Shown in pieces: positions 1 through 64,000 of a stretch of 64,000 nt of DNA. Both the position numbers and the translations under genes were made by a program. Source of the stretch: Trichocoleus sp. Lineage in GTDB: Bacteria; Cyanobacteriota; Cyanobacteriia; Elainellales; Elainellaceae. The notes below the pieces were generated by a model. That model made no database searches and was not told the DNA's origin. It saw only the letters and a program-made list of their open reading frames with translations. Location of the stretch: contig DATNQD010000059.1 in the NCBI GenBank assembly GCA_036702865.1, positions 124,001 to 188,000 on the forward strand, in the 5' to 3' direction. Each line of letters opens with the position of its first letter. Position 1 is the first letter of the stretch.

Positions 1-493
1 GACTGGTTCCTGTTGCCGGACTTCCAGCAGTTTCAGGATTGCCCAACTCTAAAAGTGCTCTGGCACTCCGAAAATAGGTTGACCACTGCTGCGGATCAGG
101 ACGGTTCCGCCAATTTTCGCGGCTGACGCGCATCACTAGCATCGGCACGATCGAACTGCCATCCTGTCCCATCACGGTTACTGCCACTTCACTCACCAGG
201 ACATCTCCATCAAAGAGACGTTGAGCTGTTGCTCTAGCAGCCATTTCCGCCCGACGGGTGAGCGCTTCGTAGCTTTCGTTGTCTTGCCGCTGCACTGCAA
301 CAGAAGTTTCGCCTGTGTATGCCTGAGCCGATTGCGATAAGAAAGCCATATCAGAGACGATCGCGCCTGCTGCCAGACCCAGAATGAGCGGATGCAAACC
401 GATCGCAGCAAAGAAAGAGCAAACCCGCCGAGTGGGACTGGATGAGCGCCTGTCCAATTGCCGACTTGTTGACCCCTTAATCTGTTCACTCAT
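1..493 (-). CDS. Secreted hypothetical protein, C-terminus cut by window edge
   Basis: The first 164 codons are present and the reading frame runs off the left end of the window. The ATG at 491-493 has a good ribosome binding site (AAGGAG about 8 bases upstream). A basic N-terminus is followed by a hydrophobic stretch (residues about 28-50) and an AQA cleavage-like site at 56-58, so export across the plasma membrane is likely. The mature part contains a helix with AARATAQRLFDGD and a beta-like segment with VAVTVMGQDG. I do not recognise a family with certainty. No downstream partner can be seen because of the truncation. Confidence 0.7.
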   Translation of the reverse strand, partial: MSEQIKGSTSRQLDRRSSSPTRRVCSFFAAIGLHPLILGLAAGAIVSDMAFLSQSAQAYTGETSVAVQRQDNESYEALTRRAEMAARATAQRLFDGDVLVSEVAVTVMGQDGSSIVPMLVMRVSRENWRNRPDPQQWSTYFRSARALLELGNPETAGSPATGTS

Positions 494-540
494 CACTTGC
501 TCCTTTGCCAATCACTATCTCTTGTTCTTCTAAAGCATGA

Positions 541-723
541 TCAATCAAAATTCAACTCAGCATTTAAACCTGTCAAATTTAGCTCGATCGCTTTCACCAA
601 AGCGGCAACCTCGCCGCGATTTCTGCCTTTATTTTTATCAAATGCGATCGGCAACATCCCGCTTTGAAACAAATAGATAATCTGCCCGGGAGAGCGCCGC
701 AAATCTGCCAGGGCTAAGCTCAG
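541..723 (-). other. Possible short coding remnant, 60 open codons, no clear start
   Basis: On the minus strand a 60-codon open frame ends at a TGA at 541-543 and is limited upstream by a TAA at 724-726. The composition looks protein-like: it carries RRSPGQIIYLFQSGMLP, then a polar patch DKNKGRNRGE, then an amphipathic helix VAALVKAIELNL. The only ATG lies at residue 23 and gives 38 residues; other starts would be TTG or CTG. It ends about 50 bases before the start of the secreted-protein gene on the same strand. It may be a small gene, a gene remnant, or chance. The rest of 494-857 shows no other structure; the promoter of the caspase-like gene should lie here. Confidence 0.28.
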
Positions 724-857
724 TTATCCTCATAATTTATGTGTCGTATCGCTCAGTTTATGTTATCTTCTGGGCATTCTTAGCTCATCCTTGATCAGGG
801 ACAGCTCTCACTTCAATAGTGATAACTCAGCAACAACGGTTGACTCGGTGAACGGTA

Positions 858-2639
858 ATGGCATATTGGGCAATTTCGATCGGCATTAATCAATATCAGC
901 ATCTCCAACCGCTCATGTACGCCCAACGGGATGCACAGGTCTGGCGCGATTTTTTAGTCAAAGAAGCCGAGTTTTCGGCAGATCGTTGTCTGGTGCTCAC
1001 AGATTTAGCTGCAGCAACAAGCCCGCTCTATCCGACTCAGAAGAATATTCGCAGCGTGATTACTGATCTCTGCCAGCAGCAGTTGGAAGCAGATGATCTG
1101 CTCTGGTGTTTCTTTAGCGGCTATGGCTTGCAAGTTGACGGCAAAGATTATCTCATGCCGATCGAGGCTGACCCAAACGACGTTGCCAATACTGGAATTG
1201 CGATCGAGAGCTTGTTTGATCTGCTGGAAATCGCGCCGACGCACAAAATTATTCTCGTCTTAGATGTCAATCGCAGCCAGAGTATTTTGACCGGGGAAGG
1301 TGTTGGTGATCAAACGGCTTTACTGGCACAAGGACACCACATTGCCACAATTTTATCCAGCTTACCCGACCAGTTTGCCCACGAAACGCTGGCTCTACGC
1401 CAGGGGCTTTTTACCACAGCATTGATTGAAGCCATCCGCTACCGAGGCTGCATCACGCTCGACCAACTGGTGCAATATTTGCACGATCGCCTTCCTGCAC
1501 TGAGCGAACAGCACTGGCGACCCAGACAAGATTCGCTTGCGGTCATTCCCGCTGAACAAAAATATCAGCTCATTGTGCCAGAACAGGCAGCAATTCATTT
1601 AGGTGCTGGGGTGGGTGCAGCGATAGGTGCAGCAGAAATTGAGGGGGGCTATGGAGCTTCGCCGCAGGTTGTCTCGCTGCTAGAGCGGTCTTATGCTACG
1701 CCGTATGAGGAGTCGCTGGGTTCTCCAGAAGGGTTGAACCAAACAATTTCAGCCAATGCTTCGATCGAGCCAAGCCCTTCTCAGCCGAATGATGCTCAGC
1801 TAAGTGATGCTGCTTGGAAGACTGATCCGTTCTGGCGACGCTTACTCACCTGGGGTGGCGCTCTGGCAGGTGTACTGCTTGTGGGGGTGATCTTGCGAAA
1901 TGCGGCTGTAGTGATGGGAGGAAAACCGCTGCCTGCCACTCAGACCCCGTCTGTTTCCACTGCCCCTGCTCCTTCTACACCCCTTGCTGCTGCAACGCCG
2001 ATTGTGCCGATCGACCTCCCGACTGTCATTGCGGCGGCTGAAACTGCGATTCAAACCCAACAATATGCCGAAGCACACCGCCAACTCGAGCAAATTCCCG
2101 CAGAACAACAAACGGCTGATACTGCCAAATTGCTGGAACAGGCAAATCGGGGGTTATTGAGTCAGGCAAAAGTGATGCTGAGCCGTGCCAGAGAAATGAC
2201 AGCAGAAAATCAGGCATCAGATTTTGTCGATGCGATCGAGATTGCCCGCCAAATTAAGCCAAACCAACCGCTTTATGACGATGCTCAACAAAACATCGAT
2301 CGCTGGAGTCGCGTTATTCTCGATATGGCACAGGGCAGAGCTGAACGCGGGAATGATGGTTCACCGCCTGCTGCTGCCGCCAACTATAACTCTGCAATTG
2401 GTACCGCCTTCCTGGTTCCCACCGATCGCCCCGATATCTACGCTCGTGCCCAACAATCCATTGCCCAATGGAGCCAGTTGATCATGAATTTGGCAACCGC
2501 CAGTGCTGAGGCAGGCAACCTCGATCTCGCCATCCAGACGGCAGAGCTGATTCCACCCAACACGCCGATTTATGCGACGGCTCAAGAATCGATCGCCAAT
2601 TGGCGCAACCAACCCGCTCCAGTTCCTCCGGCTCAGTAG
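858..2639 (+). CDS. Pseudo-orthocaspase (peptidase C14 fold) with membrane anchor and repeat tail
   Basis: The N-terminal ~240 residues form a caspase-like p20 domain: start motif WAISIGINQY, then FFSGYG (residues 85-90) and LVLDVNRS (133-140). In active orthocaspases these are SGHG and LDACHS. Here the catalytic His is Tyr89 and the catalytic Cys is Asn138, so cysteine protease activity is not expected. A linker leads to one transmembrane segment at about 330-352, then a Pro/Ala/Thr-rich stretch and helical repeats of about 60 residues containing A...IP motifs with W-spaced helices. YN-type substitutions are known among cyanobacterial caspase homologues, so this is probably a scaffold or regulator at the membrane. 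It is followed 8 bases later by the DUF2157 gene and is probably co-transcribed with it. Confidence 0.85.
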   Translation: MAYWAISIGINQYQHLQPLMYAQRDAQVWRDFLVKEAEFSADRCLVLTDLAAATSPLYPTQKNIRSVITDLCQQQLEADDLLWCFFSGYGLQVDGKDYLMPIEADPNDVANTGIAIESLFDLLEIAPTHKIILVLDVNRSQSILTGEGVGDQTALLAQGHHIATILSSLPDQFAHETLALRQGLFTTALIEAIRYRGCITLDQLVQYLHDRLPALSEQHWRPRQDSLAVIPAEQKYQLIVPEQAAIHLGAGVGAAIGAAEIEGGYGASPQVVSLLERSYATPYEESLGSPEGLNQTISANASIEPSPSQPNDAQLSDAAWKTDPFWRRLLTWGGALAGVLLVGVILRNAAVVMGGKPLPATQTPSVSTAPAPSTPLAAATPIVPIDLPTVIAAAETAIQTQQYAEAHRQLEQIPAEQQTADTAKLLEQANRGLLSQAKVMLSRAREMTAENQASDFVDAIEIARQIKPNQPLYDDAQQNIDRWSRVILDMAQGRAERGNDGSPPAAAANYNSAIGTAFLVPTDRPDIYARAQQSIAQWSQLIMNLATASAEAGNLDLAIQTAELIPPNTPIYATAQESIANWRNQPAPVPPAQ

Positions 2640-2647
2640 ATCAGTAG

Positions 2648-4066
2648 ATGGCTTCAGACAAGTTTCGGCAGCAGTTGCGGCAAGAAGCAGAGCAGTGGCG
2701 AGCAGAAGGCTTGATTGATCAGGCTCAGTTTGAACAACTGGCAGAACGCTATCAGTTTCAGTCGCTTGATACCGTTGCCCGCGATCGATTCATTGCGGTG
2801 GTTCTGGGGCTGGGCAGTGTTCTGGTTGGGCTGGGGGCAATTACCTTTGTGGCAGCAAACTGGCAAGCGATTTCGCAAGAAGTCAAAATGCTGCTGCTGA
2901 TGGGCTTGTTTTTGGGCGTGAATGGTTTGGGGTTCCTCTGGTATCAAAAGCCTCGATCGCCAGATGGCAGAGAACATTGGCAAAATCGTTTGGGGCAGGG
3001 CTTACTGTTGCTGGGGGCGCTGATTTTGGGCGCAAATCTAACCTTAATGGGGCAACTGTTCCATAGCAGCGGTACGGCGGCAGAGCTTTGTTTGGTCTGG
3101 GGTCTGGCAGTTTTGGCGATGGCTTATAGCATCCGGCTAACCTCGCTGGGCGTGCTGGCAGTCTTGCTGATGGGGATTGGCTATTGGAATGGCGTTACCC
3201 AACTAGCGGATCTGGGCATGTTGCCGGGGCTGGAATGGATGGTGCGCTATATGCCGATCGTCTCAGCTTTCCTGTTTTTGCCGCTTGCTTACTGTTGTCG
3301 ATCGCGCGGGATTTTTACGCTGGGGGCAATTGCAGTTTTAACCTCGCTGGAGGTCGTTCTCGGCTCCTTTACCGATCGGCTTAGCGCTGCCCCTGGGCTT
3401 TTAGCTGTGCTGATCTTTACGCTGCCGCCTGCTCTGCTCTGGAGCTATGAGGATGGCTTTTTGCGTCCTGCCCAAAATTCTGAAGACGCTGAATCGTTTG
3501 CTCCACTGTCTCGGAGTTTGGCAGTTTTGTTTCTGACGGTGCTGCTCTATTTGATGTCTTATCACTATGCCTGGGATACCGATCGATCGGCTCAATCTTC
3601 TCAGATGGTTGGGGTAGGGCTGTCGTTTCTGTGGAATCTGAATGTTTTAGGGTTTGCTGGAATAACGCTGGTTCAATGGATAAGTCTCGCTCGTCCGACC
3701 ACTCGATCGCTTCGTTGGGGCTTGAGCCGCGCTGATGGGCTAATGGCGTTGCTGCTCCTGCTGCTGGCAATTCTGACATTCTGGCACTACAGCATCACCC
3801 CGATCCAAGGGCTTGGCACACTGGTTTGTAACCTTCTGCTGTTCATGCTGGCAATTCGTTTCCTGCAAGAAGGTTTGGCAGAAGGACAGCGCAACCTGTT
3901 TTGGAGTGGCATGATTCTCCTCACGCTCCAGATCCTCAGCCGTACACTGGAATATGACACAGGGCTTTTGCTCAAATCCCTCACCTTCTTGCTCTGCGGT
4001 ATTGCAGTGATTACGATCGGGCTATGGTTTGAGCGCTATGTGCGAACACTGCGACGAGCCGAGTAG
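2648..4066 (+). CDS. DUF2157 multi-spanning membrane protein
   Basis: The 472-residue protein has a short charged N-terminal cytosolic helix (residues 1-45, rich in Gln and Glu) followed by roughly a dozen hydrophobic segments starting near residue 48. The N-terminal helix plus the TFVAANWQAIS region fits the DUF2157 family. Molecular function is unknown. The start is ATG, 8 bases after the stop of the pseudo-orthocaspase gene. The next gene downstream encodes a GDYXXLXY-domain protein, the usual partner of DUF2157 genes, which supports the assignment. One charged loop near residues 275-285 is the only long soluble insertion. Confidence 0.85.
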   Translation: MASDKFRQQLRQEAEQWRAEGLIDQAQFEQLAERYQFQSLDTVARDRFIAVVLGLGSVLVGLGAITFVAANWQAISQEVKMLLLMGLFLGVNGLGFLWYQKPRSPDGREHWQNRLGQGLLLLGALILGANLTLMGQLFHSSGTAAELCLVWGLAVLAMAYSIRLTSLGVLAVLLMGIGYWNGVTQLADLGMLPGLEWMVRYMPIVSAFLFLPLAYCCRSRGIFTLGAIAVLTSLEVVLGSFTDRLSAAPGLLAVLIFTLPPALLWSYEDGFLRPAQNSEDAESFAPLSRSLAVLFLTVLLYLMSYHYAWDTDRSAQSSQMVGVGLSFLWNLNVLGFAGITLVQWISLARPTTRSLRWGLSRADGLMALLLLLLAILTFWHYSITPIQGLGTLVCNLLLFMLAIRFLQEGLAEGQRNLFWSGMILLTLQILSRTLEYDTGLLLKSLTFLLCGIAVITIGLWFERYVRTLRRAE

Positions 4067-4117
4067 GGATAGGTTGTAGCGATCGGGGACAAAGCCTAAC
4101 GATGAAGACCTAACTAT

Positions 4118-4143
4118 ACGGACGGCTGCAACGGACGGCTGCG
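4118..4143 (+). repeat. 13-bp tandem repeat, two copies
   Basis: ACGGACGGCTGCA at 4118-4130 is followed directly by ACGGACGGCTGCG at 4131-4143, one difference in 13. It lies in the 99-base gap between the DUF2157 and GDYXXLXY genes, just upstream of the ribosome binding site AGGGAGG. No function is evident. Confidence 0.8.
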
Positions 4144-4165
4144 AAATCAAAGGGAGGTTGGTGGG

Positions 4166-4798
4166 ATGGCAACAGTCGAACCGAAAAAAGCATCTTTGCG
4201 GCTGCGGTTTTGGGTAACTCTGATGATGCAAGCGATCGTGATTCTGGCAATTCCGGCACAAGCAATCTACACCCAAACCACCGGAAAATCGATCGTGCTG
4301 CAAACGGCTCTTGTTGATCCTTACAATCCTTTGCAGGGCTATCATGTCACCCTCAGCTATGCGATTGCCAATGCAGCAACCCTGAAGACGCTACCTAGAT
4401 GGGAAACGGTCGAGCGACAGATTCAGCAGCATGAAACCAAAGCCGATCGCGGTTTTCTTTCGCAGGAAAGTACTGAATTTTATGTGATTCTTCAAGCTCC
4501 TTCAGATGCGGCGGAGTCTCCCCAACCCTGGCAACCGATTGCGGTTTCAGCCCAGCTTCCCGATCGTCTCAAAAGTAATGAGGTAGCCCTACGTGGGATT
4601 TATCGGCAGGGTGATATTCGCTATGGGCTGGAAACTTACTACATTCCGGAAGACCAGCAAACCCAGCTCAGCCAACAGATCCAAGCACTCCAGGAGCGAT
4701 CACGCCAGGCTGCGGTTTTGGTTGAAGTAAAAGTCGGGACAGCAGGACAGGCAGTGCCGATCGGGTTCTGGTTAGGTGGGCAACGCTACCAGTTTTAG
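4166..4798 (+). CDS. GDYXXLXY-domain membrane-anchored protein
   Basis: The 210-residue protein has an N-terminal membrane segment (about residues 15-35) and an extracytoplasmic domain. After it comes the family signature region: DPYNPLQGYHVTLSY at residues 51-65. The canonical motif GDYxxLxY appears here as GYHVTLSY, so the Asp-Tyr pair is shifted or changed while Leu63 and Tyr65 remain. The ATG has a strong AGGGAGG site 8-10 bases upstream. GDYXXLXY proteins normally sit beside DUF2157 proteins and the pair is thought to act together in the envelope, but the biochemical role is unknown. Confidence 0.8.
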   Translation: MATVEPKKASLRLRFWVTLMMQAIVILAIPAQAIYTQTTGKSIVLQTALVDPYNPLQGYHVTLSYAIANAATLKTLPRWETVERQIQQHETKADRGFLSQESTEFYVILQAPSDAAESPQPWQPIAVSAQLPDRLKSNEVALRGIYRQGDIRYGLETYYIPEDQQTQLSQQIQALQERSRQAAVLVEVKVGTAGQAVPIGFWLGGQRYQF

Positions 4799-4873
4799 GC
4801 AATATTGGAATCTAAGCTTTAGACTGAGGGCTGAAGCGCGATCGCCGTGACTTCAAATCCGCTCATTCACGTT

Positions 4874-4897
4874 TACTGATTCACATACTGATTCACA
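4874..4897 (+). promoter_or_regulatory. 12-bp tandem repeat just upstream of the SufR-like gene
   Basis: TACTGATTCACA occurs twice in direct succession (4874-4885 and 4886-4897), and a third ATTCAC sits at 4865-4870. The repeats end 17 bases before the ATG at 4915. Their position suggests an operator for the regulator itself or a neighbour; this is inference. The CAAC-N6-GTTG type palindrome expected for SufR is not seen. Confidence 0.4.
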
Positions 4898-4914
4898 AAA
4901 AACTTTGTCCTGTG

Positions 4915-5565
4915 ATGGAGGAGTTCAAGCCAAAAGTTAAAGATCAGATACTTCATCTGCTGAAAATGCAGGGAGCACAGACCGCAGCAGCCTTAGCGGA
5001 ACAGTTGCAGGTGTCCCCGATGGCAATTCGGCAGCATCTTCAAGCATTAAAAGCAGAACAGTGGGTGATGTATCGAGAAGAGCGGCGACCGTTGGGTCGT
5101 CCCGTTAAGCTATGGCAGTTGACCAACCAGGCAATCGATCGATTCCCCGATCGTCATGCTGACCTGATGGTGGATTTGCTTCGTAATGTGGAAACTATCT
5201 TTGGCTCCGATGGGCTAGAACGCTTGATTACAGAGCGCAGCCGCCGCCAGATGCAGATCTATCAGGAGCGAATTGCCGAACTCACTGTCTCAAAAGACTG
5301 GCAAGAGCAAGTCAAAACGATCGCTCACCTCCGCACCCAGGAAGGCTACATGGCAGAAGTGATTGAACAGCCTGATCACAGCCTTCTTCTAATCGAAAAC
5401 CACTGCCCCATCTGCTCCGCTGCCAAAACCTGCCAGAAGCTCTGTCGGGCAGAACTCGATGTGTTTCGGGCTGTCCTGGGTTCTAGCATCACGATCGAGC
5501 GAATCGAGCATATTTTGCAGGGCGATCGGCGCTGTGCTTATCGGATTATGGGGAATGAATGCTAA
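4915..5565 (+). CDS. SufR-like iron-sulfur-sensing transcriptional repressor (DeoR/ArsR-type winged helix)
   Basis: The ATG at 4915 gives 216 residues, the usual length of cyanobacterial SufR; a GTG one codon earlier is possible. Residues 8-70 form a winged helix-turn-helix with TAAALAEQLQVSPMAIRQHLQAL as the recognition region. The C-terminal part has clustered cysteines, CPIC, CQKLC and a later RRCAYR (positions in the 217-residue numbering 165, 168, 174, 178 and 208), as expected for a cluster ligand set. SufR represses the sufBCDS operon when its cluster is intact. No suf genes are nearby, so this could be a SufR paralog with another target. Confidence 0.7.
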   Translation: MEEFKPKVKDQILHLLKMQGAQTAAALAEQLQVSPMAIRQHLQALKAEQWVMYREERRPLGRPVKLWQLTNQAIDRFPDRHADLMVDLLRNVETIFGSDGLERLITERSRRQMQIYQERIAELTVSKDWQEQVKTIAHLRTQEGYMAEVIEQPDHSLLLIENHCPICSAAKTCQKLCRAELDVFRAVLGSSITIERIEHILQGDRRCAYRIMGNEC

Positions 5566-5571
5566 CTGCCG

Positions 5572-6117
5572 CTATCCCTGAAGCTCATAGAAAGTTAGAG
5601 CCGTATTCCCATAAATCTTTTGCCGACAAATGGTGAGCGAGCCGATCGTTTCAGGGAGTGGGCGATCGGGGCTATGTTCGGCAATCATTTCTCCTTCGGC
5701 AGCAAGGAGGTTGTGTTGCGTGATTGCAGTGAGAACAGGTTCATAAAGTTTGCCTTGATAGGGGGGGTCAAAGTAGATGCGATCGAACTGCTGTCCTGAT
5801 AGCGAAGACAATCGCTGCACAACATCACCCCGCAGCACCCGAAATGGCTGATCGGGTTTGGCGACCTGCTGCCAATTTTGCCGAATCACAACACAAGCCT
5901 GACTCGACTGTTCAATTCCCACTGCCAGAATGGCTCCCCGGCAGAGCGCTTCCGCCCCCATGACACCGCTGCCAGCACAGAGATCGAGCCAGCGACACCC
6001 TGCAATCTTTCCCTGCCAAATATTAAAAACTGCTTCCCGTACTCGCGCTGGGGTTGGGCGAGTTTCCAGACCAGGCAAAGTTTTGAGGAGACGATTCCCG
6101 TAGATGCGTAGGCTCAT
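5572..6117 (-). CDS. rsmD: 16S rRNA (guanine(966)-N2)-methyltransferase RsmD
   Basis: RsmD methylates G966 of 16S rRNA in the assembled small subunit, using S-adenosylmethionine. The 181 residues match the family length. Visible motifs are the N-terminal RPTPARVREAVFNI (20-33), the SAM loop LDLCAGSG (44-51), the acidic GIEQ end of strand 2 (67-70) and the catalytic DPPY (117-120). The gene is convergent with the SufR-like gene, with only 6 bases between the stops. It is probably expressed from the gap between it and hisH. Confidence 0.93.
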   Translation of the reverse strand: MSLRIYGNRLLKTLPGLETRPTPARVREAVFNIWQGKIAGCRWLDLCAGSGVMGAEALCRGAILAVGIEQSSQACVVIRQNWQQVAKPDQPFRVLRGDVVQRLSSLSGQQFDRIYFDPPYQGKLYEPVLTAITQHNLLAAEGEMIAEHSPDRPLPETIGSLTICRQKIYGNTALTFYELQG

Positions 6118-6218
6118 GAAACAGGGGTTAGGGGGGTGCAGTGGCAGGGAGTAAGGAATTCAAAATTAGTGTTTTATTAATGCTTCACGTTCCCCATCTT
6201 CTCTCGCCTGCCTTTCAA

Positions 6219-6866
6219 CTACTGCGCTACGCCGACAAGCTGCTGCTGCTTCACGTGGGCAACAAAGCTAGATAGGATTTGCAGCCCGTTGGTAGAGGAC
6301 TTTTCGGGGTGGAACTGAGTCGCCATCAGGTTGTTTTGGGCGATCGCTGCCGTAACGGTTTGGGTGCCGTGGGTGATGGTAGCAGCGTTGACTGATGGAT
6401 CAGCAGGGTCGGCGTAATAAGAGTGAACGAAATAAACCCAGGGATTGGGTGGCAGTTGGTTCCAGAGTGGCAGTTGGGGCTGTGTCAGTTGAAGCTGGTT
6501 CCAGCCCATGTGCGGAATGGTTAATCCTGGTTCTGAGCGGAAGCGGCGCACTATTCCGGCAACTGCACCCAGTCCGGCTTCTTCTCCTTCTTCGCTGCCT
6601 TCAAACAAAATTTGCAGCCCCAAACAAATCCCCAGGAAAGGTTTGCCGCTGGCAATGATATCTTTGAGCGGTTGGATCAGATCGCGCGATCGAAGATGCT
6701 GGATTGCCGGATCAAATGCCCCTACGCCGGGCAGCACGACTGCATCTGCCTGTTCAAGCTCTTGGATGGAGTGGGTCACTTGGGGCATTGCGCCTGCCTT
6801 CTCCAGCCCTTTACAAGCCGAGTGCAGATTGCCCATGTCATAGTCCACCACGGCAATAATGGTCAT
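6219..6866 (-). CDS. hisH: Imidazole glycerol phosphate synthase, glutamine amidotransferase subunit HisH
   Basis: HisH hydrolyses glutamine and passes ammonia to HisF in histidine biosynthesis. The class I amidotransferase triad is visible: Cys81 in GICLGLQ, and His186 with Glu188 in QFHPEKS. The N-terminal VDYDMGNLHS and PGVGAFDPA blocks are typical. The 215-residue length is normal. No other his gene is adjacent, which is common in cyanobacteria where his genes are scattered. The gene is transcribed leftward toward rsmD. Confidence 0.95.
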   Translation of the reverse strand: MTIIAVVDYDMGNLHSACKGLEKAGAMPQVTHSIQELEQADAVVLPGVGAFDPAIQHLRSRDLIQPLKDIIASGKPFLGICLGLQILFEGSEEGEEAGLGAVAGIVRRFRSEPGLTIPHMGWNQLQLTQPQLPLWNQLPPNPWVYFVHSYYADPADPSVNAATITHGTQTVTAAIAQNNLMATQFHPEKSSTNGLQILSSFVAHVKQQQLVGVAQ

Positions 6867-7060
6867 ATCGCGGATCTCCTGGTGATGGGATGCTCTTTGT
6901 TCATGATAATCGGAGATGGCGATGGGGGAATGGAGCGAAGGGGAGTTGGGGCAACCTGGGAAGCGATGAGGGGAAGCCAGTTGTCGGGGTCTTTCGGAAT
7001 CAGAGGATTGAGGGAGCGATGCAGGAACGCGATCAGCAACGCTGAATTTTTAGGAGGGGT

Positions 7061-7576
7061 ATGGGGAAGCGGGTTTTGGTGACTTCGTTTGCGACTTGGC
7101 GTATTGATCAGCGATCGAATGCTTCAGATGATTTGCTGGTGGCGGCCCAACGGGAAGGGATGGCAGCATCGGTGGCATGGATGCGACAACTTCCAGTGAA
7201 TTTACCTGTTGCCAGAGATATTACGATCGCCAAAATCGACCAGCTTCAGCCAGAAGTTCTAATTTGCTGTGGGATGGCAGAGTCGCGCCAGAAGTTATCT
7301 GTGGAGCGGCAGGCAACGGTGCGAGGGCAAACGCTCAAGACTTCGATCGATTTAGAATGGTTGATTCAGGGATTAGAAACAGCCGAGATTAGTGAAGATG
7401 CGGGTCGATTTGTCTGCAATAGCCTGTATTATTCAATGCTGGACTACTTGAATGCACACCATTCCGATCGCCTTTGTTTGTTTGTCCATGTTCCTGTTTT
7501 CATGCCTGAACATCAAGCTTCCTTAATTGCCGATTTTCGGTGTATTGTCGATCGATTAGTTCAATCAACTGGGTGA
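7061..7576 (+). CDS. Pyroglutamyl-peptidase I-like protein (peptidase C15 family)
   Basis: The 171-residue protein is short for the family (about 200-215), but the catalytic set of cysteine-type pyroglutamyl peptidases can be placed: Glu82 in SVERQA, Cys119 in GRFVCNSLYY and His143 in FVHVP. The N-terminal VLVTSFATW corresponds to the family start VLVTGFEPF. If active it would remove N-terminal pyroglutamate from peptides in the cytosol. The start has an excellent TAGGAGG site. The loop after the first strand is shorter than in classical enzymes, so substrate range may differ. Confidence 0.75.
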   Translation: MGKRVLVTSFATWRIDQRSNASDDLLVAAQREGMAASVAWMRQLPVNLPVARDITIAKIDQLQPEVLICCGMAESRQKLSVERQATVRGQTLKTSIDLEWLIQGLETAEISEDAGRFVCNSLYYSMLDYLNAHHSDRLCLFVHVPVFMPEHQASLIADFRCIVDRLVQSTG

Positions 7577-7594
7577 CTTGAACTTCGTCCCTAG

Positions 7595-7622
7595 AACCTA
7601 ACTTTCGTCTTGGTCAGGTTCA
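7595..7622 (+). other. Imperfect stem-loop after the peptidase C15-like gene
   Basis: GAACCTAAC (7595-7603) pairs with GTCAGGTTC (7614-7622) with one mismatch, around a 10-base loop. There is no T-run, so it is at best a weak terminator or an mRNA 3' end stabiliser. Confidence 0.3.
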
Positions 7623-7741
7623 ATAGCCCCAAAAATTCAAAAGCGAGACTGCGAAACCTGAAGTTTAACCAGAAACCTTGAAAATAAATTTTGAGAAATC
7701 GGGTTTCCTCGCTGATGTGTCGTCACTAAGGACTGTTGCTC

Positions 7742-9124
7742 ATGTTTACTCGTCGCCGTACCTGGAGCAGTCGCTGGAAACGGAAATCACAGCGTCGTCG
7801 TCCCTGGTTGCCAATTTTGTTGTTGTTGGTCGGTGTCCCGGTGGGGCTGGAACTGTTAGCAAGAGCGATCGTTTCAGCAACCGGCACAACCGAGCAGCTC
7901 ATAGGCGATCCGTCAGGTAAAAGCACTATTATCCAGGCGTACCAGCTAGGCTTTCATAGCCCCACAGGACAGGCTTATCGGGGGTTACCGCATCAGGGAA
8001 GTCTACAGGCATTGCGTGACCCGCTCAGAGGCTACCAGCTTCAACCCCAGCAGCAAAACCAATTTTTGACGATTAACCCGCAAGGATTTCGTGATCCTGA
8101 TTCGGTCAAGCCAGAAAAACCGGAAGGCGAAGTGCGAATTTTTGTCCTGGGTGGGTCGATGGCATTTGGACAATTGAGTTCGAGCGACGAAGTGACGTTT
8201 GCTCAGCAGCTCGAAAAATTGTTGAACGATCGCGTTGCGGGTCAAAGAGCGAAGTCTGCTCAGTTTCAACCTGCTGTACTACCCTACCGGGCTGATCAGG
8301 TGGGACAAGCACTGGCACTGCCGCCCCGGATTCCCGAGCGTCAATATCGTGTGATTAATGCAGCAGTTCCGGGTTATGCGTCGGGCAATGAGCTGTCAAT
8401 GCTGATGCAGCAAGTCGCCAACTACAACCCAGATATGGTGCTTGTCCTCAATAGCTATGAGGATCTGCTGCTGCCCAGTGGACAAAGCGGCACAGATATT
8501 CCAGGTTTAGATGGCTTGATTGAAGGAAAACGAGAAGGCGTTGACACCCAAATTAAGCAAGCGGTGCAGGGCTGGTTTGATGGGCTGTATTTAGTCCGCG
8601 CTACCAAAAAATATGTGCTGCGATCGTCTTCTCCTGAGCAACAGCAGGCTGTGCCGTTAAATCTGTTGACAGGAACCGAGCAACCGCTAGACCAAAGCCT
8701 GCCCAAGGACGGCAAAGAGCTAGACCAGCGCGTGGCGCGATATCGAAACCACCTGCTGCAAATTGCGCGTTGGAGTTCTGCTACCAAAAAACGGCTGCTG
8801 ATTGGAATTCAGCCTGAAATTAGCACCCGGCAGGAAAAGGTGATAACTCCGCAAGAGAAGGCAATCTTGACAGAATTGGGGGGTAGCTATACCCAACGGA
8901 TTCAGCCAGCCTATACCAAGCTGGTAAGCGCAGCAAAACAGGTGACAAATACTTCTGCTAACATCAAGCTGCTTGACCTGCACCAACTCTATGCCACAAC
9001 TCCTGGACAGGTCTTTCAAAGCCCAACCAGCCTCACTGACGAGGCAAATGGACTTCTGGCAAAGCAGTTTTTCGATTCGATCGTGCAGCAAATGGCGATC
9101 GAGCCAAGGCCTTATGGGTCGTAG
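7742..9124 (+). CDS. Membrane-anchored SGNH/GDSL-hydrolase-like protein
   Basis: The ATG at 7742 is preferred over the TTG at 7736 because AAGGA lies 9 bases upstream of it; this gives 460 residues. A very basic N-terminus precedes one transmembrane segment (about 21-42), placing the rest outside the membrane. The SGNH core shows block I FVLGGSMAFG with Ser139, block II AAVPGYASGNE and block III LVLNSYEDLL. The final catalytic Asp-x-x-His block aligns with QSPTSLTDEAN, where Ser427 and Ser430 replace Asp and His. It may therefore be inactive or use another base. The next gene, a DUF3370 protein, follows 25 bases later, suggesting an operon for envelope polysaccharide or surface work. Confidence 0.78.
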   Translation: MFTRRRTWSSRWKRKSQRRRPWLPILLLLVGVPVGLELLARAIVSATGTTEQLIGDPSGKSTIIQAYQLGFHSPTGQAYRGLPHQGSLQALRDPLRGYQLQPQQQNQFLTINPQGFRDPDSVKPEKPEGEVRIFVLGGSMAFGQLSSSDEVTFAQQLEKLLNDRVAGQRAKSAQFQPAVLPYRADQVGQALALPPRIPERQYRVINAAVPGYASGNELSMLMQQVANYNPDMVLVLNSYEDLLLPSGQSGTDIPGLDGLIEGKREGVDTQIKQAVQGWFDGLYLVRATKKYVLRSSSPEQQQAVPLNLLTGTEQPLDQSLPKDGKELDQRVARYRNHLLQIARWSSATKKRLLIGIQPEISTRQEKVITPQEKAILTELGGSYTQRIQPAYTKLVSAAKQVTNTSANIKLLDLHQLYATTPGQVFQSPTSLTDEANGLLAKQFFDSIVQQMAIEPRPYGS

Positions 9125-9149
9125 TGAGTCGTGGATGTGAGGAGAATGC

Positions 9150-10505
9150 ATGAGTGTTTTACTTGCTGCTTTGATGCTGGCTCAAGCACCTGCCGTACCG
9201 CCTAGAGAGATTGTCCAGCCTCAGGAAATCCGGGCACTACCGGGAGAACTGAATCAGGTTCCCGTTTTTAACAGCAATAGCCCGGAGTTAATTCAGGCAG
9301 AAGGCATTTTGCTGTCCACTTTTCCGCCGCAGGGCAGGCAAGACCCGCAAGCACATCTCAACTTTCCGTTCAATGGCAAGTTTGACTTGTTTGCTCATCA
9401 CGTTTACAAAGCGATCGATCCATCTGATCTGCGAAGTATGTATCTGGGTGTGATCGTTTACAATCCCGGCGATCGACCTGTAACGCTAAATGTGCAGCAG
9501 GGCGCGAGTTACCTCAGCCAGCCAGATGCTCCTTTTGTGGAATTGCCACCTGTTGTAGAGAACCGTTTGGGAGAGGTTTATGCGGGTCCAGGCGATCGGG
9601 TGATGAATGAAGTGCTGCGTGGCACTAGACAAGCATCCTTTCCGGCACAACTGGTGATTCCGCCCCGGTCATACCAAATGCTGATGAATCTACCGATTCC
9701 AGTCGCAACGCTGACCCCGCCACTGAACGGGCGATCGACGCTGCTCCGGCTCCAGAGTAATGGGCAGGTTTATCTGGCAAGTCTGGCGTTAACGGCGCGA
9801 AAAAATGCCGATGGTAGCGATCGGGCACCTACCCTGGAGGAATGGCAAAATCTTTTACAAACAGGGAACCTATCTGCTGTTCGCGATCGAGTTCCCACCC
9901 CTCCAGATCAGATTCCTGCAGATGGGCGAATTGTTTATGGGCGGGTTGCAGGTGTAGCGCAGGGGTCACACTGGGAAGCGCAACTCACCGATCGCAATGC
10001 CTCAGAACTGACAATTCCAGCCCCCGGTGCTGCCTTCTCTTACGGGCTGAGTACGCTTTTAGGTGGCACACTTGGCACAGGACAGGTTCAGAGTGCTCCG
10101 ATGCTGGTGCGCTATCCAGACACAGCCTATCAGGCGCATGGGAACTACGGCATTCAGTATGATCTGGCTCTGCCACTACACAACCCCACGGAGCAGCCAC
10201 AAACCGTGACGATCGCCCTGCAAACTCCCATCAAGGAAGATCGCCTCAGCCAGTCTGGGTTACGCTTTTTTGACCCCCTCCCCTCCCAGACATTCTTTCG
10301 CGGCACCGTTAGAGTTCGGTATGTAGACGATCGGGGCTTACCGCAAACGCGCTATGTTCATCTGGTGCAGAAGCGCGGACAGCAGGGCGAACCCTTAGTC
10401 AGGCTGGAAATGCCGGGTGGCGATCGGCGGTTGGTGCAGTTTAGCTTCCTCTATCCTCCAGACGCCACACCCCCGCAGGTGCTAACTGTGAAAACAGAAT
10501 CCTAG
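9150..10505 (+). CDS. DUF3370 family secreted protein
   Basis: The 451-residue protein fits the cyanobacterial DUF3370 family. The N-terminal hydrophobic stretch VLLAALMLAQA looks like a short signal peptide. The rest is rich in beta-strand-like sequence with Pro and Gly turns; SPELIQAEGILLSTFPP and the HHVYKAIDPSDLRSMYLG block near residues 88-105 are characteristic. Function is unknown. The ATG has GAGGAG 5-9 bases upstream. It is 25 bases downstream of the SGNH-like gene and convergent with the GvpL/F gene. Confidence 0.85.
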   Translation: MSVLLAALMLAQAPAVPPREIVQPQEIRALPGELNQVPVFNSNSPELIQAEGILLSTFPPQGRQDPQAHLNFPFNGKFDLFAHHVYKAIDPSDLRSMYLGVIVYNPGDRPVTLNVQQGASYLSQPDAPFVELPPVVENRLGEVYAGPGDRVMNEVLRGTRQASFPAQLVIPPRSYQMLMNLPIPVATLTPPLNGRSTLLRLQSNGQVYLASLALTARKNADGSDRAPTLEEWQNLLQTGNLSAVRDRVPTPPDQIPADGRIVYGRVAGVAQGSHWEAQLTDRNASELTIPAPGAAFSYGLSTLLGGTLGTGQVQSAPMLVRYPDTAYQAHGNYGIQYDLALPLHNPTEQPQTVTIALQTPIKEDRLSQSGLRFFDPLPSQTFFRGTVRVRYVDDRGLPQTRYVHLVQKRGQQGEPLVRLEMPGGDRRLVQFSFLYPPDATPPQVLTVKTES

Positions 10506-10544
10506 CTTGCTTGGCGCGATCGTATGCCAGACATGAATAAATAC

Positions 10545-11213
10545 CTAAACAAAGTGATACGGGGGCAGACCCTCACCAATGCTCAGTTCCCAATGGGGAC
10601 AGACCGACTGCCAAGATTCTAAGGACTTGAGCAGCAAGTCTTCATTCTGTCGATCGCTCAATAAATAGAATCGTTCGATCCCCTCGTTGGGTTCTGCTTC
10701 CTGAAAAAACAGATCGGTTTGTGCCAGGACTTGTGCCAGACACGATCGTTCCATCTGCTGTTGCTGTTGCCAGTCGGCTTGTGTCTGGATGCGCTGCTTC
10801 TTCGCCAGAAAATAATCCCGTCCTTTTACAGTGGCGTCGATGGATGGTTCAGGCTGGGCAACGGGAATCAGCTTGAGGGGATATTCAGCTTTACCTGTAA
10901 GTTGGATGAGTTTCTTGAGATAGGCTGCTTCGTGAATTTCCAAATGCTCGATTAGCTTTTCGCGGGAGACGAAGCGGGTGCCAAAGCGAAGGGGCAGAAC
11001 GGCTGTTTGGTTGAAGAGGTCACGAATGATGCGATCGTGAATCAACACTGCTTGAATCAATCGCTCATCGCTGGCTTGCAGCGTTTCAAAAGCGAGGTCA
11101 GGCTCTACAACAGCCGCAATTTGGTTAATACGAACCAGTTCAAGGGAACCAGTAATGCCTGTGGGAAGAACGATGCGATCGGGAGAAAAGGCAAGAAACG
11201 TATAGGTATACAT
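10545..11213 (-). CDS. GvpL/GvpF family protein, orphan
   Basis: The ATG at 11211-11213 gives 222 residues beginning MYTYTFLAFS, a typical GvpF/L start; a TTG eight codons upstream is an alternative. Family features are the central block ILHD-like AVLIHDRIIRDLF followed by VLPLRFGTRF, and the C-terminal FYLLSDRQ segment. GvpF and GvpL are accessory proteins of gas vesicle assembly. No gvpA, gvpC or gvpN is present in the window, so the protein either belongs to a distant cluster or has another role. It lies downstream of the hibernation-factor gene on the same strand. Confidence 0.85.
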   Translation of the reverse strand: MYTYTFLAFSPDRIVLPTGITGSLELVRINQIAAVVEPDLAFETLQASDERLIQAVLIHDRIIRDLFNQTAVLPLRFGTRFVSREKLIEHLEIHEAAYLKKLIQLTGKAEYPLKLIPVAQPEPSIDATVKGRDYFLAKKQRIQTQADWQQQQQMERSCLAQVLAQTDLFFQEAEPNEGIERFYLLSDRQNEDLLLKSLESWQSVCPHWELSIGEGLPPYHFV

Positions 11214-11415
11214 GACAAATAGACGAAAAACGCCCAACCTGTACCTGTTCTTAGTAAAGCAAGAATCAGGAAGGTTAGGCAGTTCGTTCGCATTAAACTG
11301 GTTTGGATGTGAGCAAATAAACTGTTTTAGCAGTGAGGTAGTGGACTACAGAACTCAGAGAATTAACTTAATCTCTGTGAGCTTTAGCCTCTCAATTAAC
11401 CGCTAAGCAGCAGGC

Positions 11416-12069
11416 TTACCGAACTTTTGCTTCATTTGCTTTTCCATGAGCCTGGGTATGAGCGATTTCAGCAAATTTGCCGTTGGTATGCCCATTGCCG
11501 TTGCGCGGTTGAATCACGCCATAGCCACCATGGTTACGCTCATAAATCACGTTGATCTCGCCTGTTTCTGCGTTGCGGAACATGTAAAAGTCATGATCCA
11601 CGAGGTCCAATTGCTCAAGTGCTTGCTCAAGCGTCATGGGTGGCATGGCAAAGTACTTCATTCGCAGCACTTCAGGCGGTAATTCAGGAGCACGATCGTC
11701 GTTGACTAATGCAGGGGAAACTGGCTTCTCCTGAACAACCTCTGCGGTTTTGACTGGCGTATGCTGCTGTTCGTGGCGTTTCTCCTTGTATTTGCGAAGC
11801 TGACGCGCAATCTTGTTTGCAACTAAATCAATACTGGCGTAGAGATTTTCGCTGCTCTCTTCGGCTCGTACAACTGCACCGTTCGCATAAATAGTCACTT
11901 CAGCCGTTTGCTTGGGGTTAATCCTAGGGTTACGGGCGACTGAAAGGTGTACATCAACTTCGGTGGTGAGAGTTTGAAAGTGGTTTACTGCTTTTTCAAT
12001 TTTCTGAGATACATATTCCCGAATCGCGTCCGTAATCTCGATGTTTTTGCCCTGGATAACAAGCTTCAT
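11416..12069 (-). CDS. hpf: Long-form ribosome hibernation promoting factor (LrtA type)
   Basis: The ATG at 12067-12069 ([13 protein letters not shown]) with AGGAAG 7-9 bases upstream gives 217 residues; an upstream in-frame start would add eight residues. Residues 1-100 are the RNA-binding HPF/RaiA domain ([22 protein letters not shown]). After a Val/Pro/Glu linker the C-terminal dimerisation domain carries [30 protein letters not shown]. Long HPF dimerises 70S ribosomes into 100S particles in stationary or dark conditions. In cyanobacteria this gene is known as lrtA and is light-repressed. A Gly/His/Asn-rich tail of about 35 residues extends the usual end. Confidence 0.93.
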
Positions 12070-12266
12070 ATCAGCTTCCTCCCCTGAGAACATGGGTCAC
12101 ACATTCACCCTATCACCTTGTATTCTGGACAACAGTCTCGTTTAAAATCTTTTGCATGTGTTGATAATTCTTGATTTGAACGGCAATACTTTGAGTCGAA
12201 CTTCAGCTAAATTGCGCTTGATTATTGATGGAGTCTTTCAGTACTGTTAAAGGTTGGGAATAAGTT

Positions 12267-12959
12267 TTGTCTTCACTGCGTCGCTGCCTGTTTTATCGTC
12301 AGAGTATTACGCCTTACGAGGTTGCCTGGAAATGGCAGCATCAGCTTGTGAATGCCAGACGATCGCAGCCTGATCTCGACGATGCTTTTATTCTGCTAGA
12401 GCATTTCCCTGTTTATACGCTGGGTCAGGGTTCTAGCCAAGAATTTCTCAAATTTGACCCAGAGCAGGCTTCGCAGCAGCTTTTTCGGACGGAGCGCGGC
12501 GGTGAAGTGACTTATCACTGCCCTGGGCAACTGGTTGGCTATCCTGTCCTCAATTTGCGCTTTTATCAGCAAGATTTGCACTGGTATTTGCGGCAGCTTG
12601 AGGAAGTTGTGATCCGAGTTTTGGCAGCTTACGGCTTAGTGGGAGAGCGAATTCCCGGTCTTACAGGTGTTTGGGTAGAAGGGTATAAAGTTGCCGCGAT
12701 CGGCATTAAAGTCAGCCGCTGGATCACGATGCATGGGTTTGCTCTGAATGTCTGCCCCGACCTCGATGGGTTTCAGCAGATTATTCCTTGCGGCATTGCT
12801 GACAAGCCCGTAGGAAGCTTAATTCAGTTCATCCCTACCCTCGATCTAGAACAGGTGCGCCAGCAGATCGCCGCTTCATTTGCTGCCGTCTTTCAGGTCG
12901 AACTCATTCCGAGCGTTGCCAATTTACCAGAGGCTTCGAGCAGCGATCGCATACTGTAG
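12267..12959 (+). CDS. lipB: Octanoyltransferase LipB
   Basis: LipB moves octanoyl groups from acyl carrier protein to lipoyl domains of 2-oxoacid dehydrogenases and GcvH. Motifs: [12 protein letters not shown] (77-88), the catalytic Lys141 in [21 protein letters not shown], and the catalytic Cys175 in QIIPCGI. The length of 230 is typical. The start is a TTG at 12267; no ATG is available before the conserved N-terminal CLFYRQ, and a weak AAAGG lies about 15 bases upstream. It is divergent from hpf. Confidence 0.93.
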
Positions 12960-13348
12960 CCGTTGCTTCAGCAATATTTCAAATATTCTGCCGCGAGCTG
13001 TAATAGCGCAAAGCAATTGAAACGAGAAGATTAAACCTTGTCGTAAATCTACAATTCTTCAATTCACTTTTTATACATTAAAACTTGCGTGTTTCTAGTG
13101 GAGAAGTAGGTGAAGCTCGATCGTCTCTATCCTCATCCTGCGGAAAATTGAGCGAATTTTTATACGCTAAAGCCGTTCGCAATAACAGCAATAAAACTTG
13201 ATCTAATGGCAGATGATCTAAATATAAATACGGAAGCCTGAGTTAGCCTGCCTGTCATTACATCGTGAAACTACTTGCAAAACGTTTTAACATTCTTGCT
13301 AGCCCTCACTCAGTTGTGGTGTTCTAAAATTCGGCGCTGCTATCTATT
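12960..13348. other. Intergenic, 389 bases
   Basis: AT-rich, no reading frame of note and no tRNA. I see no strong terminator after lipB. A TTTTAACATTCTTGCTAG stretch about 60-70 bases upstream of the next start could hold promoter elements; nothing firmer. Confidence 0.4.
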
Positions 13349-13723
13349 ATGAAAAACGCGTTCTCCAGTTCACAATTGCCTCCTACCAGCCGGATTACTG
13401 CCAGCCGAACTCATGTTGATTCTGGCAGTTCGGCCTCTGTACACCTCAACGAGAATCCTCGCTATTCCGCTCATCCCGTACCAAAAGCAGGCTGTCCTGC
13501 GGAGCCTTGTGGTGTCAGTGAATGGATGCGTCGAGAAGAGCCTATCGATCACGCCGCTCTCATTATTCCCCTGCGCGATCGAGACCTGAAAGAACTCAAA
13601 GCGCTGTTTACCGATCGGGAGATTGAGGCGATCGAGACGGATATTATAGCTAACCTGCTCTGGCGATTTCCCGAACCTTGCTGGGAAGATGACCCATTTG
13701 AGTTTTTGCAGGAATACCTGTAG
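13349..13723 (+). CDS. Small hypothetical protein with acidic C-terminus
   Basis: 124 residues with an ATG start. The first ~50 residues are Ser/Pro-rich and probably disordered. The C-terminal half is more ordered: IIPLRDRDLKELKALFTDREIE (about 73-94) predicts an amphipathic helix, followed by LLWRFPEPCWEDDPFEFLQ, rich in Trp, Phe and acid. No family is recognised and no signal peptide or membrane segment is present. It may bind a partner through the C-terminal helix; that is inference only. Codon use resembles the neighbours. Confidence 0.6.
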   Translation: MKNAFSSSQLPPTSRITASRTHVDSGSSASVHLNENPRYSAHPVPKAGCPAEPCGVSEWMRREEPIDHAALIIPLRDRDLKELKALFTDREIEAIETDIIANLLWRFPEPCWEDDPFEFLQEYL

Positions 13724-13905
13724 AGATTAAGTTCGCTTCCAGAGAAAAACGACTTGTGAGAGCAGGTTTTGCCAGAATGCGATCGCTTTAGCTCAGATCA
13801 CTCCAGCTGAATCTGCTCCAGCATTCAGGTGTCTTTTTTCTTGAAAATCTCCCCAAATCAAAATAGGGACAGTAGAACCTGCCCCATTGGCTTAGAAGAA
13901 CCGAC

Positions 13906-13935
13906 AAAAAATCGCTCTGCAAGAACAAGAGCGAT
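13906..13935 (-). terminator. Rho-independent terminator for the 13947-14258 gene
   Basis: Read on the minus strand, ATCGCTCT and AGAGCGAT (13911-13918 and 13928-13935) form an 8-bp perfect stem with a 9-base loop, followed by a run of six T. It starts about 12 bases after the stop of the upstream minus-strand gene. Confidence 0.85.
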
Positions 13936-13946
13936 CGATAGCCCGT

Positions 13947-14258
13947 TTATTCCAGATTACTGTCGGGATGGTGATTGCGGATGCGCTCTGCCTCTGGGCA
14001 ATCTTCAGAAACCAGTGGCTCAACATCGCCGCGTGGAACAGTAGCCAACTTCTGCATTACAGAACCAATGCTCTCTAGGCGAATCATTTCTTCCCAAGAG
14101 CAAACTTCGTCATCTTCCTCGGTTTCATATCGAACGGTTACCAGATCCCCTTCAATGTCGAGGATACGAGCGCGTTCGATCCAACGCTGTTGGTCCCGCA
14201 AAAAGATCCAAACCTCGCGTCCATCACAACAGAGTTGATAGATCTTGCGGTGTAGCAT
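13947..14258 (-). CDS. Conserved small cyanobacterial protein (probably DUF6679)
   Basis: 103 residues, ATG start, followed by a good terminator. The N-terminal half is strongly patterned: MLHRKIYQLCCDGREVW then RDQQRWIERARILDIEGDLVTVRYE, like a small beta-barrel that reads a ligand or nucleic acid. The rest is acidic (EEDDEVCSWEEM) with a variable tail. I associate this sequence type with a conserved cyanobacterial family of unknown function, but the family number is from memory. No catalytic motif is evident. Confidence 0.75.
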   Translation of the reverse strand: MLHRKIYQLCCDGREVWIFLRDQQRWIERARILDIEGDLVTVRYETEEDDEVCSWEEMIRLESIGSVMQKLATVPRGDVEPLVSEDCPEAERIRNHHPDSNLE

Positions 14259-14865
14259 GTATCGCTTCTCCTGAGCAAATCAAAGACTGCAAATGCTGAT
14301 TCCTAACTGTTGCAAAATCCTTGAGAGTTAGGTATTGAATCGGTCGATTGCCCTGAAACTATTTTGTGCGAGCATGGGAGCTGCGGCATTTATGGGGCAA
14401 CCTGTCATCCCCAAGGGCAACTCATCGATCGAGTTCTGGTGGTGCAGATGGGGCTCTGCTGAAGGGATCATCTGTTGGAATTCGGGCTGAACTGGCGTAG
14501 GGAGGCTTGAAGCGTCGTCGCAGATTGCAGGCAGCCTTGGGTTTCATCATCAGGGGTGAATAAAAGGTTTTAGGGAACAAACTCAGGTCATCATAGAGTT
14601 AAGCAAATTAAAACCTGAGTTTCACTTATTGTGAAGGGGAATGCCAGAAATGCGAGTCAATCTTTAAAGAACGGGCTGGAATGAAAACAGGGTGGTTGGA
14701 AAGGGCTCTCATTCTGCTTGAATTCTAAAAGTTGATCCTAGCAAGAGACAAAGCTTGGCATCAGGCATAACACTTAAATTTTAACTTCTATTTTAGTCGG
14801 GTGAAATCCAGTTTGGGGATCTCTCAATTAGAACTTCTTGATATCCTAGATTTTTCTTGAGGGTT
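14259..14865. other. Intergenic, 607 bases, with two adjacent stem-loops
   Basis: No convincing gene. A 38-codon frame at 14374-14490 (start MGAAAFMGQPV) lacks a ribosome site and recognisable similarity. A perfect 10-bp inverted repeat AAACTCAGGT / ACCTGAGTTT lies at 14579-14588 and 14613-14622, directly followed by TTCAC-TTATT-GTGAA at 14621-14635. The pair could belong to a small RNA or a long 5' leader of the creatininase-family gene. The stretch also carries the divergent promoters. Confidence 0.45.
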
Positions 14866-15621
14866 ATGCTGCTACATCAAACAACTTGGCTCGAAGTGGA
14901 AGCCTACTTGACCCGATCGTCAGGGCTGATTATTCCGATCGGCTCGACGGAACAACATGGACCCACTGGGCTGATTGGGACGGATGCCATCTGTGCAGAG
15001 GCAATTGCTCAGGGAGTCGGAGCAGCCACCGAGGCACTCGTCGCGCCAACGATCAACGTTGGGATGGCACTGCATCACACTGCTTTCCCTGGTTCGATCA
15101 GCCTTCGCCCCAGTACCCTAATCCTAGTCATCCGAGATTACATCACCTCTTTGGCAAGAGCAGGCTTCACCAAGTTCTTTTTCATTAACGGGCATGGTGG
15201 CAATGTGGCGACGCTCAAAGCAGCTTTCTCAGAGACTTATCAGGTGCTGGCGGATCTCAATCTGCCCAATGCCGATCGCGCCCAATGTCGTGTGGCTAAC
15301 TGGTATATGTGTGGCTCAGTCTATAAGCTGGCGCATGAACTGTATGGCAATCAGGAAGGCTCCCACGCGACCCCCAGCGAAGTCGCACTGACGCAATATG
15401 TCTATCCTGACTCGATTAAGCAGGCTCCCCTTGATCCAACCGTGGCTTCTGGTCATCCAATTTATGGGGCGATCGACTTTCGGCGTCACTACCCTGATGG
15501 GCGGATGGGGTCAAATCCGGCGCTTGCGACTCCAGAACACGGGAAACAGCTCTATGAATTGGCAGTTAAGGAGTTAAGTGGGCAGTATTTAGAGTTTTTG
15601 GCTCAAGGCTCAAATATTTAG
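14866..15621 (+). CDS. Creatininase family amidohydrolase
   Basis: The ATG at 14866 (MLLHQTTWLEVEAYL) with GAGGG just upstream gives 251 residues; a TTG three codons earlier is possible. Metal-binding signatures of the creatininase fold are clear: IPIGSTEQHGPTGLIGTDAI near the N-terminus, then FFINGHGGN and a later GSHATPSEVAL with the final metal ligands. The family includes creatininase, the riboflavin and F420 pathway enzyme ArfB, and mycofactocin MftE; substrate here is unknown. The protein lies alone upstream of proS in the same direction, 204 bases away. Confidence 0.88.
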   Translation: MLLHQTTWLEVEAYLTRSSGLIIPIGSTEQHGPTGLIGTDAICAEAIAQGVGAATEALVAPTINVGMALHHTAFPGSISLRPSTLILVIRDYITSLARAGFTKFFFINGHGGNVATLKAAFSETYQVLADLNLPNADRAQCRVANWYMCGSVYKLAHELYGNQEGSHATPSEVALTQYVYPDSIKQAPLDPTVASGHPIYGAIDFRRHYPDGRMGSNPALATPEHGKQLYELAVKELSGQYLEFLAQGSNI

Positions 15622-15825
15622 TGAACGAGTATTTTAGTGAACGAGGATAGGCTTGTTATCGGTCACAGGCTTGCCCTTGCTTTCCGGGTAGACGGTCAAT
15701 GATTCTGACCATGATTCTGTCAGGAGTTGAGATAGCATCGCGATAAGACACAAGTGAGTGCTTTCAAACAAGCACAATGATCTAGACTGGGAAATTGACG
15801 ATCCAGAGTGAAAGGGAATCTGAGT

Positions 15826-17631
15826 ATGCGACTGTCTCAAATGCTGTTTGTCACCTTGCGCGAAGATCCGGCAGAGGCAGAGATTCCCAGCCATAAGCTT
15901 CTGGTGCGGGCAGGCTACATCCGGCGAATTGGTAGCGGCATTTACGCCTATTTGCCCCTGATGTGGCGAGTTTTGCAAAAAGTTTCTCAAATTGTACGCG
16001 AAGAGATGAATGCAGCCGGAGCGCAAGAGAGTTTGCTCCCTCAGCTTCAGCCTTCAGAACTCTGGAAAGAGTCGGGACGGTGGGACACTTACACGCAGGC
16101 AGAAGGCATTATGTTTGCCTTTGAGGATCGGCAGGGTCGGGAAGTCGCGCTGGGTCCAACCCACGAAGAAGTGGTGACGACGATCTCCCGGGACATGATT
16201 CGCTCTTATCGGCAGTTGCCCGTCAACTTGTATCAGATCCAAACCAAATTCCGAGATGAGATTCGTCCTCGCTTTGGCTTGATGCGCGGCAGAGAATTCA
16301 TTATGAAGGATGCCTATTCTTTTGATGCCGACGAAGCCGGAATGAAGCTGTCCTACCAGAAAATGCATGATGCCTATCACCGGATTTTGCATCGCTGTGG
16401 GCTAAAGTTTCGGGCTGTGGATGCTGACTCTGGCGCGATCGGCGGTTCTGGTTCGCAAGAATTCATGGTGCTGGCAGAAGCCGGAGAAGATGAGGTGCTG
16501 TATACCGAAGACGGTAAGTATGCGGCGAACGTAGAGAAAGCTGTTTCCCTGCCCTCAGATGCAGTAGCCTCGCCATTTGAGAAATTTGAAAAGCTGGAGA
16601 CTCCCGGTACAGCGACGATCGACTCGCTCGCGCAATTCCTCAAGTGTTCACCCAGTGCGATCGTCAAGAATGTGTTATATCAGGTGGTCTATGACAACGG
16701 CATGGCGGTGCTCGTGTTGGTCAGCATTCGGGGCGATCAGGAAGTCAATGAGGTGAAGCTGCAAAACGAACTGAGCAAACTCGCCGAGCAATATGGGGGC
16801 AAGACGGTCATTGCGTTGACGGTTCCCAGCGCAGACGAGCAGCAGAAATGGGCGGCAAAGGTGCTGCCGTTAGGTTATATTGCGCCAGATTTAAGCGATG
16901 ACTATATTCAGGGCAGTAAGACCCTTTCCGCCAAGTTTCTGCGGTTGGTTGATAAAACTGCTGTGGATCTGCAAAATTTTGTCACAGGCTCCAATGAGTC
17001 TGAGAAGCACGTCGTTGGCGCAAACTGGGGTAAAGAATTTAAGCTGCCTGCGCTTGAGGTAGATGTTCGTAAAGCCAGACCAGGCGATCGAGCTGCTCAT
17101 GACTTAAGCCAAACGCTGCAAACCGCAAGAGGCATCGAAATTGGGCACATCTTCCAGCTAGGAACGAAATATTCAAAGGCGATGGGTGCGACTTATACCA
17201 ATGAGCAGGGTGAGGAAATGCCGCTGGTGATGGGCTGCTATGGCATTGGTGTCTCTCGGCTGGCACAAGCTGCAGTTGAGCAGTCTTATGACAAAGATGG
17301 CATTATTTGGCCCGTTGCTATTGCCCCTTATCAAGCAGTTGTGGTGATTCCAAATGTCAGCGATACCGATCAAGTCTCTGCTGCAAATATCATCTACTCA
17401 GAACTGGGTAAAGCAGGCGTTGAGGTGCTGTTAGACGATCGCAATGAGCGGGCAGGCGTGAAGTTCAAAGATGCGGAACTGGTGGGCATTCCTTACCGGA
17501 TCGTTACGGGTCGATCGCTGGCGCAGGGCAAAGTGGAAGTCGTCAAACGAGCCACGCGCGAATCTCAGGAAATCTCGATTCATGAAGTCGTGTCCACGAT
17601 TAAAAACTGGATTGACGAAGCAAAAGCCTGA
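15826..17631 (+). CDS. proS: Prolyl-tRNA synthetase
   Basis: Charges tRNA-Pro with proline. The ATG at 15826 ([13 protein letters not shown]) gives 601 residues; an in-frame GTG six codons upstream is less likely. Class II motifs are visible: [11 protein letters not shown], motif 2 [23 protein letters not shown], and motif 3 [10 protein letters not shown]. The long insertion between motifs 2 and 3 (about residues 225-400) is the editing domain of the bacterial form that clears Ala-tRNA-Pro. The C-terminal anticodon-binding domain ends in [12 protein letters not shown]. Everything needed for activity appears intact. Confidence 0.96.
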
Positions 17632-17671
17632 CGAATCGATATCCCTTTGATTTCGTCGTTTCTCCAAACCC

Positions 17672-18616
17672 ATGCAAGCCACGCCCCCTTCTGCGAACGC
17701 CCCTCATTTCAGCTTGCCGACCGATCTTTCGGTGCTGGCAACCCGTCAGATCAGGCAAGTTCGAGCCTTCACTGGTTCAATTCCACCTGGCAGTTTGATT
17801 TTGCTGTCGAGTTTTGCGATCCAAGTCGGGCTGGCTTTGTCGAAGTCCCTGTTTGACAGCTTGGGTGCGGTTGGTACGGTGTTTCTTTGTAAGGCATTTG
17901 GGGCAGTATTTTTGCTGCTGCTCTATCGCCCTACCCTACAGCGACAGACACCTCGAACCTGGGTTTTGCTGGGGCTGTTTGGGTCGGCAATGGCGATCGG
18001 CAACCTTGCTTTCTATGCTGCGATCGATCGCATTCCACTCGGTATTGCCTCAACACTAGAATTTATTGGGCCTCTAAGTGTGGCAGTGCTGGGGTCGCGG
18101 CGATGGCTCGATCTCCTCTGGGTGTTGCTGGCAGCGATCGGGGTGCTGCTGCTCGCTCCTTGGGGTGGTGGATCGCTGGACTGGTTGGGTGTTGCCTTGG
18201 CTCTCACGGCGGCACTCTGTTGGGCAAGTTACATTTTGCTCTCTGTTCCTGTGGGGCAGGCATTCGTAGGCGGGTCAGGTTTGGCGATCGGGTTGGGGAT
18301 TGCCAGTTTGTTGCTGTTGCCTGCGGGCGTAGCGGTGGGTGGTTCTGCCTTGCTGAAGCCGATTGTTTTGGGGGTTGGATTAGCGATCGCTGTACTGAAT
18401 ACGGTCTTGCCCTACTCTCTCGAATTTGCGGCGATGAAGCGAGTTCCGCCTCGGATTTTTGGGATTTTAGTGAGCATTGAACCTGCAATTGCGGCGCTTG
18501 TCGGGTTTCTGTTTTTGGGCGAACAACTGAACCCCCAGACGCTACTGGCGATCGTTTGTGTGACGGCAGCGGCGATCGGTGCGACCTGGTTTGGGCGACA
18601 AAATCCTCACGCTTGA
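17672..18616 (+). CDS. EamA/DMT-superfamily exporter (RhtA-like)
   Basis: 314 residues with about ten hydrophobic segments in two EamA repeats. The second repeat ends with MKRVPPRIFGILVSIEPAIAALVGFLFLGEQL, a sequence typical of the RhtA-like group that exports threonine, homoserine and related amino acids. The N-terminal 40 residues are soluble. It follows proS by 40 bases on the same strand and may be co-transcribed. Substrate cannot be told from sequence. Confidence 0.85.
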   Translation: MQATPPSANAPHFSLPTDLSVLATRQIRQVRAFTGSIPPGSLILLSSFAIQVGLALSKSLFDSLGAVGTVFLCKAFGAVFLLLLYRPTLQRQTPRTWVLLGLFGSAMAIGNLAFYAAIDRIPLGIASTLEFIGPLSVAVLGSRRWLDLLWVLLAAIGVLLLAPWGGGSLDWLGVALALTAALCWASYILLSVPVGQAFVGGSGLAIGLGIASLLLLPAGVAVGGSALLKPIVLGVGLAIAVLNTVLPYSLEFAAMKRVPPRIFGILVSIEPAIAALVGFLFLGEQLNPQTLLAIVCVTAAAIGATWFGRQNPHA

Positions 18617-18773
18617 GCACTTTACTAGGGGATCTTAAAACCAGAAGACCTTGGACAGTTTGGAACATAGCACTATGTAATGATATTGTCTTTCGCTATG
18701 CTCTATTGAGTGAGTTATCGTCACCTGTTGCATCCTGCTTGTACTAATTTCGTGCCAATTCATGGATGACAAT

Positions 18774-19895
18774 CTAACGACAACCAGAATTATTCACGGT
18801 TCCATCTAGCATTGTTGTGCCACAGTAGATCGCTGCTGCTAAATCTACTCCTTCCAACGTGACCTTACTCAGATCAACATGGCTGAAGTTTGCACCCTGG
18901 AGCTGCACATTTTTCAGCTTTGCGCCCCGAAGATCGGCTCTAGTCAGGTTTGCTCTTGTTAAATTCACATCCTTTAGCTCGGCATCTCGAAAGAGAGTAG
19001 CCCTTAGGTCTGCTCCTGTGAAATTGACATCATCCAAAATTGCCCCTTGAAACATTGCGCCTCTCAAGATCGCCTGCTGAAATCGCGCATGGCTTAGGAT
19101 CGAACGAGTCAGTCGAGCATTCTCCAGGTCTGCCTTACGAAGACGCGCTCCTTCCAGATTCGCACTCTCTAACCGAACCCCATCGGAAATCGCATTGTTC
19201 AAATTTGCTTCTTTTAAGTTGGCTCCTCGCAGGTTTGCCCCTCGTAAATTCGCTGCTTGTAAATCTGCGTTTTCCAGGTTTGCCATACTTAAATTCGCCC
19301 GCATTAGGCTAGTACTCTGAAGGTTGGCTTGCTGCAAATTTGCTTCCTGGAGATTCGCTTGCTGCAAGTTTGCTTCCTGGAGATTCGCTTGATTAAGTGT
19401 TGTTTGATGTAACACTGCTTTTTGCAAATTTACTCCTGCTAATTGAACCTGATTCAGGATCATTTGCTGCAAATTCGCTTGGCTAAAGTCCGCATCTTTT
19501 AAAGGAATAATAGAGCTATTTTTGTCTAATGTCGTTGGTTTTCCCAGTAAGTTTGCCTCAGCCAAAAATTGCAGAAGCAACCCTCTCCGCTGTCCATTCA
19601 GTTGTGGTAATGCAGTTATCGTTGCGGCTCTGGCAATTTCTATTGCTGCTGGTTGAGCAATGGCATTTTCTGTTTGCTGGAAGGATAAAGATCCAATTTG
19701 CTGAAAATAGCTGTTGAGTATGGTTTGTTGATACTGGCTGTTCCCTAAAGCAAGCTGCTGAAATGGAACGCGGCTAGCAATCAAAAAAACGATAACGACA
19801 GCAACAGCAGGAAGTAATAAGAGTAGAAAGCTCCAGATCTTTTGATTTCTCAGTGTGCTTTGTTTTAATCGATCGAGCCACAAAAATCTAGTCAT
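18774..19895 (-). CDS. Membrane-anchored pentapeptide-repeat protein
   Basis: 373 residues. An N-terminal membrane segment (about 20-42) is followed by a ~100-residue spacer and then about 40 pentapeptide units of the form A(N/D)LxX, for example ANLQQANLQEANLQ, running from about residue 130 to 355. Such repeats fold as a right-handed quadrilateral beta-helix. In cyanobacteria these proteins are abundant and mostly without assigned function. The tail carries two cysteines (IYCGTTMLDGTVNNSGCR), possibly a disulfide. DNA of the repeat array is itself quasi-repetitive with a 15-bp period. Confidence 0.9.
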   Translation of the reverse strand: MTRFLWLDRLKQSTLRNQKIWSFLLLLLPAVAVVIVFLIASRVPFQQLALGNSQYQQTILNSYFQQIGSLSFQQTENAIAQPAAIEIARAATITALPQLNGQRRGLLLQFLAEANLLGKPTTLDKNSSIIPLKDADFSQANLQQMILNQVQLAGVNLQKAVLHQTTLNQANLQEANLQQANLQEANLQQANLQSTSLMRANLSMANLENADLQAANLRGANLRGANLKEANLNNAISDGVRLESANLEGARLRKADLENARLTRSILSHARFQQAILRGAMFQGAILDDVNFTGADLRATLFRDAELKDVNLTRANLTRADLRGAKLKNVQLQGANFSHVDLSKVTLEGVDLAAAIYCGTTMLDGTVNNSGCR

Positions 19896-19937
19896 ATCAA
19901 AAGCTCTATTTTTGAAAAATCCCTAAAAATGATTGAT

Positions 19938-21350
19938 TTAAGAACCTGCAAATAGGGTAACAATTCTATCAGTCAGAATTGAATGTAGCTCAAATAGAAG
20001 AATACCTAGCGTTGCAAAATTGAAAAGCTCAAAGCATTTTATCTGAACATGATAGATAGAGATGGGTGGATTGCAGCGAGATTGGGTATGGATAATCGTT
20101 GCCAAAAAAAACATTAGCGGCATAAACAAAGCAAGCGTAAATCGATTGCCGCTTGCAACTGGAACATACCAGGCATAGATTAAGAGATAGACAAAGAAAT
20201 AAGACAAGCAAAATAGAATTAGAAATGGATAGCGCTTGACGATCGCTAAACTTTGTTGAAAATTCAGCAGAGAGAGAACTAGAGCAAACACAGCATAAAT
20301 AAGAACATATTTAAGGTATCCATAGGACTTATAAGCAACTAGAAGTACCTTTTTTATTCCTCTAATCGGTCGATCTAGTATTTGTTGAGCTGTATGCTCC
20401 TGTAAATATTTTTTAGCGCTCGGAATCTGTTGAGCTGGCATCTCAGGCCAACCTTTATTGTCTCCATGAAGCCGAGTTCCAGCTTCAGCTTCTTCCCAGG
20501 AGTCATACCAGATATAAAAATTGGAATTGACGTTGTAGAAAGGCTGCCCAAAAAAACGTTGACTCGTGCTGATATAGGGGTAAATGACACTCAAAAAAGC
20601 CAGAAAAACGAGAGCCAGGCTTAATAAATGAAGGGCAGTTTCCTGTTTAATTTGCCAAAACAAATGAAAGAGATTTTTGCTTAACGTTTGTGTTTTATCC
20701 TCATCGATTCTACTAAAGTTGAAATACAAAGAATAGATTTCTTTTGCAATAAAGAAAGCTGCAAAAATAAACAATCCTGGCATCACAGAGGCTTTCGTTA
20801 AGTGAGCAATGCCCAAAATTATTCCAGTTAAAATGCCAAACTGAAGCTCAGGCTTTTTCAGCATCTGATACATCAAAAGAAAAGCACAGAAATTGAGAAA
20901 ATAAAATAGTAATTCCGTTTGTACATAGCCAGCCTTAAAGATGAATACCGTGAAAGCTGTAATCAGCCATAAATTGACGGATAAGATAAACGGCAACCTC
21001 TTTCTGAATAGCCAAAACAAGCCTGGAAGTAGTGCCGCAGACAGAGCAATATTAAAGGCTTTACTGCGAATAAAAAACTGATTTTCTGTCAAGTCAGGGC
21101 TATAAATCAGGGAAAGCAGCATCGGATAAACAGGCATCCGATTGCGACCACCAACTATGTTATAGTCGGTTTCATACAAGTTTTTAGCGTAAGAAAGATA
21201 AGCAGCCTGATCTGAAGCATCCACGTCTAAATTAATAATTTTTGAATGCTCCAGAGCTCCATAGACATACAAAAAAATAAAGAGAGCAGCACAGCCAATA
21301 AAGCAAAAAGCTTTAATATTTCTAATATCTTTTAATTGAAAATTTTCCAT
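19938..21350 (-). CDS. GT39-like (PMT/ArnT type) membrane glycosyltransferase candidate
   Basis: 470 residues with about 11-12 hydrophobic segments. The first extracytoplasmic loop carries LDVDASDQAAYLSYAKNL followed by RNRMPVYPMLLSLIY, the Asp-containing loop and Pro-Tyr-rich region typical of GT-C membrane transferases that use polyprenyl-phosphate sugars. A large C-terminal loop includes LHGDNKGWPEMPAQ. The gene is clearly AT-richer than its neighbours, with many AAA/TTT runs, which may mean transfer. It sits 42 bases upstream of the pentapeptide gene on the same strand. Sugar and acceptor are unknown. Confidence 0.65.
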   Translation of the reverse strand: MENFQLKDIRNIKAFCFIGCAALFIFLYVYGALEHSKIINLDVDASDQAAYLSYAKNLYETDYNIVGGRNRMPVYPMLLSLIYSPDLTENQFFIRSKAFNIALSAALLPGLFWLFRKRLPFILSVNLWLITAFTVFIFKAGYVQTELLFYFLNFCAFLLMYQMLKKPELQFGILTGIILGIAHLTKASVMPGLFIFAAFFIAKEIYSLYFNFSRIDEDKTQTLSKNLFHLFWQIKQETALHLLSLALVFLAFLSVIYPYISTSQRFFGQPFYNVNSNFYIWYDSWEEAEAGTRLHGDNKGWPEMPAQQIPSAKKYLQEHTAQQILDRPIRGIKKVLLVAYKSYGYLKYVLIYAVFALVLSLLNFQQSLAIVKRYPFLILFCLSYFFVYLLIYAWYVPVASGNRFTLALFMPLMFFLATIIHTQSRCNPPISIYHVQIKCFELFNFATLGILLFELHSILTDRIVTLFAGS

Positions 21351-21538
21351 TTTAACGGGTAATTAATGGATTAGTTTTTATCGTCGATGGCTCTGTCAAA
21401 CCCGGCTATTTCTTATCCTGATAGAGCCTTATGCCGAAAGCGCGATCGCCCAGAATGAATGGAAGCCTAATTGCTTAACCGGATGTGCAATACCAGATAT
21501 GCAATATAGTGTAGTCGGCTCTTTCAAGATTGGCGATT

Positions 21539-22324
21539 ATGGAATTCTTCACTATCCTGCTCTCGGCGCTGCTGGGCATCCTCTCTCCGGGTGGCGTAAT
21601 TGCTGATTCGATCGCTGCGAGTGCCATTCGCAACCAGTTCGATCACATTGAAGATCTGGCAGTCCGCATTGATAGTACACCAAGCTATCAACTTGCGCGA
21701 GGTCGAGCCGATCGTGTTCGGATTTCTGGCAAAGGAGTTTACCCGATTCCTGGAATTCGGATCGATACGGTGGAGCTAGAAACAGACCCGATCGCGGTTA
21801 ACCTCAATGATTTCAGTGAACTAAAACAGCCAATTCAGGCAGGGGTGCGGCTGGTGCTGACTCAGGCGGATTTAAACCAGGCATTACAGTCCGAGGTCGT
21901 GGCAAACAAACTACGGGACTTGAGCTTAGATTTTTTGGGTGGAGCAACAGCCCAGCAGCTACAGCGATATGACGTTGTGAACCCGCAGGTTGAATTTTTG
22001 GCAAACGATCGCGTTCGATTTCAGGTCAGCTTGAAAGAGCAGCAGACGGGCGATCAGGTAGCGATTACAGGAGAAACAGGTTTAGCGATCGCTTCTGGAA
22101 AACAGCTTGAGCTTGTAAATCCAGACGTTCGCATTAATGATGAGTCTTTGCCCCCAGAACTGGTAGCGCTCCTGTTTGGCGGAATTAGCCAGAAGATCGA
22201 TCTCTCAAATTTGCAAGCATCTGGGATTACGGCGCGAGTCTTAGACTTTAGACTGACAGACGATCGGCTTTCTGTCGCGGCATTTGTACGAGTCGAACCT
22301 GGATTCAAACTTTCTGGAAACTAG
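21539..22324 (+). CDS. LmeA-like (DUF2993) lipid-binding domain protein
   Basis: The ATG at 21539 gives 261 residues; a TTG three codons earlier is also open. A hydrophobic N-terminus (FFTILLSALLGILSPGGVIA) is followed by DSIAASAIRNQFDHIEDLAVRIDSTPSYQLARGRADRVRISGKGVY, the DUF2993 opening typical of cyanobacterial members. The fold is thought to bind phospholipid and to act at the membrane surface. The C-terminus ends with RLSVAAFVRV. It is followed 44 bases later by the GerMN gene, likely in one transcript. Confidence 0.85.
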   Translation: MEFFTILLSALLGILSPGGVIADSIAASAIRNQFDHIEDLAVRIDSTPSYQLARGRADRVRISGKGVYPIPGIRIDTVELETDPIAVNLNDFSELKQPIQAGVRLVLTQADLNQALQSEVVANKLRDLSLDFLGGATAQQLQRYDVVNPQVEFLANDRVRFQVSLKEQQTGDQVAITGETGLAIASGKQLELVNPDVRINDESLPPELVALLFGGISQKIDLSNLQASGITARVLDFRLTDDRLSVAAFVRVEPGFKLSGN

Positions 22325-22368
22325 CCAATTGCGCTTGTAGTCTCTAGCCCGCATAGGAGGATATCCCA

Positions 22369-23013
22369 ATGCAAGACCAAGAACCACTTCAATCCGCATC
22401 CCTCATCCAAAGATCTCGCAGGCGATCGAGCATCATTGCTGGGCTTTCAGCCGTCGTTCTGTTGGTTGGGAGTGGCACTGCCTGGATAACCTGGAAATCG
22501 CATAACAATCAGCAAGCTACTCCGCCCAATCCTGCTGTTTCTACACAGCCTACTGCCTCGCCTGAGGTTAGCCCAGTTCCCAATCAACAAACGATTCAAG
22601 TTTATTGGCTGAAAAGTGCTGGTGAAAAGATTGAACTCGTTCCATCTCCGGTTACGGTAAGTGCAGCTGAGCAGCCCGATACCACGCTCAAAGCCGCGTT
22701 TGCAGAAATGCTCAAAGGCTCCAGCAGCCTTGACCTGACTTCGACGATTCCGGCAGGCACAAAGCTATTAGGCCTGGAAACCAAACCAGATGGCATTCAT
22801 GTCGATCTATCACAGGAATTTACGTCGGGCGGCGGCAGTACCTCAATGCAGGGCAGAGTCGGGCAGGTTATCTATACCGCAACAACGATCGACCCAAATG
22901 CAAAAGTTTGGCTTTCGGTGGAAGGAAAACCTTTAGAAGTTCTGGGCGGCGAAGGCATCATCATTGACCAGCCCACAACTCGCGAAGACTTCCAGAAGAA
23001 CTTTACTTTATAG
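22369..23013 (+). CDS. GerMN-domain protein, membrane-anchored
   Basis: 214 residues. One transmembrane segment at about 24-44 (IIAGLSAVVLLVGSGTAWI), a Pro/Thr-rich linker, then a GerMN domain from about 78: VYWLKSAGEKIELVPSPV, LKAAFAEMLKGSS, IPAGTKLLGLETKPDGIHVDLSQEF, and QVIYTATTIDPNAKVWLSVEG. GerMN domains occur in spore germination protein GerM and in many cyanobacterial envelope proteins of unknown role. AGGAGG lies 8 bases upstream of the ATG. Confidence 0.9.
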   Translation: MQDQEPLQSASLIQRSRRRSSIIAGLSAVVLLVGSGTAWITWKSHNNQQATPPNPAVSTQPTASPEVSPVPNQQTIQVYWLKSAGEKIELVPSPVTVSAAEQPDTTLKAAFAEMLKGSSSLDLTSTIPAGTKLLGLETKPDGIHVDLSQEFTSGGGSTSMQGRVGQVIYTATTIDPNAKVWLSVEGKPLEVLGGEGIIIDQPTTREDFQKNFTL

Positions 23014-23113
23014 AAAACTAGAGGTGATGGGCATAGAGGGAATGGACGGCAGGGAGCGAATTCCAGGAGCAAGAATTAACTCAGTTCCAAATATGCCCTT
23101 CCTGCATCCTGCG

Positions 23114-23470
23114 CTACTGCCGGGTAGAAGAGAGGCTAAACGATCGAAAATGCTGCGCTTGCTGCTCAATCCGGGAGGCAAGACGATCGCAGACGAGGTT
23201 ACATAACTCGAAAGTCAGTTCGTCTGCGACGCTGTAGTAAGCGGAAGTACCTTCACTACGACGATTAAGGATGCCCGCCTGGAGCATGACCTTCAGGTGT
23301 TTAGACACGTTTGCCTGACTGGTTGATGTCGCTTCAACCAAATCTTGAACACATTTTTCGCCGTCTCGCAGCAAGTTGAGAATGCGAAGCCGCATCGGTT
23401 CACTCAAAACACTGAAGTAGTCAGCGACCTGCTGCACAACTTCTGGCGGTACAGATTCTGCCGAGTTCAT
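23114..23470 (-). CDS. ArsR-family winged-helix repressor
   Basis: 118 residues. The winged helix spans about 18-85: SEPMRLRILNLLRDGEKCVQDLVEA, recognition helix TSQANVSKHLKVM and wing NRRSEGTSAYYSV. Cys40 sits where metal-sensing ArsR proteins have the ELCxCD motif, but the second cysteine is Gln42. Two further cysteines, Cys90 and Cys94, lie in the C-terminal helix. This Cys pattern (one near helix 3, others in helix 5) resembles thiol or persulfide sensors of the SqrR/BigR type; that link is inference. It is 91 bases downstream of the Get3-like gene on the same strand. Confidence 0.88.
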   Translation of the reverse strand: MNSAESVPPEVVQQVADYFSVLSEPMRLRILNLLRDGEKCVQDLVEATSTSQANVSKHLKVMLQAGILNRRSEGTSAYYSVADELTFELCNLVCDRLASRIEQQAQHFRSFSLSSTRQ

Positions 23471-23561
23471 GCAATCTTACCCCAAAATTGTTGATCCCCA
23501 AATTCTAGCACTCGACCCATCTATACCAATGGAGTAATCATACAGGGGAGCGGATCAAGGC

Positions 23562-24749
23562 TCAAGCCTTTGGAGCAGAAGCAAAGCGAATCTTTAAGTA
23601 ATCCTCTTCCATCTTGGCTCCGGCGGGCTGTAGGGCAGCTAAGGCTTGGGGTAAAACGAGGTTGCGGCGGTGATTGCCAATGCGAATGTTCAGTTCATCC
23701 CCCGTCTTGCTAAGTTCAACCTTGCTCTTGGGAATTCCGGGCAAATAGACTTCCAGGCTGTACTGGTTTTGCTCCTGCACCACGCGCAGTGTTGTCTCTT
23801 TGTAGTAAACCTGTGCTGGGTCTTCGTCAGCATATAGGGTTTCTTTGAGGCGATCGAGCGCCGCCATGCCACACATCTCTTCTGAAAACAAAGGCACTTC
23901 TTTCACAGGCAATGGACGGAAGTTGTCGTGAATCTCCTGCCGATACTGCTGCTGATTTTCCTTCCAGCGCTGGAAGAAGGGGTCAGTGACCTCATCGGGG
24001 ATAATGCGGTTTGCGATCACTAAATCAGTCGCCACATTATAAAGGCTGAGATAAGCATGGGCACGCAGGGATTCTTTGATCACCATTTTTTCGGGATTGG
24101 TGACTAGCCTCACTGAAGTTTGGGCGTTGTCCGTCAGGACTTTTTCCAGCGCCTCGATCTGCTCATAGAACTCATAAGGCGCATCCATCACCTGCTTATC
24201 GGGCAAAGAAAATCCGGCGATCGGGCGAAAAATTGGCTCTACGAGTGGACGCAGCACTGCCGAGACTGCCTGTAGCGGCTTATAAAAGCGACGCATATAC
24301 CAGCCTGCGACTTCAGGTAAGCTCAAAAGCCGTAAAGCCGTTCCGGTGGGGGCAGAGTCAATAATCAGCACGTCAAATTCGCCTTCGTCATAGTGGCGTT
24401 TCATGCGCACCAAACTAAAAATCTCATCCATTCCCGGCAAAATTGCCAGCTCTTCAGCTTCTACGCCTTCCAATCCCCGTGCTTGAAGCACCTGAGTAAT
24501 GTATCGCTTGACTGCGCCCCAGTTCCCCTCTAGCTCCATCAGCGCATCGAGTTCGGCTCCCCAAAGATTCGGGCGGACTTGCCGAGGAGCATGTTCTAGC
24601 TCCATATCAAAACTATCTGCCAGGGAATGAGCCGGATCAGTACTCAGCACCAGCGTTTTATAGCCCAACTCAGCGCAGCGCAAGCCCGTTGCTGCCGCTA
24701 CAGAAGTTTTGCCTACGCCTCCTTTACCCGTCATCAAAATTACGCGCAT
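23562..24749 (-). CDS. Get3/ArsA-family ATPase with C-terminal alpha-crystallin domain (Get3d type)
   Basis: 395 residues. Deviant Walker [10 protein letters not shown] (8-16), switch [11 protein letters not shown], switch II-like [19 protein letters not shown], and an A-loop near [15 protein letters not shown]. Residues about 310-392 form an HSP20-like beta-sandwich ([33 protein letters not shown]). The combination matches the Get3d group of cyanobacteria and chloroplasts, distinct from eukaryotic Get3 that targets tail-anchored proteins and from arsenite pump ArsA. No arsB or arsC is present, so an arsenic role is not supported. Client proteins are unknown. Confidence 0.9.
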
Positions 24750-24790
24750 GAATGACTTACCTTTCCTGAGAAACCGTTATATTCCTTTAC

Positions 24791-25294
24791 CTACTGTATC
24801 GGTTTTTTAAAGTGTTGCCTCAGCACCTCCCATCGAGAACAGTGCCAGTAGTCGATGTGAGAGATGATTTTTTCTTGCTGGTTCAGAGTCAGGTCGCTCC
24901 AACCGTCGATCGCAATCCGAGGTTGCCAGGGCAGGGGGGTTGTCCAGCTTAAAGTCCAGTCGGTGCGGATCTGGCGATCGGTGCGTTGGATGTGGTGCAG
25001 GTCGAGCTTGGGATCGCGGAACCAGGTTTGGATGAAGCGGATGTTCTGCTGATATCGATCGCAACCGCGAAACTCAGTGATTGGATCTTTGAAGTACACG
25101 TCTTCCGCATAGATGCTGTAGGTCTGATTTTGGGGAAAGTTGCGATAGTCGTCTTGGAGGACTGCCAAAATATCCATAAAGGCTGCGAGGGATTCTGCTT
25201 GAAGGGAAAGCGTTGTGAACAGGGAACTCTGTATTTTGACTGTTGGCGTTGATTTTGAAAATTCGTTAGAGTCCAAATAAGGAGCAGGGAACAC
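24791..25294 (-). CDS. DUF2358 family protein
   Basis: A GTG at 25294 gives 167 residues; an internal ATG at 25177 would give 128 residues starting MDILAVLQDDYRNF. Family motifs are YSIYAEDVYFKDPITEFRGCDRYQQNIRFIQTWF and SHIDYWHCSRWEVLRQHF near the end, both typical of cyanobacterial and plant DUF2358 proteins with an NTF2-like fold. Function is unknown. It lies 41 bases upstream of the Get3-like gene on the same strand. Confidence 0.82.
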   Translation of the reverse strand: MFPAPYLDSNEFSKSTPTVKIQSSLFTTLSLQAESLAAFMDILAVLQDDYRNFPQNQTYSIYAEDVYFKDPITEFRGCDRYQQNIRFIQTWFRDPKLDLHHIQRTDRQIRTDWTLSWTTPLPWQPRIAIDGWSDLTLNQQEKIISHIDYWHCSRWEVLRQHFKKPIQ

Positions 25295-25425
25295 TGGAGA
25301 AGGGTCGTCAGGCTTTATTTAAGATTGCGCTGGCTGCCATCAAAAGCATGTCCCTCGATCGGCTACGAAGTCGGTTCATGAGTCGTCGTTAATCCCCATT
25401 TAGTCCTAGGAAACTCTTCATATTT

Positions 25426-25734
25426 ATGCCTTCTAATCTACCGCTCCCGAATAATCACCCTGTGGAACCTACCCCAATTTTTGCCCAAAAAGTTATAGAA
25501 CGCTGCCACATTATTTTGCCCGACACCCCCAAACCAACCAGCGCAGTTTTCTATGATGGGAATTACTATGCCTTCGTCAAATGTTTTCCAACCGTGGAGG
25601 CAGCTCGGCAAAAAGCAGAATTGATGACCCAACGCGGTAACACAGTTATCCTGACAAGAATACCGAAAGGTTTGGTACTGTGGGTACTTGAGCATGATGC
25701 TCGACCCGTTGAACGCTCATCTGCTCTAGCGTGA
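25426..25734 (+). CDS. Small conserved hypothetical protein
   Basis: 102 residues with an ATG start. After a Pro-rich N-terminus there is a compact alpha/beta-like domain: CHIILPDTPKPTSAVFYDGNYYAFVKCF, helix TVEAARQKAELMTQRG, and strand NTVILTRIPKGLVLWVLE. No signal peptide, no membrane segment and no known catalytic motif. I cannot name the family. The next gene starts 30 bases downstream in the same direction. Confidence 0.7.
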   Translation: MPSNLPLPNNHPVEPTPIFAQKVIERCHIILPDTPKPTSAVFYDGNYYAFVKCFPTVEAARQKAELMTQRGNTVILTRIPKGLVLWVLEHDARPVERSSALA

Positions 25735-25764
25735 GCATGAAATGAACTGAGAGAGAGTGCGATC

Positions 25765-26028
25765 GTGAGTTCCAAACGTCTGCCCAATACCACTGCTTAC
25801 GTCCGGATCACGCAACAGTCCTGGCAGCAAGGCAAAATTGAAGGCGAAGTGAGAGCTAACCATTATGAATGGCAATTCCAATGGCGATTTAAGCAAGGTG
25901 TACTCTCGGTCGAACCCTCTCTCGGACGTGCCCTCATTAAAGAACCCTTGACTCGGTTCCTAGAACGCTGTGACTATCAGCTTGAGCCGGGGGGCGACTA
26001 TTCGTTTACGATTCGGGGAGAGATTTAG
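25765..26028 (+). CDS. DUF3146 family protein
   Basis: 87 residues from a GTG start with GAGAGAG upstream. The sequence TAYVRITQQSWQQGKIEGEVRANHYEWQFQWRF followed by LSVEPSLGRALIKEPL and the ending LEPGGDYSFTIRGEI is characteristic of cyanobacterial DUF3146. Small beta-rich cytosolic protein of unknown function, probably co-transcribed with the preceding small gene. Confidence 0.88.
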   Translation: MSSKRLPNTTAYVRITQQSWQQGKIEGEVRANHYEWQFQWRFKQGVLSVEPSLGRALIKEPLTRFLERCDYQLEPGGDYSFTIRGEI

Positions 26029-26071
26029 AGAATGGCTGGTAAGGGACAGAGAACAGTCTGAGTTATCCCGA

Positions 26072-26515
26072 TTACCGCTCCCCGCCACTGAGCCGCTCTA
26101 GATATCGCTCGATCAGCAGAATAGCGACAATATCATCGATCGGACGGGGAACCGTGCGAATTCCTTGAGGGAGTAGGCGAGTTAAACCACTAGGAGGATA
26201 CATCTGCCAGTATCGATCGCGTGCTTGAAGGGTGCTAAATCGTTCGTCCACCATGACAGTGCGTGGGGGGTCTGGCAGCTCCAGCGCGAGTTTTTGTTTC
26301 CAGTCTTTGGCACTGGTTTGGTCGCCCATAACAAGCATCGTGATGGGAAACTGTTGACGTAGCGTTTGAATGGTGGAGATCGCCTCGCTTGAGGAAATGA
26401 CTTCGTGATAGTAGAGCGTGCGATCGAGTCCGACAATCGCAATGCCGCACTTTTGCCGACCGGGATCAAAGCCAAGAATAACGGGCTGGTTTGGGGTGGT
26501 GGAAGGGGATTGCAT
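26072..26515 (-). CDS. YqgF/RuvX-like RNase H-fold nuclease
   Basis: The ATG at 26513-26515 gives 147 residues; an upstream TTG would add eight. The RNase H-fold signature is present: first acidic strand ILGFDPGRQKCGIAIV, VDERFSTLQARDRYW with the conserved Glu, and the last motif RPIDDIVAILLIERYL with Asp. These proteins process the 5' end of 16S rRNA or were once thought to resolve Holliday junctions. This is the more divergent of the cyanobacterial YqgF-like types. It lies just downstream of the DUF3084 gene on the same strand, a pairing I recall as common in cyanobacteria. Confidence 0.8.
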   Translation of the reverse strand: MQSPSTTPNQPVILGFDPGRQKCGIAIVGLDRTLYYHEVISSSEAISTIQTLRQQFPITMLVMGDQTSAKDWKQKLALELPDPPRTVMVDERFSTLQARDRYWQMYPPSGLTRLLPQGIRTVPRPIDDIVAILLIERYLERLSGGER

Positions 26516-26653
26516 GGAACTGTGCCAGGAGCGATGCAACGAAGTCTAACCGCCTCTAGACTGTAGACGATAGATTGGGGGTTAAACAATCTCCTTACAG
26601 CACAAAGTTTTACTGCAAAGTTTTACCGATGCCAGGAATTGCAGGTAGAGATG

Positions 26654-28093
26654 CTAATTCTGACCGGATGGGGAAGGCAAGATCGGGCTAGGTGATGGGG
26701 GCGTATTCGATAGGGTTTCAGTGGAGAAGAGGATTTGACCATTTTGGACAGCTGCCAGTTGCAGGTGTAGAGGTCCTGAGGTGTAGGTTCCTTCTGTGAC
26801 AATTGCCTGAATATCAAGGGATTTCTGAAGATTTTTCACTTCTTGAAAGAATGTACTGATGGTTTCAGGCTGATTATCTGCCAGCTGAATTGTTTCAACC
26901 GGAATTCCGGCTTGCCTTGCTCGAAATTGGATTGCCGCCAGCAGCAAGTTGAGTTGTTCCACAAAGTCTCGATCTTGCATACCCTTTGGGTCAATGGTTG
27001 AGGTTGCAATCACTTCGCCTTGCGTAAAAACGAGCTGATTTTGGGCAACGGTTGCGAAGACCTTAATGCAATCTTCTCCAGCTAATACACAAGGCTCTCC
27101 CGCCACATAGTTTCCGCCGGAGAGGATGCGAATAAAATAGTCTCGACCGTCATTAATCTGTTTAACTAGCTGCTCGACCTCTGCATTGGTAATTTGAATC
27201 ACCTGCTGGTCGGCATTGGCTGTACCTGGATACACCTCCTGGAGTGCCCGCCGATTTGCCTCTCGTAAAAGCTGATCAACGGCTTGAGGAGCTGCACCTG
27301 GTGAAACAACGCGCACAATTCCGGAGGCTAAGGGTTGATTCCGAAACAGCGTCACATAGCCCAGACGTAAGCCCTGATATTCCTGCTCCAGGCTTTGAAC
27401 TGCTTGAGCCAGAAAGCTGCGCTGTTTTTCCAGTTCTCCAAGCTGCGATTCTCGATCGGCAATGGCTTGATCGCGGGCAGCAATTTCGGCATCTCGTTGG
27501 GCAATTTGTTCCCGCACCTGGTCGCGCTGTCGAATGAGTTCCTGGCGATCGGCTTGAAGTTGCTCAATCTCCCCCCGCAGACTACTTGCCTGGCGCGATA
27601 CAGAACTGAGTAAAGTTTGCGCCTGTTGAAAGCGCCCCTGAATTTGCTGCAAGCGGTTTTGGGTTTGGTTGAGTTCAGCTTGCGTCTTTGCCTGACGCTC
27701 GACCGAGGCTTGCAAAGATTGATTAATTTCGCCTAAGCGACGACGTGCAACACCCTGCTGTTCGCGGGAAGTTTTGAGCCGCGATTCGACCTTTTCCCTT
27801 TCAGCTGTTACTGCTTCCAGATCCTGACGGGTCGTTTCCAGATCAGACTGGATGTTTTCTAGCTCAAAGACGCCCGTTCGGAGCTGATCACTGACTGCAA
27901 ATAAAAATGCCAGCGTTGAGGCAGAAATAATTCCCCCAGTAAAAATTGTGATCAGGGTGGCTGTCTTGCGGGGACGTAGATTAAATAGACTGAGCCGAGC
28001 TTTGCCCACACGGGTTCCAAGGCGATCGCCTACAGTCGCAATCACCCCTCCGAGTAACAGTACGGCTACAATCAAGACCCACCCTGTCGCCAT
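26654..28093 (-). CDS. DUF3084 membrane protein with long coiled coil
   Basis: 479 residues. Two transmembrane segments (about 3-22 and 46-66) are followed by a coiled coil over roughly 75-240 with heptads rich in Gln, Glu and Arg (VTAEREKVESRLKTS, IAQRDAEIAARDQAIADRESQLGELEKQ). A globular C-terminal domain follows: LRLGYVTLFRNQPLASGIV, IRILSGGNYVAGEPC with a CVLAGEDC pair, and VFTQGEVIATSTIDP. This matches DUF3084, a cyanobacterial family of unknown role. The coiled coil suggests a spacer or oligomer on the membrane. Confidence 0.9.
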   Translation of the reverse strand: MATGWVLIVAVLLLGGVIATVGDRLGTRVGKARLSLFNLRPRKTATLITIFTGGIISASTLAFLFAVSDQLRTGVFELENIQSDLETTRQDLEAVTAEREKVESRLKTSREQQGVARRRLGEINQSLQASVERQAKTQAELNQTQNRLQQIQGRFQQAQTLLSSVSRQASSLRGEIEQLQADRQELIRQRDQVREQIAQRDAEIAARDQAIADRESQLGELEKQRSFLAQAVQSLEQEYQGLRLGYVTLFRNQPLASGIVRVVSPGAAPQAVDQLLREANRRALQEVYPGTANADQQVIQITNAEVEQLVKQINDGRDYFIRILSGGNYVAGEPCVLAGEDCIKVFATVAQNQLVFTQGEVIATSTIDPKGMQDRDFVEQLNLLLAAIQFRARQAGIPVETIQLADNQPETISTFFQEVKNLQKSLDIQAIVTEGTYTSGPLHLQLAAVQNGQILFSTETLSNTPPSPSPILPSPSGQN

Positions 28094-28396
28094 CGTTTCT
28101 TTTCGCCAGTTCAGATCAAGCCTACTGTATTTAATGGGATTTAATGGGTTGCTATCAGCAAATAAAAGCCAGGAATCAGATTGATATTTCTCTAGAGCAG
28201 GTCAGATTTGACACATTGAACACACATGGAGATTGCATCAGCAGCCAACCTGCACAGAAGTTAGGATGGCAAGCCGAACATAAGCCTTTGGTCTTTGTCA
28301 CTGGCTTGCCTCTCTGTTGAAGCAATCACTGAAGCAATAAATTAATAACCTGCATCTAATAACCTGCATCAACCTGTCTATGTTGGGCGTGCAATG
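28094..28396. other. Intergenic, 303 bases, with tandem repeat and stem-loop
   Basis: Between the DUF3084 start and the hemJ stop. TAATAACCTGCATC is perfectly duplicated at 28343-28356 and 28357-28370. An 8-bp inverted repeat GGCAAGCC / GGCTTGCC lies at 28268-28275 and 28303-28310 with a 27-base loop. No coding potential seen; it should contain the promoter of the DUF3084 gene and the hemJ 3' end. Confidence 0.55.
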
Positions 28397-28999
28397 TCAC
28401 GAAGCAGATCCCTTTGCCTCCAGTTCGTTGATCTCTGGGTTCGTTGCTGCGGCTGTTCGAGCTTGATCAAGCCGTCGCTTCCGGGCATAGAACTGAATAA
28501 TGGCTGCCATCGCGATCACCATTGCCACGATGCCCCATGCGGTTGCTGAAGTCGGCAAACTATTCTTAAAGACAGCTAGCAGCACAATGAGAACGAGCAG
28601 AATGGTTGGTACTTCATTTAACCAGCGAAAGCGCTGGCCGCTCCATTGAGACTCTCCTGCTGCCAACCGCTTCATCCAGCGACCGCAAACATGGTGATAG
28701 CCAATTAACAGAACGACCAGCGTAAGTTTGGCATGTAGCCAGGTTTCATGCAGTAGTGCTGGGGAAACAACTAGCATCCCGATCGCCATGACTACTGTTA
28801 ACACCATTCCGGGCGTTGTAATCAGGTTGTAGAGACGCTTCTCCATGATCTGATACTGCTGCTTCAAAATTGTCCGAGCAGGCTCAGGCTGTTCCTCGGC
28901 TTCAGCATGATATACAAACAGACGCACCAGATAAAACAGTCCGGCAAACCAGACCACAATTCCAACAAGATGAAAGGCTTTAAACCAGAGATATGTCAT
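28397..28999 (-). CDS. hemJ: Protoporphyrinogen IX oxidase HemJ
   Basis: HemJ oxidises protoporphyrinogen IX to protoporphyrin IX, the branch substrate of heme and chlorophyll, in most cyanobacteria. 200 residues with four to five membrane helices. The diagnostic N-terminus YLWFKAFHLVGIVVWFAGLFYLVRLFVYHAEA contains the conserved His10; MEKRLYNLITTPGM and WLHAKLTLVVLLIGYHHVCGRWMK carry further conserved His and Lys. The C-terminal ~30 residues are variable and basic. It stands alone in the leftward direction. Confidence 0.93.
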   Translation of the reverse strand: MTYLWFKAFHLVGIVVWFAGLFYLVRLFVYHAEAEEQPEPARTILKQQYQIMEKRLYNLITTPGMVLTVVMAIGMLVVSPALLHETWLHAKLTLVVLLIGYHHVCGRWMKRLAAGESQWSGQRFRWLNEVPTILLVLIVLLAVFKNSLPTSATAWGIVAMVIAMAAIIQFYARKRRLDQARTAAATNPEINELEAKGSAS

Positions 29000-29350
29000 A
29001 AATGTATGCTCTATCGTCCAGCCCTCATTTTACCGAGTTGGTTCTCTTGAATTAAATCAATTGAAGGAATCGTAGCGATCACCATCAGCACTCAGCAGCT
29101 TGGATTAAGAGACAGGCAGACTCCACATAAAGTTGGGATTCATCGCCATTTACAATATTGTGTCAATCTCCATGACCAATATTCAGGTCGATGTTAAATA
29201 GAAATGATGGGGAGGGCTAGCCTACGTCTCAAAAACAGATCAAACGGTGAGGCAACAACGATGGCAGATTGTCGATCGCAATTGTGGTGCTGTATTTGAA
29301 ATCCTGTATGACCAAATTCACAAAATCAATGAATTGAACTGAGCCAGCAA
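29000..29350. other. Intergenic, 351 bases
   Basis: Upstream of hemJ and downstream of the DUF2811 gene, both leftward. It contains ACAATATTGT at about 29151-29160, a perfect 10-base palindrome, but no coding frame, RNA gene or terminator that I can support. Confidence 0.4.
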
Positions 29351-29575
29351 CTAGACTGCGTGCTTGAACAGGGTGTCGAGGTAGACCCGCGCTGCACGAC
29401 GATAGCTTCGGGAAGCATCAGGAGTTGTACTGTTGCCATTCTGCAATAAGAACAGCGACAGGGCAGCACAGAACACCCGGTCTTGATCCCAGTCGGGATG
29501 AGTTTCCAGATAGCTCTGGAGCGATTCATGGAGTTCTTCAGGGATTTCCGCCAAGATGCTAACGGTTGCGTTCAT
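29351..29575 (-). CDS. DUF2811 family protein
   Basis: The ATG at 29573-29575 (MNATVSILAEIPEELHESL) with AGAGG five bases upstream gives 74 residues. The sequence HESLQSYLETHPDWDQDRVFCAALSLFLLQNG is typical of cyanobacterial DUF2811, which resembles a ribbon-helix-helix-like small protein. Function is unknown. A longer frame upstream of this ATG is open but lacks family similarity. Confidence 0.88.
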   Translation of the reverse strand: MNATVSILAEIPEELHESLQSYLETHPDWDQDRVFCAALSLFLLQNGNSTTPDASRSYRRAARVYLDTLFKHAV

Positions 29576-29969
29576 AGAACCTCTGTTTATGACAAGTGGA
29601 TGTAACGGATAAAGATACCTCTGATCGCTGCAAATGATCGCTTCATTTTCGATCAATTAAATTTCAATCAAATTAAAGGGAGCAGTTTTGCTTATAGCAC
29701 TCAGGGCAGACCGCAGCCTAAAGCAGAGCTACCCGTACCGAAGGTGTCCCTTCTCTAGCAGACAGGCTAGAACCAGGAGGTTGGCTTCAGTTCAGACGCT
29801 CTCATTTAGGTCGGTCGCATCATTTTGCGCTATGAGGGGGTGGGGTTGTCAATGCTTAAAATTTATGCAGGGTCATTTGTGCTGTCAGGCACTTTACGAA
29901 AGGATCAGGGTTTAAGCCTAGTTTTTGTTACACATCTTAATCTAAATTCCCTGGATTCTCACAGAATAA

Positions 29970-30000
29970 GGGGTAATTCCATATTCCCCAGGAATTCCCC
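29970..30000 (+). other. Stem-loop next to DnaA-box-like cluster
   Basis: GGGGTAATTCC (29970-29980) pairs with GGAATTCCCC (29991-30000), ten base pairs with a single bulged T and a ten-base loop. It lies 25 bases before the first DnaA-box-like nonamer. Confidence 0.55.
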
Positions 30001-30025
30001 AACCCCTGTCTCTCCCGTTCCTCCC

Positions 30026-30099
30026 TGTGGATAACCTTGTGCAAACTTGTGGAAAAGCAAGGAAAGGATGTGGATATCCTGTGGAATGAGTGGGGAAAA
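30026..30099 (+). promoter_or_regulatory. Phased cluster of DnaA-box-like nonamers
   Basis: All in one orientation: TGTGGATAA at 30026-30034 (complement TTATCCACA, the classical box), TGTGGAAAA at 30048-30056 (complement TTTTCCACA, the box described for Synechococcus), TGTGGATAT at 30069-30077, TGTGGAATG at 30080-30088 and TGGGGAAAA at 30091-30099. A weaker TGTGCAAAC sits at 30038-30046. Start-to-start spacings are 12, 10, 21, 11 and 11, so they lie on one helical face. Confidence 0.6.
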
Positions 30100-30107
30100 G
30101 CCAAGAG

Positions 30108-30136
30108 AATAATAAAAATTGTAAAAATTGTTGTTC
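30108..30136 (+). repeat. AT-rich tandem repeat beside DnaA-box-like cluster
   Basis: AAAAATTGT is repeated directly at 30114-30122 and 30123-30131 within a 29-base stretch that is almost wholly A and T. It starts nine bases after the last box-like nonamer, the place where an unwinding element would sit in a bacterial origin. Confidence 0.55.
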
Positions 30137-30364
30137 CTCAATCTCAGTTAGTCAAGCAAACGCGTCCACTCTAACCACTTCAGCGATCGGGGCTTCTCTC
30201 TGGCTCAGTTGCCTTTGTCATCTGCTCCTAACCTATTCCCTCCCCGGTGTCTCCAGGTTCTCCCCTCTTTCCCCTTCCTGCCTATTTCTTCGTTTAAAGT
30301 GGAAGCGCATCGGCTAAGATCTAAGGCGGATTATTCAAGGCAAATCAAGCTTTGAAAGGGGGAG

Positions 30365-31090
30365 ATGAGATTGCCGACGCTAGGTGTCAATATTGACCAT
30401 GTGGCTACCATTCGGCAGGCACGTCGAACTGTGGAGCCTGATCCGGTTGCCGCTGCAGTACTGGCAGAACTGGCAGGAGCCGATGGCATTACGGTTCATC
30501 TGCGGGAAGATCGGCGGCATATTCAAGATCGCGATGTGCGGCTATTGCGCCAGACGGTACGAACGCATCTCAACTTAGAGATGGCAGCAACCGATGAAAT
30601 GGTGTCAATTGCTCTAGACATTCAGCCTGATTATGTGACGCTGGTTCCAGAACGACGAGAAGAAGTGACTACGGAAGGCGGCTTAGATGTTGCTGGACAA
30701 GTCGATCGCATGGGGCGAATTGTGGATAAGCTCCAGAGTGCTGGAATTCCGGTGAGTCTGTTTATTGACGCAGACCCCAAGCAGATTCAGTCTGCCTCGA
30801 TCGTGAAAGCCCAGTTCATTGAACTTCATACTGGACGCTACGCTGAAGCTCAGGATGAGTCTACCTGTGCCAAAGAGCTAGAAACACTTGCAAGAGGCTG
30901 TGAGCAAGCCATTATTCAGGGGTTACGCATTAACGCCGGACATGGGTTGACCTACTGGAACACATACCCAGTTGCCTGTTTGCCTGGTATGGAAGAACTT
31001 AATATTGGACATACCATCATCAGTCGATCGGTTTTAGTTGGGATCGAGCGAGCCGTTCGAGAGATGAAGCAAGTGATTCGGGGAGAATAA
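30365..31090 (+). CDS. pdxJ: Pyridoxine 5'-phosphate synthase PdxJ
   Basis: PdxJ closes the pyridoxine ring from deoxyxylulose 5-phosphate and 3-amino-1-hydroxyacetone phosphate in the DXP-dependent vitamin B6 route. 241 residues, a TIM barrel. Family motifs: [66 protein letters not shown], and the late [12 protein letters not shown] and [15 protein letters not shown]. The ATG has GGGGGAG six bases upstream. Complete. Confidence 0.96.
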
Positions 31091-31215
31091 TCCTCTGGCA
31101 AGTCACGATGGCGACTCAAAGACAGTACTGGGTGGGTTCCTCTACTTTCAGCAAACTCCGCTCTCTCAATCCGCTACCCTTTTTAATTTCTAATCAAAAC
31201 TAAAAGATCAGAACC

Positions 31216-31545
31216 ATGCAAACCTACTACTATGTCCTAGCGAGTCAGCGATACCTGCTTGAAGAAGAACCAACTGAGGAAGTGCTGCGCGAGCGGATGC
31301 GTCACTACCACGAACAGGAAAAAGAAACTGACTTTTGGCTAATTCATCAGCCTGCCTTTTTGGAAGCGCCAGAGATGGCAGCAATTAAGGCAAAATGCCC
31401 TCAGCCTGCAGTAGCGATCGTTTCTACCAATTCCCAGTTCATCACTTGGCTCAAGCTGCGACTAGAGTATGTTGTAACGGGTGAGTTTCAGGCTCCTTCA
31501 GCAACGGTTCCTGATCCGCTCGCGTCTCTTGCTCCAGCAGCGTAG
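31216..31545 (+). CDS. ycf54: Ycf54, factor of the Mg-protoporphyrin IX monomethyl ester cyclase
   Basis: Ycf54 is needed for assembly or stability of the oxidative cyclase that forms ring E of chlorophyll, working with AcsF/CycI. 109 residues: TYYYVLASQRYLLEEEPTEEVLRERMRHYHE, then DFWLIHQPAFLEAPEMAAIKAKCPQPAVAIVSTN and WLKLRLEYVVTGEF, all as in the family. The last ~18 residues are variable. No cyclase gene is in the window. It probably shares a transcript with the following SPOR-like gene. Confidence 0.93.
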   Translation: MQTYYYVLASQRYLLEEEPTEEVLRERMRHYHEQEKETDFWLIHQPAFLEAPEMAAIKAKCPQPAVAIVSTNSQFITWLKLRLEYVVTGEFQAPSATVPDPLASLAPAA

Positions 31546-31606
31546 GGGTTGTTCGAGACGGATTTGGCTGTGGAACTGTAGGCTTCAAGGTCTAAGGAAT
31601 AGAGCA

Positions 31607-32377
31607 ATGCGGTTACGTTGGACGGCGCGATCGGTGGTTTGGAGTGCGGTTTTAATTGCTGGAATGGTGGGGATTGAAGAACGAGTCACGGCTCAGTCGC
31701 TCCCAGTCTGCCAGCCACCTCGGAATAATGAGTATCTGCTTCTGGTGCGGAATCAAAAATCAGAGACGCAAAATCAGCTGCGGCAGTTGCTTCCTGGTAG
31801 CGCCATCCTGACAGCCTGCACCTATTTCAATGACAATGTCGTGCGAGTTGAGGGCTTTGCAACGGCTGATTTAGCGAATGCTTGGGCAAAATATCTCAAC
31901 GATATGGCTGGGCTACAAGCCACGGTTGCCCGTCCTTCCAATGCCACTTCCAGCCCCGCCACTAGTTCGCCTGCTAATCCAGCACCTACTCAACCCGCCG
32001 CCAGCTCACCTGCTAATCCAGCGCCCACTCAAGCTACCTCAGAGGGAACCAGTGCTCCATCCGTCAGCCCGACCCCAAACCCTGCTCCCGCTGAGCGCTC
32101 AACCCCTGCTCCGTTCAATCCTCAGCCCCTCGGCTCTGGCTATGCTGTAGTCGTCAATTATTTCAACCGACCCGAAGTGGCGATCGATGTGCAGCAAGTG
32201 ACTGCCCGTGATGTAGGGTTAGTTGCCTTTGAGCAACGTCCTTATTTACTTGCTGTTTACACTCCTGATCCAGCGGTTGCCTCAGCCGTATTACGCTCCC
32301 TTAGCGATCGAGGATTTATTGCGGCGATCGTTGATAGTCGTCGGGCAGTTTTGTTGGCTCCCAAAGTGGGAAGGTGA
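31607..32377 (+). CDS. Secreted protein with two SPOR-like halves
   Basis: The ATG at 31607 gives 256 residues and a standard signal peptide (MRLRWTARSVVWSAVLIAG, cleavage near VTAQS). The mature protein has two similar alpha/beta segments, EYLLLVRNQKSETQNQLRQLL and SGYAVVVNYFNRPEVA with LAVYTPDPAVASAVLRSLSDRGFIAAI, resembling SPOR-type modules, separated by a Pro/Ala/Ser linker that repeats SPANPAPTQ. It probably acts in the periplasm or cell wall; peptidoglycan binding is inference. A longer frame to 31481 exists but lacks the signal peptide context. Confidence 0.7.
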   Translation: MRLRWTARSVVWSAVLIAGMVGIEERVTAQSLPVCQPPRNNEYLLLVRNQKSETQNQLRQLLPGSAILTACTYFNDNVVRVEGFATADLANAWAKYLNDMAGLQATVARPSNATSSPATSSPANPAPTQPAASSPANPAPTQATSEGTSAPSVSPTPNPAPAERSTPAPFNPQPLGSGYAVVVNYFNRPEVAIDVQQVTARDVGLVAFEQRPYLLAVYTPDPAVASAVLRSLSDRGFIAAIVDSRRAVLLAPKVGR

Positions 32378-32521
32378 GGGGATGAGGGCACAGCAGCAGG
32401 AACTCGCTTTCAGAAAAGTGGATTGCCATGAAAAATAGGGGGATGTTTTTATCCAGCCTCGTTGACTAAACGACCTATTCCCCTTATCCCACGTTTAATT
32501 TATGCTTCTACCTTCTGCCTC

Positions 32522-32980
32522 TTAATACGCTGGAGATGCGATCCAGGCAATCGCTGCCCCTAGTGCAGAACCGGCAATCACTTGGACTGGAGTATGTCCG
32601 AGGAGTTCCTTGAGCCGATCTTCGTTGAAGGTAGGGTGTTCGCGAAAAAGTTCATCCAGGATTTGGTTGAGGATACGGGCTTGCTTACCTGCGGCTTGGC
32701 GGACCCCAGCAGCGTCATACATGACAATAATGGCAAAAACAAAAGCGATCGCAAATTCGCCGCTTGCCCAACCTGCACTTTGTCCGATGCCAACAGCAAG
32801 CGCTGTCACGAGAGCAGAGTGAGAACTGGGCATCCCACCTGTGCCAACCAGTGCCCGAACATTAATTTTGCCGTGGCGGATCAGCTCAACAACTACCTTG
32901 ATAACCTGAGCCACAACGGAAGAAATGAGGGAAATCAACAAGACATGATTGTCAAAAATTGTCGGAAAGTCATGCATCAT
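32522..32980 (-). CDS. Divergent PAP2 family (DUF212) membrane protein
   Basis: 152 residues with about four hydrophobic segments. The phosphatase-like signature GTGGMPSSHSALVTALAVGIG (46-66) and the internal VMYDAAGVRQAAGKQARILNQI match the divergent PAP2 family. A phosphatase or diphosphatase acting on lipid substrates is the usual guess, unproven. It lies downstream of crtE on the same strand (80-base gap), so a substrate from isoprenoid metabolism would fit; that is inference. Confidence 0.88.
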   Translation of the reverse strand: MMHDFPTIFDNHVLLISLISSVVAQVIKVVVELIRHGKINVRALVGTGGMPSSHSALVTALAVGIGQSAGWASGEFAIAFVFAIIVMYDAAGVRQAAGKQARILNQILDELFREHPTFNEDRLKELLGHTPVQVIAGSALGAAIAWIASPAY

Positions 32981-33059
32981 AGCTTGTGACCAGGGCTGGG
33001 TAAGGATTTAAGAGTAGCAGGGTAAAAGGCAGCTGGATCTGGGTTGCCCCATTCCTCCA

Positions 33060-33974
33060 TTAATTCTTCCGAGCAGTAATGTAGTCAGCAAGCGCCATCA
33101 GCGGGTATGCCCGATCGCCAAAGGGAGCGAGTTCGGCTTTTGCAGCAGCAATCAGTTGTTCGGCTTGCCGTTTCGACTCTTCGATGCCCCAGAAGCTAGG
33201 ATAGGTTGCTTTTTGTGCTTGCAAATCTTTGCCTGCGGTTTTGCCTAGTTCTTCCTGCGTTGCGGTGATGTCTAACACATCGTCAATGATTTGAAATGCC
33301 AGCCCAATATTTTGAGCATATTGGGAAAGGTGCTGGAGGTCAGAACTTGATGCACCTGCCAAAATCGCCCCGCAGACAACGGAAGCTTCGAGTAAAGCCC
33401 CAGTCTTATGACGGTGGATGAAGGTTAGCGTGTCCAGGGAAACGTCCGATCGCCCTTCGCAGTCCAGATCGACTACCTGCCCCCCAACTAACCCGGTTGC
33501 TCCAACCGCATGACCTAGCTTGACAATGACTTGTAGGACGCGATCGGCAGGCACATTTTGGGTTTGAGCGGCAATGTATTCAAAGGCATATGCCAACAAA
33601 CCGTCTCCTGCCAGGATGGCAATGTCCTCGCCGTAAACTTTATGATTCGTGGGTTTGCCGCGCCGGAAGTCGTCGTTATCCATTGCGGGTAGGTCGTCAT
33701 GGATCAACGACATTGTGTGGATCATTTCCAGGGCGCAGGCAGTTGGCATGGCAATTTCTGGTGCTCCACCCACAAGTTCGCAGGTTGACAAACAGAGAAT
33801 TGGGCGCAGTCGCTTACCCCCTGCCATGAGGGAATAGCGCATCGACTCATAAATTTTTTCTGGGTAGACCACTTCAATCGATCGATTTAAAGCGGCTTCT
33901 ACCTGTGCTTGCCGCTCAACCAGGTAATGCTTGAGGTCAAAGTCGATTTGCCTGTGACTATCTGCTGCAACCAT
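33060..33974 (-). CDS. crtE: Geranylgeranyl diphosphate synthase CrtE
   Basis: Makes the C20 precursor of carotenoids, phytol and quinones. 304 residues. First aspartate-rich motif DDLPAMD (93-99), second motif DDVLD (231-235) preceded by GLAFQII, GGKRLRP near 52-58, and [13 protein letters not shown], all of the bacterial short-chain trans-prenyltransferase type. It forms a leftward cluster folD-crtE-PAP2-like, an order I recall as common in cyanobacteria. Confidence 0.95.
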
Positions 33975-34037
33975 GCCTTAACTCACTGAACGATAGGGGA
34001 ACGGTAGGAAGAAGAGATACTTCTTAATGACACCAAC

Positions 34038-34901
34038 TTAGAAGCGTTGGCGGTAACTCCATACTGTATTGTGCAACAGCATGGTAACAGTCATAGGTCC
34101 AATGCCACCCGGAACGGGCGTAACCCACTCGGCAATTGCCTGAACTGACTCATAATCGACGTCTCCCACTAAGCGTGATTTTCCAGTTTCAGGGTTGGTG
34201 ACTCGGTTAATGCCCACATCAATGACGACGGCTCCGGGCTTAACAAAATCGGGCGTGATTAAATTGGGACGACCAACCGCCGCCACCAGAATATCCGCAG
34301 TGCGGGTCACAGCCGCGAGATCAGGGGTACGAGAATGAGCGATCGTCACGGTTGCGTCTTCTGCCAGCAGCATTAAGGCGAGAGGCTTGCCAACGAGAAT
34401 ACTACGACCAACGACAACCGTATGTTTGCCTTGCGGACGAAGCTGATAGTGCTGAAGCAGCCGCATGACCCCTGCCGGAGTACAGCTTTGCAGCCCCGGT
34501 TCTCCCCGCACCAACCGCCCCAGATTCACGGGGTGAAGCCCGTCGGCATCTTTGTCTGGATGGATTTGATTCAGCAGCGCTACTGCATCCAGGTGATCAG
34601 GCAGCGGCAGTTGAACCAGGATGCCGTCCACGCGATCGTCTTGATTAAGTGCTTGAATGGTCTGTTCCAGTTCTGCCTGCGTTGCGTCAACTGGAAAGTG
34701 TTTGCCAAAAGAAGTAATCCCAACTCTGGTACAAGCCTGTTCTTTGTTCCGAACATAAGCTGCACTCGCAGGATTATCTCCCACCATCAGCACTGCTAGT
34801 CCGGGCGGGCGTCCATGTTGAACCGTGAGCTTCTGGACTTCTTGGGTGAGTTCAGTTTGAATGAGGGCAGCAAGTGCTTTACCGTCTAGGATGCCAGCCA
34901 T
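34038..34901 (-). CDS. folD: Bifunctional methylenetetrahydrofolate dehydrogenase/cyclohydrolase FolD
   Basis: Interconverts 5,10-methylene-, methenyl- and 10-formyl-tetrahydrofolate with NADP. 287 residues: active-site Lys53 in [26 protein letters not shown], the dinucleotide loop [12 protein letters not shown], and [11 protein letters not shown] plus the C-terminal [19 protein letters not shown]. All catalytic motifs intact. It is 63 bases upstream of crtE on the same strand. Confidence 0.96.
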
Positions 34902-35026
34902 GAATACGTCAGGATTGGAATAGAGTAAGGGTCAGATGAGGTTAGCCCCAGCGTTAGCCCAAAGATATCAGGCTTTTCATTCTCTCTAGTCTCTCAGATT
35001 TAGGCAACCAGATTGAGCAAGTGCAG

Positions 35027-35395
35027 ATGATTCGCCCAACTTTCAACTGGCATCATTATTTAGGGTGGATTGCTACAGGAGTGGCATTAGCAAGCTGTAG
35101 CAGCATGACAACTGTTCAGGAGGTGCAACAGCGCCCAAATCGTGGTTGGTTTGGCTCCACAGTTCAGCTCCAGGGCAGAGTGGGCGATCGAATCCCTTTA
35201 ATTGATGCTCAGGTGTATGAGCTACAAGACAGCACTGGAAAAATCTGGGTTTTGACGACCGATCGCAGCCTCAGCACAGGCGAACAAGTCCAAATCCAGG
35301 GCAAAATTCGGATTGAGCCGAGCCCCATCACAGACCCAGAAGCGAGAGACGTTTATATTGAACAGCAGCAACTCCTCCGCAAAGAGCTACCCTAA
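35027..35395 (+). CDS. Small lipoprotein with OB-like domain
   Basis: The ATG at 35027 gives 122 residues; a GTG two codons earlier is possible. A hydrophobic leader ends in the lipobox-like LASC (ALASCSS), so the protein is probably lipidated and anchored in a membrane facing the periplasm or lumen. The mature part (TVQLQGRVGDRIPLIDAQVYELQDSTGKIWVLTTDR and VQIQGKIRIEP) looks like a small beta-barrel of OB or bOB type. Function unknown. It is divergent from folD. Confidence 0.7.
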   Translation: MIRPTFNWHHYLGWIATGVALASCSSMTTVQEVQQRPNRGWFGSTVQLQGRVGDRIPLIDAQVYELQDSTGKIWVLTTDRSLSTGEQVQIQGKIRIEPSPITDPEARDVYIEQQQLLRKELP

Positions 35396-35417
35396 AAAGC
35401 CAGTCTAAAAAGCCACT

Positions 35418-35873
35418 ATGACCAACGCAGCTTCTTTGATTTCTGAGCAACGTCCGCAGGCGGCAATTGCCATCTTGTATCAGGGCGATCGCTTTTTACT
35501 ACAGTTGCGGGATGATAACCCTAAAATTCTTTATCCGGGGCATTGGGCATTTTTTGGTGGGCACCTGGAACCCGGAGAATCTGCTGAGCAAGCACTGTGG
35601 CGAGAGCTAAAAGAAGAAATTGGCTATGCGCCACCCCACATCCAGCATTTTCAGTCCAGGCTGAGCGATAACCAAATTATCCGTCACGTTTATGCTGCTC
35701 CGTTGACCGTCGAGCCGAGCGCCTTAGAACTCAATGAAGGAATGGACTTAAGACTGCTTACTATAGAAGAAGTACGGCAGGGCAACTGCTATTCAGATCG
35801 AATTCAGCAAACGCGCCCCCTTGCTCAACCCCATCACCAAATTCTGTTAGATTTTCTCCAGAGGGGTATCTAG
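35418..35873 (+). CDS. Nudix hydrolase
   Basis: 151 residues. The Nudix box GGHLEPGESAEQALWRELKEEIGY is complete, with the catalytic REL-KEE core. Flanking strands AAIAILYQGDRFLLQLRDD and HWAFFGG are typical. The substrate is not predictable from sequence; nucleoside diphosphate derivatives are usual. It follows the lipoprotein gene by 22 bases and precedes the YgjP-like gene by 22 bases, so the three are likely one operon. Confidence 0.9.
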   Translation: MTNAASLISEQRPQAAIAILYQGDRFLLQLRDDNPKILYPGHWAFFGGHLEPGESAEQALWRELKEEIGYAPPHIQHFQSRLSDNQIIRHVYAAPLTVEPSALELNEGMDLRLLTIEEVRQGNCYSDRIQQTRPLAQPHHQILLDFLQRGI

Positions 35874-35895
35874 ACCGCATACCGAACTGAGACGC

Positions 35896-36633
35896 ATGGC
35901 AGCGAAATCTTCAAAATCCTACCGGATCCGGGAAAGTGCAAGAGCAAAGCACGTCAGCATCAGAGTCTCCCACTTGGGGGAGGTAGAAGTTGTTGTGCCC
36001 AAAGGCTTCGATCGCCGCAAACTGCCAGAAATCCTCGAAAAACGTAAGGACTGGATCGCCAAAACGACGCAGCACATTGTTGCAGAAAGACAGTCGATCG
36101 CCTCATCTGCTGCTTCGGAAGGAGCCGGGACGATGCCAAAGGCACTCTGTCTCCAGGCAATTGGTGAAGACTGGACAGTGCAATATGAGGCAAAAGAAGG
36201 CGGATCGATCCTGCCGATCGCCAAAAATCACCAAATCATCGTGGCTGCTCCTGACTCTGAGCAAGTTGGCTACAGGCTGCTGCGCCACTGGCTAACTCGC
36301 AAAGCCGAACTTCACCTCATCCCCTGGTTACGGCATTTGAGCCAGGAGCTAGACCTGCCTTTTAATCGGGCAGCGGTGCGGGGGCAAAAAACGCTTTGGG
36401 CAAGCTGTTCCGGCAAGAAAAACATTAGCTTGAACTACAAGCTGCTCTTTCTGCCGCCGCATTTGGTTCGCTATGTCCTGATTCACGAACTCTGCCACAC
36501 CATTCATCTGAACCATTCACCCAAATATTGGGCACTTGTTGCTGAGAAGGAGCCCGACTATAAGCAGCTTGATACAGACCTGAACCGGGCTTGGGTCTAT
36601 GTGCCAGAATGGGTTGAACGTTCGCTTGACTAA
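35896..36633 (+). CDS. YgjP-like (DUF45) M48-type metallopeptidase
   Basis: 245 residues. Zinc signature HELCHTIHLNHSPKYWALV contains HExxH and the downstream His of the family, and LWASCSGKKNISLNYKL is the preceding conserved block (usually WGSCS). The N-terminal strand region VSIRVSHLGEVEVVVPKG is also typical. YgjP-type proteins are often found with or fused to restriction or nucleic-acid genes, but none is here. Substrates unknown. Confidence 0.88.
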   Translation: MAAKSSKSYRIRESARAKHVSIRVSHLGEVEVVVPKGFDRRKLPEILEKRKDWIAKTTQHIVAERQSIASSAASEGAGTMPKALCLQAIGEDWTVQYEAKEGGSILPIAKNHQIIVAAPDSEQVGYRLLRHWLTRKAELHLIPWLRHLSQELDLPFNRAAVRGQKTLWASCSGKKNISLNYKLLFLPPHLVRYVLIHELCHTIHLNHSPKYWALVAEKEPDYKQLDTDLNRAWVYVPEWVERSLD

Positions 36634-36684
36634 AAGCCAAATATCAGGTTAATTCTACCAGGACAAATGGGGCATCCTGAATGA

Positions 36685-36710
36685 AGGGACACCCCCGATC
36701 GTCCCTATTT
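36685..36710 (+). terminator. Weak terminator-like hairpin after the metallopeptidase gene
   Basis: AGGGAC (36685-36690) pairs with GTCCCT (36701-36706) over a 10-base loop and is followed by ATTTTCATTT. The stem is only six pairs and the T-tract is interrupted. Confidence 0.4.
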
Positions 36711-36780
36711 TCATTTGCCACGTGACATCTTCAAAAGCGATTGGGGCTATCCCCTGCACTCCCTGTCCTGAGTCATTTGA

Positions 36781-38472
36781 ATGAAACCAACCTGGAAGCA
36801 GATTTATCCCTGGATCAAAACCGCAGTGTTGAATCTAGACACGATCGACTCATTGCTGCAACAGGTCGTAGACCAAATTTCTCGCGTCTATGGTGCAGAA
36901 TGCCTTTTGTGGACGGGGTTAGAACTTGATGGCACAGATGCAGTGCGAGTCTACGCGACAGCAGGGGCAGCCGACCTTTATCGATCGAGCTTGAGTTTAG
37001 TGCAGCTTTCCTCTGCTGCCTCCGAAGAAACCCAGGCAGCTCAAAGTTCAGTTGAGGTTTTCTATCCGCGATCGCTCCCGGTCTGGCTGTTAGAACAGCA
37101 GCAGTCTCCTCAGCTAATGCAGCTTGAAGCAGGCGACTTAATTGTGCCGCTCACCAATCGGGGTGGTTGTCCTGATGAAGCGATTCCAGCCAGTTGGCTT
37201 TCGGTTGCCAGTCCACTTCAGTTTGTATTGCAGCTAAGCCGTCCCTCGGTAGACGCGTCCTCAGTGGAGCCGAGTGACGCATCGCCAGAACCTCAACTAA
37301 GTTTTGCCAAGATTCAAGGCTGGAGTTGGGATGAGCTGGAGTCTTTAGAGGTGATGGGAAGCCAGCTTGGTTTAGCCTACAGCACGCTTTACTGGCGGCA
37401 ACGATTGGAGCAATCTCGACAGCAGGCGGCTTTGGTCGGGCGAATTTCCCATTTGCTGAATTCGACGCTAAATCCAGATGAAATTGTCGGGCGAATTGTG
37501 GCTGAGTTGGGCTATGGGTTACAGTGCGATCGATCGATTCTGGTGGATCTGCGGTTTAACCCAGTCAATATCCTGGCAGTGTGGGATCAGCCTGATCGCC
37601 AAATCATCCCATTAGAGGAACGCCAAGCCGATCGCCATTACTGGCAAAACGTGATTGAGATGTTTACGCAAGGCGGCGCTTCTTATCTGCAACTGAGCAA
37701 AAATCAACCCGAACCCGAACCTCTACAGCAGTGGTTAGAGGCGATCGGCGTCCAGTCTGTTCTGTTGGTGCCACTGTTTATTCAGGAAGAATTTTTTGGC
37801 GCTGTTGCTTTGATGTTTTACCAGCAAGAGCGGACTTATTTGATTGATGAACTCCAGACCGTTCGCCGTGTTGCAGACCAAGCCGCCATTGCCCTCACCA
37901 ATGCCCAGAACTATCAGAGTCTCTGGCATAAAAAAGAATTCTTGCGACAGCAAAATAACACGCTGCAACAGGAAATGATGCAAGACGAACTGACTCACCT
38001 GATGAACCGTCGATCGCTGGAGCGAGAACTGGAGCAGCTCAGCACCGCAACCGTTTGGTCTGTCCAGCCTACCTTTAGCATCGTCGCCTGTGATATTGAT
38101 TACTTTAAGCAGGTTAACGATGTTTACGGTCATCTCATTGGGGACGAAGTGCTGCAAGAACTTGCCCAGCGGATTCAAGGACAACTGCGCCGAGGCACTC
38201 CTGCCTATCGCTATGGTGGCGAAGAATTTGTGATTATTTTGACCGACACGCCGCTTGAACAAGCTGCTGATGTGGCAGAAAGGCTGCGTCGCACGATCCG
38301 CAATTCGCCCATCAAAACCAGAGTTGGGGTTGTCGAAATTACTGCCAGCTTTGGCGTTGCTCAACAAGACCTGAACCGTGATCGAAATGCCTGGGAAGTG
38401 TTGCATCGAGCCGATCAAGCTCTCTATGAAGCAAAGCGGCAAGGACGCGATCGAGTTGCTGGTATGGCATAA
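36781..38472 (+). CDS. GAF-GGDEF diguanylate cyclase
   Basis: 563 residues. A ~200-residue N-terminal sensory region, possibly a degenerate GAF, is followed by a clear GAF domain (about 220-375: ISHLLNSTLNPDEIVGRIVAELG, VLLVPLFIQEEFFGAVALMFY) and a GGDEF domain (about 395-560) with RYGGEEFVIIL (GGEEF at 479-483), DIDYFKQVNDVYGHLIGDE and ASFGVA. The active-site GGEEF is intact, so c-di-GMP synthesis is expected. No inhibitory RxxD site directly upstream is obvious. No EAL domain. The signal is unknown; no signal peptide or membrane segment is evident, so it is probably cytosolic. Confidence 0.9.
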   Translation: MKPTWKQIYPWIKTAVLNLDTIDSLLQQVVDQISRVYGAECLLWTGLELDGTDAVRVYATAGAADLYRSSLSLVQLSSAASEETQAAQSSVEVFYPRSLPVWLLEQQQSPQLMQLEAGDLIVPLTNRGGCPDEAIPASWLSVASPLQFVLQLSRPSVDASSVEPSDASPEPQLSFAKIQGWSWDELESLEVMGSQLGLAYSTLYWRQRLEQSRQQAALVGRISHLLNSTLNPDEIVGRIVAELGYGLQCDRSILVDLRFNPVNILAVWDQPDRQIIPLEERQADRHYWQNVIEMFTQGGASYLQLSKNQPEPEPLQQWLEAIGVQSVLLVPLFIQEEFFGAVALMFYQQERTYLIDELQTVRRVADQAAIALTNAQNYQSLWHKKEFLRQQNNTLQQEMMQDELTHLMNRRSLERELEQLSTATVWSVQPTFSIVACDIDYFKQVNDVYGHLIGDEVLQELAQRIQGQLRRGTPAYRYGGEEFVIILTDTPLEQAADVAERLRRTIRNSPIKTRVGVVEITASFGVAQQDLNRDRNAWEVLHRADQALYEAKRQGRDRVAGMA

Positions 38473-38946
38473 GGAAAATGGAGCAGCAGAATTATGGGGG
38501 ATCGAGGAGAGAGGCGCATTGGTTTGTCCCTGGAACAGGATGATCAGCAGCGCTGCACAAAGACTGAGCAAAATAATTCCGTTGGAATAGACGAGTCGAT
38601 CGCCCAACAGCGAGAGTTGTCGGGGGAGAAAGCCATCCCGGGAAAGGAAATAGCAGAGGCGCGGAAAGTCAGCAAAGCTAGTATTGGCTGCCAGCAGTAA
38701 AATCAGCAGCGTTGCCTCCTGAAATCAATGAGCTACATTCCACGGCATGATTTTGTGGCATGGTTGACCAGGGAGAACAAGGGTCGAATCGCGGTATCAG
38801 TTGTAGGATGAATGAACACAGCGTCGCAGAATTAAGATAGCCAACGCTCGATCGCAGCATCGTTTTTTCGAGATCAGATCAAGATCCCCAGTTGATTGTC
38901 TTGTTCTTCCGCCTCTATTCCTACAGTCAGTGCACTGCTTCTTCCC
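38473..38946. other. Gap between GGDEF gene and era (474 bases)
   Basis: Holds the permease fragment (38515-38724). The remaining 38725-38946 shows no gene; the era promoter should be in this part. No terminator could be recognised after the GGDEF gene. Confidence 0.5.
38515..38724 (-). pseudogene. Fragment of an APC-type amino-acid permease
   Basis: Within the 474-base gap after the GGDEF gene, the minus strand encodes about 70 residues that read like the middle of a cyanobacterial APC permease: LILLLAANTSFADFPRL, YFLSRDGFLPRQLSLLGD and RLVYSNGIILLSL, then a hydrophobic helix ending FQGQTNA. The frame is closed upstream by TGA at 38725-38727 and diverges just after 38515, where full-length proteins continue into the next helix. 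There is no start codon. It is a decayed remnant of a transporter of more than 500 residues. I infer deletion on both sides. Confidence 0.8.
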
Positions 38947-39915
38947 ATGACCGATCGCCCCCCCCAAGACTACGCTGATCCGCTGCTCTCCTTTAATGAA
39001 CCCCTCATTCCGACGGCTCCTCCAGGCTTCAAATCTGGTTTCGTGGGCATTGTTGGTCGTCCAAATGTGGGCAAATCGACTTTGATGAATCGCCTGGTCG
39101 GACAAAAAATTGCCATTACTTCTCCCGTCGCCCAAACCACCCGAAATCGGTTGCGCGGCATTCTCACCACGCCTGAAGCCCAAATCATTTTTGTTGACAC
39201 GCCTGGAATTCATAAGCCGCATCATCAGTTAGGCGAAGTGCTGGTCAAAAATGCTCAAATCGCGATTCATTCAGTCGATGTCGTCCTGTTTGTAGTTGAT
39301 GGTTCAGTTCCGGCAGGCAGGGGCGATCGGTATGTGGCAGAACTGATTGGGCGGACTGAAACCCCAGTGATCCTGGGACTGAACAAAATTGATCAGCAGC
39401 CAGAACAAGCTGAACCGATCGATCAGAGCTACATTGAAATTGCTCAGGAGCAAAACTGGTCTGTTATCAAATTTTCGGCGTTAACAGGCGAAGGACAGGC
39501 AACGCTCCAAGCCCAACTCAATAACGCGCTTGATCCTGGACCTTATTACTATCCGCCCAATCTTGTTACCGACCAGCCCGAACGCTTCATCATGGGCGAA
39601 CTGATCCGAGAACAAATCTTGCTGCATACCCGTGAAGAAGTGCCTCACTCGGTTGCCATTGGGATCGATCGCGTTGAGGAAGCGCCAGATATCACCCGAA
39701 TTCTTGCCACAATTCACGTAGAACGCAGTTCTCAAAAAGGCATTTTGATCGGCAAAGGTGGGCAGATGCTCAAGACGATCGGTTCTGATGCGCGTCAGCA
39801 GATTCAAAAGCTGATTATGGGCAAGGTCTATCTCGAACTCTTTGTCAAAGTCCAACCTAAGTGGCGGCAGTCACGACTGCACCTGGCAGAGTTTGGCTAT
39901 CGTGTTGAGGAATAG
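38947..39915 (+). CDS. era: GTPase Era
   Basis: The ATG at 38947 (MTDRPPQDYADPLL) gives 322 residues; a TTG 17 codons upstream is open but lacks support. G1 GRPNVGKST, G2 region QTTRNRLRG, G3 VDTPGIH, G4 GLNKIDQQ and a C-terminal KH domain with LIGKGGQMLKTIGSDARQQI. Era binds 16S rRNA near its 3' end and assists 30S assembly. The N-terminal ~25 residues before the G domain are an extension common in cyanobacterial proteins. Confidence 0.95.
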   Translation: MTDRPPQDYADPLLSFNEPLIPTAPPGFKSGFVGIVGRPNVGKSTLMNRLVGQKIAITSPVAQTTRNRLRGILTTPEAQIIFVDTPGIHKPHHQLGEVLVKNAQIAIHSVDVVLFVVDGSVPAGRGDRYVAELIGRTETPVILGLNKIDQQPEQAEPIDQSYIEIAQEQNWSVIKFSALTGEGQATLQAQLNNALDPGPYYYPPNLVTDQPERFIMGELIREQILLHTREEVPHSVAIGIDRVEEAPDITRILATIHVERSSQKGILIGKGGQMLKTIGSDARQQIQKLIMGKVYLELFVKVQPKWRQSRLHLAEFGYRVEE

Positions 39916-40291
39916 CGATTCAAACAGCAGATGTCAGCGGTTTAATCTTCAGGAGATAAGGGACGTCTCTCTGTAACTAAAGCATTATTTAATACTTCGG
40001 TTGCTTGGAGTCAGCGATCCTGGTTGAAGAATTGGGAATGATAGACAAACAATGATAGGCAAACAATGTTGTTTCAAGGATAGGTTTCTGCTGCAGTAGA
40101 TTTGTTTCCTCGATCGAGGTTGAATCAAATCTACCAGTGCTGTTCAAACCCTCCAAATCTCTTGCTCTGGCTGCCTTAACCATCTGCCCCCTTTGTACCA
40201 GGGCTGTGCTTCAAAGACTGTGTTCATGCGCCCCCATCCTGCCTTCAAAAGCAATGCTGTTCCCCTACGGCAGTGCGCTTGAAACCCCTTA
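39916..40291. other. Intergenic, 376 bases, with repeat and long palindrome
   Basis: AATGATAGACAAAC (40037-40050) is tandemly repeated with one change at 40051-40064. A nested inverted repeat lies at 40096-40134: outer arms GTAGATTTG / CAAATCTAC around an inner perfect palindrome CCTCGATCGAGG. It may be an era terminator without T-run or an operator for the histidine kinase gene. No coding frame. Confidence 0.5.
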
Positions 40292-42607
40292 TTGAGTTCT
40301 TGCGTTGTGGCTCAACATTCGGCTGATCCTTTGTTTTCTGATCACGGAGCAACCCGAGACGCTTCTATTCAGGTAAATGCTCAATCTCGTTCAGAAATTT
40401 TAGTAACCCAGTTTGTAGCGCAACCGTCGCGTCCTTCAGTGACAGTTCCACCATCTATTCACTTCACCCTCGACCTGGCAGGAACAATTCTGGCAGTGAA
40501 TCCACAGAGTGCTTCTTCGCTTGGCTATACCGTCAGCGATCTGTTGGGTCGCTCTGTCATGAGTTTATTTTTGCGTTCAGACGAGGCTTGTCTTCAATCG
40601 GCACTAGATGCCTGTCGCTTGGAACCAGATCAGGCTCAGCAAGCAATTCTTCATTTGGCGGCTCCCAACTACCGCTTTGTCGTTCAGCAAGTAACAGTTC
40701 AAGTACTCCAGGGAAGTGCCCCAATACCGATCGTCCTACTAACCTGCGAGAATGCTCAACTCCATGTTGTCCAGGAACCAACTTTCTTAGATCGAGCCAT
40801 TCAGCAGCAAGCAAAGTGGGAAAAACTGCTGCAAGTCATCGCTCAAGCAGCACGACAGTCGTTTGAACTCACGTTTGTTCTGAGTACGGCAGTCAATGAA
40901 GTGCGGCAAATTCTGCATACCGATCGCGTTTTGATTTATCGATCGCACACCCGCACAACGGGCAGTATTTTGGTAGAGTCTGTTGCGGCAACCTGCGAGG
41001 CTCTCCAGACTCATCCTGATGCCAACCGTGCTTTTCAGCAGTTTTGTATACAGTGGCAAAATGGCGCTGCTGTTATTCCCAGTGGGCTAGATCAGTTCAC
41101 CTGCGATCAGCTTTATGTTCAGGCAGAAGCCATGATTCCGGTGATGCTCCAAGATGAGCTTTGGGGATTTTTGGCTGTGCATCATTGTCACGGCGATCGG
41201 CTTTGGGAACCCTGGGAACTGAACTTGCTGCAACAGTTGGCAACTCACCTGGAAAGCGTTATCCAACAGGCTGAACTCTACCGCGAAGTGCGACGGCTCA
41301 ACTCAACGCTAGAACGGCAAATTCAGGCGCAGACTGCCGAACTTCAGCTTGCCTTTGAGTTTGAGGAAACGCTGAAGCGAATCACCGATAACGTGCGCGA
41401 TAGTCTGGATGAGAAGCAAATTTTAGAGACGGCTGTCAAAGAACTAGTACAGGCAGTGGGCATTAGCTGCTGTAATGCGGCGCTCTATAACCTGGAAACT
41501 GGAGTTTCTACAGTTCACTACGAATACACTACCGATCTCTTCCCTTATCAAGGGCGCAGTGTCTCGCTCGACGCTTTCCCCGAAATCTACTGTCAACTCT
41601 TGCAAGAACAAGCATTCCAGTTCTGTTCGCTTGTTCCCAATCCAGTTCGAGGGCGGGTGTCAATGCTGGCTTGTCCCATTTTTGATAACAAGGGAGTTCT
41701 AGGTGATTTATGGCTGATTAATCAGTCTTATTACGGCTTCACAAAGCAAGACATTCGGCTGGTACAGCAGGTTGCGAATCAGTGTGCGATCGCCTTGCGG
41801 CAGGCAAGGTTGTATCAGGCGGCGCAGGCACAGGTTGAGGAATTAGAGCGGCTCAGTCGCTTGAAGGATGATTTTTTGAGTACGGTGTCTCACGAACTCC
41901 GCACGCCAATGGCAAACATTAAAATGTCGATCCAGATGCTGACAGTAGCCCTGAAGCAAGCCGGAGCACTGGAAGAACAAGGCACGAAAGCTATCCAATA
42001 CCTCAAAATTTTGCAGAGCGAGTGTCAGCGTGAAATTAGCCTAATTAATAATCTGCTTGACCTGTCGCGGCTTGACTCTGATTTGCAGCCCCTCAATCTG
42101 GTACAGATCAACCTTGCTTCCTGGTTGCCTGTCGTCGCTCAACCCTTCCTCGATCGCATTCAAGAACACCAGCAACAGCTAGAAATTCAAGTAGCTGCCA
42201 ACCTACCCGCTTACACAACCGACCTCTCGCATCTAGAGCGCATCGTGAATGAACTGCTGCAAAATGCGTGCAAATATACCCCTGCTAGAGAAACGATCGC
42301 CATTTCTGCCCAACTCGTTCCATCAGAACCGACTTCAGGAGAAGCAAACGCTACAACTGCGGCTCCAAACCCTCCGCTGTTCTGCCTCTGCGTTAGCAAT
42401 ACGGGCATTGAGATTCCGGCTGAAGAATTGCCCCGCGTCTTTGATAAGTTTTATCGCATCCCCAATCATGACCCCTGGCAGCATGGTGGTACAGGCTTAG
42501 GGTTGGCACTGGTGAAAAAACTGGCAGAACGTCTCCAGGGACAGATCAAGGTAGAAAGTACAGCCGGACGAACCAGCTTTTTGCTTCTGCTCCCCCTTCA
42601 ACCCTGA
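40292..42607 (+). CDS. PAS-GAF-GAF sensor histidine kinase
   Basis: 771 residues from a TTG at 40292; GTG at 40307 is an equal alternative and no ATG is near. PAS (about 45-110, LDLAGTILAVNPQSASSLGY), first GAF (about 170-330, with VLIYRSHTR of the phytochrome-like type but no obvious bilin Cys), a short coiled coil, second GAF (about 350-510), then HisKA with His534 in TVSHELRTPMANIKMS, N box LLQNACKYTP and G2 GGTGLGLALVKKL. The G1 box reads SNTGIEIPAEEL with Asn703 where many kinases have Asp; this VSNTG form recurs in cyanobacterial kinases. No receiver domain or partner regulator is adjacent. Confidence 0.88.
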   Translation: MSSCVVAQHSADPLFSDHGATRDASIQVNAQSRSEILVTQFVAQPSRPSVTVPPSIHFTLDLAGTILAVNPQSASSLGYTVSDLLGRSVMSLFLRSDEACLQSALDACRLEPDQAQQAILHLAAPNYRFVVQQVTVQVLQGSAPIPIVLLTCENAQLHVVQEPTFLDRAIQQQAKWEKLLQVIAQAARQSFELTFVLSTAVNEVRQILHTDRVLIYRSHTRTTGSILVESVAATCEALQTHPDANRAFQQFCIQWQNGAAVIPSGLDQFTCDQLYVQAEAMIPVMLQDELWGFLAVHHCHGDRLWEPWELNLLQQLATHLESVIQQAELYREVRRLNSTLERQIQAQTAELQLAFEFEETLKRITDNVRDSLDEKQILETAVKELVQAVGISCCNAALYNLETGVSTVHYEYTTDLFPYQGRSVSLDAFPEIYCQLLQEQAFQFCSLVPNPVRGRVSMLACPIFDNKGVLGDLWLINQSYYGFTKQDIRLVQQVANQCAIALRQARLYQAAQAQVEELERLSRLKDDFLSTVSHELRTPMANIKMSIQMLTVALKQAGALEEQGTKAIQYLKILQSECQREISLINNLLDLSRLDSDLQPLNLVQINLASWLPVVAQPFLDRIQEHQQQLEIQVAANLPAYTTDLSHLERIVNELLQNACKYTPARETIAISAQLVPSEPTSGEANATTAAPNPPLFCLCVSNTGIEIPAEELPRVFDKFYRIPNHDPWQHGGTGLGLALVKKLAERLQGQIKVESTAGRTSFLLLLPLQP

Positions 42608-42636
42608 CCCCTTCAACCCTAAATCCCGCTGACGAC

Positions 42637-43575
42637 TCACGACATCTGCCCGATCGCCTCAACCACCAGTTGTGAGATGAAGGGCAAGATTGCCTCATTT
42701 TTGCTTGCGGATTTGCCTTCAGTAAATACCACCAGCACATAGGGGCGTAGCCCTGGAATTTCAACGTAAGCGGCATCATGACGCACCTGACTTGTCCAGC
42801 CTGCCTTAGACCAGAATTGGGCAGTTGGGGGTAAACCTCCTCCAAGAAAGCCACTCACTTGATTTTCTGGGTCAGATGCCAGAACGGTGGGATCAAGGCT
42901 GCGCTTCATCAATGCCATCATTGCCTGCGATCGAGCTGCCGATACTGCGACCCCACCAACAATACTATGCAGTAATCGGGTGGTAGCCTCCGTCGTCAAC
43001 ATGTTTCGGTTCTCCATTGCTGCCCCTAAAAACGCTCGCTCTCGTCCATAAGGACCATCCCCCCAAGTTTTCTGATTAATATTGATGCTTTCTAGCTCAA
43101 TCCAACCGAGTGACTGAAAGTAGCGGTTGACGATATTACGCTGATATTGCCAGGTTTCAAAAGGTCCAGACGAGAGTTCTGGTCCGCTTGTGGTTCCGGT
43201 AAGCACATCAACCACTAGCCCAGTAGCATCGTTGCTGGAGTCGATAATCATGTCCTGAATTGCCCGATCGAGTTCTGGCGAGGGCTGAATCATGCCCTTT
43301 TCAAGCCATTCCTCCACGGCAACCAGATAAAACAGCTTTACCACACTTGCTGGATACATCCTTTCTACGCCCCGGTAGGAAAAGCCTCGCATGGAATATT
43401 TCCAAAACTCTTCAGGCGTTAAGGCACCTCCTGTATTAACCGGAACTGGCTCATCATAAAGAATCCAGGTCAGGGCAAGCTGAGTACGAGTTAACCCTGA
43501 AAAGGTGTTCCATGTTGCTTCCAGGATTCGATCGCCCCATTGCGCTAATTGCTCATCGCGCCGGAAAAATGGCAT
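42637..43575 (-). CDS. Class A beta-lactamase-like serine hydrolase
   Basis: 312 residues without a clear signal peptide. SxxK motif at Ser77-Lys80 (YPASVVK), SxN-like SSND (113-116) and a KTG-like WSKAGWTS near the C-terminus follow the class A penicillin-binding fold. Such cyanobacterial proteins may hydrolyse beta-lactams or act on peptidoglycan peptides; neither can be decided here. The missing export signal is notable for a wall enzyme. It is divergent from the NlpC/P60 gene, so the pair may be linked to wall turnover. Confidence 0.85.
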   Translation of the reverse strand: MPFFRRDEQLAQWGDRILEATWNTFSGLTRTQLALTWILYDEPVPVNTGGALTPEEFWKYSMRGFSYRGVERMYPASVVKLFYLVAVEEWLEKGMIQPSPELDRAIQDMIIDSSNDATGLVVDVLTGTTSGPELSSGPFETWQYQRNIVNRYFQSLGWIELESININQKTWGDGPYGRERAFLGAAMENRNMLTTEATTRLLHSIVGGVAVSAARSQAMMALMKRSLDPTVLASDPENQVSGFLGGGLPPTAQFWSKAGWTSQVRHDAAYVEIPGLRPYVLVVFTEGKSASKNEAILPFISQLVVEAIGQMS

Positions 43576-43739
43576 CGTCAGACCTCATGATAGAGAGTGA
43601 AGAAGGATCATAGAGGATAGTGGGGCTGTTACAGAATGTCCTGCTTCGACTTCTGATCCTGGCTGAGTTTGTAACTCGTTGCAAGCCCCTTGGCTCAATC
43701 GATCCTTCTTCCTTAACCCTCATCCCCTGTCACAGTTCT

Positions 43740-44474
43740 GTGGTTACTCTTTCCTTCTTAAAAACAGCGATCGATGTCGGGCAGTCGTTGGAATATCAGT
43801 GTCAGGCAAACCTGAACCTTTACGATTCACCTGCTCTGGAAAGCCTGGCAACCCAAGCCGTCGCTGGACGACAATTGCGCGTGTTATCGTTGCCGATTGA
43901 CAATTCAGGCCGTCTGACTGCCAACGCACTTCAGGTCAGGCTTTGTGAAGATGACTATCCGGGCTGGCTGCCTTTAGAAGATTTAGATTTACTAGATCTG
44001 GCTGAAACGCCTTATCGAGCGATCGGGTTTTCGGCAGCAGAAATTTCTGCCTGTTTGCCGAAAGTAATTGCCTTTGCTCATGCAGCGATGGCACAACCCA
44101 ATATTTATTTATGGGGAGGAACAGTCGGACCAAACTACGATTGTTCTGGGTTAATGCAAACTGCCTTTGCTTCAGTTGGAATCTGGATTCCCAGAGATGC
44201 TTACCAGCAAGAAGCTTTTGCCCAACCTGTCGCGATCGAGGCGACTCAACCGGGAGATTTAATCTTTTTTGGCACATCTCAACGCGCAACTCACGTTGGG
44301 CTTTACTTAGACGATGGCTTTTATATTCATAGCTCAGGACGGGATCAGGGTCGCAATGGGGTTGGCGTTGATGTTTTGTCTGAAGTGGGTGACAAAGTAA
44401 GCCAGACCTATTACCGTCAACTACGAGGGGCAGGAAGAATTGTGACTAGCTACCAACCTCAGCGATCGAGATAG
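43740..44474 (+). CDS. NlpC/P60 family gamma-D-glutamyl-diamino acid endopeptidase
   Basis: A GTG at 43740 gives 244 residues, matching the crystallised Nostoc and Anabaena homologues of about 235-245; a GTG at 43620 with AGAGGA upstream would add 40 residues without family similarity. N-terminal bacterial SH3-like domain (YQCQANLNLYDSP, CEDDYPGWLPLEDLDLL) followed by the NlpC/P60 catalytic domain: LWGGTVGPNYDCSGLMQTAF with the nucleophile Cys, THVGLYL and YIHSSG with the His residues. It cleaves between D-Glu and the diamino acid in muropeptides, in a recycling role. Confidence 0.9.
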   Translation: MVTLSFLKTAIDVGQSLEYQCQANLNLYDSPALESLATQAVAGRQLRVLSLPIDNSGRLTANALQVRLCEDDYPGWLPLEDLDLLDLAETPYRAIGFSAAEISACLPKVIAFAHAAMAQPNIYLWGGTVGPNYDCSGLMQTAFASVGIWIPRDAYQQEAFAQPVAIEATQPGDLIFFGTSQRATHVGLYLDDGFYIHSSGRDQGRNGVGVDVLSEVGDKVSQTYYRQLRGAGRIVTSYQPQRSR

Positions 44475-44491
44475 CGCTTTAAAATTCAGAA

Positions 44492-44530
44492 AGGGCATCG
44501 ACGACTGACCGTGTTTCGTCTCGATGCCCT
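44492..44530 (+). terminator. Strong hairpin between convergent genes
   Basis: AGGGCATCGACGA (44492-44504) pairs with TCGTCTCGATGCCCT (44516-44530) with a two-base bulge. No T-run follows on the plus strand, nor a clear one on the minus strand. It sits 17 bases after the NlpC/P60 stop and 116 bases before the end of the convergent gene, so it probably ends or protects the plus-strand transcript. Confidence 0.55.
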
Positions 44531-44645
44531 CGCTGGTTCGCTCCTCACACATTAGATAGAATAACAGACCATTTTTCATTTGTCACTCTTTTGACGCTGG
44601 TATGTCAGCTCTATGACAGATTGAGTTTGAGCCATAGAGTTTTGG

Positions 44646-45653
44646 CTATAGCTCTGAGGGAGCAACTGTAGCAAGATCTAGTGCTTCAATTAGAGACTTG
44701 AGCAGGAATTGCGTCGCCATTGTTAACCCCAGCCTGACTTGGGCGAGAGCAGGATCATTGCTGCTAATGCGACAGTGAGCGTGAAATTTTTGCCAATCCT
44801 GGCTCAAATGAACTGCCCATTTAAGATATTGCTCTGGCATATGGGGCAAGTTCCATTCAGAAAGGTCGTCAATTACGGTACAAAGCCGATCGATTAGGTT
44901 CCACTCTGCTGGATGTTGGCAGCGTAAGGTGCGATCAGGTAATAGCCAAGGGAGGGGATCAGGCTGGGTAATGTTCCAAAGCTCTCCTCGCTCTGGTGCA
45001 TTAACCCGATTGAACTGAACCAGTTGGAGCTGAGATCCCAACCGCAAAATGGCACAACATCGCGCATGAGTATGCAGCACTAGAAAAATATTGGTAGAAT
45101 CACGTATAAGTATGCTTTGTGCTTGAACATCACTGATAGAGTTAGTACAGCTAAAATCAGTAAAACGATCAGGATCAGCTTTTTCTATTTCCAAAGTTTG
45201 GTTAATTTGAAGCTGTAACCATTCCGATAAGCCTTCCTCAGTGAGCCGAAAATATATCCAGCCGGGAGGAGTGACTTGAACCGTAAAACTGTGCCAAATT
45301 TGCTCTGTTACTACACCATTACGGCAATTTGTGTCGTTTGTTTGAGCGAAATCTGCTGCAATTTGTTGAGCTAAATCTAAGGCAGATAAATGACCTGGAG
45401 TGGCAAGCTTAAGAGCGATCGCAGAGACATATTGAACTGGTGGAGCTGAGCTAATCCGTTTTATAGGAATCGATCGATTGACGCTTTGCAAATGCCTCAG
45501 CGGTTTATTTTTCTGGAACTGAGGATCGGGAATGATCTCGACACTAGCATCAGAAGTTGCCAAATAACGTCTAACATGACAGCTGTTTTGTAGCCTACTG
45601 ACTAGTAACTGACGTAGCGCAAACGGTAGGATAAACCGAAATTGAATAGGCAC
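44646..45653 (-). CDS. ArgS-like protein lacking the catalytic core (DALR anticodon-binding domain)
   Basis: 335 residues from a GTG. The N-terminal half (VQYVSAIALKLATPGHLSALDLAQQIAADF and GWIYFRLTEEGLSEWL) resembles the N-terminal Add domain of arginyl-tRNA synthetase. The C-terminal part (LHTHARCCAILRLG and LGLTMATQFLLKSLIEALDLATVAPSEL) resembles its DALR anticodon-binding domain. The Rossmann core with HIGH and KMSKS-like motifs is absent. It could bind tRNA or another RNA, or act as a regulator; function is unknown. A GTG start and a palindrome-like sequence directly upstream suggest its own control. Confidence 0.72.
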   Translation of the reverse strand: MPIQFRFILPFALRQLLVSRLQNSCHVRRYLATSDASVEIIPDPQFQKNKPLRHLQSVNRSIPIKRISSAPPVQYVSAIALKLATPGHLSALDLAQQIAADFAQTNDTNCRNGVVTEQIWHSFTVQVTPPGWIYFRLTEEGLSEWLQLQINQTLEIEKADPDRFTDFSCTNSISDVQAQSILIRDSTNIFLVLHTHARCCAILRLGSQLQLVQFNRVNAPERGELWNITQPDPLPWLLPDRTLRCQHPAEWNLIDRLCTVIDDLSEWNLPHMPEQYLKWAVHLSQDWQKFHAHCRISSNDPALAQVRLGLTMATQFLLKSLIEALDLATVAPSEL

Positions 45654-45964
45654 AGTAGAATTACTTAGTAAATACTAAAGTGTCGCTAAGCGGATTGATA
45701 GTTCACATAGATTCTAATCCTGCGGTAGCAACAGTAAAGTCAAACAAACTCAGGTAGGAGGTTTATTTAAACAAATCATTCTAAAATTTCCTAAGTGACT
45801 CGTTATACTTCAGTAGTCTTCCCTAGTTTGTTAAGAAAGGATGAGGTTAAGCTGGTTCTACCCTGTGAAGTTATTTTTATTTTAGGGAGTTGAGTCAAGC
45901 GTAACCTTATAAATCCATCAGTCAAGAGTTCCCCCATCTCTGCTGAATTGTTGTAATCCTCCCT
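45654..45964. other. Divergent intergenic region, 311 bases
   Basis: Between the ArgS-like gene (left) and the Crp-family gene (right). An AT-rich near-palindrome ACTTAGTA / TACTAAAGT lies at 45663-45681, ten bases from the GTG of the leftward gene. Otherwise AT-rich with no gene or terminator recognised. Confidence 0.45.
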
Positions 45965-46657
45965 ATGTACTCAGTGTCTTCACCTTCTGAAACTTCCCGT
46001 CCCTTCCTCACCTGGCAAAGGATTCTGGATTGGGCACAAGAGCATTATCGCTACCGTACCTTTAGCAAGGACGAAAAGATTCCTGCGCGGGCAGGTCTTC
46101 TCTATCTGGTGCAGCGAGGCTCCGTCCGGCTTGTCGGAGAAGCGCAGGTTAGTGCTTCCCCTGGTGGTAGTTCTTCTCGCTTGCCTCGGATCAACTCCGA
46201 AGAAGCCTTTTTGGGTTTTGTGGGAGCCGGACAACCGTTTGAAATCGTAGCGCAGTCTCCGTTTACACTTCAAAGCTTTGCTCATGTTGATCAAACTGCC
46301 GTGATCTGGCTCTACTGGCACGATCTCGACAATTGGCCCCACTTCCGCCGTGAAGTGTTAGATGCCTTCCGCTATCAGCACCAGCGCAAACTGCTTTGGT
46401 TAAGCACTCTGGGGCAACGCCGCACAATCGATCGTCTGTTGGGCTTCTTGACGCTGCTGATTGAGGAATTTGGTGAACCCTGTGAGGAGGGCTACTGTCT
46501 TCCTTGGTCGCTGACTCATGCTCAAATTGGCAGTGCGATCGGCTCGACGCGAGTCACTGTTACCCGGTTGATGGGTAAACTGCGGCAGCGAGGTTTGATC
46601 CGGACTTATGGTGATAACCTGCTCTGCTTACCCGCCGAATCAGTGGCGCGAAAATAA
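45965..46657 (+). CDS. Crp/Fnr-family transcriptional regulator
   Basis: 230 residues: an N-terminal cyclic-nucleotide-binding-like beta-roll (about 30-125) and a C-terminal helix-turn-helix, LTHAQIGSAIGSTRVTVTRLMGKLRQRGLI (about 185-215), very close in this part to the NtcA recognition helix. The roll lacks the classical cAMP-binding R-S signature that I can see and has a Ser/Gly-rich insertion near residues 63-72. It may recognise an NtcA-like DNA site (GTA-N8-TAC) but with a different effector. Divergent from the ArgS-like gene. Confidence 0.87.
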   Translation: MYSVSSPSETSRPFLTWQRILDWAQEHYRYRTFSKDEKIPARAGLLYLVQRGSVRLVGEAQVSASPGGSSSRLPRINSEEAFLGFVGAGQPFEIVAQSPFTLQSFAHVDQTAVIWLYWHDLDNWPHFRREVLDAFRYQHQRKLLWLSTLGQRRTIDRLLGFLTLLIEEFGEPCEEGYCLPWSLTHAQIGSAIGSTRVTVTRLMGKLRQRGLIRTYGDNLLCLPAESVARK

Positions 46658-46703
46658 GCAAAGTTAGATTGCCTGAGGTCTACTTTCTTATCAAGTCGCT
46701 GGC

Positions 46704-48125
46704 TTATTTGGTAGCGACTGGCACAAAAGTGTAGCCGTAGCTTGATCGAGAACTGGCTTCAACCAGGACAAGCTGCATTGGCTGATTTCGATCGCCAGCT
46801 AGAGAAAACTTGATGTTTCCTGTTGCACCAACCAGGGAAAATCCTGGATCGTTGAGCGTCTGTTGAATGCCCTGCCGAGTTGGGTCACGTTTTAATCCAG
46901 CAATTAGCACTTGTGTTGCGTCATATGCAGTTGCAGTGCGCCAGTTAATATCTGCGCCCCAAAGCCGGGTTGCGGTTTGAACAAAGGGCGATTGTGGATT
47001 AGACAGCAAAACCCATGGAACGGCAACAACCATGCCTTCTGCCACATTGCCACCAATCTGTAGAGTTTTAGGATTGTAGACGCTATCCCCGCCTAAAAGC
47101 GGCAGCTTTCGTTGATTCGCTGTGACAACTTGGAGAGCGGTATCTAAAGCGCCTGTATTTGGCAAAAGCACAAGTGCCTGAGCACCCTGCTGGGTTGCTT
47201 GAGCAACGGCTTGGGCGGCATTAAAGGCTGAGTTATTCAAATCAAACTCAGTGATAACCTGTCCTCCATCACTGGTAAGCGCAGTTGTAAATTCCTCTTT
47301 GAGCGATCGGCTATAGTCATTACCCGAGTTGTAGTAGACCGCAACCTGCTGTATGTTCAATGTTTTTAGCAGGTAGTCCGAAAGGGTCGAGGCAGTGAAT
47401 CGATCGCTTGGCACAGTTCGGAAGATCGCGTTTCCCAGGTTAGAGATTTGAACGGCTGTGCTGGTAGGAGAAATCATGACCACCCCGCCTTCCTGGTAAA
47501 CCGGAGCGGCAGCTAGAGTTGCATCGCTACCAAAATGCCCAATCACGCCCAAAATCGAGCTGTCTTTGACCAAATCTGCGGCAACCTGTTTGGCTATATC
47601 AGGGTTGTTATCATCGCTGACAATCGCGACTTTAAGCGGAACTCCGTTGACGCCGCCTGCTCGATTGAAGTCTGTTTGCGCCTGTGCCACCCCCCGCAAA
47701 ATTTCCTCTGCTGCGCCTGTTGAGCTTGTGATCGGGACGGAAACTGCGATCGTGTAAGCCTGACTCTGACCGATACGGGCATTGTTTAAATAAATCAGCG
47801 CTTCTGGATCATTCCGCTTTGCCTTCAGCGATGCTTCCAGACGAGTAACGGCTTGCGCATAGTCGCCAGAAGCGATCGCCGAAATACCCGCTTGCTTATC
47901 CGCTGAGGAAGTTGCTGGGTCGAGGAGCCGCTCCCCCCGACTGAATCGATCCTGAAGCGCAACGGTAGTGCCAGAATTGCTGTTGCCTGGGATTGCATTT
48001 TGCCCACTCGAAAACAAACTTCCCAGATTCAACGTTTTTGCTAAAAACCAGAGTCCACCCCCAAGCAGGGCAAGCGTCAGCAACAGCGACAGCACCAAAA
48101 CAGGCGTTTCATTCTTCTGGGACAT
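46704..48125 (-). CDS. Type 1 periplasmic substrate-binding protein with N-terminal anchor
   Basis: 473 residues. An N-terminal transmembrane segment (about 8-30), a short helical region with TPR-like residues (DYAQAVTRLEASLKAKRNDPEALIYLNNARIG, about 87-115), then a Peripla_BP_6 type ligand-binding domain from about 125: AVSVPITSSTGAAEEILRGVAQAQTDFN, VIGHFGSDATLAAAPVYQ, VAVYYNSGNDYSRSL. Family members bind branched-chain amino acids or related compounds. No permease or ATPase gene is nearby, so it may be a sensor or an orphan binding protein. It follows the Ser/Thr kinase gene on the same strand. Confidence 0.85.
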   Translation of the reverse strand: MSQKNETPVLVLSLLLTLALLGGGLWFLAKTLNLGSLFSSGQNAIPGNSNSGTTVALQDRFSRGERLLDPATSSADKQAGISAIASGDYAQAVTRLEASLKAKRNDPEALIYLNNARIGQSQAYTIAVSVPITSSTGAAEEILRGVAQAQTDFNRAGGVNGVPLKVAIVSDDNNPDIAKQVAADLVKDSSILGVIGHFGSDATLAAAPVYQEGGVVMISPTSTAVQISNLGNAIFRTVPSDRFTASTLSDYLLKTLNIQQVAVYYNSGNDYSRSLKEEFTTALTSDGGQVITEFDLNNSAFNAAQAVAQATQQGAQALVLLPNTGALDTALQVVTANQRKLPLLGGDSVYNPKTLQIGGNVAEGMVVAVPWVLLSNPQSPFVQTATRLWGADINWRTATAYDATQVLIAGLKRDPTRQGIQQTLNDPGFSLVGATGNIKFSLAGDRNQPMQLVLVEASSRSSYGYTFVPVATK

Positions 48126-48184
48126 ACGACAACATACAACGAGATATTCCCAGATTAGCCGCTTCTCCTGCTTTCGGACAGAGC

Positions 48185-49711
48185 CTAGAATAGCCTGGAC
48201 AGCAATTTATAAATCAGGCGGAACCAGATCGCAATGACGATCGCCCCTAAAGCAGTCAATCCGGCTATCACCAGAACGGTTTGCAGAGGACCCCCTAAAA
48301 GAGCAACAATCTTTTGCAGCAACGGTAGCGCCGTTAGAATGTATCGAAGTTGGCCAATGAATAAGACGGCTGCGAAGGTTGCGCCTGCAATTAAAAGCAG
48401 ATCAACCCGCTCGATCCAGCGCCGCCACTGGGCAAAGATAAGCGCTGCCATTCCAGCAGACAGCACGACCCAAAAAGATTGAATTGAACCAATGGTTGCG
48501 AGAAGACTGGCAAAGCCGATCGCCAAGAGTCCCCCTTCAAATCCTGTAAACGCGGCATTATAAAGCAGTTCCAAGGTTGAGATAGGCGGACGAACGGGTT
48601 TGAGCGTTCCAGCAGGTTGAGGGCTAGGAGGTTGAGGGCTAGGAGGTTGAGGGCTAGGAATCTGTGGTGGTGGCTGTAGGGCGGTTCCTTTTGCTGGACT
48701 AGCCGATCGCTGTGGCGTTGCTGCTGGTGCAGGCGTTGGGGGTGGAACTGGCTTCGCAGCAGGTTTAAGCGCTGCAAGCACTTCAGTTGCAGATTGGAAT
48801 CGCTGCATGGGGGAAGGTAGCAGCATCCGATTGATAACAGCTTCTAGACGATCGTCCACCTGAGCATAAGCCCGCCAGTTCCAGGTGTTGCTGTAGGCGT
48901 CGTAAAGGTCTTGAGGTTGTTTCCCCGTCAGCAGCATGAGACAAGTGACTGCCAGAGCATAAAGGTCAGTTGCCGGATAGACCACATCGCCTTGCATCTG
49001 CTCAGGTGGCGCAAACCCGAGCGAATAAATGCCAGTGGAAGCATTTTTACCACCCTGACCCGGACGACTAGACGCAACTTGCTTGACGGCACCAAAATCT
49101 AGGAGAAAGAGCAAGCCATCCCGTCGCCGCATAATGTTAGAGGGCTTGATGTCCCGGTGGATTGAACCATGGTCATGGACAAATTGCAGCACAGGCAGAA
49201 TCCGCTCCAGGAGTTCCAGCACTTTTGCTTCTGAAAAATGCCCCTGCTGCTCCAGTTCTTCTTCTAGGTTGTGTCCGTCAATAAACTCTTGAACCAGATA
49301 AAAAAACTGGTCGGGCTGTCCGGGAAGTGGTCGGGCGATGGGTAGAGCAAAAAAAGCCAGTAGATCAGGAATTTGAGGATGGGTTCCCAGTTCTTCTAAA
49401 ACCTGTCCTTCGCGTTCAAATAAGTTCTGGGCAATTTCTAGCTGATCCGGTGTGAGGTGGCTGGAGGGCTGAAACTGTTTGACCACGCACTGACGCATCG
49501 CAGGTGTATATCGATCGCGTGCCAGAAATGCTGCCCCAAAACCACCACGACCCAGGAGCTTGAGGGGAATGTAGCGACCTGCAAGAATCAGCTCCATGCC
49601 ACAGGCAGTGCAATACTTTTGCTGAATTGTTCTAAGCGTATTTGCCTGATCGAGATCAGCAAACGAATTAAGCGGACGCAGGCAACTAGGACGGGTGCAA
49701 TACACTTCCAT
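48185..49711 (-). CDS. Ser/Thr protein kinase with N-terminal Cys4 and C-terminal membrane helices
   Basis: 508 residues. A zinc-ribbon-like set (Cys5, Cys10, Cys34, Cys37) precedes a kinase domain at about 46-310: glycine loop LLGRGGFGAAF, Lys78 in VVKQF, HRDIKPSN (185-192), DFG (205-207). A Pro-rich linker contains the repeat SPQPP three times, and the C-terminus has about four hydrophobic helices, so the kinase faces the cytosol from the membrane. No PASTA or PBP-type sensor is seen. Its minus-strand downstream neighbour is the substrate-binding protein, possibly its ligand sensor; that is inference. Confidence 0.9.
   Translation of the reverse strand: MEVYCTRPSCLRPLNSFADLDQANTLRTIQQKYCTACGMELILAGRYIPLKLLGRGGFGAAFLARDRYTPAMRQCVVKQFQPSSHLTPDQLEIAQNLFEREGQVLEELGTHPQIPDLLAFFALPIARPLPGQPDQFFYLVQEFIDGHNLEEELEQQGHFSEAKVLELLERILPVLQFVHDHGSIHRDIKPSNIMRRRDGLLFLLDFGAVKQVASSRPGQGGKNASTGIYSLGFAPPEQMQGDVVYPATDLYALAVTCLMLLTGKQPQDLYDAYSNTWNWRAYAQVDDRLEAVINRMLLPSPMQRFQSATEVLAALKPAAKPVPPPTPAPAATPQRSASPAKGTALQPPPQIPSPQPPSPQPPSPQPAGTLKPVRPPISTLELLYNAAFTGFEGGLLAIGFASLLATIGSIQSFWVVLSAGMAALIFAQWRRWIERVDLLLIAGATFAAVLFIGQLRYILTALPLLQKIVALLGGPLQTVLVIAGLTALGAIVIAIWFRLIYKLLSRLF
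48615..48659 (-). repeat. 15-bp coding tandem repeat in the kinase linker
   Basis: Plus-strand unit GGTTGAGGGCTAGGA occurs three times in tandem (48615-48629, 48630-48644, 48645-48659), perfectly. On the coding strand it gives the repeated pentapeptide SPQPP, keeping the frame. Copy number is likely to vary between strains. Confidence 0.9.
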
Positions 49712-49741
49712 AGTCCTTATTCCTCACGCCTGCAGTGCTGT

Positions 49742-50776
49742 CTAGTCTTCAATTTGCACAACCTTACCCACCGTTGCTTCCAGAGGGAGGGAGCTAGAAT
49801 GTTCCCCGATCGCCTTTTCCACAGATTTTTTCACTGCATCTTCCGGCGAAGGTTGGTAGGTTGAAAACTGGGGCAAAATTTCTTCTGTGAAGGCTTCCGC
49901 CGCTTTGGAGCGATAGCGGTTTGGATTTGTAATGACAGAGAGAGTGCGATTGACAACGACGCCTTCGATCGGAGAACGATGCAATACCCCAAGTTGAAGC
50001 TCTTTTTCGATCGCAGAAATGGAGACAAAAGCGGCCCCCAACCCAGACTGCACCGCGTTTTTAATTGCCTCGATTGTATTTAGCTCCATCTCAATTTTCA
50101 GCCGTCTGGTTTCAATGCCACAGCGCGTCAAAACCTGATCAATCACTTTGCGAATGGTGGACTGCGAGTCCAGCGCAATAAACTGTAGCTTGTACAGGTC
50201 ATCTCGTTCGATCTGCTGTGTCCTTGCTAGAGGATGAAAAACAGGCAAGATCAGTGCCAGTTCGTCTTCTGCGTAGGGCACAACATCTAACGAATCCTGA
50301 AGTTCTGGTGGCACTTCTCCCCCAATGATTGCCAGGTCGATTTGTCCGTTTGCTACACTCCAGGCAGTCCGACGGGTCGAGTGGACATGAAGCTGCACCG
50401 CGACTTCAGGATACTGCTGCCGGAACAAGCCCAGCATTCGGGGGAGCAGATAAGTTCCGGTTGTCTGGCTAGCGCCCACAATCAAGGTTCCGCCCTGGAG
50501 GTTTTGCAGGTCTTCGATCGCCCGACAAGTTTCCTGACAGAGGCTCAAAATCCGATCGCCGTAGCTCAACAGAAGATGACCGGCTTCAGTTAATTGGGCA
50601 CGTCTGCCACCTCGATCAAACAGAGGCACGTCTAGCTGCCGCTCCAGGTTTTGCACCTGCAAACTGACGGCGGGCTGAGAAACATAAAGGCTGTCGGCAG
50701 CACGCTTAAAGCTTCCCTCGGCGGCAATAGCTTTAAGAATGCGTAACTGATCCAGAGTAAAAGGAAGATCAGACAT
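49742..50776 (-). CDS. rbcR: LysR-type regulator RbcR (Ycf30)
   Basis: 344 residues. The N-terminal winged helix ([37 protein letters not shown]) and the effector part ([51 protein letters not shown]) are almost diagnostic of the RbcR/Ycf30 group. RbcR activates Rubisco and CO2-related genes and responds to carbon metabolites. The last ~40 residues are a variable acidic extension. The promoter region to the right (50777-51363) is shared with the plus-strand cluster. Confidence 0.93.
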
Positions 50777-51363
50777 AGCTGCTAAATCTAGAAGAAGAAA
50801 GCCTGAAGAGTCAACGAGTGAAATAGGGGCTTGAAACAGGAGTGATAAATAAAAGACTCATCAAAAGTCTAAATGGAAAGAGTCTCTCTGAGAAGCAGTA
50901 TCTTGTAGCAACAGAACAAGTCGGACTTACCGGATCTATAGGGATATCAAGAGATTTCAGGATGACGCGTCGATCGAGAAATCTGGGAACCATAATAAGG
51001 TAAGTAGAACATTCAGATAGATAGGATGCAAATCAGTATCCGTCTTCTGAATGCTTTGCCTAGGTAGATTGCCCATCTATACCGCTATTTGGATCTGCCC
51101 TTATACTGGCATACTCAGGGGTAGCATCGCTCATGTAGGTTGAGATATGAATGCTAGATGTGGATAACCTGCTGCTAGCGTACACCACCTCGGTCACAGT
51201 CAGGTGAGCATCATGGAATCCTCTGCCAACCATAGATAAAACAGAAGCCTTAGAAAGGATTTATTTCCTGGGCATGGATGACGGAAAACCGCTCTCCTTA
51301 TCTTTATTCTGGATTGGGTGAATTGCCCAAAAGTTCTTAATTAAGCTCTTAAAGCATCTGTTT
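50777..51363. other. Divergent intergenic region, 587 bases
   Basis: Between rbcR (left) and the Roadblock-like gene (right). It contains an 8-bp inverted repeat CATTCAGA / TCTGAATG at 51010-51017 and 51046-51053, and one isolated DnaA-box sequence TGTGGATAA at 51159-51167. No gene or RNA is supported. It must carry the rbcR promoter and the promoter of the photosystem-related cluster. Confidence 0.5.
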
Positions 51364-52224
51364 ATGAAGCGGGAGGTTGTCCAAGACTTTTTGAATCTAC
51401 CGGGAATTGTGGGAGTTGCATTGATGGATGGGCGCTCTCGCCCGTACTTTTGCGGTGTTGACCAAACGCTAAACTTTCAGCAAAAAGAAGCTTTGGCTCA
51501 AGGAATTCAGCAAGTCATCGACACAACGCCTGCCAACTTTAAGTTTTTTGAGTTTCAGTTTACGGGGCATCAGGTCTATATCTACAAATTAGACCACGGC
51601 ATTATTTTGCTAGTCTTGGCCGCCAGTACGCTGGCTTATACAACTTATACAGAATCGGTCGATCGACTGAAAGCAGAACTGCAAGAAGACATTGCCAATG
51701 CAATTGCTACCTTTCGCCTGCTTGCAGGAAACACAACACTCTCCGGGCAAAATTACTGGAAACGACAGCCCGACGGAACCTCTACCACCAGCAACAGGCG
51801 ATCGGGCTTTGCTCCTGAGTCTACTGAGATTCCTTCACAGCCTCCTCAACTGCCGACTCATCCCCCTCCTACATCACCACTAGCCTCCTCACCAACGCTT
51901 AAAGACATGTTGGCAGCGATGAATGAACTCAGTAAGTTCACAACCCAATACTTGGGTGCAACAGTGGTGACAAACTATTGGAAAACGACCCGTCCATCAA
52001 TTGACTGGCTCAATCAGTTTGAAGTCGAACGCTCTGCTCAAATTAGCCCCCCAACTCAGATTCCAGGTACAACAAAGCTAACGGACGACCAGCAGCAGTG
52101 GATTCGAACATGGGTTGATGCATTTATTCAACGGTGTTCCAAGGTGATTCGAGACTTTCCTAAATCTGTACGGCAAAAGCTCCCTGATCACCAAAAATTC
52201 CTCTTGTTTAATGAAGCTTCCTAA
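51364..52224 (+). CDS. Roadblock/LC7-like protein, first gene of the V4R cluster
   Basis: 286 residues. The N-terminal ~95 residues (FLNLPGIVGVALMDGRSRPYFCGVD, then QGIQQVIDT, FEFQFTGHQVYIYKLDHGIILLVL) resemble a Roadblock/LC7 or profilin-like alpha/beta domain. A Ser/Pro/Thr-rich linker (about 140-185) follows, then a helical C-terminal domain with TQYLGATVVTNYWKTTRPS and FIQRCSKVIRDFPKSV. Conserved in cyanobacteria as an uncharacterised protein. It begins an operon with the ferredoxin gene 38 bases later; I infer that it serves as a scaffold or regulator. Confidence 0.65.
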   Translation: MKREVVQDFLNLPGIVGVALMDGRSRPYFCGVDQTLNFQQKEALAQGIQQVIDTTPANFKFFEFQFTGHQVYIYKLDHGIILLVLAASTLAYTTYTESVDRLKAELQEDIANAIATFRLLAGNTTLSGQNYWKRQPDGTSTTSNRRSGFAPESTEIPSQPPQLPTHPPPTSPLASSPTLKDMLAAMNELSKFTTQYLGATVVTNYWKTTRPSIDWLNQFEVERSAQISPPTQIPGTTKLTDDQQQWIRTWVDAFIQRCSKVIRDFPKSVRQKLPDHQKFLLFNEAS

Positions 52225-52262
52225 ATTCACTTCAACTTTAATCTCTGGAGAACTTAACTTGA

Positions 52263-52748
52263 ATGGTTAAAACTGTCAGACTAGAACCGATCGCCCAAGA
52301 AACCGCAATTGAAACAAACGGTAATCTCCTGGCTGTTCTAATGAAGGAAGAGCTAGATGTGATGAAAGAATGTGGCGGTCGCGGTATGTGTGCAACCTGT
52401 CATGTCTATGTGAAAGAAGGCATGGAAGCCCTCTCCCCAGTGAACCGACGTGAACAGCGCACGTTAGAAGTGATTACGTCCTGTAAGCAGAATTCTCGTC
52501 TTGCTTGTCAGGCAAGGGTTTTAGCAAATGGCGTCACGGTTGAACTACCGCCGGGGATGTACATTAACTCCATTAAAGATATTGAAGCGTTAATCGGACG
52601 ACGTGCTGAACAAAACCTGCTTCACCCGGTAACTGGACAAGTGCTGGTGGAGGAAGGAAAGCTGATTACTCGATCGGTTCTGAAACAGATTGAGGATACA
52701 ACTAACTTTCAGCTTGCTACGTTCTTCTCTCACAGTAGCGATATCTGA
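52263..52748 (+). CDS. 2Fe-2S ferredoxin-like protein
   Basis: 161 residues. The plant/adrenodoxin-type cluster ligands are Cys37, Cys43, Cys46 and Cys82 (pattern Cx5Cx2Cx35C, in ECGGRGMCATCH and RLACQAR). An extra Cys74 lies between them. The C-terminal ~60 residues after the fold (GRRAEQNLLHPVTGQVLVEEGKLI) extend beyond usual ferredoxins. The content matches the ferredoxin-like member (slr0148-like) of the Synechocystis slr0144-slr0152 set as I recall it. It is followed by a perfect terminator. Confidence 0.85.
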   Translation: MVKTVRLEPIAQETAIETNGNLLAVLMKEELDVMKECGGRGMCATCHVYVKEGMEALSPVNRREQRTLEVITSCKQNSRLACQARVLANGVTVELPPGMYINSIKDIEALIGRRAEQNLLHPVTGQVLVEEGKLITRSVLKQIEDTTNFQLATFFSHSSDI

Positions 52749-52785
52749 GTAGAAGTCTTTAGTAGATTAAAAGTAAAAAAATTGG

Positions 52786-52807
52786 GCAGGCTCAAAGCCT
52801 GCTTTTT
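52786..52807 (+). terminator. Rho-independent terminator after the ferredoxin gene
   Basis: Perfect 7-bp stem GCAGGCT / AGCCTGC (52786-52792 and 52796-52802), loop CAA, followed by TTTTT. It splits the cluster into two transcription units, or acts as an attenuator between them. Confidence 0.92.
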
Positions 52808-52929
52808 AATGCCTAATAGCTTGAGCTAAAGCTTGCAGAAGGCTCAAAAAGCTCGATCGTATCAAGTTATCAAGTTTGATGAAGTGGGTACTCTTAATAC
52901 AAGTTAATTATTTCGTGAGTCGTTGCAAT

Positions 52930-53406
52930 ATGCTGAGCCAAATGAATCGCTTAAGTTTGGAAACTGAGGGGCGCTATGCCACAGATGCAGAGTTGCAATT
53001 CATTATTGACTATGCTCAATCCTTTCCAATGCGACTGCAAACTTACCAAACGCTCCAAGAACTTGAATCATCCCTGGTCGAACAGACCCATACGAGGATG
53101 AAGGCGATCGCCCCACAGCAGTTTCAGTTTAGCTCTGGCGATATGAGTGCGAAATGGAAACGTGATACGGGGCGCGTCCTGCGTTATACGGCTGCGGCAG
53201 TTTTAATGAACGACTCTAATGCCCTACGCGAACGGTTTTTGCTTTGGTTTCAAACCATTATGCGGGCATTTGCTGCTCAGCAAAGCTGCAATCTCACGTA
53301 TCAAGTGATGCAAGAAGTTACTCTCCAACATCTCACTCCTCCACAAGTGAATTTGGTCAATCCTGTTTTGGAAATCAATCGTCGTTCTCTAGGCATGGCT
53401 GCATAA
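52930..53406 (+). CDS. Phycobilisome-like globin protein without bilin Cys (copy 1)
   Basis: The ATG at 52930 gives 158 residues (a TTG/ATG pair at 52876/52879 and an ATG at 52942 are alternatives). The globin-like core of phycobiliproteins is seen: GRYATDAELQFIIDYAQSF, then KRDTGRVLRYTAAAVLMNDSNALRERFL, which aligns with the CLRDMxYxLRYxTYAxxxGD helix pair. At the chromophore Cys position (Cys84 in phycocyanin) it has Trp76, so no covalent bilin is expected. The protein may bind pigment non-covalently or serve as a structural partner. Confidence 0.8.
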   Translation: MLSQMNRLSLETEGRYATDAELQFIIDYAQSFPMRLQTYQTLQELESSLVEQTHTRMKAIAPQQFQFSSGDMSAKWKRDTGRVLRYTAAAVLMNDSNALRERFLLWFQTIMRAFAAQQSCNLTYQVMQEVTLQHLTPPQVNLVNPVLEINRRSLGMAA

Positions 53407-54006
53407 ACTAAGCAGAATAATCACTTTGATAAAAATAGTTACAAAGGAGCAGGATAGGTTGCAGGAGCGTTGCTCGCTTGTTGCAGTCCACCCTGTTTCT
53501 TTTTGTTTTTGGTGCGCTTAAAAAATCAAAAAATGCTCATTCTTCTTGTAAGATTGCGATCGATTCAATCAGGATTAAATTGCAAGAGATTCACCGCGAG
53601 ACTGATGAAGTAAACCATTTTCTTGTTACAACTATTCACTTTTCTTCTTCAAAGTTCAAACTTAAACTTCGATCGGGTTGCTTTCAGCCAACCTTATGAT
53701 GATGTTAGATTCTACTCGCTTCAGGGAATCTTTGAATCTAGAAGCGACGAAGGTTGAAAAAGCCTCTAATGCCTTCCTGGAAGTGATGTGACAGAATCTG
53801 GGGCAATACGATTCATCTCATTGTTTTTGTAAACCTGTCTCTTCTACGATCGCTTTTCAACACTCTAGAATGTTGGCGCTCTCCCTTTGTTGCTGATGAA
53901 ACTTAGTCACTGACGAGCCTGTATCGGTTCGAGGCTACGATTCTTCAGTTCTGTGCCCCTTCCTCGTTCACTGCATATTATTCCGATATTTGGCAAGAGA
54001 AACATT
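53407..54006. other. Intergenic, 600 bases, inside the V4R cluster
   Basis: No supportable gene. It holds TTT-rich stretches after a stem-like region at about 53456-53490 (weak) and a 7-bp stem TCGCTTC / GAAGCGA at 53716-53722 and 53741-53747. Such a long gap in a compact cluster suggests a second promoter, a regulatory leader or an sRNA for the V4R gene. Confidence 0.4.
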
Positions 54007-54690
54007 ATGGTGATTGCAATTGATACCCCAAACCCTATAAAACGCAAATTTCCGAAAAAGCACAATCATTATGGGTTTCGTGACTTCTTCCACTTTGATG
54101 CTGATAAGGGCAACATCATCGACTGGAATGACAGCCTCAACATTCTTACAACTGAAGACTTTATCATTGGTTTGGTTGAAGGGTTAGAGGAAGAAGTAGG
54201 GGATGCATCTGCTGCCACAATGTATACGATCGGCTGCGAATGGGGTCAAAAAGACGCTTTCTTCTTTGAGAAGTGGTTTGAGAAAGAGTTCGATCGCGGT
54301 GTTCGCCAAACCAATCTCTTGTTTCTGCTCGAAACCTGGTGGTGGCCCTTCACCTCTCAAGGTTGGGGACGCTGGGAAGTCGATATGGGCGATCGAAAGC
54401 AGGGCTTTATGTTTATCAACATTTTTGATTCTGCGGTTGCCCGAACGCTTGGCGATGTCGGCAAACCTGTTTGTTTTCTTTATGCTGGGCTGTTCGCTGG
54501 ATTCTTTACAGAACTCGTGAAGAAACAGCTTAGCTGCATTGAAATTCAGTGCTACTCCATGGGTGAAACCTACTGTAAATTCTTACTGGGTGGGCAAGAC
54601 CGCATCGACGCGGCTTCCTTTTGGCTCAATGAGGGTGCAACGGCAAAGGATATTGAAAAGCGCTTGCGTTCTGGGGAGATGCTGCGATGA
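54007..54690 (+). CDS. V4R-domain protein (copy 1)
   Basis: The ATG at 54007 gives 227 residues; upstream frame continuation lacks similarity. The 4-vinyl-reductase (V4R) type domain covers most of the protein: EDFIIGLVEGLEEEVGDASAATMYTIGCEWG, VCFLYAGLFAGFFTELVKKQLSCIEIQCYSMGETYCKFLLGG with the conserved Cys pattern of the family. It is rich in Trp (ETWWWPFTSQGWGRWE), unusual for a small soluble protein. V4R domains occur in BchJ and in ligand-binding regulators. Its stop overlaps the next start (ATGA). Confidence 0.85.
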   Translation: MVIAIDTPNPIKRKFPKKHNHYGFRDFFHFDADKGNIIDWNDSLNILTTEDFIIGLVEGLEEEVGDASAATMYTIGCEWGQKDAFFFEKWFEKEFDRGVRQTNLLFLLETWWWPFTSQGWGRWEVDMGDRKQGFMFINIFDSAVARTLGDVGKPVCFLYAGLFAGFFTELVKKQLSCIEIQCYSMGETYCKFLLGGQDRIDAASFWLNEGATAKDIEKRLRSGEMLR

Positions 54691-54998
54691 CTGCTGTTTT
54701 AATGCATACCAATGGCTCCAGTGCCCAGGCTCCTAAAACCTGGATGACCGACTCTGTTCAAGACTTTTTCACTGCCTTTAACTGGGAAGATCACTCGCCT
54801 GAAGTGCAGGAACTCAAACGGTCTAGCCTGGAAGCGATCGACAACAAACCGTTTTGGCTCACCCTATCAGTCAGTCAATTCCTCAGCACGATCGATTGGG
54901 ACGGTAGCACGATTGCCGCAACTCCAAATCTAGAAACACCGCCTCAAGCAACTGGAGCAGATTCGCTCACGCTTGACGACTTCTCAGATCTGTTCTAG
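54687..54998 (+). CDS. Small protein with repeated F-W motif and acidic tail
   Basis: 103 residues, translationally coupled to the V4R gene by ATGA overlap. Two similar segments, VQDFFTAFNWE (24-34) and VSQFLSTIDWD (62-72), are joined by a polar helix, and the protein ends with SLTLDDFSDLF, a Phe-rich acidic tail. The pattern looks like a short linear binding module for a neighbour in the cluster. No family is recognised. Confidence 0.75.
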   Translation: MTAVLMHTNGSSAQAPKTWMTDSVQDFFTAFNWEDHSPEVQELKRSSLEAIDNKPFWLTLSVSQFLSTIDWDGSTIAATPNLETPPQATGADSLTLDDFSDLF

Positions 54999-55034
54999 GT
55001 TTCCAACCCCCAATCCCTAACCCCCTTCATCACT

Positions 55035-55529
55035 ATGCACCCACAAATTGACTCTATTTTTGACGATGCGGAAAACCGCTATCTCAAACCTGAAGAACTC
55101 AAGCTTGTCAGCCAATATGTTGAGTCTTTGCCAGAGCGGTTAGAAGCTTATCGCAGGCTGCGTGACCAGGAAGTTGAGATTATGCAGTGGGCAGCCGACC
55201 AGCTTCAAGCGGCAATGCCTCAAGAGAAACCTGAAATGCTAGAACGCAGTATTAAAAATGCGCTGCTAATGCTCCGTTACTGTGCAATGGGGATGTTGCT
55301 CAATGATGACAGCCTTGTCAAGGAACGCTACGTTGCTTGGATTCACGACATGAATCAGGTCTACAACACGAGCGCGATCGACAGTACCCTCAGTCAATAC
55401 CTTAACCAGCGGCTTAATCAGGTTTTGGGAGCGAAAGCTATGAGTTTGCTCCGACCGATGATTGCGCTTGCTCAAGGTGAACTGGCTCAACCCGAATCGA
55501 TGAATGGCATGGCAACGATCGGTTGGTAG
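55035..55529 (+). CDS. Phycobilisome-like globin protein without bilin Cys (copy 2)
   Basis: 164 residues. The helix pair IKNALLMLRYCAMGMLLNDDSLVKERYV matches the phycobiliprotein LRYxTYA...GD core; the position of the bilin Cys is Ser72. The N-terminal helix (IFDDAENRYLKPEELKLVSQYVESLPERLEAYRRL) matches the phycobiliprotein helix X region. It is probably a paralog of copy 1, diverged in its C-terminal helix. It lies 36 bases downstream of the small repeat protein. Confidence 0.8.
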   Translation: MHPQIDSIFDDAENRYLKPEELKLVSQYVESLPERLEAYRRLRDQEVEIMQWAADQLQAAMPQEKPEMLERSIKNALLMLRYCAMGMLLNDDSLVKERYVAWIHDMNQVYNTSAIDSTLSQYLNQRLNQVLGAKAMSLLRPMIALAQGELAQPESMNGMATIGW

Positions 55530-55595
55530 TATCCTCCGCTTCAGACAAACCATCCCTCATTACTTCATCCCTCATCCTTCAATCATTTCTGTCCT

Positions 55596-56249
55596 ATGAT
55601 TTCCGTTGCAGATTTACTCATTAATAATCGGATTCCGGGCAATTATTTCACTCCCGATGTCTATGTACGGGGCGATCTGGAGATGGGTTTACTGGAAAAC
55701 CGCCAGGGCGATCGTCTCCTTGCATTACCCGAAACGCTGGTTCAAGCAATCTATTCTGGTCTAGAAAAAGAAACTGGACAGGCTGCGCGTCTAGTCTTGT
55801 TTAACTGCGGTCGCTGGTGGGGCAAGAGCTTTTATACTCGCTTCTGTGAGCAGTTGACTGACTACTATGAAACGCCCCCAGCAAGCATGGCGATGATTGA
55901 ATTTCTTAAGTGCTTGCAGCAGTGCTGGATTACACATGGCTGGGGCAAGCTCGAACTTGATCAGACCTATCAAAATCGTGGCTTTTTAGTCGTGAAGGTT
56001 TGGAATTCACCCTTTGCCAAGCTCGCACCCCGACTTAAGCAGCCTGCTTGTTTTCTGGAGGCTGGGGTTCTCTCTGCTTTTTTCAGCCAATTGACAGGAA
56101 GAGAATTACACTGTATTCAGACAACTTGTGAATCGATGGGAGCCGACTGCAATCGGTTTGTGTTGGGCTTGCCTAAGCGGATCGAGCCTGCTGAAACAAT
56201 GGTGACAAACCTCGAACACGATTCCATCATGCAGCAACTTTGCAAGTAA
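55596..56249 (+). CDS. V4R-domain protein (copy 2)
   Basis: 217 residues. V4R-type domain: VQAIYSGLEKETGQAARLVLFNCGRWWG, then FLEAGVLSAFFSQLTGRELHCIQTTCESMGADCNRFVLGLP with the conserved terminal Cys residues. N-terminal ISVADLLINNRIPGNYFTPDVYVRGDLEMGLLENR precedes the domain. It is clearly related to copy 1 but differs in the N-terminus and lacks the WWW segment. It lies 161 bases upstream of the kinase gene. Confidence 0.85.
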   Translation: MISVADLLINNRIPGNYFTPDVYVRGDLEMGLLENRQGDRLLALPETLVQAIYSGLEKETGQAARLVLFNCGRWWGKSFYTRFCEQLTDYYETPPASMAMIEFLKCLQQCWITHGWGKLELDQTYQNRGFLVVKVWNSPFAKLAPRLKQPACFLEAGVLSAFFSQLTGRELHCIQTTCESMGADCNRFVLGLPKRIEPAETMVTNLEHDSIMQQLCK

Positions 56250-56410
56250 GCTTTCTGCTTCAAGAGTGAGTCAACTTGTTGTCAGTTGAAGACAACCAGG
56301 ACGAATCTCGTCATGTTTTTGCTGCTTATGGACTGTCGATTCATCCCAGGCAACTGGCAGATTATCCCTAATAATTTGCAGTTGTTCAGCGTAGCGATGG
56401 CAAAGACACC

Positions 56411-58318
56411 GTGGTAAGCCAACTGGGAAGTGAACAAAAACGTTCTAAGTATCGTCTCCTGGGTCTGGTTGGGCAGGGGCAGTTTGGGCGGGTCTATTGT
56501 GCTGCTCAGCGGCAGACTGGACGGCTCGTTGCCTTGAAAGACCTCGATCGCCAACGCTTTCCAACCCATAAATTCCTCAGGGAGTTACGCTTTCTTCTCA
56601 GGCTGCAACATCCCAATATCGTTACGTTTCAGTCTATTGAGCATACTGCAACTGGGCGATATTTGGTCATGGACTATTGCGAAGGAGGAACGCTGCGTAG
56701 TCTCATGCCAGAAGATGGTGGCTTGAACCTGCCGCAAAGTCTGAAGCTGGTTGCCGATATTCTAATGGGGTTGGATCATGCTCATCAACGCGATATCGTT
56801 CATTGTGATATTAAGCCGGAGAATATCCTCCTTAGCGTAACCGCTACAAGCTGGACGGCTCGCATTTCTGATTTTGGGATCGCGCGGCTCAGCCAGGAAA
56901 TGTCTGACGAGGATATGGGGAATACAGGTTCGCCTGCATATATGGCACCAGAACGGTTCTACGGGCAGTATTCTCCTACTTCCGATCTTTACTCCGTGGG
57001 AATTCTGCTCTACGAATTGCTGGCTGGATATCGCCCTTTCTCTGGTACGCCAGCAGAGCTAATGTCTGCTCATTTGAATCGTCCGGTTAAGTTTCCGGAG
57101 ACAATCCCAGAACTCTGGCGACCCTTGATTAGTACGGCTTTACAAAAGCTATCGGCCAGACGGTTTCGATCGGCGAAAGAAATGCTTGCAGCGCTGTTAG
57201 CAGTTGCAGCGACAGAAGGATCTGCTTCTTGGCTCGATCCACGAACGGTTCATCTCCCCTTACTGCGGTCTGCAATGATACCTTGCTCCACTGCATTCAA
57301 GTCTCAGCAGCAAGAAGTTCTCCGTTATCCTCTCTCTCAATTGGCTGTCGCCACTCAAGCGCAAGAAACTTACTGCTATCGGGCAGAGCGTCAAGAAGTC
57401 ACATTTCAGGTCTATCCGACTGCTGCCTTACATGATCACCCTTTCCCTTCAGAGATCTGGCATACTGCTGCACTAAAGTCGCCTATTCGAGAACTGTTGC
57501 CCCGTCCCCAAGGCTGTTTTGTGCTGACAGATCAATCTCTGCATCTGCTCCCTATCGGAATGGAGTCTGACCCTAACCTGACCCTTCAGCGAATCTTGGT
57601 ACTGGAGCCAGAGAGCCTTGTCGCAATTGAAGCCAAGGGACGTTGGATGGCATCGCTCACTCCAACCGATAAGAAGGACGAAAGCTTATTAACGTTCCAG
57701 CGTCTCCTCAGTTGCAACACTCAAATCACAATCGCTTCCCATCCGCTTAATCTGTCTCTAAAATGGCGATCGCCTCAAACTCCAGCCCTATATGCACTGG
57801 ATGCTCACCATGTTGCTGTATTGATCGATCGATTAGATCAGCTGCCGGATGGTTTAAATGAGCCAACTTTGAGCCGCAATAAAAAATCAAGTACTGGAAC
57901 ACTTATCGAAATTTTATGTCGGCGAGGTAAGCGGATCGGTTCATTGATTCTGCCGCTCCACCTTGGCAAAACCATCCTTACCTCAATTCCTTATCGGCTG
58001 TTAGCAGTCGATCGAGAAAACCCTTATTGTGTTTTGCTTATTGATCTCAAGCCCTATCGTCTTCTCCGGCTTGGTATCGAAATTGTCCCGACTTTGCTCG
58101 CTGTCTCCTCATGGGGATATCTTTTAGCCAGTGAGCAAGGAGAAATTGTTTTACTGGATCAAATAGGGCAGAAAGTAGGCTGTATTACTGGTCTAGGTCG
58201 TATTACGGCAATGGCGCCACTCAATCAGCATCAAATTGCTGTTGCAACCTGGGATGGCACAACAGGCAACTTGTACACTATTGACTTGCGAGAAGCGGGC
58301 GTAGACCTGCTGTTTTAA
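56411..58318 (+). CDS. Ser/Thr protein kinase with C-terminal propeller-like region (SpkG-like)
   Basis: 635 residues from a GTG. Kinase domain about 14-265: glycine loop GQGQFG (21-26), Lys43, HCDIKPEN with Asp133 (HRD replaced by HCD), DFG (154-156), APE (179-181). The C-terminal ~350 residues lack a transmembrane segment and contain repeated beta-rich blocks (SPIRELLPRPQGCFVLTD, LAVSSWGYLLASEQGEIVLLD, TAMAPLNQHQIAVATWDG), as in a WD/propeller-like fold. In Synechocystis the kinase SpkG (slr0152) closes the corresponding cluster; I infer the same role here. The HCD form suggests a weaker catalytic loop than HRD but is tolerated in some kinases. Confidence 0.85.
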   Translation: MVSQLGSEQKRSKYRLLGLVGQGQFGRVYCAAQRQTGRLVALKDLDRQRFPTHKFLRELRFLLRLQHPNIVTFQSIEHTATGRYLVMDYCEGGTLRSLMPEDGGLNLPQSLKLVADILMGLDHAHQRDIVHCDIKPENILLSVTATSWTARISDFGIARLSQEMSDEDMGNTGSPAYMAPERFYGQYSPTSDLYSVGILLYELLAGYRPFSGTPAELMSAHLNRPVKFPETIPELWRPLISTALQKLSARRFRSAKEMLAALLAVAATEGSASWLDPRTVHLPLLRSAMIPCSTAFKSQQQEVLRYPLSQLAVATQAQETYCYRAERQEVTFQVYPTAALHDHPFPSEIWHTAALKSPIRELLPRPQGCFVLTDQSLHLLPIGMESDPNLTLQRILVLEPESLVAIEAKGRWMASLTPTDKKDESLLTFQRLLSCNTQITIASHPLNLSLKWRSPQTPALYALDAHHVAVLIDRLDQLPDGLNEPTLSRNKKSSTGTLIEILCRRGKRIGSLILPLHLGKTILTSIPYRLLAVDRENPYCVLLIDLKPYRLLRLGIEIVPTLLAVSSWGYLLASEQGEIVLLDQIGQKVGCITGLGRITAMAPLNQHQIAVATWDGTTGNLYTIDLREAGVDLLF

Positions 58319-58387
58319 GCCTGACTGCGCCCCTTGCCTCAGCCTTGAGGGTTACTAAACAAATCAAAAAGCAAAGCACCTTCTAGC

Positions 58388-58753
58388 TCAGGCAGAAGCA
58401 GAGTAAGAATGGCAGGGAAGGATATGGAGCAGGGTCGATCGCAGATCAGTGGCAGCAGTGTGAAGATCATCTCTGTTGCGAAAGCGTTCTAGCCGACAGA
58501 GAATAGTTTCCTGGTTAAACAAAAAGACGGTGGGTAGGGTCTTCAGTTTGTAAGCGTTTGATAACTTTAAATTCTCGTCAGCATTGATGCTTACAAGCTT
58601 GATCTGATCGCTCCACTCCGTTTGGATCTCAACGAGGAGGGGATCAATCATCCGACAGATCCCACACCAGGGTGCCCAAAAGTTCACCAGGACGGGAGTT
58701 GTAGAGCTTAAAACTTCTTGATTAAATGTGAATTGATTAACGGCTAACACCAT
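58388..58753 (-). CDS. Thioredoxin-fold protein with CGIC active site
   Basis: The ATG at 58751-58753 gives 121 residues; a GTG three codons upstream is possible. Active site WAPWCGIC (Cys30 and Cys33) instead of the classical CGPC, with NFWAPWC and LKTLPTVFLFN (cis-Pro in TLPT) of the thioredoxin fold. The CGIC pair probably shifts the redox potential. It is 45 bases downstream of the Z-ISO-like gene on the same strand; a link to isomerase redox state is possible but inferred. Confidence 0.88.
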   Translation of the reverse strand: MVLAVNQFTFNQEVLSSTTPVLVNFWAPWCGICRMIDPLLVEIQTEWSDQIKLVSINADENLKLSNAYKLKTLPTVFLFNQETILCRLERFRNRDDLHTAATDLRSTLLHILPCHSYSASA

Positions 58754-58798
58754 TTTGCCCACTGCCTCTATTGTGTTCGATGAGCCTTTGGGATCATG

Positions 58799-59512
58799 CT
58801 ACCAGCGTACGTTACCTGTTGCGCTGATCAATAGTGGGTGAATTACCCAAAAAATGACGATAAACCCGACAACCCCCAAGTAGGCAGGTTTAAAGAACTC
58901 CTTAAAAACGAGCGTTTGTCGTCCTTGGAGAATTGCCAGGAACGGGATAACCGAAGTTCGTTCCTTGACGACTGTAAACGCTTCTCCATAACGAGCCTGC
59001 AAACGTCGATCGCCATGCCATACCGCGAACAAGTGATGCAGGATCAAGCCTAAAGAGGTAACGACCATAAAACTTGTGCCCAACCACAAGAGGTGAGCAA
59101 TGCACCAAATGACCTGCCCAACCATTTGGGGATGGCGAGTAATGCGAATGATGCCCGTTTCATAGAGATGAACTTGCGGCTTCTGGATGGCTGCGATCTC
59201 CAGCAGGTTAAACGTTGCAGGATAAAGGAACAAAAAGGAAATGGCAGAGAGACTCCAGATGAGCGATTCGATCCCGGGAACACCCTGAAGATGCCAAAGC
59301 TGAAGTCCGTCGTAGCGGTGATTGATAAAATAAATAATTAAAACGGCAGCATAAGGCAGGCTTGCTAGGGCGAACACCACCCGATAAAGTCTTGCCCCAA
59401 TTCGCTTCTCACCCCAAGGACGCAAGGCTGCAAGCCCGCTGTGTACCACTGCAAATCCAAGCAGGAGCCCAAGAATTATAAAATGACTCGCTGTGAGCCA
59501 AGCATCCCCCAT
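58799..59512 (-). CDS. 15-cis-zeta-carotene isomerase-like protein (Z-ISO, NnrU family)
   Basis: 237 residues from the ATG at 59512, which has GAGG about ten bases upstream; the ATG three codons earlier has GAGG too close. About six membrane segments. Close match to plant Z-ISO: VHSGLAALRPWGEKRIG, IYFINHRYDGLQLWHLQGVPGIE, LYPATFNLLEIAAIQKPQVHLYETGIIRITRHPQMVGQ and LILHHLFAVWHGDRRLQARYGEAF. Plant Z-ISO is a heme protein with His ligands; His in VVHSGL and in HHLF are candidates here. It would isomerise the 15-cis bond of zeta-carotene, between phytoene desaturation steps. Confidence 0.9.
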   Translation of the reverse strand: MGDAWLTASHFIILGLLLGFAVVHSGLAALRPWGEKRIGARLYRVVFALASLPYAAVLIIYFINHRYDGLQLWHLQGVPGIESLIWSLSAISFLFLYPATFNLLEIAAIQKPQVHLYETGIIRITRHPQMVGQVIWCIAHLLWLGTSFMVVTSLGLILHHLFAVWHGDRRLQARYGEAFTVVKERTSVIPFLAILQGRQTLVFKEFFKPAYLGVVGFIVIFWVIHPLLISATGNVRW

Positions 59513-59676
59513 CACTTGCATACCTCATTGATCGTTTTTACTACCCCAAATATGGACTGTAGACGGATCGGGTGCTGGCTGTAAAGCTGAATTGTCTGCT
59601 CCAGGGGTTGCGGTTTTACCGCTTCTAATAGTACGATCATAAACTGTGTCAAATTCAGACAAACTGAAGGCAAGCT

Positions 59677-59874
59677 ATGCCCAAACTCAAGAGTCGGAAA
59701 GCTGCCGCCAAGCGTTTTCAGAAAACGGGCAGCGGGAAAATTATGCGCCGTAAGGCTTTCAAAAACCACCTGCTTCAGCATAAAAGTGCAACCCGGAAGC
59801 GTCGCATTAGCGGACTTGGACTCGTTAACGAGGGGGATGCTGAAAACGTACAGCTGATGCTTCCCTACATGTAG
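59677..59874 (+). CDS. rpmI: 50S ribosomal protein L35
   Basis: 65 residues, complete: [41 protein letters not shown]. Basic, as expected for an rRNA-binding protein. First gene of the L35-L20 pair; no infC is upstream in the window. A GGTTTTACC palindrome and AT-rich DNA lie within 65 bases upstream and may hold the promoter. Confidence 0.97.
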
Positions 59875-59890
59875 GGGGTATTGGTGCGTT

Positions 59891-59931
59891 AGGTTAAGGA
59901 TCACTGAAATTGTTCGATGATCCTTTAACCT
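59891..59931 (+). other. Stem-loop between rpmI and rplT
   Basis: AGGTTAAGGATCA (59891-59903) pairs with TGATCCTTTAACCT (59918-59931), 13 base pairs with one bulged T and a 14-base loop. No T-run follows. Location in the L35-L20 transcript fits an L20 autoregulatory site or RNA-processing signal; unproven here. Confidence 0.6.
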
Positions 59932-59986
59932 GAAATTTCAAAGCCATTGAACTCAATATTCCATTTGAACTGTAGGAAAACTTAGT

Positions 59987-60337
59987 ATGACACGGGTTAA
60001 ACGCGGCAATGTTGCTCGTAAACGCCGCAAAAAGATTCTAAAGCTGGCTAAAGGCTTTCGGGGTAGCCACTCTCGGTTATTCCGTACAGCCAACCAGCAG
60101 GTGATGAAGGCACTCCGCAATGCCTACCGCGATCGTCGCAAGCGCAAGCGTGATTTTCGTCGCCTTTGGATTGTGCGGATCAATGCAGCAGCTCGTCAGC
60201 ATGGAGTGAGCTACAGCAAGTTGATGGGTGCTCTGAAGAGAGCTGAAATTCAAATCAACCGGAAAATGCTGGCACAAATGGCAATTCTCGATCCAACCGG
60301 ATTTGGTAAAGTCGTTGAGCTGGCAAACCGAGCGTAA
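59987..60337 (+). CDS. rplT: 50S ribosomal protein L20
   Basis: 116 residues, complete: [56 protein letters not shown], and [22 protein letters not shown]20 binds 23S rRNA early in 50S assembly and in other bacteria represses its own operon. It follows rpmI by 112 bases with the stem-loop in between. Confidence 0.97.
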
Positions 60338-60412
60338 AATCTGTCTGATCGATCGCTGTCTAATTCCCAAGCCAATGATCCTGAACAGATCTTCTTAAGC
60401 CTGAGCAAGTGA

Positions 60413-61297
60413 TTGCTGAGGCAATATTTCTTTTCAGTGGAAATTTTTGTGTGGCGACAACTGGCGAAGATATTCAAGCATCGAATTCTAAGGCTTGCAT
60501 TCTGTTTTAGTCTTTTGGCGACGCTTTGGACAGCGATCCGGGTAGATGCGGTAGAGCTTTCAGGGATCAGGCAACGGGGCTATTTGGTGGTGGGTGTTAA
60601 AGATAATTTACGTCCACTGGGCTTTAAAAATGCTGCGGGTCAGCTAGAAGGGTTAGAAATTGATCTGGCTCACTGGTTAGCTCAATCCTTGTTAGGGGAC
60701 TCAGAGGCAGTTCAGTTTCAGCCTGTGGCAAACCGCGATCGATTGAATGCTTTACTAGAAGGCAAAGTTGATCTCGTCATTGCTCACTTAGGGCTAACAG
60801 AATCTCGCGCTCGTCTCGTTGATTTCAGTGATCCTTACTTTATCGACGGTACTGCTTTCATCACTGATAACAAAGAGATTCAAGCAATTCAGCAGCTACA
60901 AGGACAGCAAATTGCAGTTCTAAATGGCTCAGATACGATCGCCACTGTTCGATCGCTTATCCCTTCGGTGCAACTGGTGGGAGCTGATTCGTATGAGCAA
61001 GCAAAGACAGCCATTGAGCAGGGTAGGGTGACTGCATTTGCTGCTGACTTAACGGTTTTAACAGGTTGGGTGCAGGAATATCCTCAATATCATTTATTAC
61101 CAACTTTGCTTTCGGCTGAAGCGCTTGCTGTGGCGATGCCTAAAGGATTGCAGTTTGCTGAGCTGCGCCAACAGGTGAACCAATCGATCGCCCAATGGCA
61201 GGCGACAGGAAGGTTAAGAGGGCGAGTTCTTTACTGGAGCTTACCTGCTGATGGTGTCCCATCGCTTCATACAAGCCAGACAACCAGGATGCCGTAA
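60413..61297 (+). CDS. Extracellular solute-binding protein, family 3 (amino-acid type)
   Basis: 294 residues from a TTG; GTG at 60437 is an alternative and no ATG is available. Signal-like hydrophobic N-terminus (LRLAFCFSLLATLWTAI) precedes the domain: GIRQRGYLVVGVKDNLRPLGFKNAAGQLEGLEIDLAHWLAQ, VDLVIAHLGLTESRARLVDFSDPYF, and QQIAVLNGSDTIATVRSLIP, all of the SBP_bac_3 fold that binds polar amino acids. No ABC permease is adjacent. The next gene is a LysR regulator that could control it. Confidence 0.88.
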   Translation: MLRQYFFSVEIFVWRQLAKIFKHRILRLAFCFSLLATLWTAIRVDAVELSGIRQRGYLVVGVKDNLRPLGFKNAAGQLEGLEIDLAHWLAQSLLGDSEAVQFQPVANRDRLNALLEGKVDLVIAHLGLTESRARLVDFSDPYFIDGTAFITDNKEIQAIQQLQGQQIAVLNGSDTIATVRSLIPSVQLVGADSYEQAKTAIEQGRVTAFAADLTVLTGWVQEYPQYHLLPTLLSAEALAVAMPKGLQFAELRQQVNQSIAQWQATGRLRGRVLYWSLPADGVPSLHTSQTTRMP

Positions 61298-61303
61298 TTG
61301 CTC

Positions 61304-61355
61304 TGTTTGCTCAGGACAGTTGTCTATGGCTATCAACTCATGCTTGGAGCAAACA
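61304..61355 (+). terminator. Terminator-like stem after the solute-binding protein gene
   Basis: Outer arms TGTTTGCTC (61304-61312) and GAGCAAACA (61347-61355) pair perfectly, with an inner AGTTG / CAACT pair (61318-61322 and 61334-61338). The lack of a T-run makes intrinsic termination uncertain. Confidence 0.45.
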
Positions 61356-61483
61356 AGGAACGGCTCTCCTCCTTAAACCGTAATTTGCTATACCAAGCAG
61401 TACCCCCAATTCTCGTAACGTAGCGATACTGGAGTTGGGAAAGATTAGATTTTCTGCCTCCTTGTCCTGTAGGCTCAAGCATT

Positions 61484-62419
61484 ATGCGGCTGGAACAGTT
61501 GCAAGCATTTTTAGCGGTGGCTGAAGCTGGAGGGTTTCAACAGGCAACCCATCGCTGCAAGGTTACTCAATCGACAATTAGTCGCCAAATTCAAGCCCTA
61601 GAAGCAGAACTTGGTTTACCCTTATTTCATCGCACTTCTCAAGCAAAATTGACGATCGCTGGGGAACGGTTTTTGCCGCGTGCCCGACGAATTTGCCAGG
61701 AATGGCAGAATGCATCCACAGAGCTGGCAGAACTCTTGGCAGGCAAGCAGCCTGATTTATGTGTTGCAGCAATCCACTCGGTTTCCGCATACCATCTGCC
61801 CCCTGTGCTGCGACAGTTCTGTCGAGATTATCCTGATGTGCAGCTTCGAGTCACTTCTCTAGGCAGCGATCGGGCGCTCAAGGTTTTGAAAGATAGCCTG
61901 GTTGATTTGGCGATTGTGATGCATAACCGTTTCTTGACAGCAAGCCCTGAAATGGTCGTTGATACGCTATTTCAAGAGCCGATTGCAGTACTGATGGCGG
62001 CAGATCATCCGTTGGCTCAATTCAGTCGCGTCCCCTGGACTGAGTTATCTTACTATCCTCAAGTTGTCTTTAAGGACGGTTATGGAATGCAGCGATTGGT
62101 ACAGGAGCAGTTTCAGCGACATGGGCTGACGCTACAGGCGGCGATCGAACTCAATACGCTGGATGGTTTTCGGGGCATGGTACGGCAGGGAAATTTGACG
62201 GCTCTATTACCGCGATCGGCTTTGCAAGAGATCCAGCAGGATAAAACTTTGGCAATCCGCCCCACTGAAGAGCCAGTGCTGAGCCGTCAGGTTGTTCTTG
62301 TTACGACCCAGGATCGGCTAGACATTCCTCCAATTCAACATTTCCGGACACTTGTGCAACAATTGATCGCCATACCCTTGAACGATCAAGCACCAATCCT
62401 GACGAATGAAAAAGTTTAG
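61484..62419 (+). CDS. LysR-type transcriptional regulator
   Basis: 311 residues. N-terminal winged helix: QLQAFLAVAEAGGFQQATHRCKVTQSTISRQIQALEAELGLPLFHRTSQAKLTIAGERF. The effector domain (LCVAAIHSVSAYHLPPVLRQFCRDYPDVQLRV, LVDLAIVMHN, GFRGMVRQGNLTALLPRSAL) is of the CbbR/CysB-type fold. Effector unknown. Neighbours are the solute-binding protein upstream and the TrpD paralog downstream, both in the same direction, each a candidate target. Confidence 0.9.
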   Translation: MRLEQLQAFLAVAEAGGFQQATHRCKVTQSTISRQIQALEAELGLPLFHRTSQAKLTIAGERFLPRARRICQEWQNASTELAELLAGKQPDLCVAAIHSVSAYHLPPVLRQFCRDYPDVQLRVTSLGSDRALKVLKDSLVDLAIVMHNRFLTASPEMVVDTLFQEPIAVLMAADHPLAQFSRVPWTELSYYPQVVFKDGYGMQRLVQEQFQRHGLTLQAAIELNTLDGFRGMVRQGNLTALLPRSALQEIQQDKTLAIRPTEEPVLSRQVVLVTTQDRLDIPPIQHFRTLVQQLIAIPLNDQAPILTNEKV

Positions 62420-62561
62420 CTCGGCTTGAAATTGTTGGCTCTGGACAACGCATAGTCCAGCTCTGCGATAGAAAGAACAAAGGCTTTAAATTTACTTCTC
62501 TTCAAGTCTTATTTTTAATTTCCTTAAAGATATTGTCTCTGAATCTTTAACCTGAAATTCC

Positions 62562-63635
62562 ATGAGCGATGCGTTTCGAGAACTTCTGCGTAAGGTGGGC
62601 AGTGGCTCCCATACTAGTGAAAGTCTGACTCGTGATGAAGCGGCAGCAGCAACTCGGATGATGTTGCGCCAAGAGGCAACTCCTGCCCAAATTGGTGCTT
62701 TCATGATTGCCCACCGCATTAAACGTCCGACTGGTGAAGAACTAGCAGGAATGCTTGATGCCTATGAAGAACTCGGACCCAGGCTCAATTCCATTGCTGC
62801 CCCTTTCCGGACTGTTGTCATGGGCATTCCCTATGATGGTCGATCGCGCACTGCGCCGATTAATCCATTAGTTGCGCTGTTGCTGGCTGCCGTTGGTTGC
62901 CCAGTGGTTATGCATGGGGGGCGACGGATGCCGACGAAAGAAGGAATTCCGCTGGCTGAAATCTGGCAGGGGCTTGGGGCTGATTGGACCCATTTATCGC
63001 TAGAGCAAGTGCAGCAGGTGTTTAACCAAACGCGCCTTGGCTTTGTTTATCTACCGACCCATTTTCCCCTCGCTGAAGCGATCGTTCCGTACCGAGAACA
63101 GATTGGCAAGCGCCCACCTTTTGCGACAGTCGAGCTATTTTGGTGTCCTTTTGCTGGGGATGCGCTTGTTGTTTCTGGATTTGTGCATCCACCAACAGAG
63201 GAAATGGCAAAGACGGCTTTTAGCCTGCGAGGGACGACTCGCTTTATGACCGTCAAAGGCTTAGAAGGTAGCTGCGACTTGCCACGCGATCGAACCTGCA
63301 TTATTGGCATCAGCAATCCAGATTCAAATCCACCGTTCGATCGGCTCTTGCTCCATCCGCGTGACTATCATTTTGCAGCAGTAGATGTGCCTTTAACCAC
63401 TGATGCTGAACTGATGACTCAACTGCAAGCAGTCTTACAGGGTGAATCTGGGGAACTGCTGGAATCTGCGATTTGGAATGGCGGCTTCTACCTCTGGCAG
63501 GTTGGCTTCTGCCCGGATCTTGAGTCAGGGCTAACAAACGCGAGAGATTTCTTCACCAGCGGCAAGGTTGCTCAGCACCTAACAAAACTCCAGCAAGCAA
63601 TTGCCTCCTGTAAGCAGGTTGAGGCAGCTCGCTAA
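62562..63635 (+). CDS. Anthranilate phosphoribosyltransferase-family paralog (TrpD2-like)
   Basis: 357 residues. N-terminal helical domain SLTRDEAAAATRMMLRQEATPAQIGAFMIAHRIKRPTGEELAGMLDAY and the following phosphoribosyltransferase-like core place it in the TrpD/nucleoside phosphorylase class III fold. The canonical glycine-rich GTGGD is replaced by GIPYDGRSRTAP, and the anthranilate site differs (MHGGRRMPTKEGIP). It is therefore unlikely to be the tryptophan enzyme. YbiB-type relatives bind nucleic acid. Function here is unknown. Confidence 0.82.
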   Translation: MSDAFRELLRKVGSGSHTSESLTRDEAAAATRMMLRQEATPAQIGAFMIAHRIKRPTGEELAGMLDAYEELGPRLNSIAAPFRTVVMGIPYDGRSRTAPINPLVALLLAAVGCPVVMHGGRRMPTKEGIPLAEIWQGLGADWTHLSLEQVQQVFNQTRLGFVYLPTHFPLAEAIVPYREQIGKRPPFATVELFWCPFAGDALVVSGFVHPPTEEMAKTAFSLRGTTRFMTVKGLEGSCDLPRDRTCIIGISNPDSNPPFDRLLLHPRDYHFAAVDVPLTTDAELMTQLQAVLQGESGELLESAIWNGGFYLWQVGFCPDLESGLTNARDFFTSGKVAQHLTKLQQAIASCKQVEAAR

Positions 63636-63688
63636 ACGATGGTGGCAGCAAAGGATAAACTAGAGTTTTGCGTTGGTTTTGTAGGTTG

Positions 63689-64000
63689 ATGGTGAATTCC
63701 ATTCCCGTTGCAATGACGATCGCAGGCTCTGACAGCGGAGGGGGAGCAGGCATTCAAGCCGACTTGCGAACGTTTTCCTTTCATCAAGTTCATGGCACCA
63801 GTGTTTTGACCTGTATCACAGCCCAAAACACTGTAGGCGTGACTCGCGTTGATGCCCTCCCGCCCGAAGCAGTTGCTGCTCAAATTACCGCAGTGGTTGA
63901 AGATATTGGAGTGCAGGCACTCAAAACAGGAATGCTGCTCAATCAGGCAATTATTGCGATCGTGGTTGAGCAAGTCTTGTCGTTTGGTTTGCCAAATTTG
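63689..64000 (+). CDS. thiD: Hydroxymethylpyrimidine/phosphomethylpyrimidine kinase ThiD, truncated at window edge
   Basis: The first 104 codons are visible, beginning with an ATG at 63689. AMTIAGSDSGGGAGIQADLRTFSF is the diagnostic N-terminus of ThiD; SVLTCITAQNTVGVTRVDALPPEAVAAQI and ALKTGMLLNQ also match. It phosphorylates HMP and HMP-P in thiamine synthesis. The ATP-binding end lies beyond the window. No TPP-riboswitch-like element fits in the 53-base upstream gap. Confidence 0.92.
   Translation, partial: MVNSIPVAMTIAGSDSGGGAGIQADLRTFSFHQVHGTSVLTCITAQNTVGVTRVDALPPEAVAAQITAVVEDIGVQALKTGMLLNQAIIAIVVEQVLSFGLPNL

Follow-up and report, generated by a model that had tools for sequence, protein, structure and literature searches.

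A pap-type gene cluster of Trichocoleus sp. and its kinase SpkG: a candidate sensor module of heterotroph ancestry

The pap cluster (slr0144-slr0152) has so far been studied almost only as the photosystem II assembly operon of Synechocystis, and a part in assembling or repairing photosystem II is published for this organism only (PMC4853703, PMC9145668). Within the cluster, it is slr0151 for which this evidence is most direct, with its direct link to D1 and CP43. The proteins Slr0144-Slr0149 of Synechocystis physically interact (PMC9880817), and phosphorylation of its ferredoxin 5 (Fd5) is dependent on the putative kinase SpkG (PMC11863333). The cyanobacterial clusters are said to descend from the pre-PcyA/BBAG clusters of heterotrophs (Rockwell et al. 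2023, PMC10151467); the cluster itself and its heterotroph ancestry are already published. Not found in the searchable literature are the points added below: the old kinase, the co-occurrence of the SpkG tail with V4R proteins, the CTD, the contrast in zinc spacing, the two globins of the locus analysed here having no bilin Cys, and the absence of slr0150 and slr0151 from it.

Gene content of the window cluster

The window, i.e., the whole stretch of 64,000 nucleotides of Trichocoleus sp. DNA that was analysed, contains a full copy of the slr0144-slr0152 (pap) cluster at 51364-58318, composed of eight genes, all on the + strand, in the order Roadblock-Fd-G1-V4R1-U-G2-V4R2-SpkG. A V4R pair, a slr0145-type motif protein, two phycobilisome-like globins, an Fd5-type ferredoxin and SpkG are encoded together. 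The first-pass annotation had listed eight consecutive genes of these families and had likened them to the Synechocystis operon with its link to photosystem II. Open reading frames, Pfam matches and predicted folds confirmed the genes at or near the coordinates it gave, the likeness is correct, and the link is that of the Synechocystis literature cited above. The features are as follows.

51364..52224, + strand: Roadblock-CTD protein, 286 aa (AlphaFold2 pLDDT 83; PDB matches MglB/Roadblock)
51364-51723, + strand: its N-terminal part with Roadblock/LC7 fold, about aa 1-120 (from the predicted structure; MglB/Roadblock Z about 12)
between the Roadblock fold and the CTD, + strand: disordered linker
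51895-52209, + strand: CTD, conserved C-terminal domain, about aa 178-282 (~105 residues)
52263..52748, + strand: 2Fe-2S ferredoxin with C-terminal extension, slr0148/Fd5 type (Pfam Fer2, E 2e-9)
52786..52807, + strand: terminator-like hairpin with a 7-pair stem, 3-base loop and TTTTT (from the sequence; scored on the - strand too)
52930..53406, + strand: globin G1, slr0149 type, phycobiliprotein-like (Pfam Phycobilisome 2e-19; alignments; tree)
53155-53157, + strand: bilin Cys position of G1, here Trp76, with Arg and Asp retained (WKRD; alignments)
53407-54006: 600-base gap before V4R-1
54007..54690, + strand: V4R-1, slr0144 type, 227 aa (Pfam V4R 6e-22; AlphaFold2 pLDDT 88)
54472..54576, + strand: putative metal site of V4R-1, C156, E179, C182 and C190 (C-x22-E-x2-C-x7-C; alignment with MopR)
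54687..54998, + strand: U145, slr0145-type motif protein, 103 aa, with two SVxxF[FL]xxx[ND]W motifs
54753-54785, + strand: U145 motif SVQDFFTAFNW (from the sequence)
54867-54899, + strand: U145 motif SVSQFLSTIDW (from the sequence)
55035..55529, + strand: globin G2, slr0146 type, without bilin Cys and without Arg-Asp (Pfam Phycobilisome 6e-12; alignment)
55596..56249, + strand: V4R-2, slr0147 type, metal site degenerate (Pfam V4R 2e-17)
56411..58318, + strand: Ser/Thr kinase SpkG, 635 aa (Pfam Pkinase 6e-51; trees; co-occurrence)
about 56450-57184, + strand: SpkG kinase domain
about 57197-58315, + strand: SpkG cyanobacteria-specific C-terminal region (tail)

The terminator and the 600-base gap that the annotation described are both seen, the hairpin standing 3' of the ferredoxin gene. 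Since no Rfam family was found in 49000-61000, the gap is not a known RNA, and a small ORF considered inside it was without support. Neither a petF gene (slr0150) nor a TPR gene (slr0151) lies between 51364 and 58318, and the rest of the genome gave only generic TPR matches and no full-length slr0151 relative; as the two genes are also missing from other cyanobacteria, their absence is a variant feature. Conservation of the neighbourhood, on which the annotation had beforehand staked its proposal, was found, the gene set around the V4R genes recurring across Cyanobacteriia and in several other phyla, so the window cluster is more than a chance assembly. Its "altered parts", however, did not hold up: the order Fd-V4R-U-globin-V4R-kinase matches that of heterotroph clusters, and it is the Synechocystis order that looks derived.

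The V4R proteins, globins and partner proteins

The predicted fold of V4R-1 has as its best PDB matches the sensor domains of MopR, PoxR and DmpR (Foldseek E 3e-8 to 1e-6, TM about 0.6), and zinc and phenol sites are described in such phenol-sensing V4R proteins (PMC7264223, PMC10715001). The Cys-Glu-Cys-Cys zinc spacing of the phenol sensors is present in all 135 V4R-1 copies, and in only 3 of the 132 copies of V4R-2 (0/93 cyanobacterial and 3/39 other). By alignment, V4R-1 thus carries a putative zinc-type ligand set at the right spacing and V4R-2 does not.

In the tree, G1 and G2 fall with the cluster globins (support 99), apart from six phycobiliproteins of the same genome (98), and G1 of the window groups with the cyanobacterial BBAG globins, not with light-harvesting phycobiliproteins. 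The bilin-attaching Cys of the CxRD motif is missing from both, with Trp in its place in G1 and a Ser-Ile-Lys-Asn region without Cys in G2, and it is absent from all 51 aligned G2 rows; the genome's own ApcA/ApcB/CpcA/CpcB-type proteins do have it. Covalent bilin binding by both globins was therefore rejected for the window. Five changes at the Cys, some of which may be reversals, are needed in the tree of the sampled G1 rows, and several other lineages lack the residue as well.

The pattern C-x5-C-x2-C...C is found in 100 of 100 members of the ferredoxin family. The motif SVxxF[FL]xxx[ND]W of U145 occurs in 89 ORFs of its family and in 2 others among the 2.2 million residues scanned. The first protein of the cluster is a Roadblock protein clearly by predicted fold, its sequence match being below the Pfam threshold (E 0.23), and the PDB match list for the whole model is taken up by the Roadblock domain. 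The CTD, for which the Pfam search of the window protein gave no match, is common to proteins with other N-termini, in which it is joined to pentapeptide or receiver-like parts, and is almost restricted to V4R genomes (40, plus 2 marginal others).

The kinase and its probable co-inheritance with the V4R genes

The window kinase groups with the SpkG proteins of other cyanobacteria (support 100) and shares their C-terminal region. A kinase gene also lies 3' of the V4R-2 gene in 27 of 37 clusters from outside the Cyanobacteriia (Myxococcota, Planctomycetota, Verrucomicrobiota, Acidobacteriota and others), and 25 of these 27 kinases form one group with SpkG. This group has an SH-aLRT of 99 against other kinases, a moderate support of 91/85 (UFBoot/SH-aLRT) when compared with those kinases of the same genomes that come closest to SpkG, and includes none of 38 background kinases. 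In four of six such genomes the cluster kinase is the best match of SpkG; five of the six encode about one kinase per 35-86 kb, and the 3.3 Mb Opitutales genome only two. Clusters of the Pirellulaceae type lack a kinase.

Of the 386 Cyanobacteriota genomes analysed, 41 encode the SpkG tail, all of them with V4R, whereas it occurs in none of the 327 without V4R (Fisher 2e-41, a value that overstates independence because the genomes are related). The co-occurrence persists where SpkG has moved away from the cluster; a tail match is missing in 13 of 54 V4R-bearing Cyanobacteriia. The tail was also considered as a conserved sensor, and this was rejected, because in other phyla it is not conserved, save for one weak match. 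Judging from the trees and gene positions, the kinase appears to be an old part of the module.

Proposed function of the module and known systems

The module, kinase included, occurs in Planctomycetota, Myxococcota and Verrucomicrobiota. Its presence in bacteria without oxygenic photosynthesis means that photosystem II assembly, for which the first-pass annotation's proposal keeps its literature link, cannot be the original job. The distribution suggests a general sensing and signalling device as the origin of the cluster, which cyanobacteria later used for photosynthesis. On balance, we lean towards reading the window cluster as a complete pap-type module, inherited with its kinase from a heterotroph module and most likely a sensor complex with kinase output. 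This reading draws on the position of the kinase and its grouping with SpkG, the tail/V4R co-occurrence, the confinement of the CTD to V4R genomes, the fold and zinc spacing of V4R-1, the heme oxygenase (HO) and bilin reductase genes of many other clusters, the Slr0144-Slr0149 interaction and the SpkG-dependent phosphorylation of Fd5. Against it stand the tail's restriction to cyanobacteria, the 13 genomes without it, the kinase-free Pirellulaceae-type clusters and the moderate tree support.

In such a complex the V4R pair, one with and one without the metal site, and the globin pair would have as their ligand a small hydrophobic molecule or a tetrapyrrole, the ferredoxin would bring or report redox state, U145 would tether several partners as a short motif protein, and the Roadblock-CTD protein might be an exchangeable adaptor. 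SpkG would translate the complex's state into phosphorylation, with the ferredoxin as one target, and cyanobacteria would have come to employ this output when assembling and repairing photosystem II. The ligand, the direction of signalling and the control of the kinase by V4R proteins and globins are what we infer.

Close to the relay of the first-pass annotation, and in our view unlikely, is a cluster dedicated to assembling and repairing photosystem II, in which V4R proteins and globins supply the assembly intermediates with chlorophyll or bilin-type pigments under adjustment by SpkG. It would agree with the Synechocystis genetics and proteomics, with the lack of V4R proteins in most Gloeobacterales (PMC13326532) and with the conserved cyanobacterial copies being all in phototrophs; yet the module with its kinase exists in the three heterotroph phyla named above, V4R is present in only 59 of the 386 Cyanobacteriota genomes and is thus dispensable for photosystem II, and slr0151 is missing here. 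Compared with a pigment relay, a sensor that acts through a kinase is the better fit. Quite unlikely is a cluster for bilin or tetrapyrrole metabolism, with the ferredoxin feeding electrons to a reductase and with globins and V4R proteins holding intermediates, while kinase and CTD protein would be mere regulators or passengers. In its favour, 28 of the non-cyanobacterial loci have an HO gene nearby and 17 a Fe_bilin_red-type gene, and bilin binding by BBAG globins is known from E. coli (PMC10151467); but neither kind of gene was found near cyanobacterial clusters, the globins of the window and of several other lineages have lost the bilin Cys, and SpkG and CTD co-occur so strictly with V4R that they are hardly passengers. 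That kinases were recruited independently beside the cluster several times, co-occurrence reflecting shared lineage only, is most improbable: two cluster kinases (L117 and L084 12311-13849) do fall outside the SpkG group, and in Gemmataceae another kinase, unrelated to these, lies upstream, but the 25 kinases grouping with SpkG to the exclusion of background kinases, and its persistence in V4R genomes after leaving the cluster, contradict it.

Extending the sensor complex with kinase output beyond the window, we tentatively propose a so far unrecognised bacterial signalling system of at least six phyla, in which a ferredoxin, a metal-containing and a metal-free V4R protein, a bilin-type globin and a multi-motif tether may control a dedicated Ser/Thr kinase, with an exchangeable Roadblock, pentapeptide or receiver-like adaptor; cyanobacteria might have inherited both it and bilin biology, and have linked it to photosystem II. 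Should the kinase have belonged to a heterotroph sensor module from the start, the question shifts from the pigment delivered to photosystem II to the signal sensed and the kinase targets, which is directly testable in Synechocystis. There the CTD protein, a pentapeptide-CTD fusion encoded away from the operon, is a new candidate component too, and the metal-site contrast of the V4R pair offers precise residues for mutation. The module also bears on the function of phycobiliprotein relatives before light harvesting.

The window cluster shares its families with the Synechocystis operon (V4R pair, motif protein, two globins, Fd5-type ferredoxin and SpkG), but differs in gene order (the Synechocystis-type order being taken from locus L035), in lacking the petF-like and TPR genes, in the adjoining Roadblock-CTD protein and in G1, the Synechocystis type of which keeps the bilin Cys. 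With the pre-PcyA/BBAG clusters (PMC10151467) it has in common an Fe-S protein, a V4R pair of two clades and a globin; it lacks their HO and bilin reductase. Rockwell et al. left aside the genes adjoining slr0144-slr0149, including SpkG, whereas the present analysis counts kinase, motif protein and CTD protein as parts of the shared module. V4R-1 resembles MopR, PoxR and DmpR in fold and in the spacing of the Cys-Glu-Cys-Cys zinc ligands, but it is a separate protein with no sigma54 activator fusion, at a sequence identity of 16-20%. Similarly, the Roadblock-CTD protein has an N-terminal fold like that of MglB-type Roadblock/LC7 proteins, but it is fused to a conserved CTD, in a cluster without an MglA-type GTPase gene.

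Gene content of the cluster and its paired domains

All eight genes of the cluster reported by the first-pass annotation are confirmed at the same places, and the terminator-like hairpin after the ferredoxin gene and the 600-base gap are both present as well.

51364-58318, + strand: Roadblock protein with a C-terminal domain of ~105 residues (CTD), ferredoxin, globin G1 (slr0149 type), V4R-1 (slr0144 type), slr0145-type motif protein, globin G2 (slr0146 type), V4R-2 (slr0147 type), kinase SpkG
58388-59521 and 59677-60337: thioredoxin-like and NnrU/Z-ISO-like (- strand) genes, then those for ribosomal proteins L35 and L20, as read from the sequence; ordinary neighbours

Sequence profiles identify a 2Fe-2S ferredoxin, two phycobilisome-type globins, two V4R proteins and a Ser/Thr kinase; a search of the cluster region against Rfam matched no family. 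The Roadblock-like character of the first gene product is sub-threshold by sequence and is upheld by its predicted N-terminal fold, which resembles MglB and other Roadblock proteins (Z about 12). In the 103-residue protein a motif of the type [ST]VxxFFxxx[N]W occurs twice; relatives of this protein show it one to four times, and it is nearly exclusive to the slr0145-type family (89 family ORFs versus two others, and versus two in shuffled sequence).

The predicted structure of V4R-1, of good confidence (pLDDT 88), has as its nearest folds the phenol-sensing domains of MopR, PoxR and DmpR, whose zinc ligands have been described (PMC7264223, PMC10715001). Its C-x22-E-x2-C-x7-C spacing, found in 135 of 135 V4R-1 proteins versus 3 of 132 V4R-2 proteins, falls on the MopR zinc ligands in an alignment and marks a putative metal site. 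The globins show a parallel asymmetry: many cyanobacterial G1 proteins keep the bilin cysteine, and no G2 does. This cysteine has been lost repeatedly, in other phyla too, and therefore a covalent bilin is not essential to the module everywhere. The G1 of the window has Trp at this position and retains the Arg-Asp pair; globin binding in this lineage would have to be non-covalent. In four loci (L080, L065, L083, L045) G1 reads KCRGD where close relatives with Trp have KWRLD, and the cysteine may have been regained.

The kinase in clusters of other phyla

With V4R-1 as the query against 84,980 genomes, relatives at 45-57% identity were found in Myxococcota, Planctomycetota, Verrucomicrobiota, Acidobacteriota, Sumerlaeota and Sericytochromatia, usually in the order Fd-V4R1-(U)-globin-V4R2-kinase (Fd, ferredoxin; U, motif protein) on one strand. 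The kinase is an ancestral part of the cluster. Of 37 clusters in these groups, 27 have a kinase gene that begins no more than 1.5 kb 3' of V4R-2; one further cluster is truncated by the contig end, in two the kinase gene occupies another position, and those of the Pirellulaceae type have none. Five of six cluster-bearing genomes encode many kinases (58-134); a 3.3 Mb Opitutales genome has only two, one of them inside the cluster. A tree whose background comprised 24 further kinases from the window genome and 18 from the cluster-bearing genomes of other phyla placed SpkG together with 25 of the 27 cluster kinases (SH-aLRT 99). When the background consisted of the kinases closest to SpkG, drawn from the same genomes, the group still contained no background kinase, with moderate support (91/85). 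The best SpkG match is the cluster kinase in four of six cluster-bearing genomes.

The Pirellulaceae-type loci (L124, L126, L128, L129, L131, L135) also have no nearby ferredoxin, and encode an ~800-residue protein that has a globin at its N-terminus, together with an ~380-residue protein without a Pfam match (L126:10702-11841). ParA/MinD-like ATPases lie near about a dozen non-cyanobacterial clusters (e.g., L107:14211-15248, L115:14056-14868, L084:7032-7949).

Among 386 sampled Cyanobacteriota genomes V4R occurs in 59 and the C-terminal region of SpkG in 41, all V4R-positive (Fisher 2e-41, a value too small because the genomes are related); none of the 327 genomes without V4R has this region. 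SpkG is distant from the cluster in several genomes, and the co-occurrence is therefore not linkage alone.

The CTD family and a possible sensor

The CTD protein is a new, putative adaptor. Its CTD matches no Pfam model and is joined elsewhere to pentapeptide repeats (the version in Synechocystis-type genomes; L274, L275), a degenerate receiver domain or short helical segments. It occurs, often distant from the cluster, in 40 V4R genomes plus two marginal cases elsewhere, and adjoins four myxobacterial-type clusters (L119, L121, L140, L144). Within one genus (g18), genome G058 has both V4R and CTD, and G083 neither.

The module combines a pair of ligand domains with a redox protein, a tether, an adaptor and a kinase, which is the make-up of a sensor with an output, and it probably works as one. 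The Synechocystis proteins Slr0144-Slr0149 interact (PMC9880817), and ferredoxin 5 is phosphorylated in a SpkG-dependent manner (PMC11863333); this puts the module's kinase and its ferredoxin in a single pathway. SpkG may be controlled by the ligand and redox state of a V4R/globin/ferredoxin complex.

Relation to the Synechocystis cluster

The neighbourhood is conserved across cyanobacteria: the sampled loci around V4R share these genes, in two main orders, that of the window (also in L034, L040, L066 and L075) and the Synechocystis type, V4R1-U-G2-V4R2-Fd-G1-petF-TPR-SpkG. Some cyanobacteria (L039, L064, L082, L087, L088) have a second, paralogous cluster without the motif protein, ordered small ferredoxin, receiver-like/CTD protein, ferredoxin, V4R-1, an unknown gene, globin with the bilin cysteine and V4R-2. 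Two further loci (L090:9394-11226, L091:8889-10631) are mini-clusters, each with one V4R-1 and two G1 globins that have the Cys, alongside a full cluster elsewhere in the same genome.

The searchable literature, outside which most subscription journals lie, gave no published report of kinase co-inheritance, of the co-occurrence pattern, of the CTD family, of the metal-site contrast between the two V4R proteins or of the Cys-less globin pair of the window. The likeness to slr0144-slr0152 noted earlier amounts to identity: the window cluster is this pap cluster, which published work links to both the assembly and the repair of photosystem II (PMC4853703, PMC9145668, PMC13326532). Unlike the Synechocystis type, it has no petF-like (slr0150) or TPR (slr0151) gene, and a search of the window genome for a relative of the latter gave generic TPR matches only. 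Rockwell and colleagues derived the Fe-S/V4R/globin core from heterotroph clusters that also encode bilin-making enzymes, named the globins BBAGs without assigning a function, and did not consider the neighbouring genes further, the kinase included, since cyanobacteria often lack them (PMC10151467). The cluster and its heterotroph ancestry are already known; a wider system beyond the known cluster is possible.
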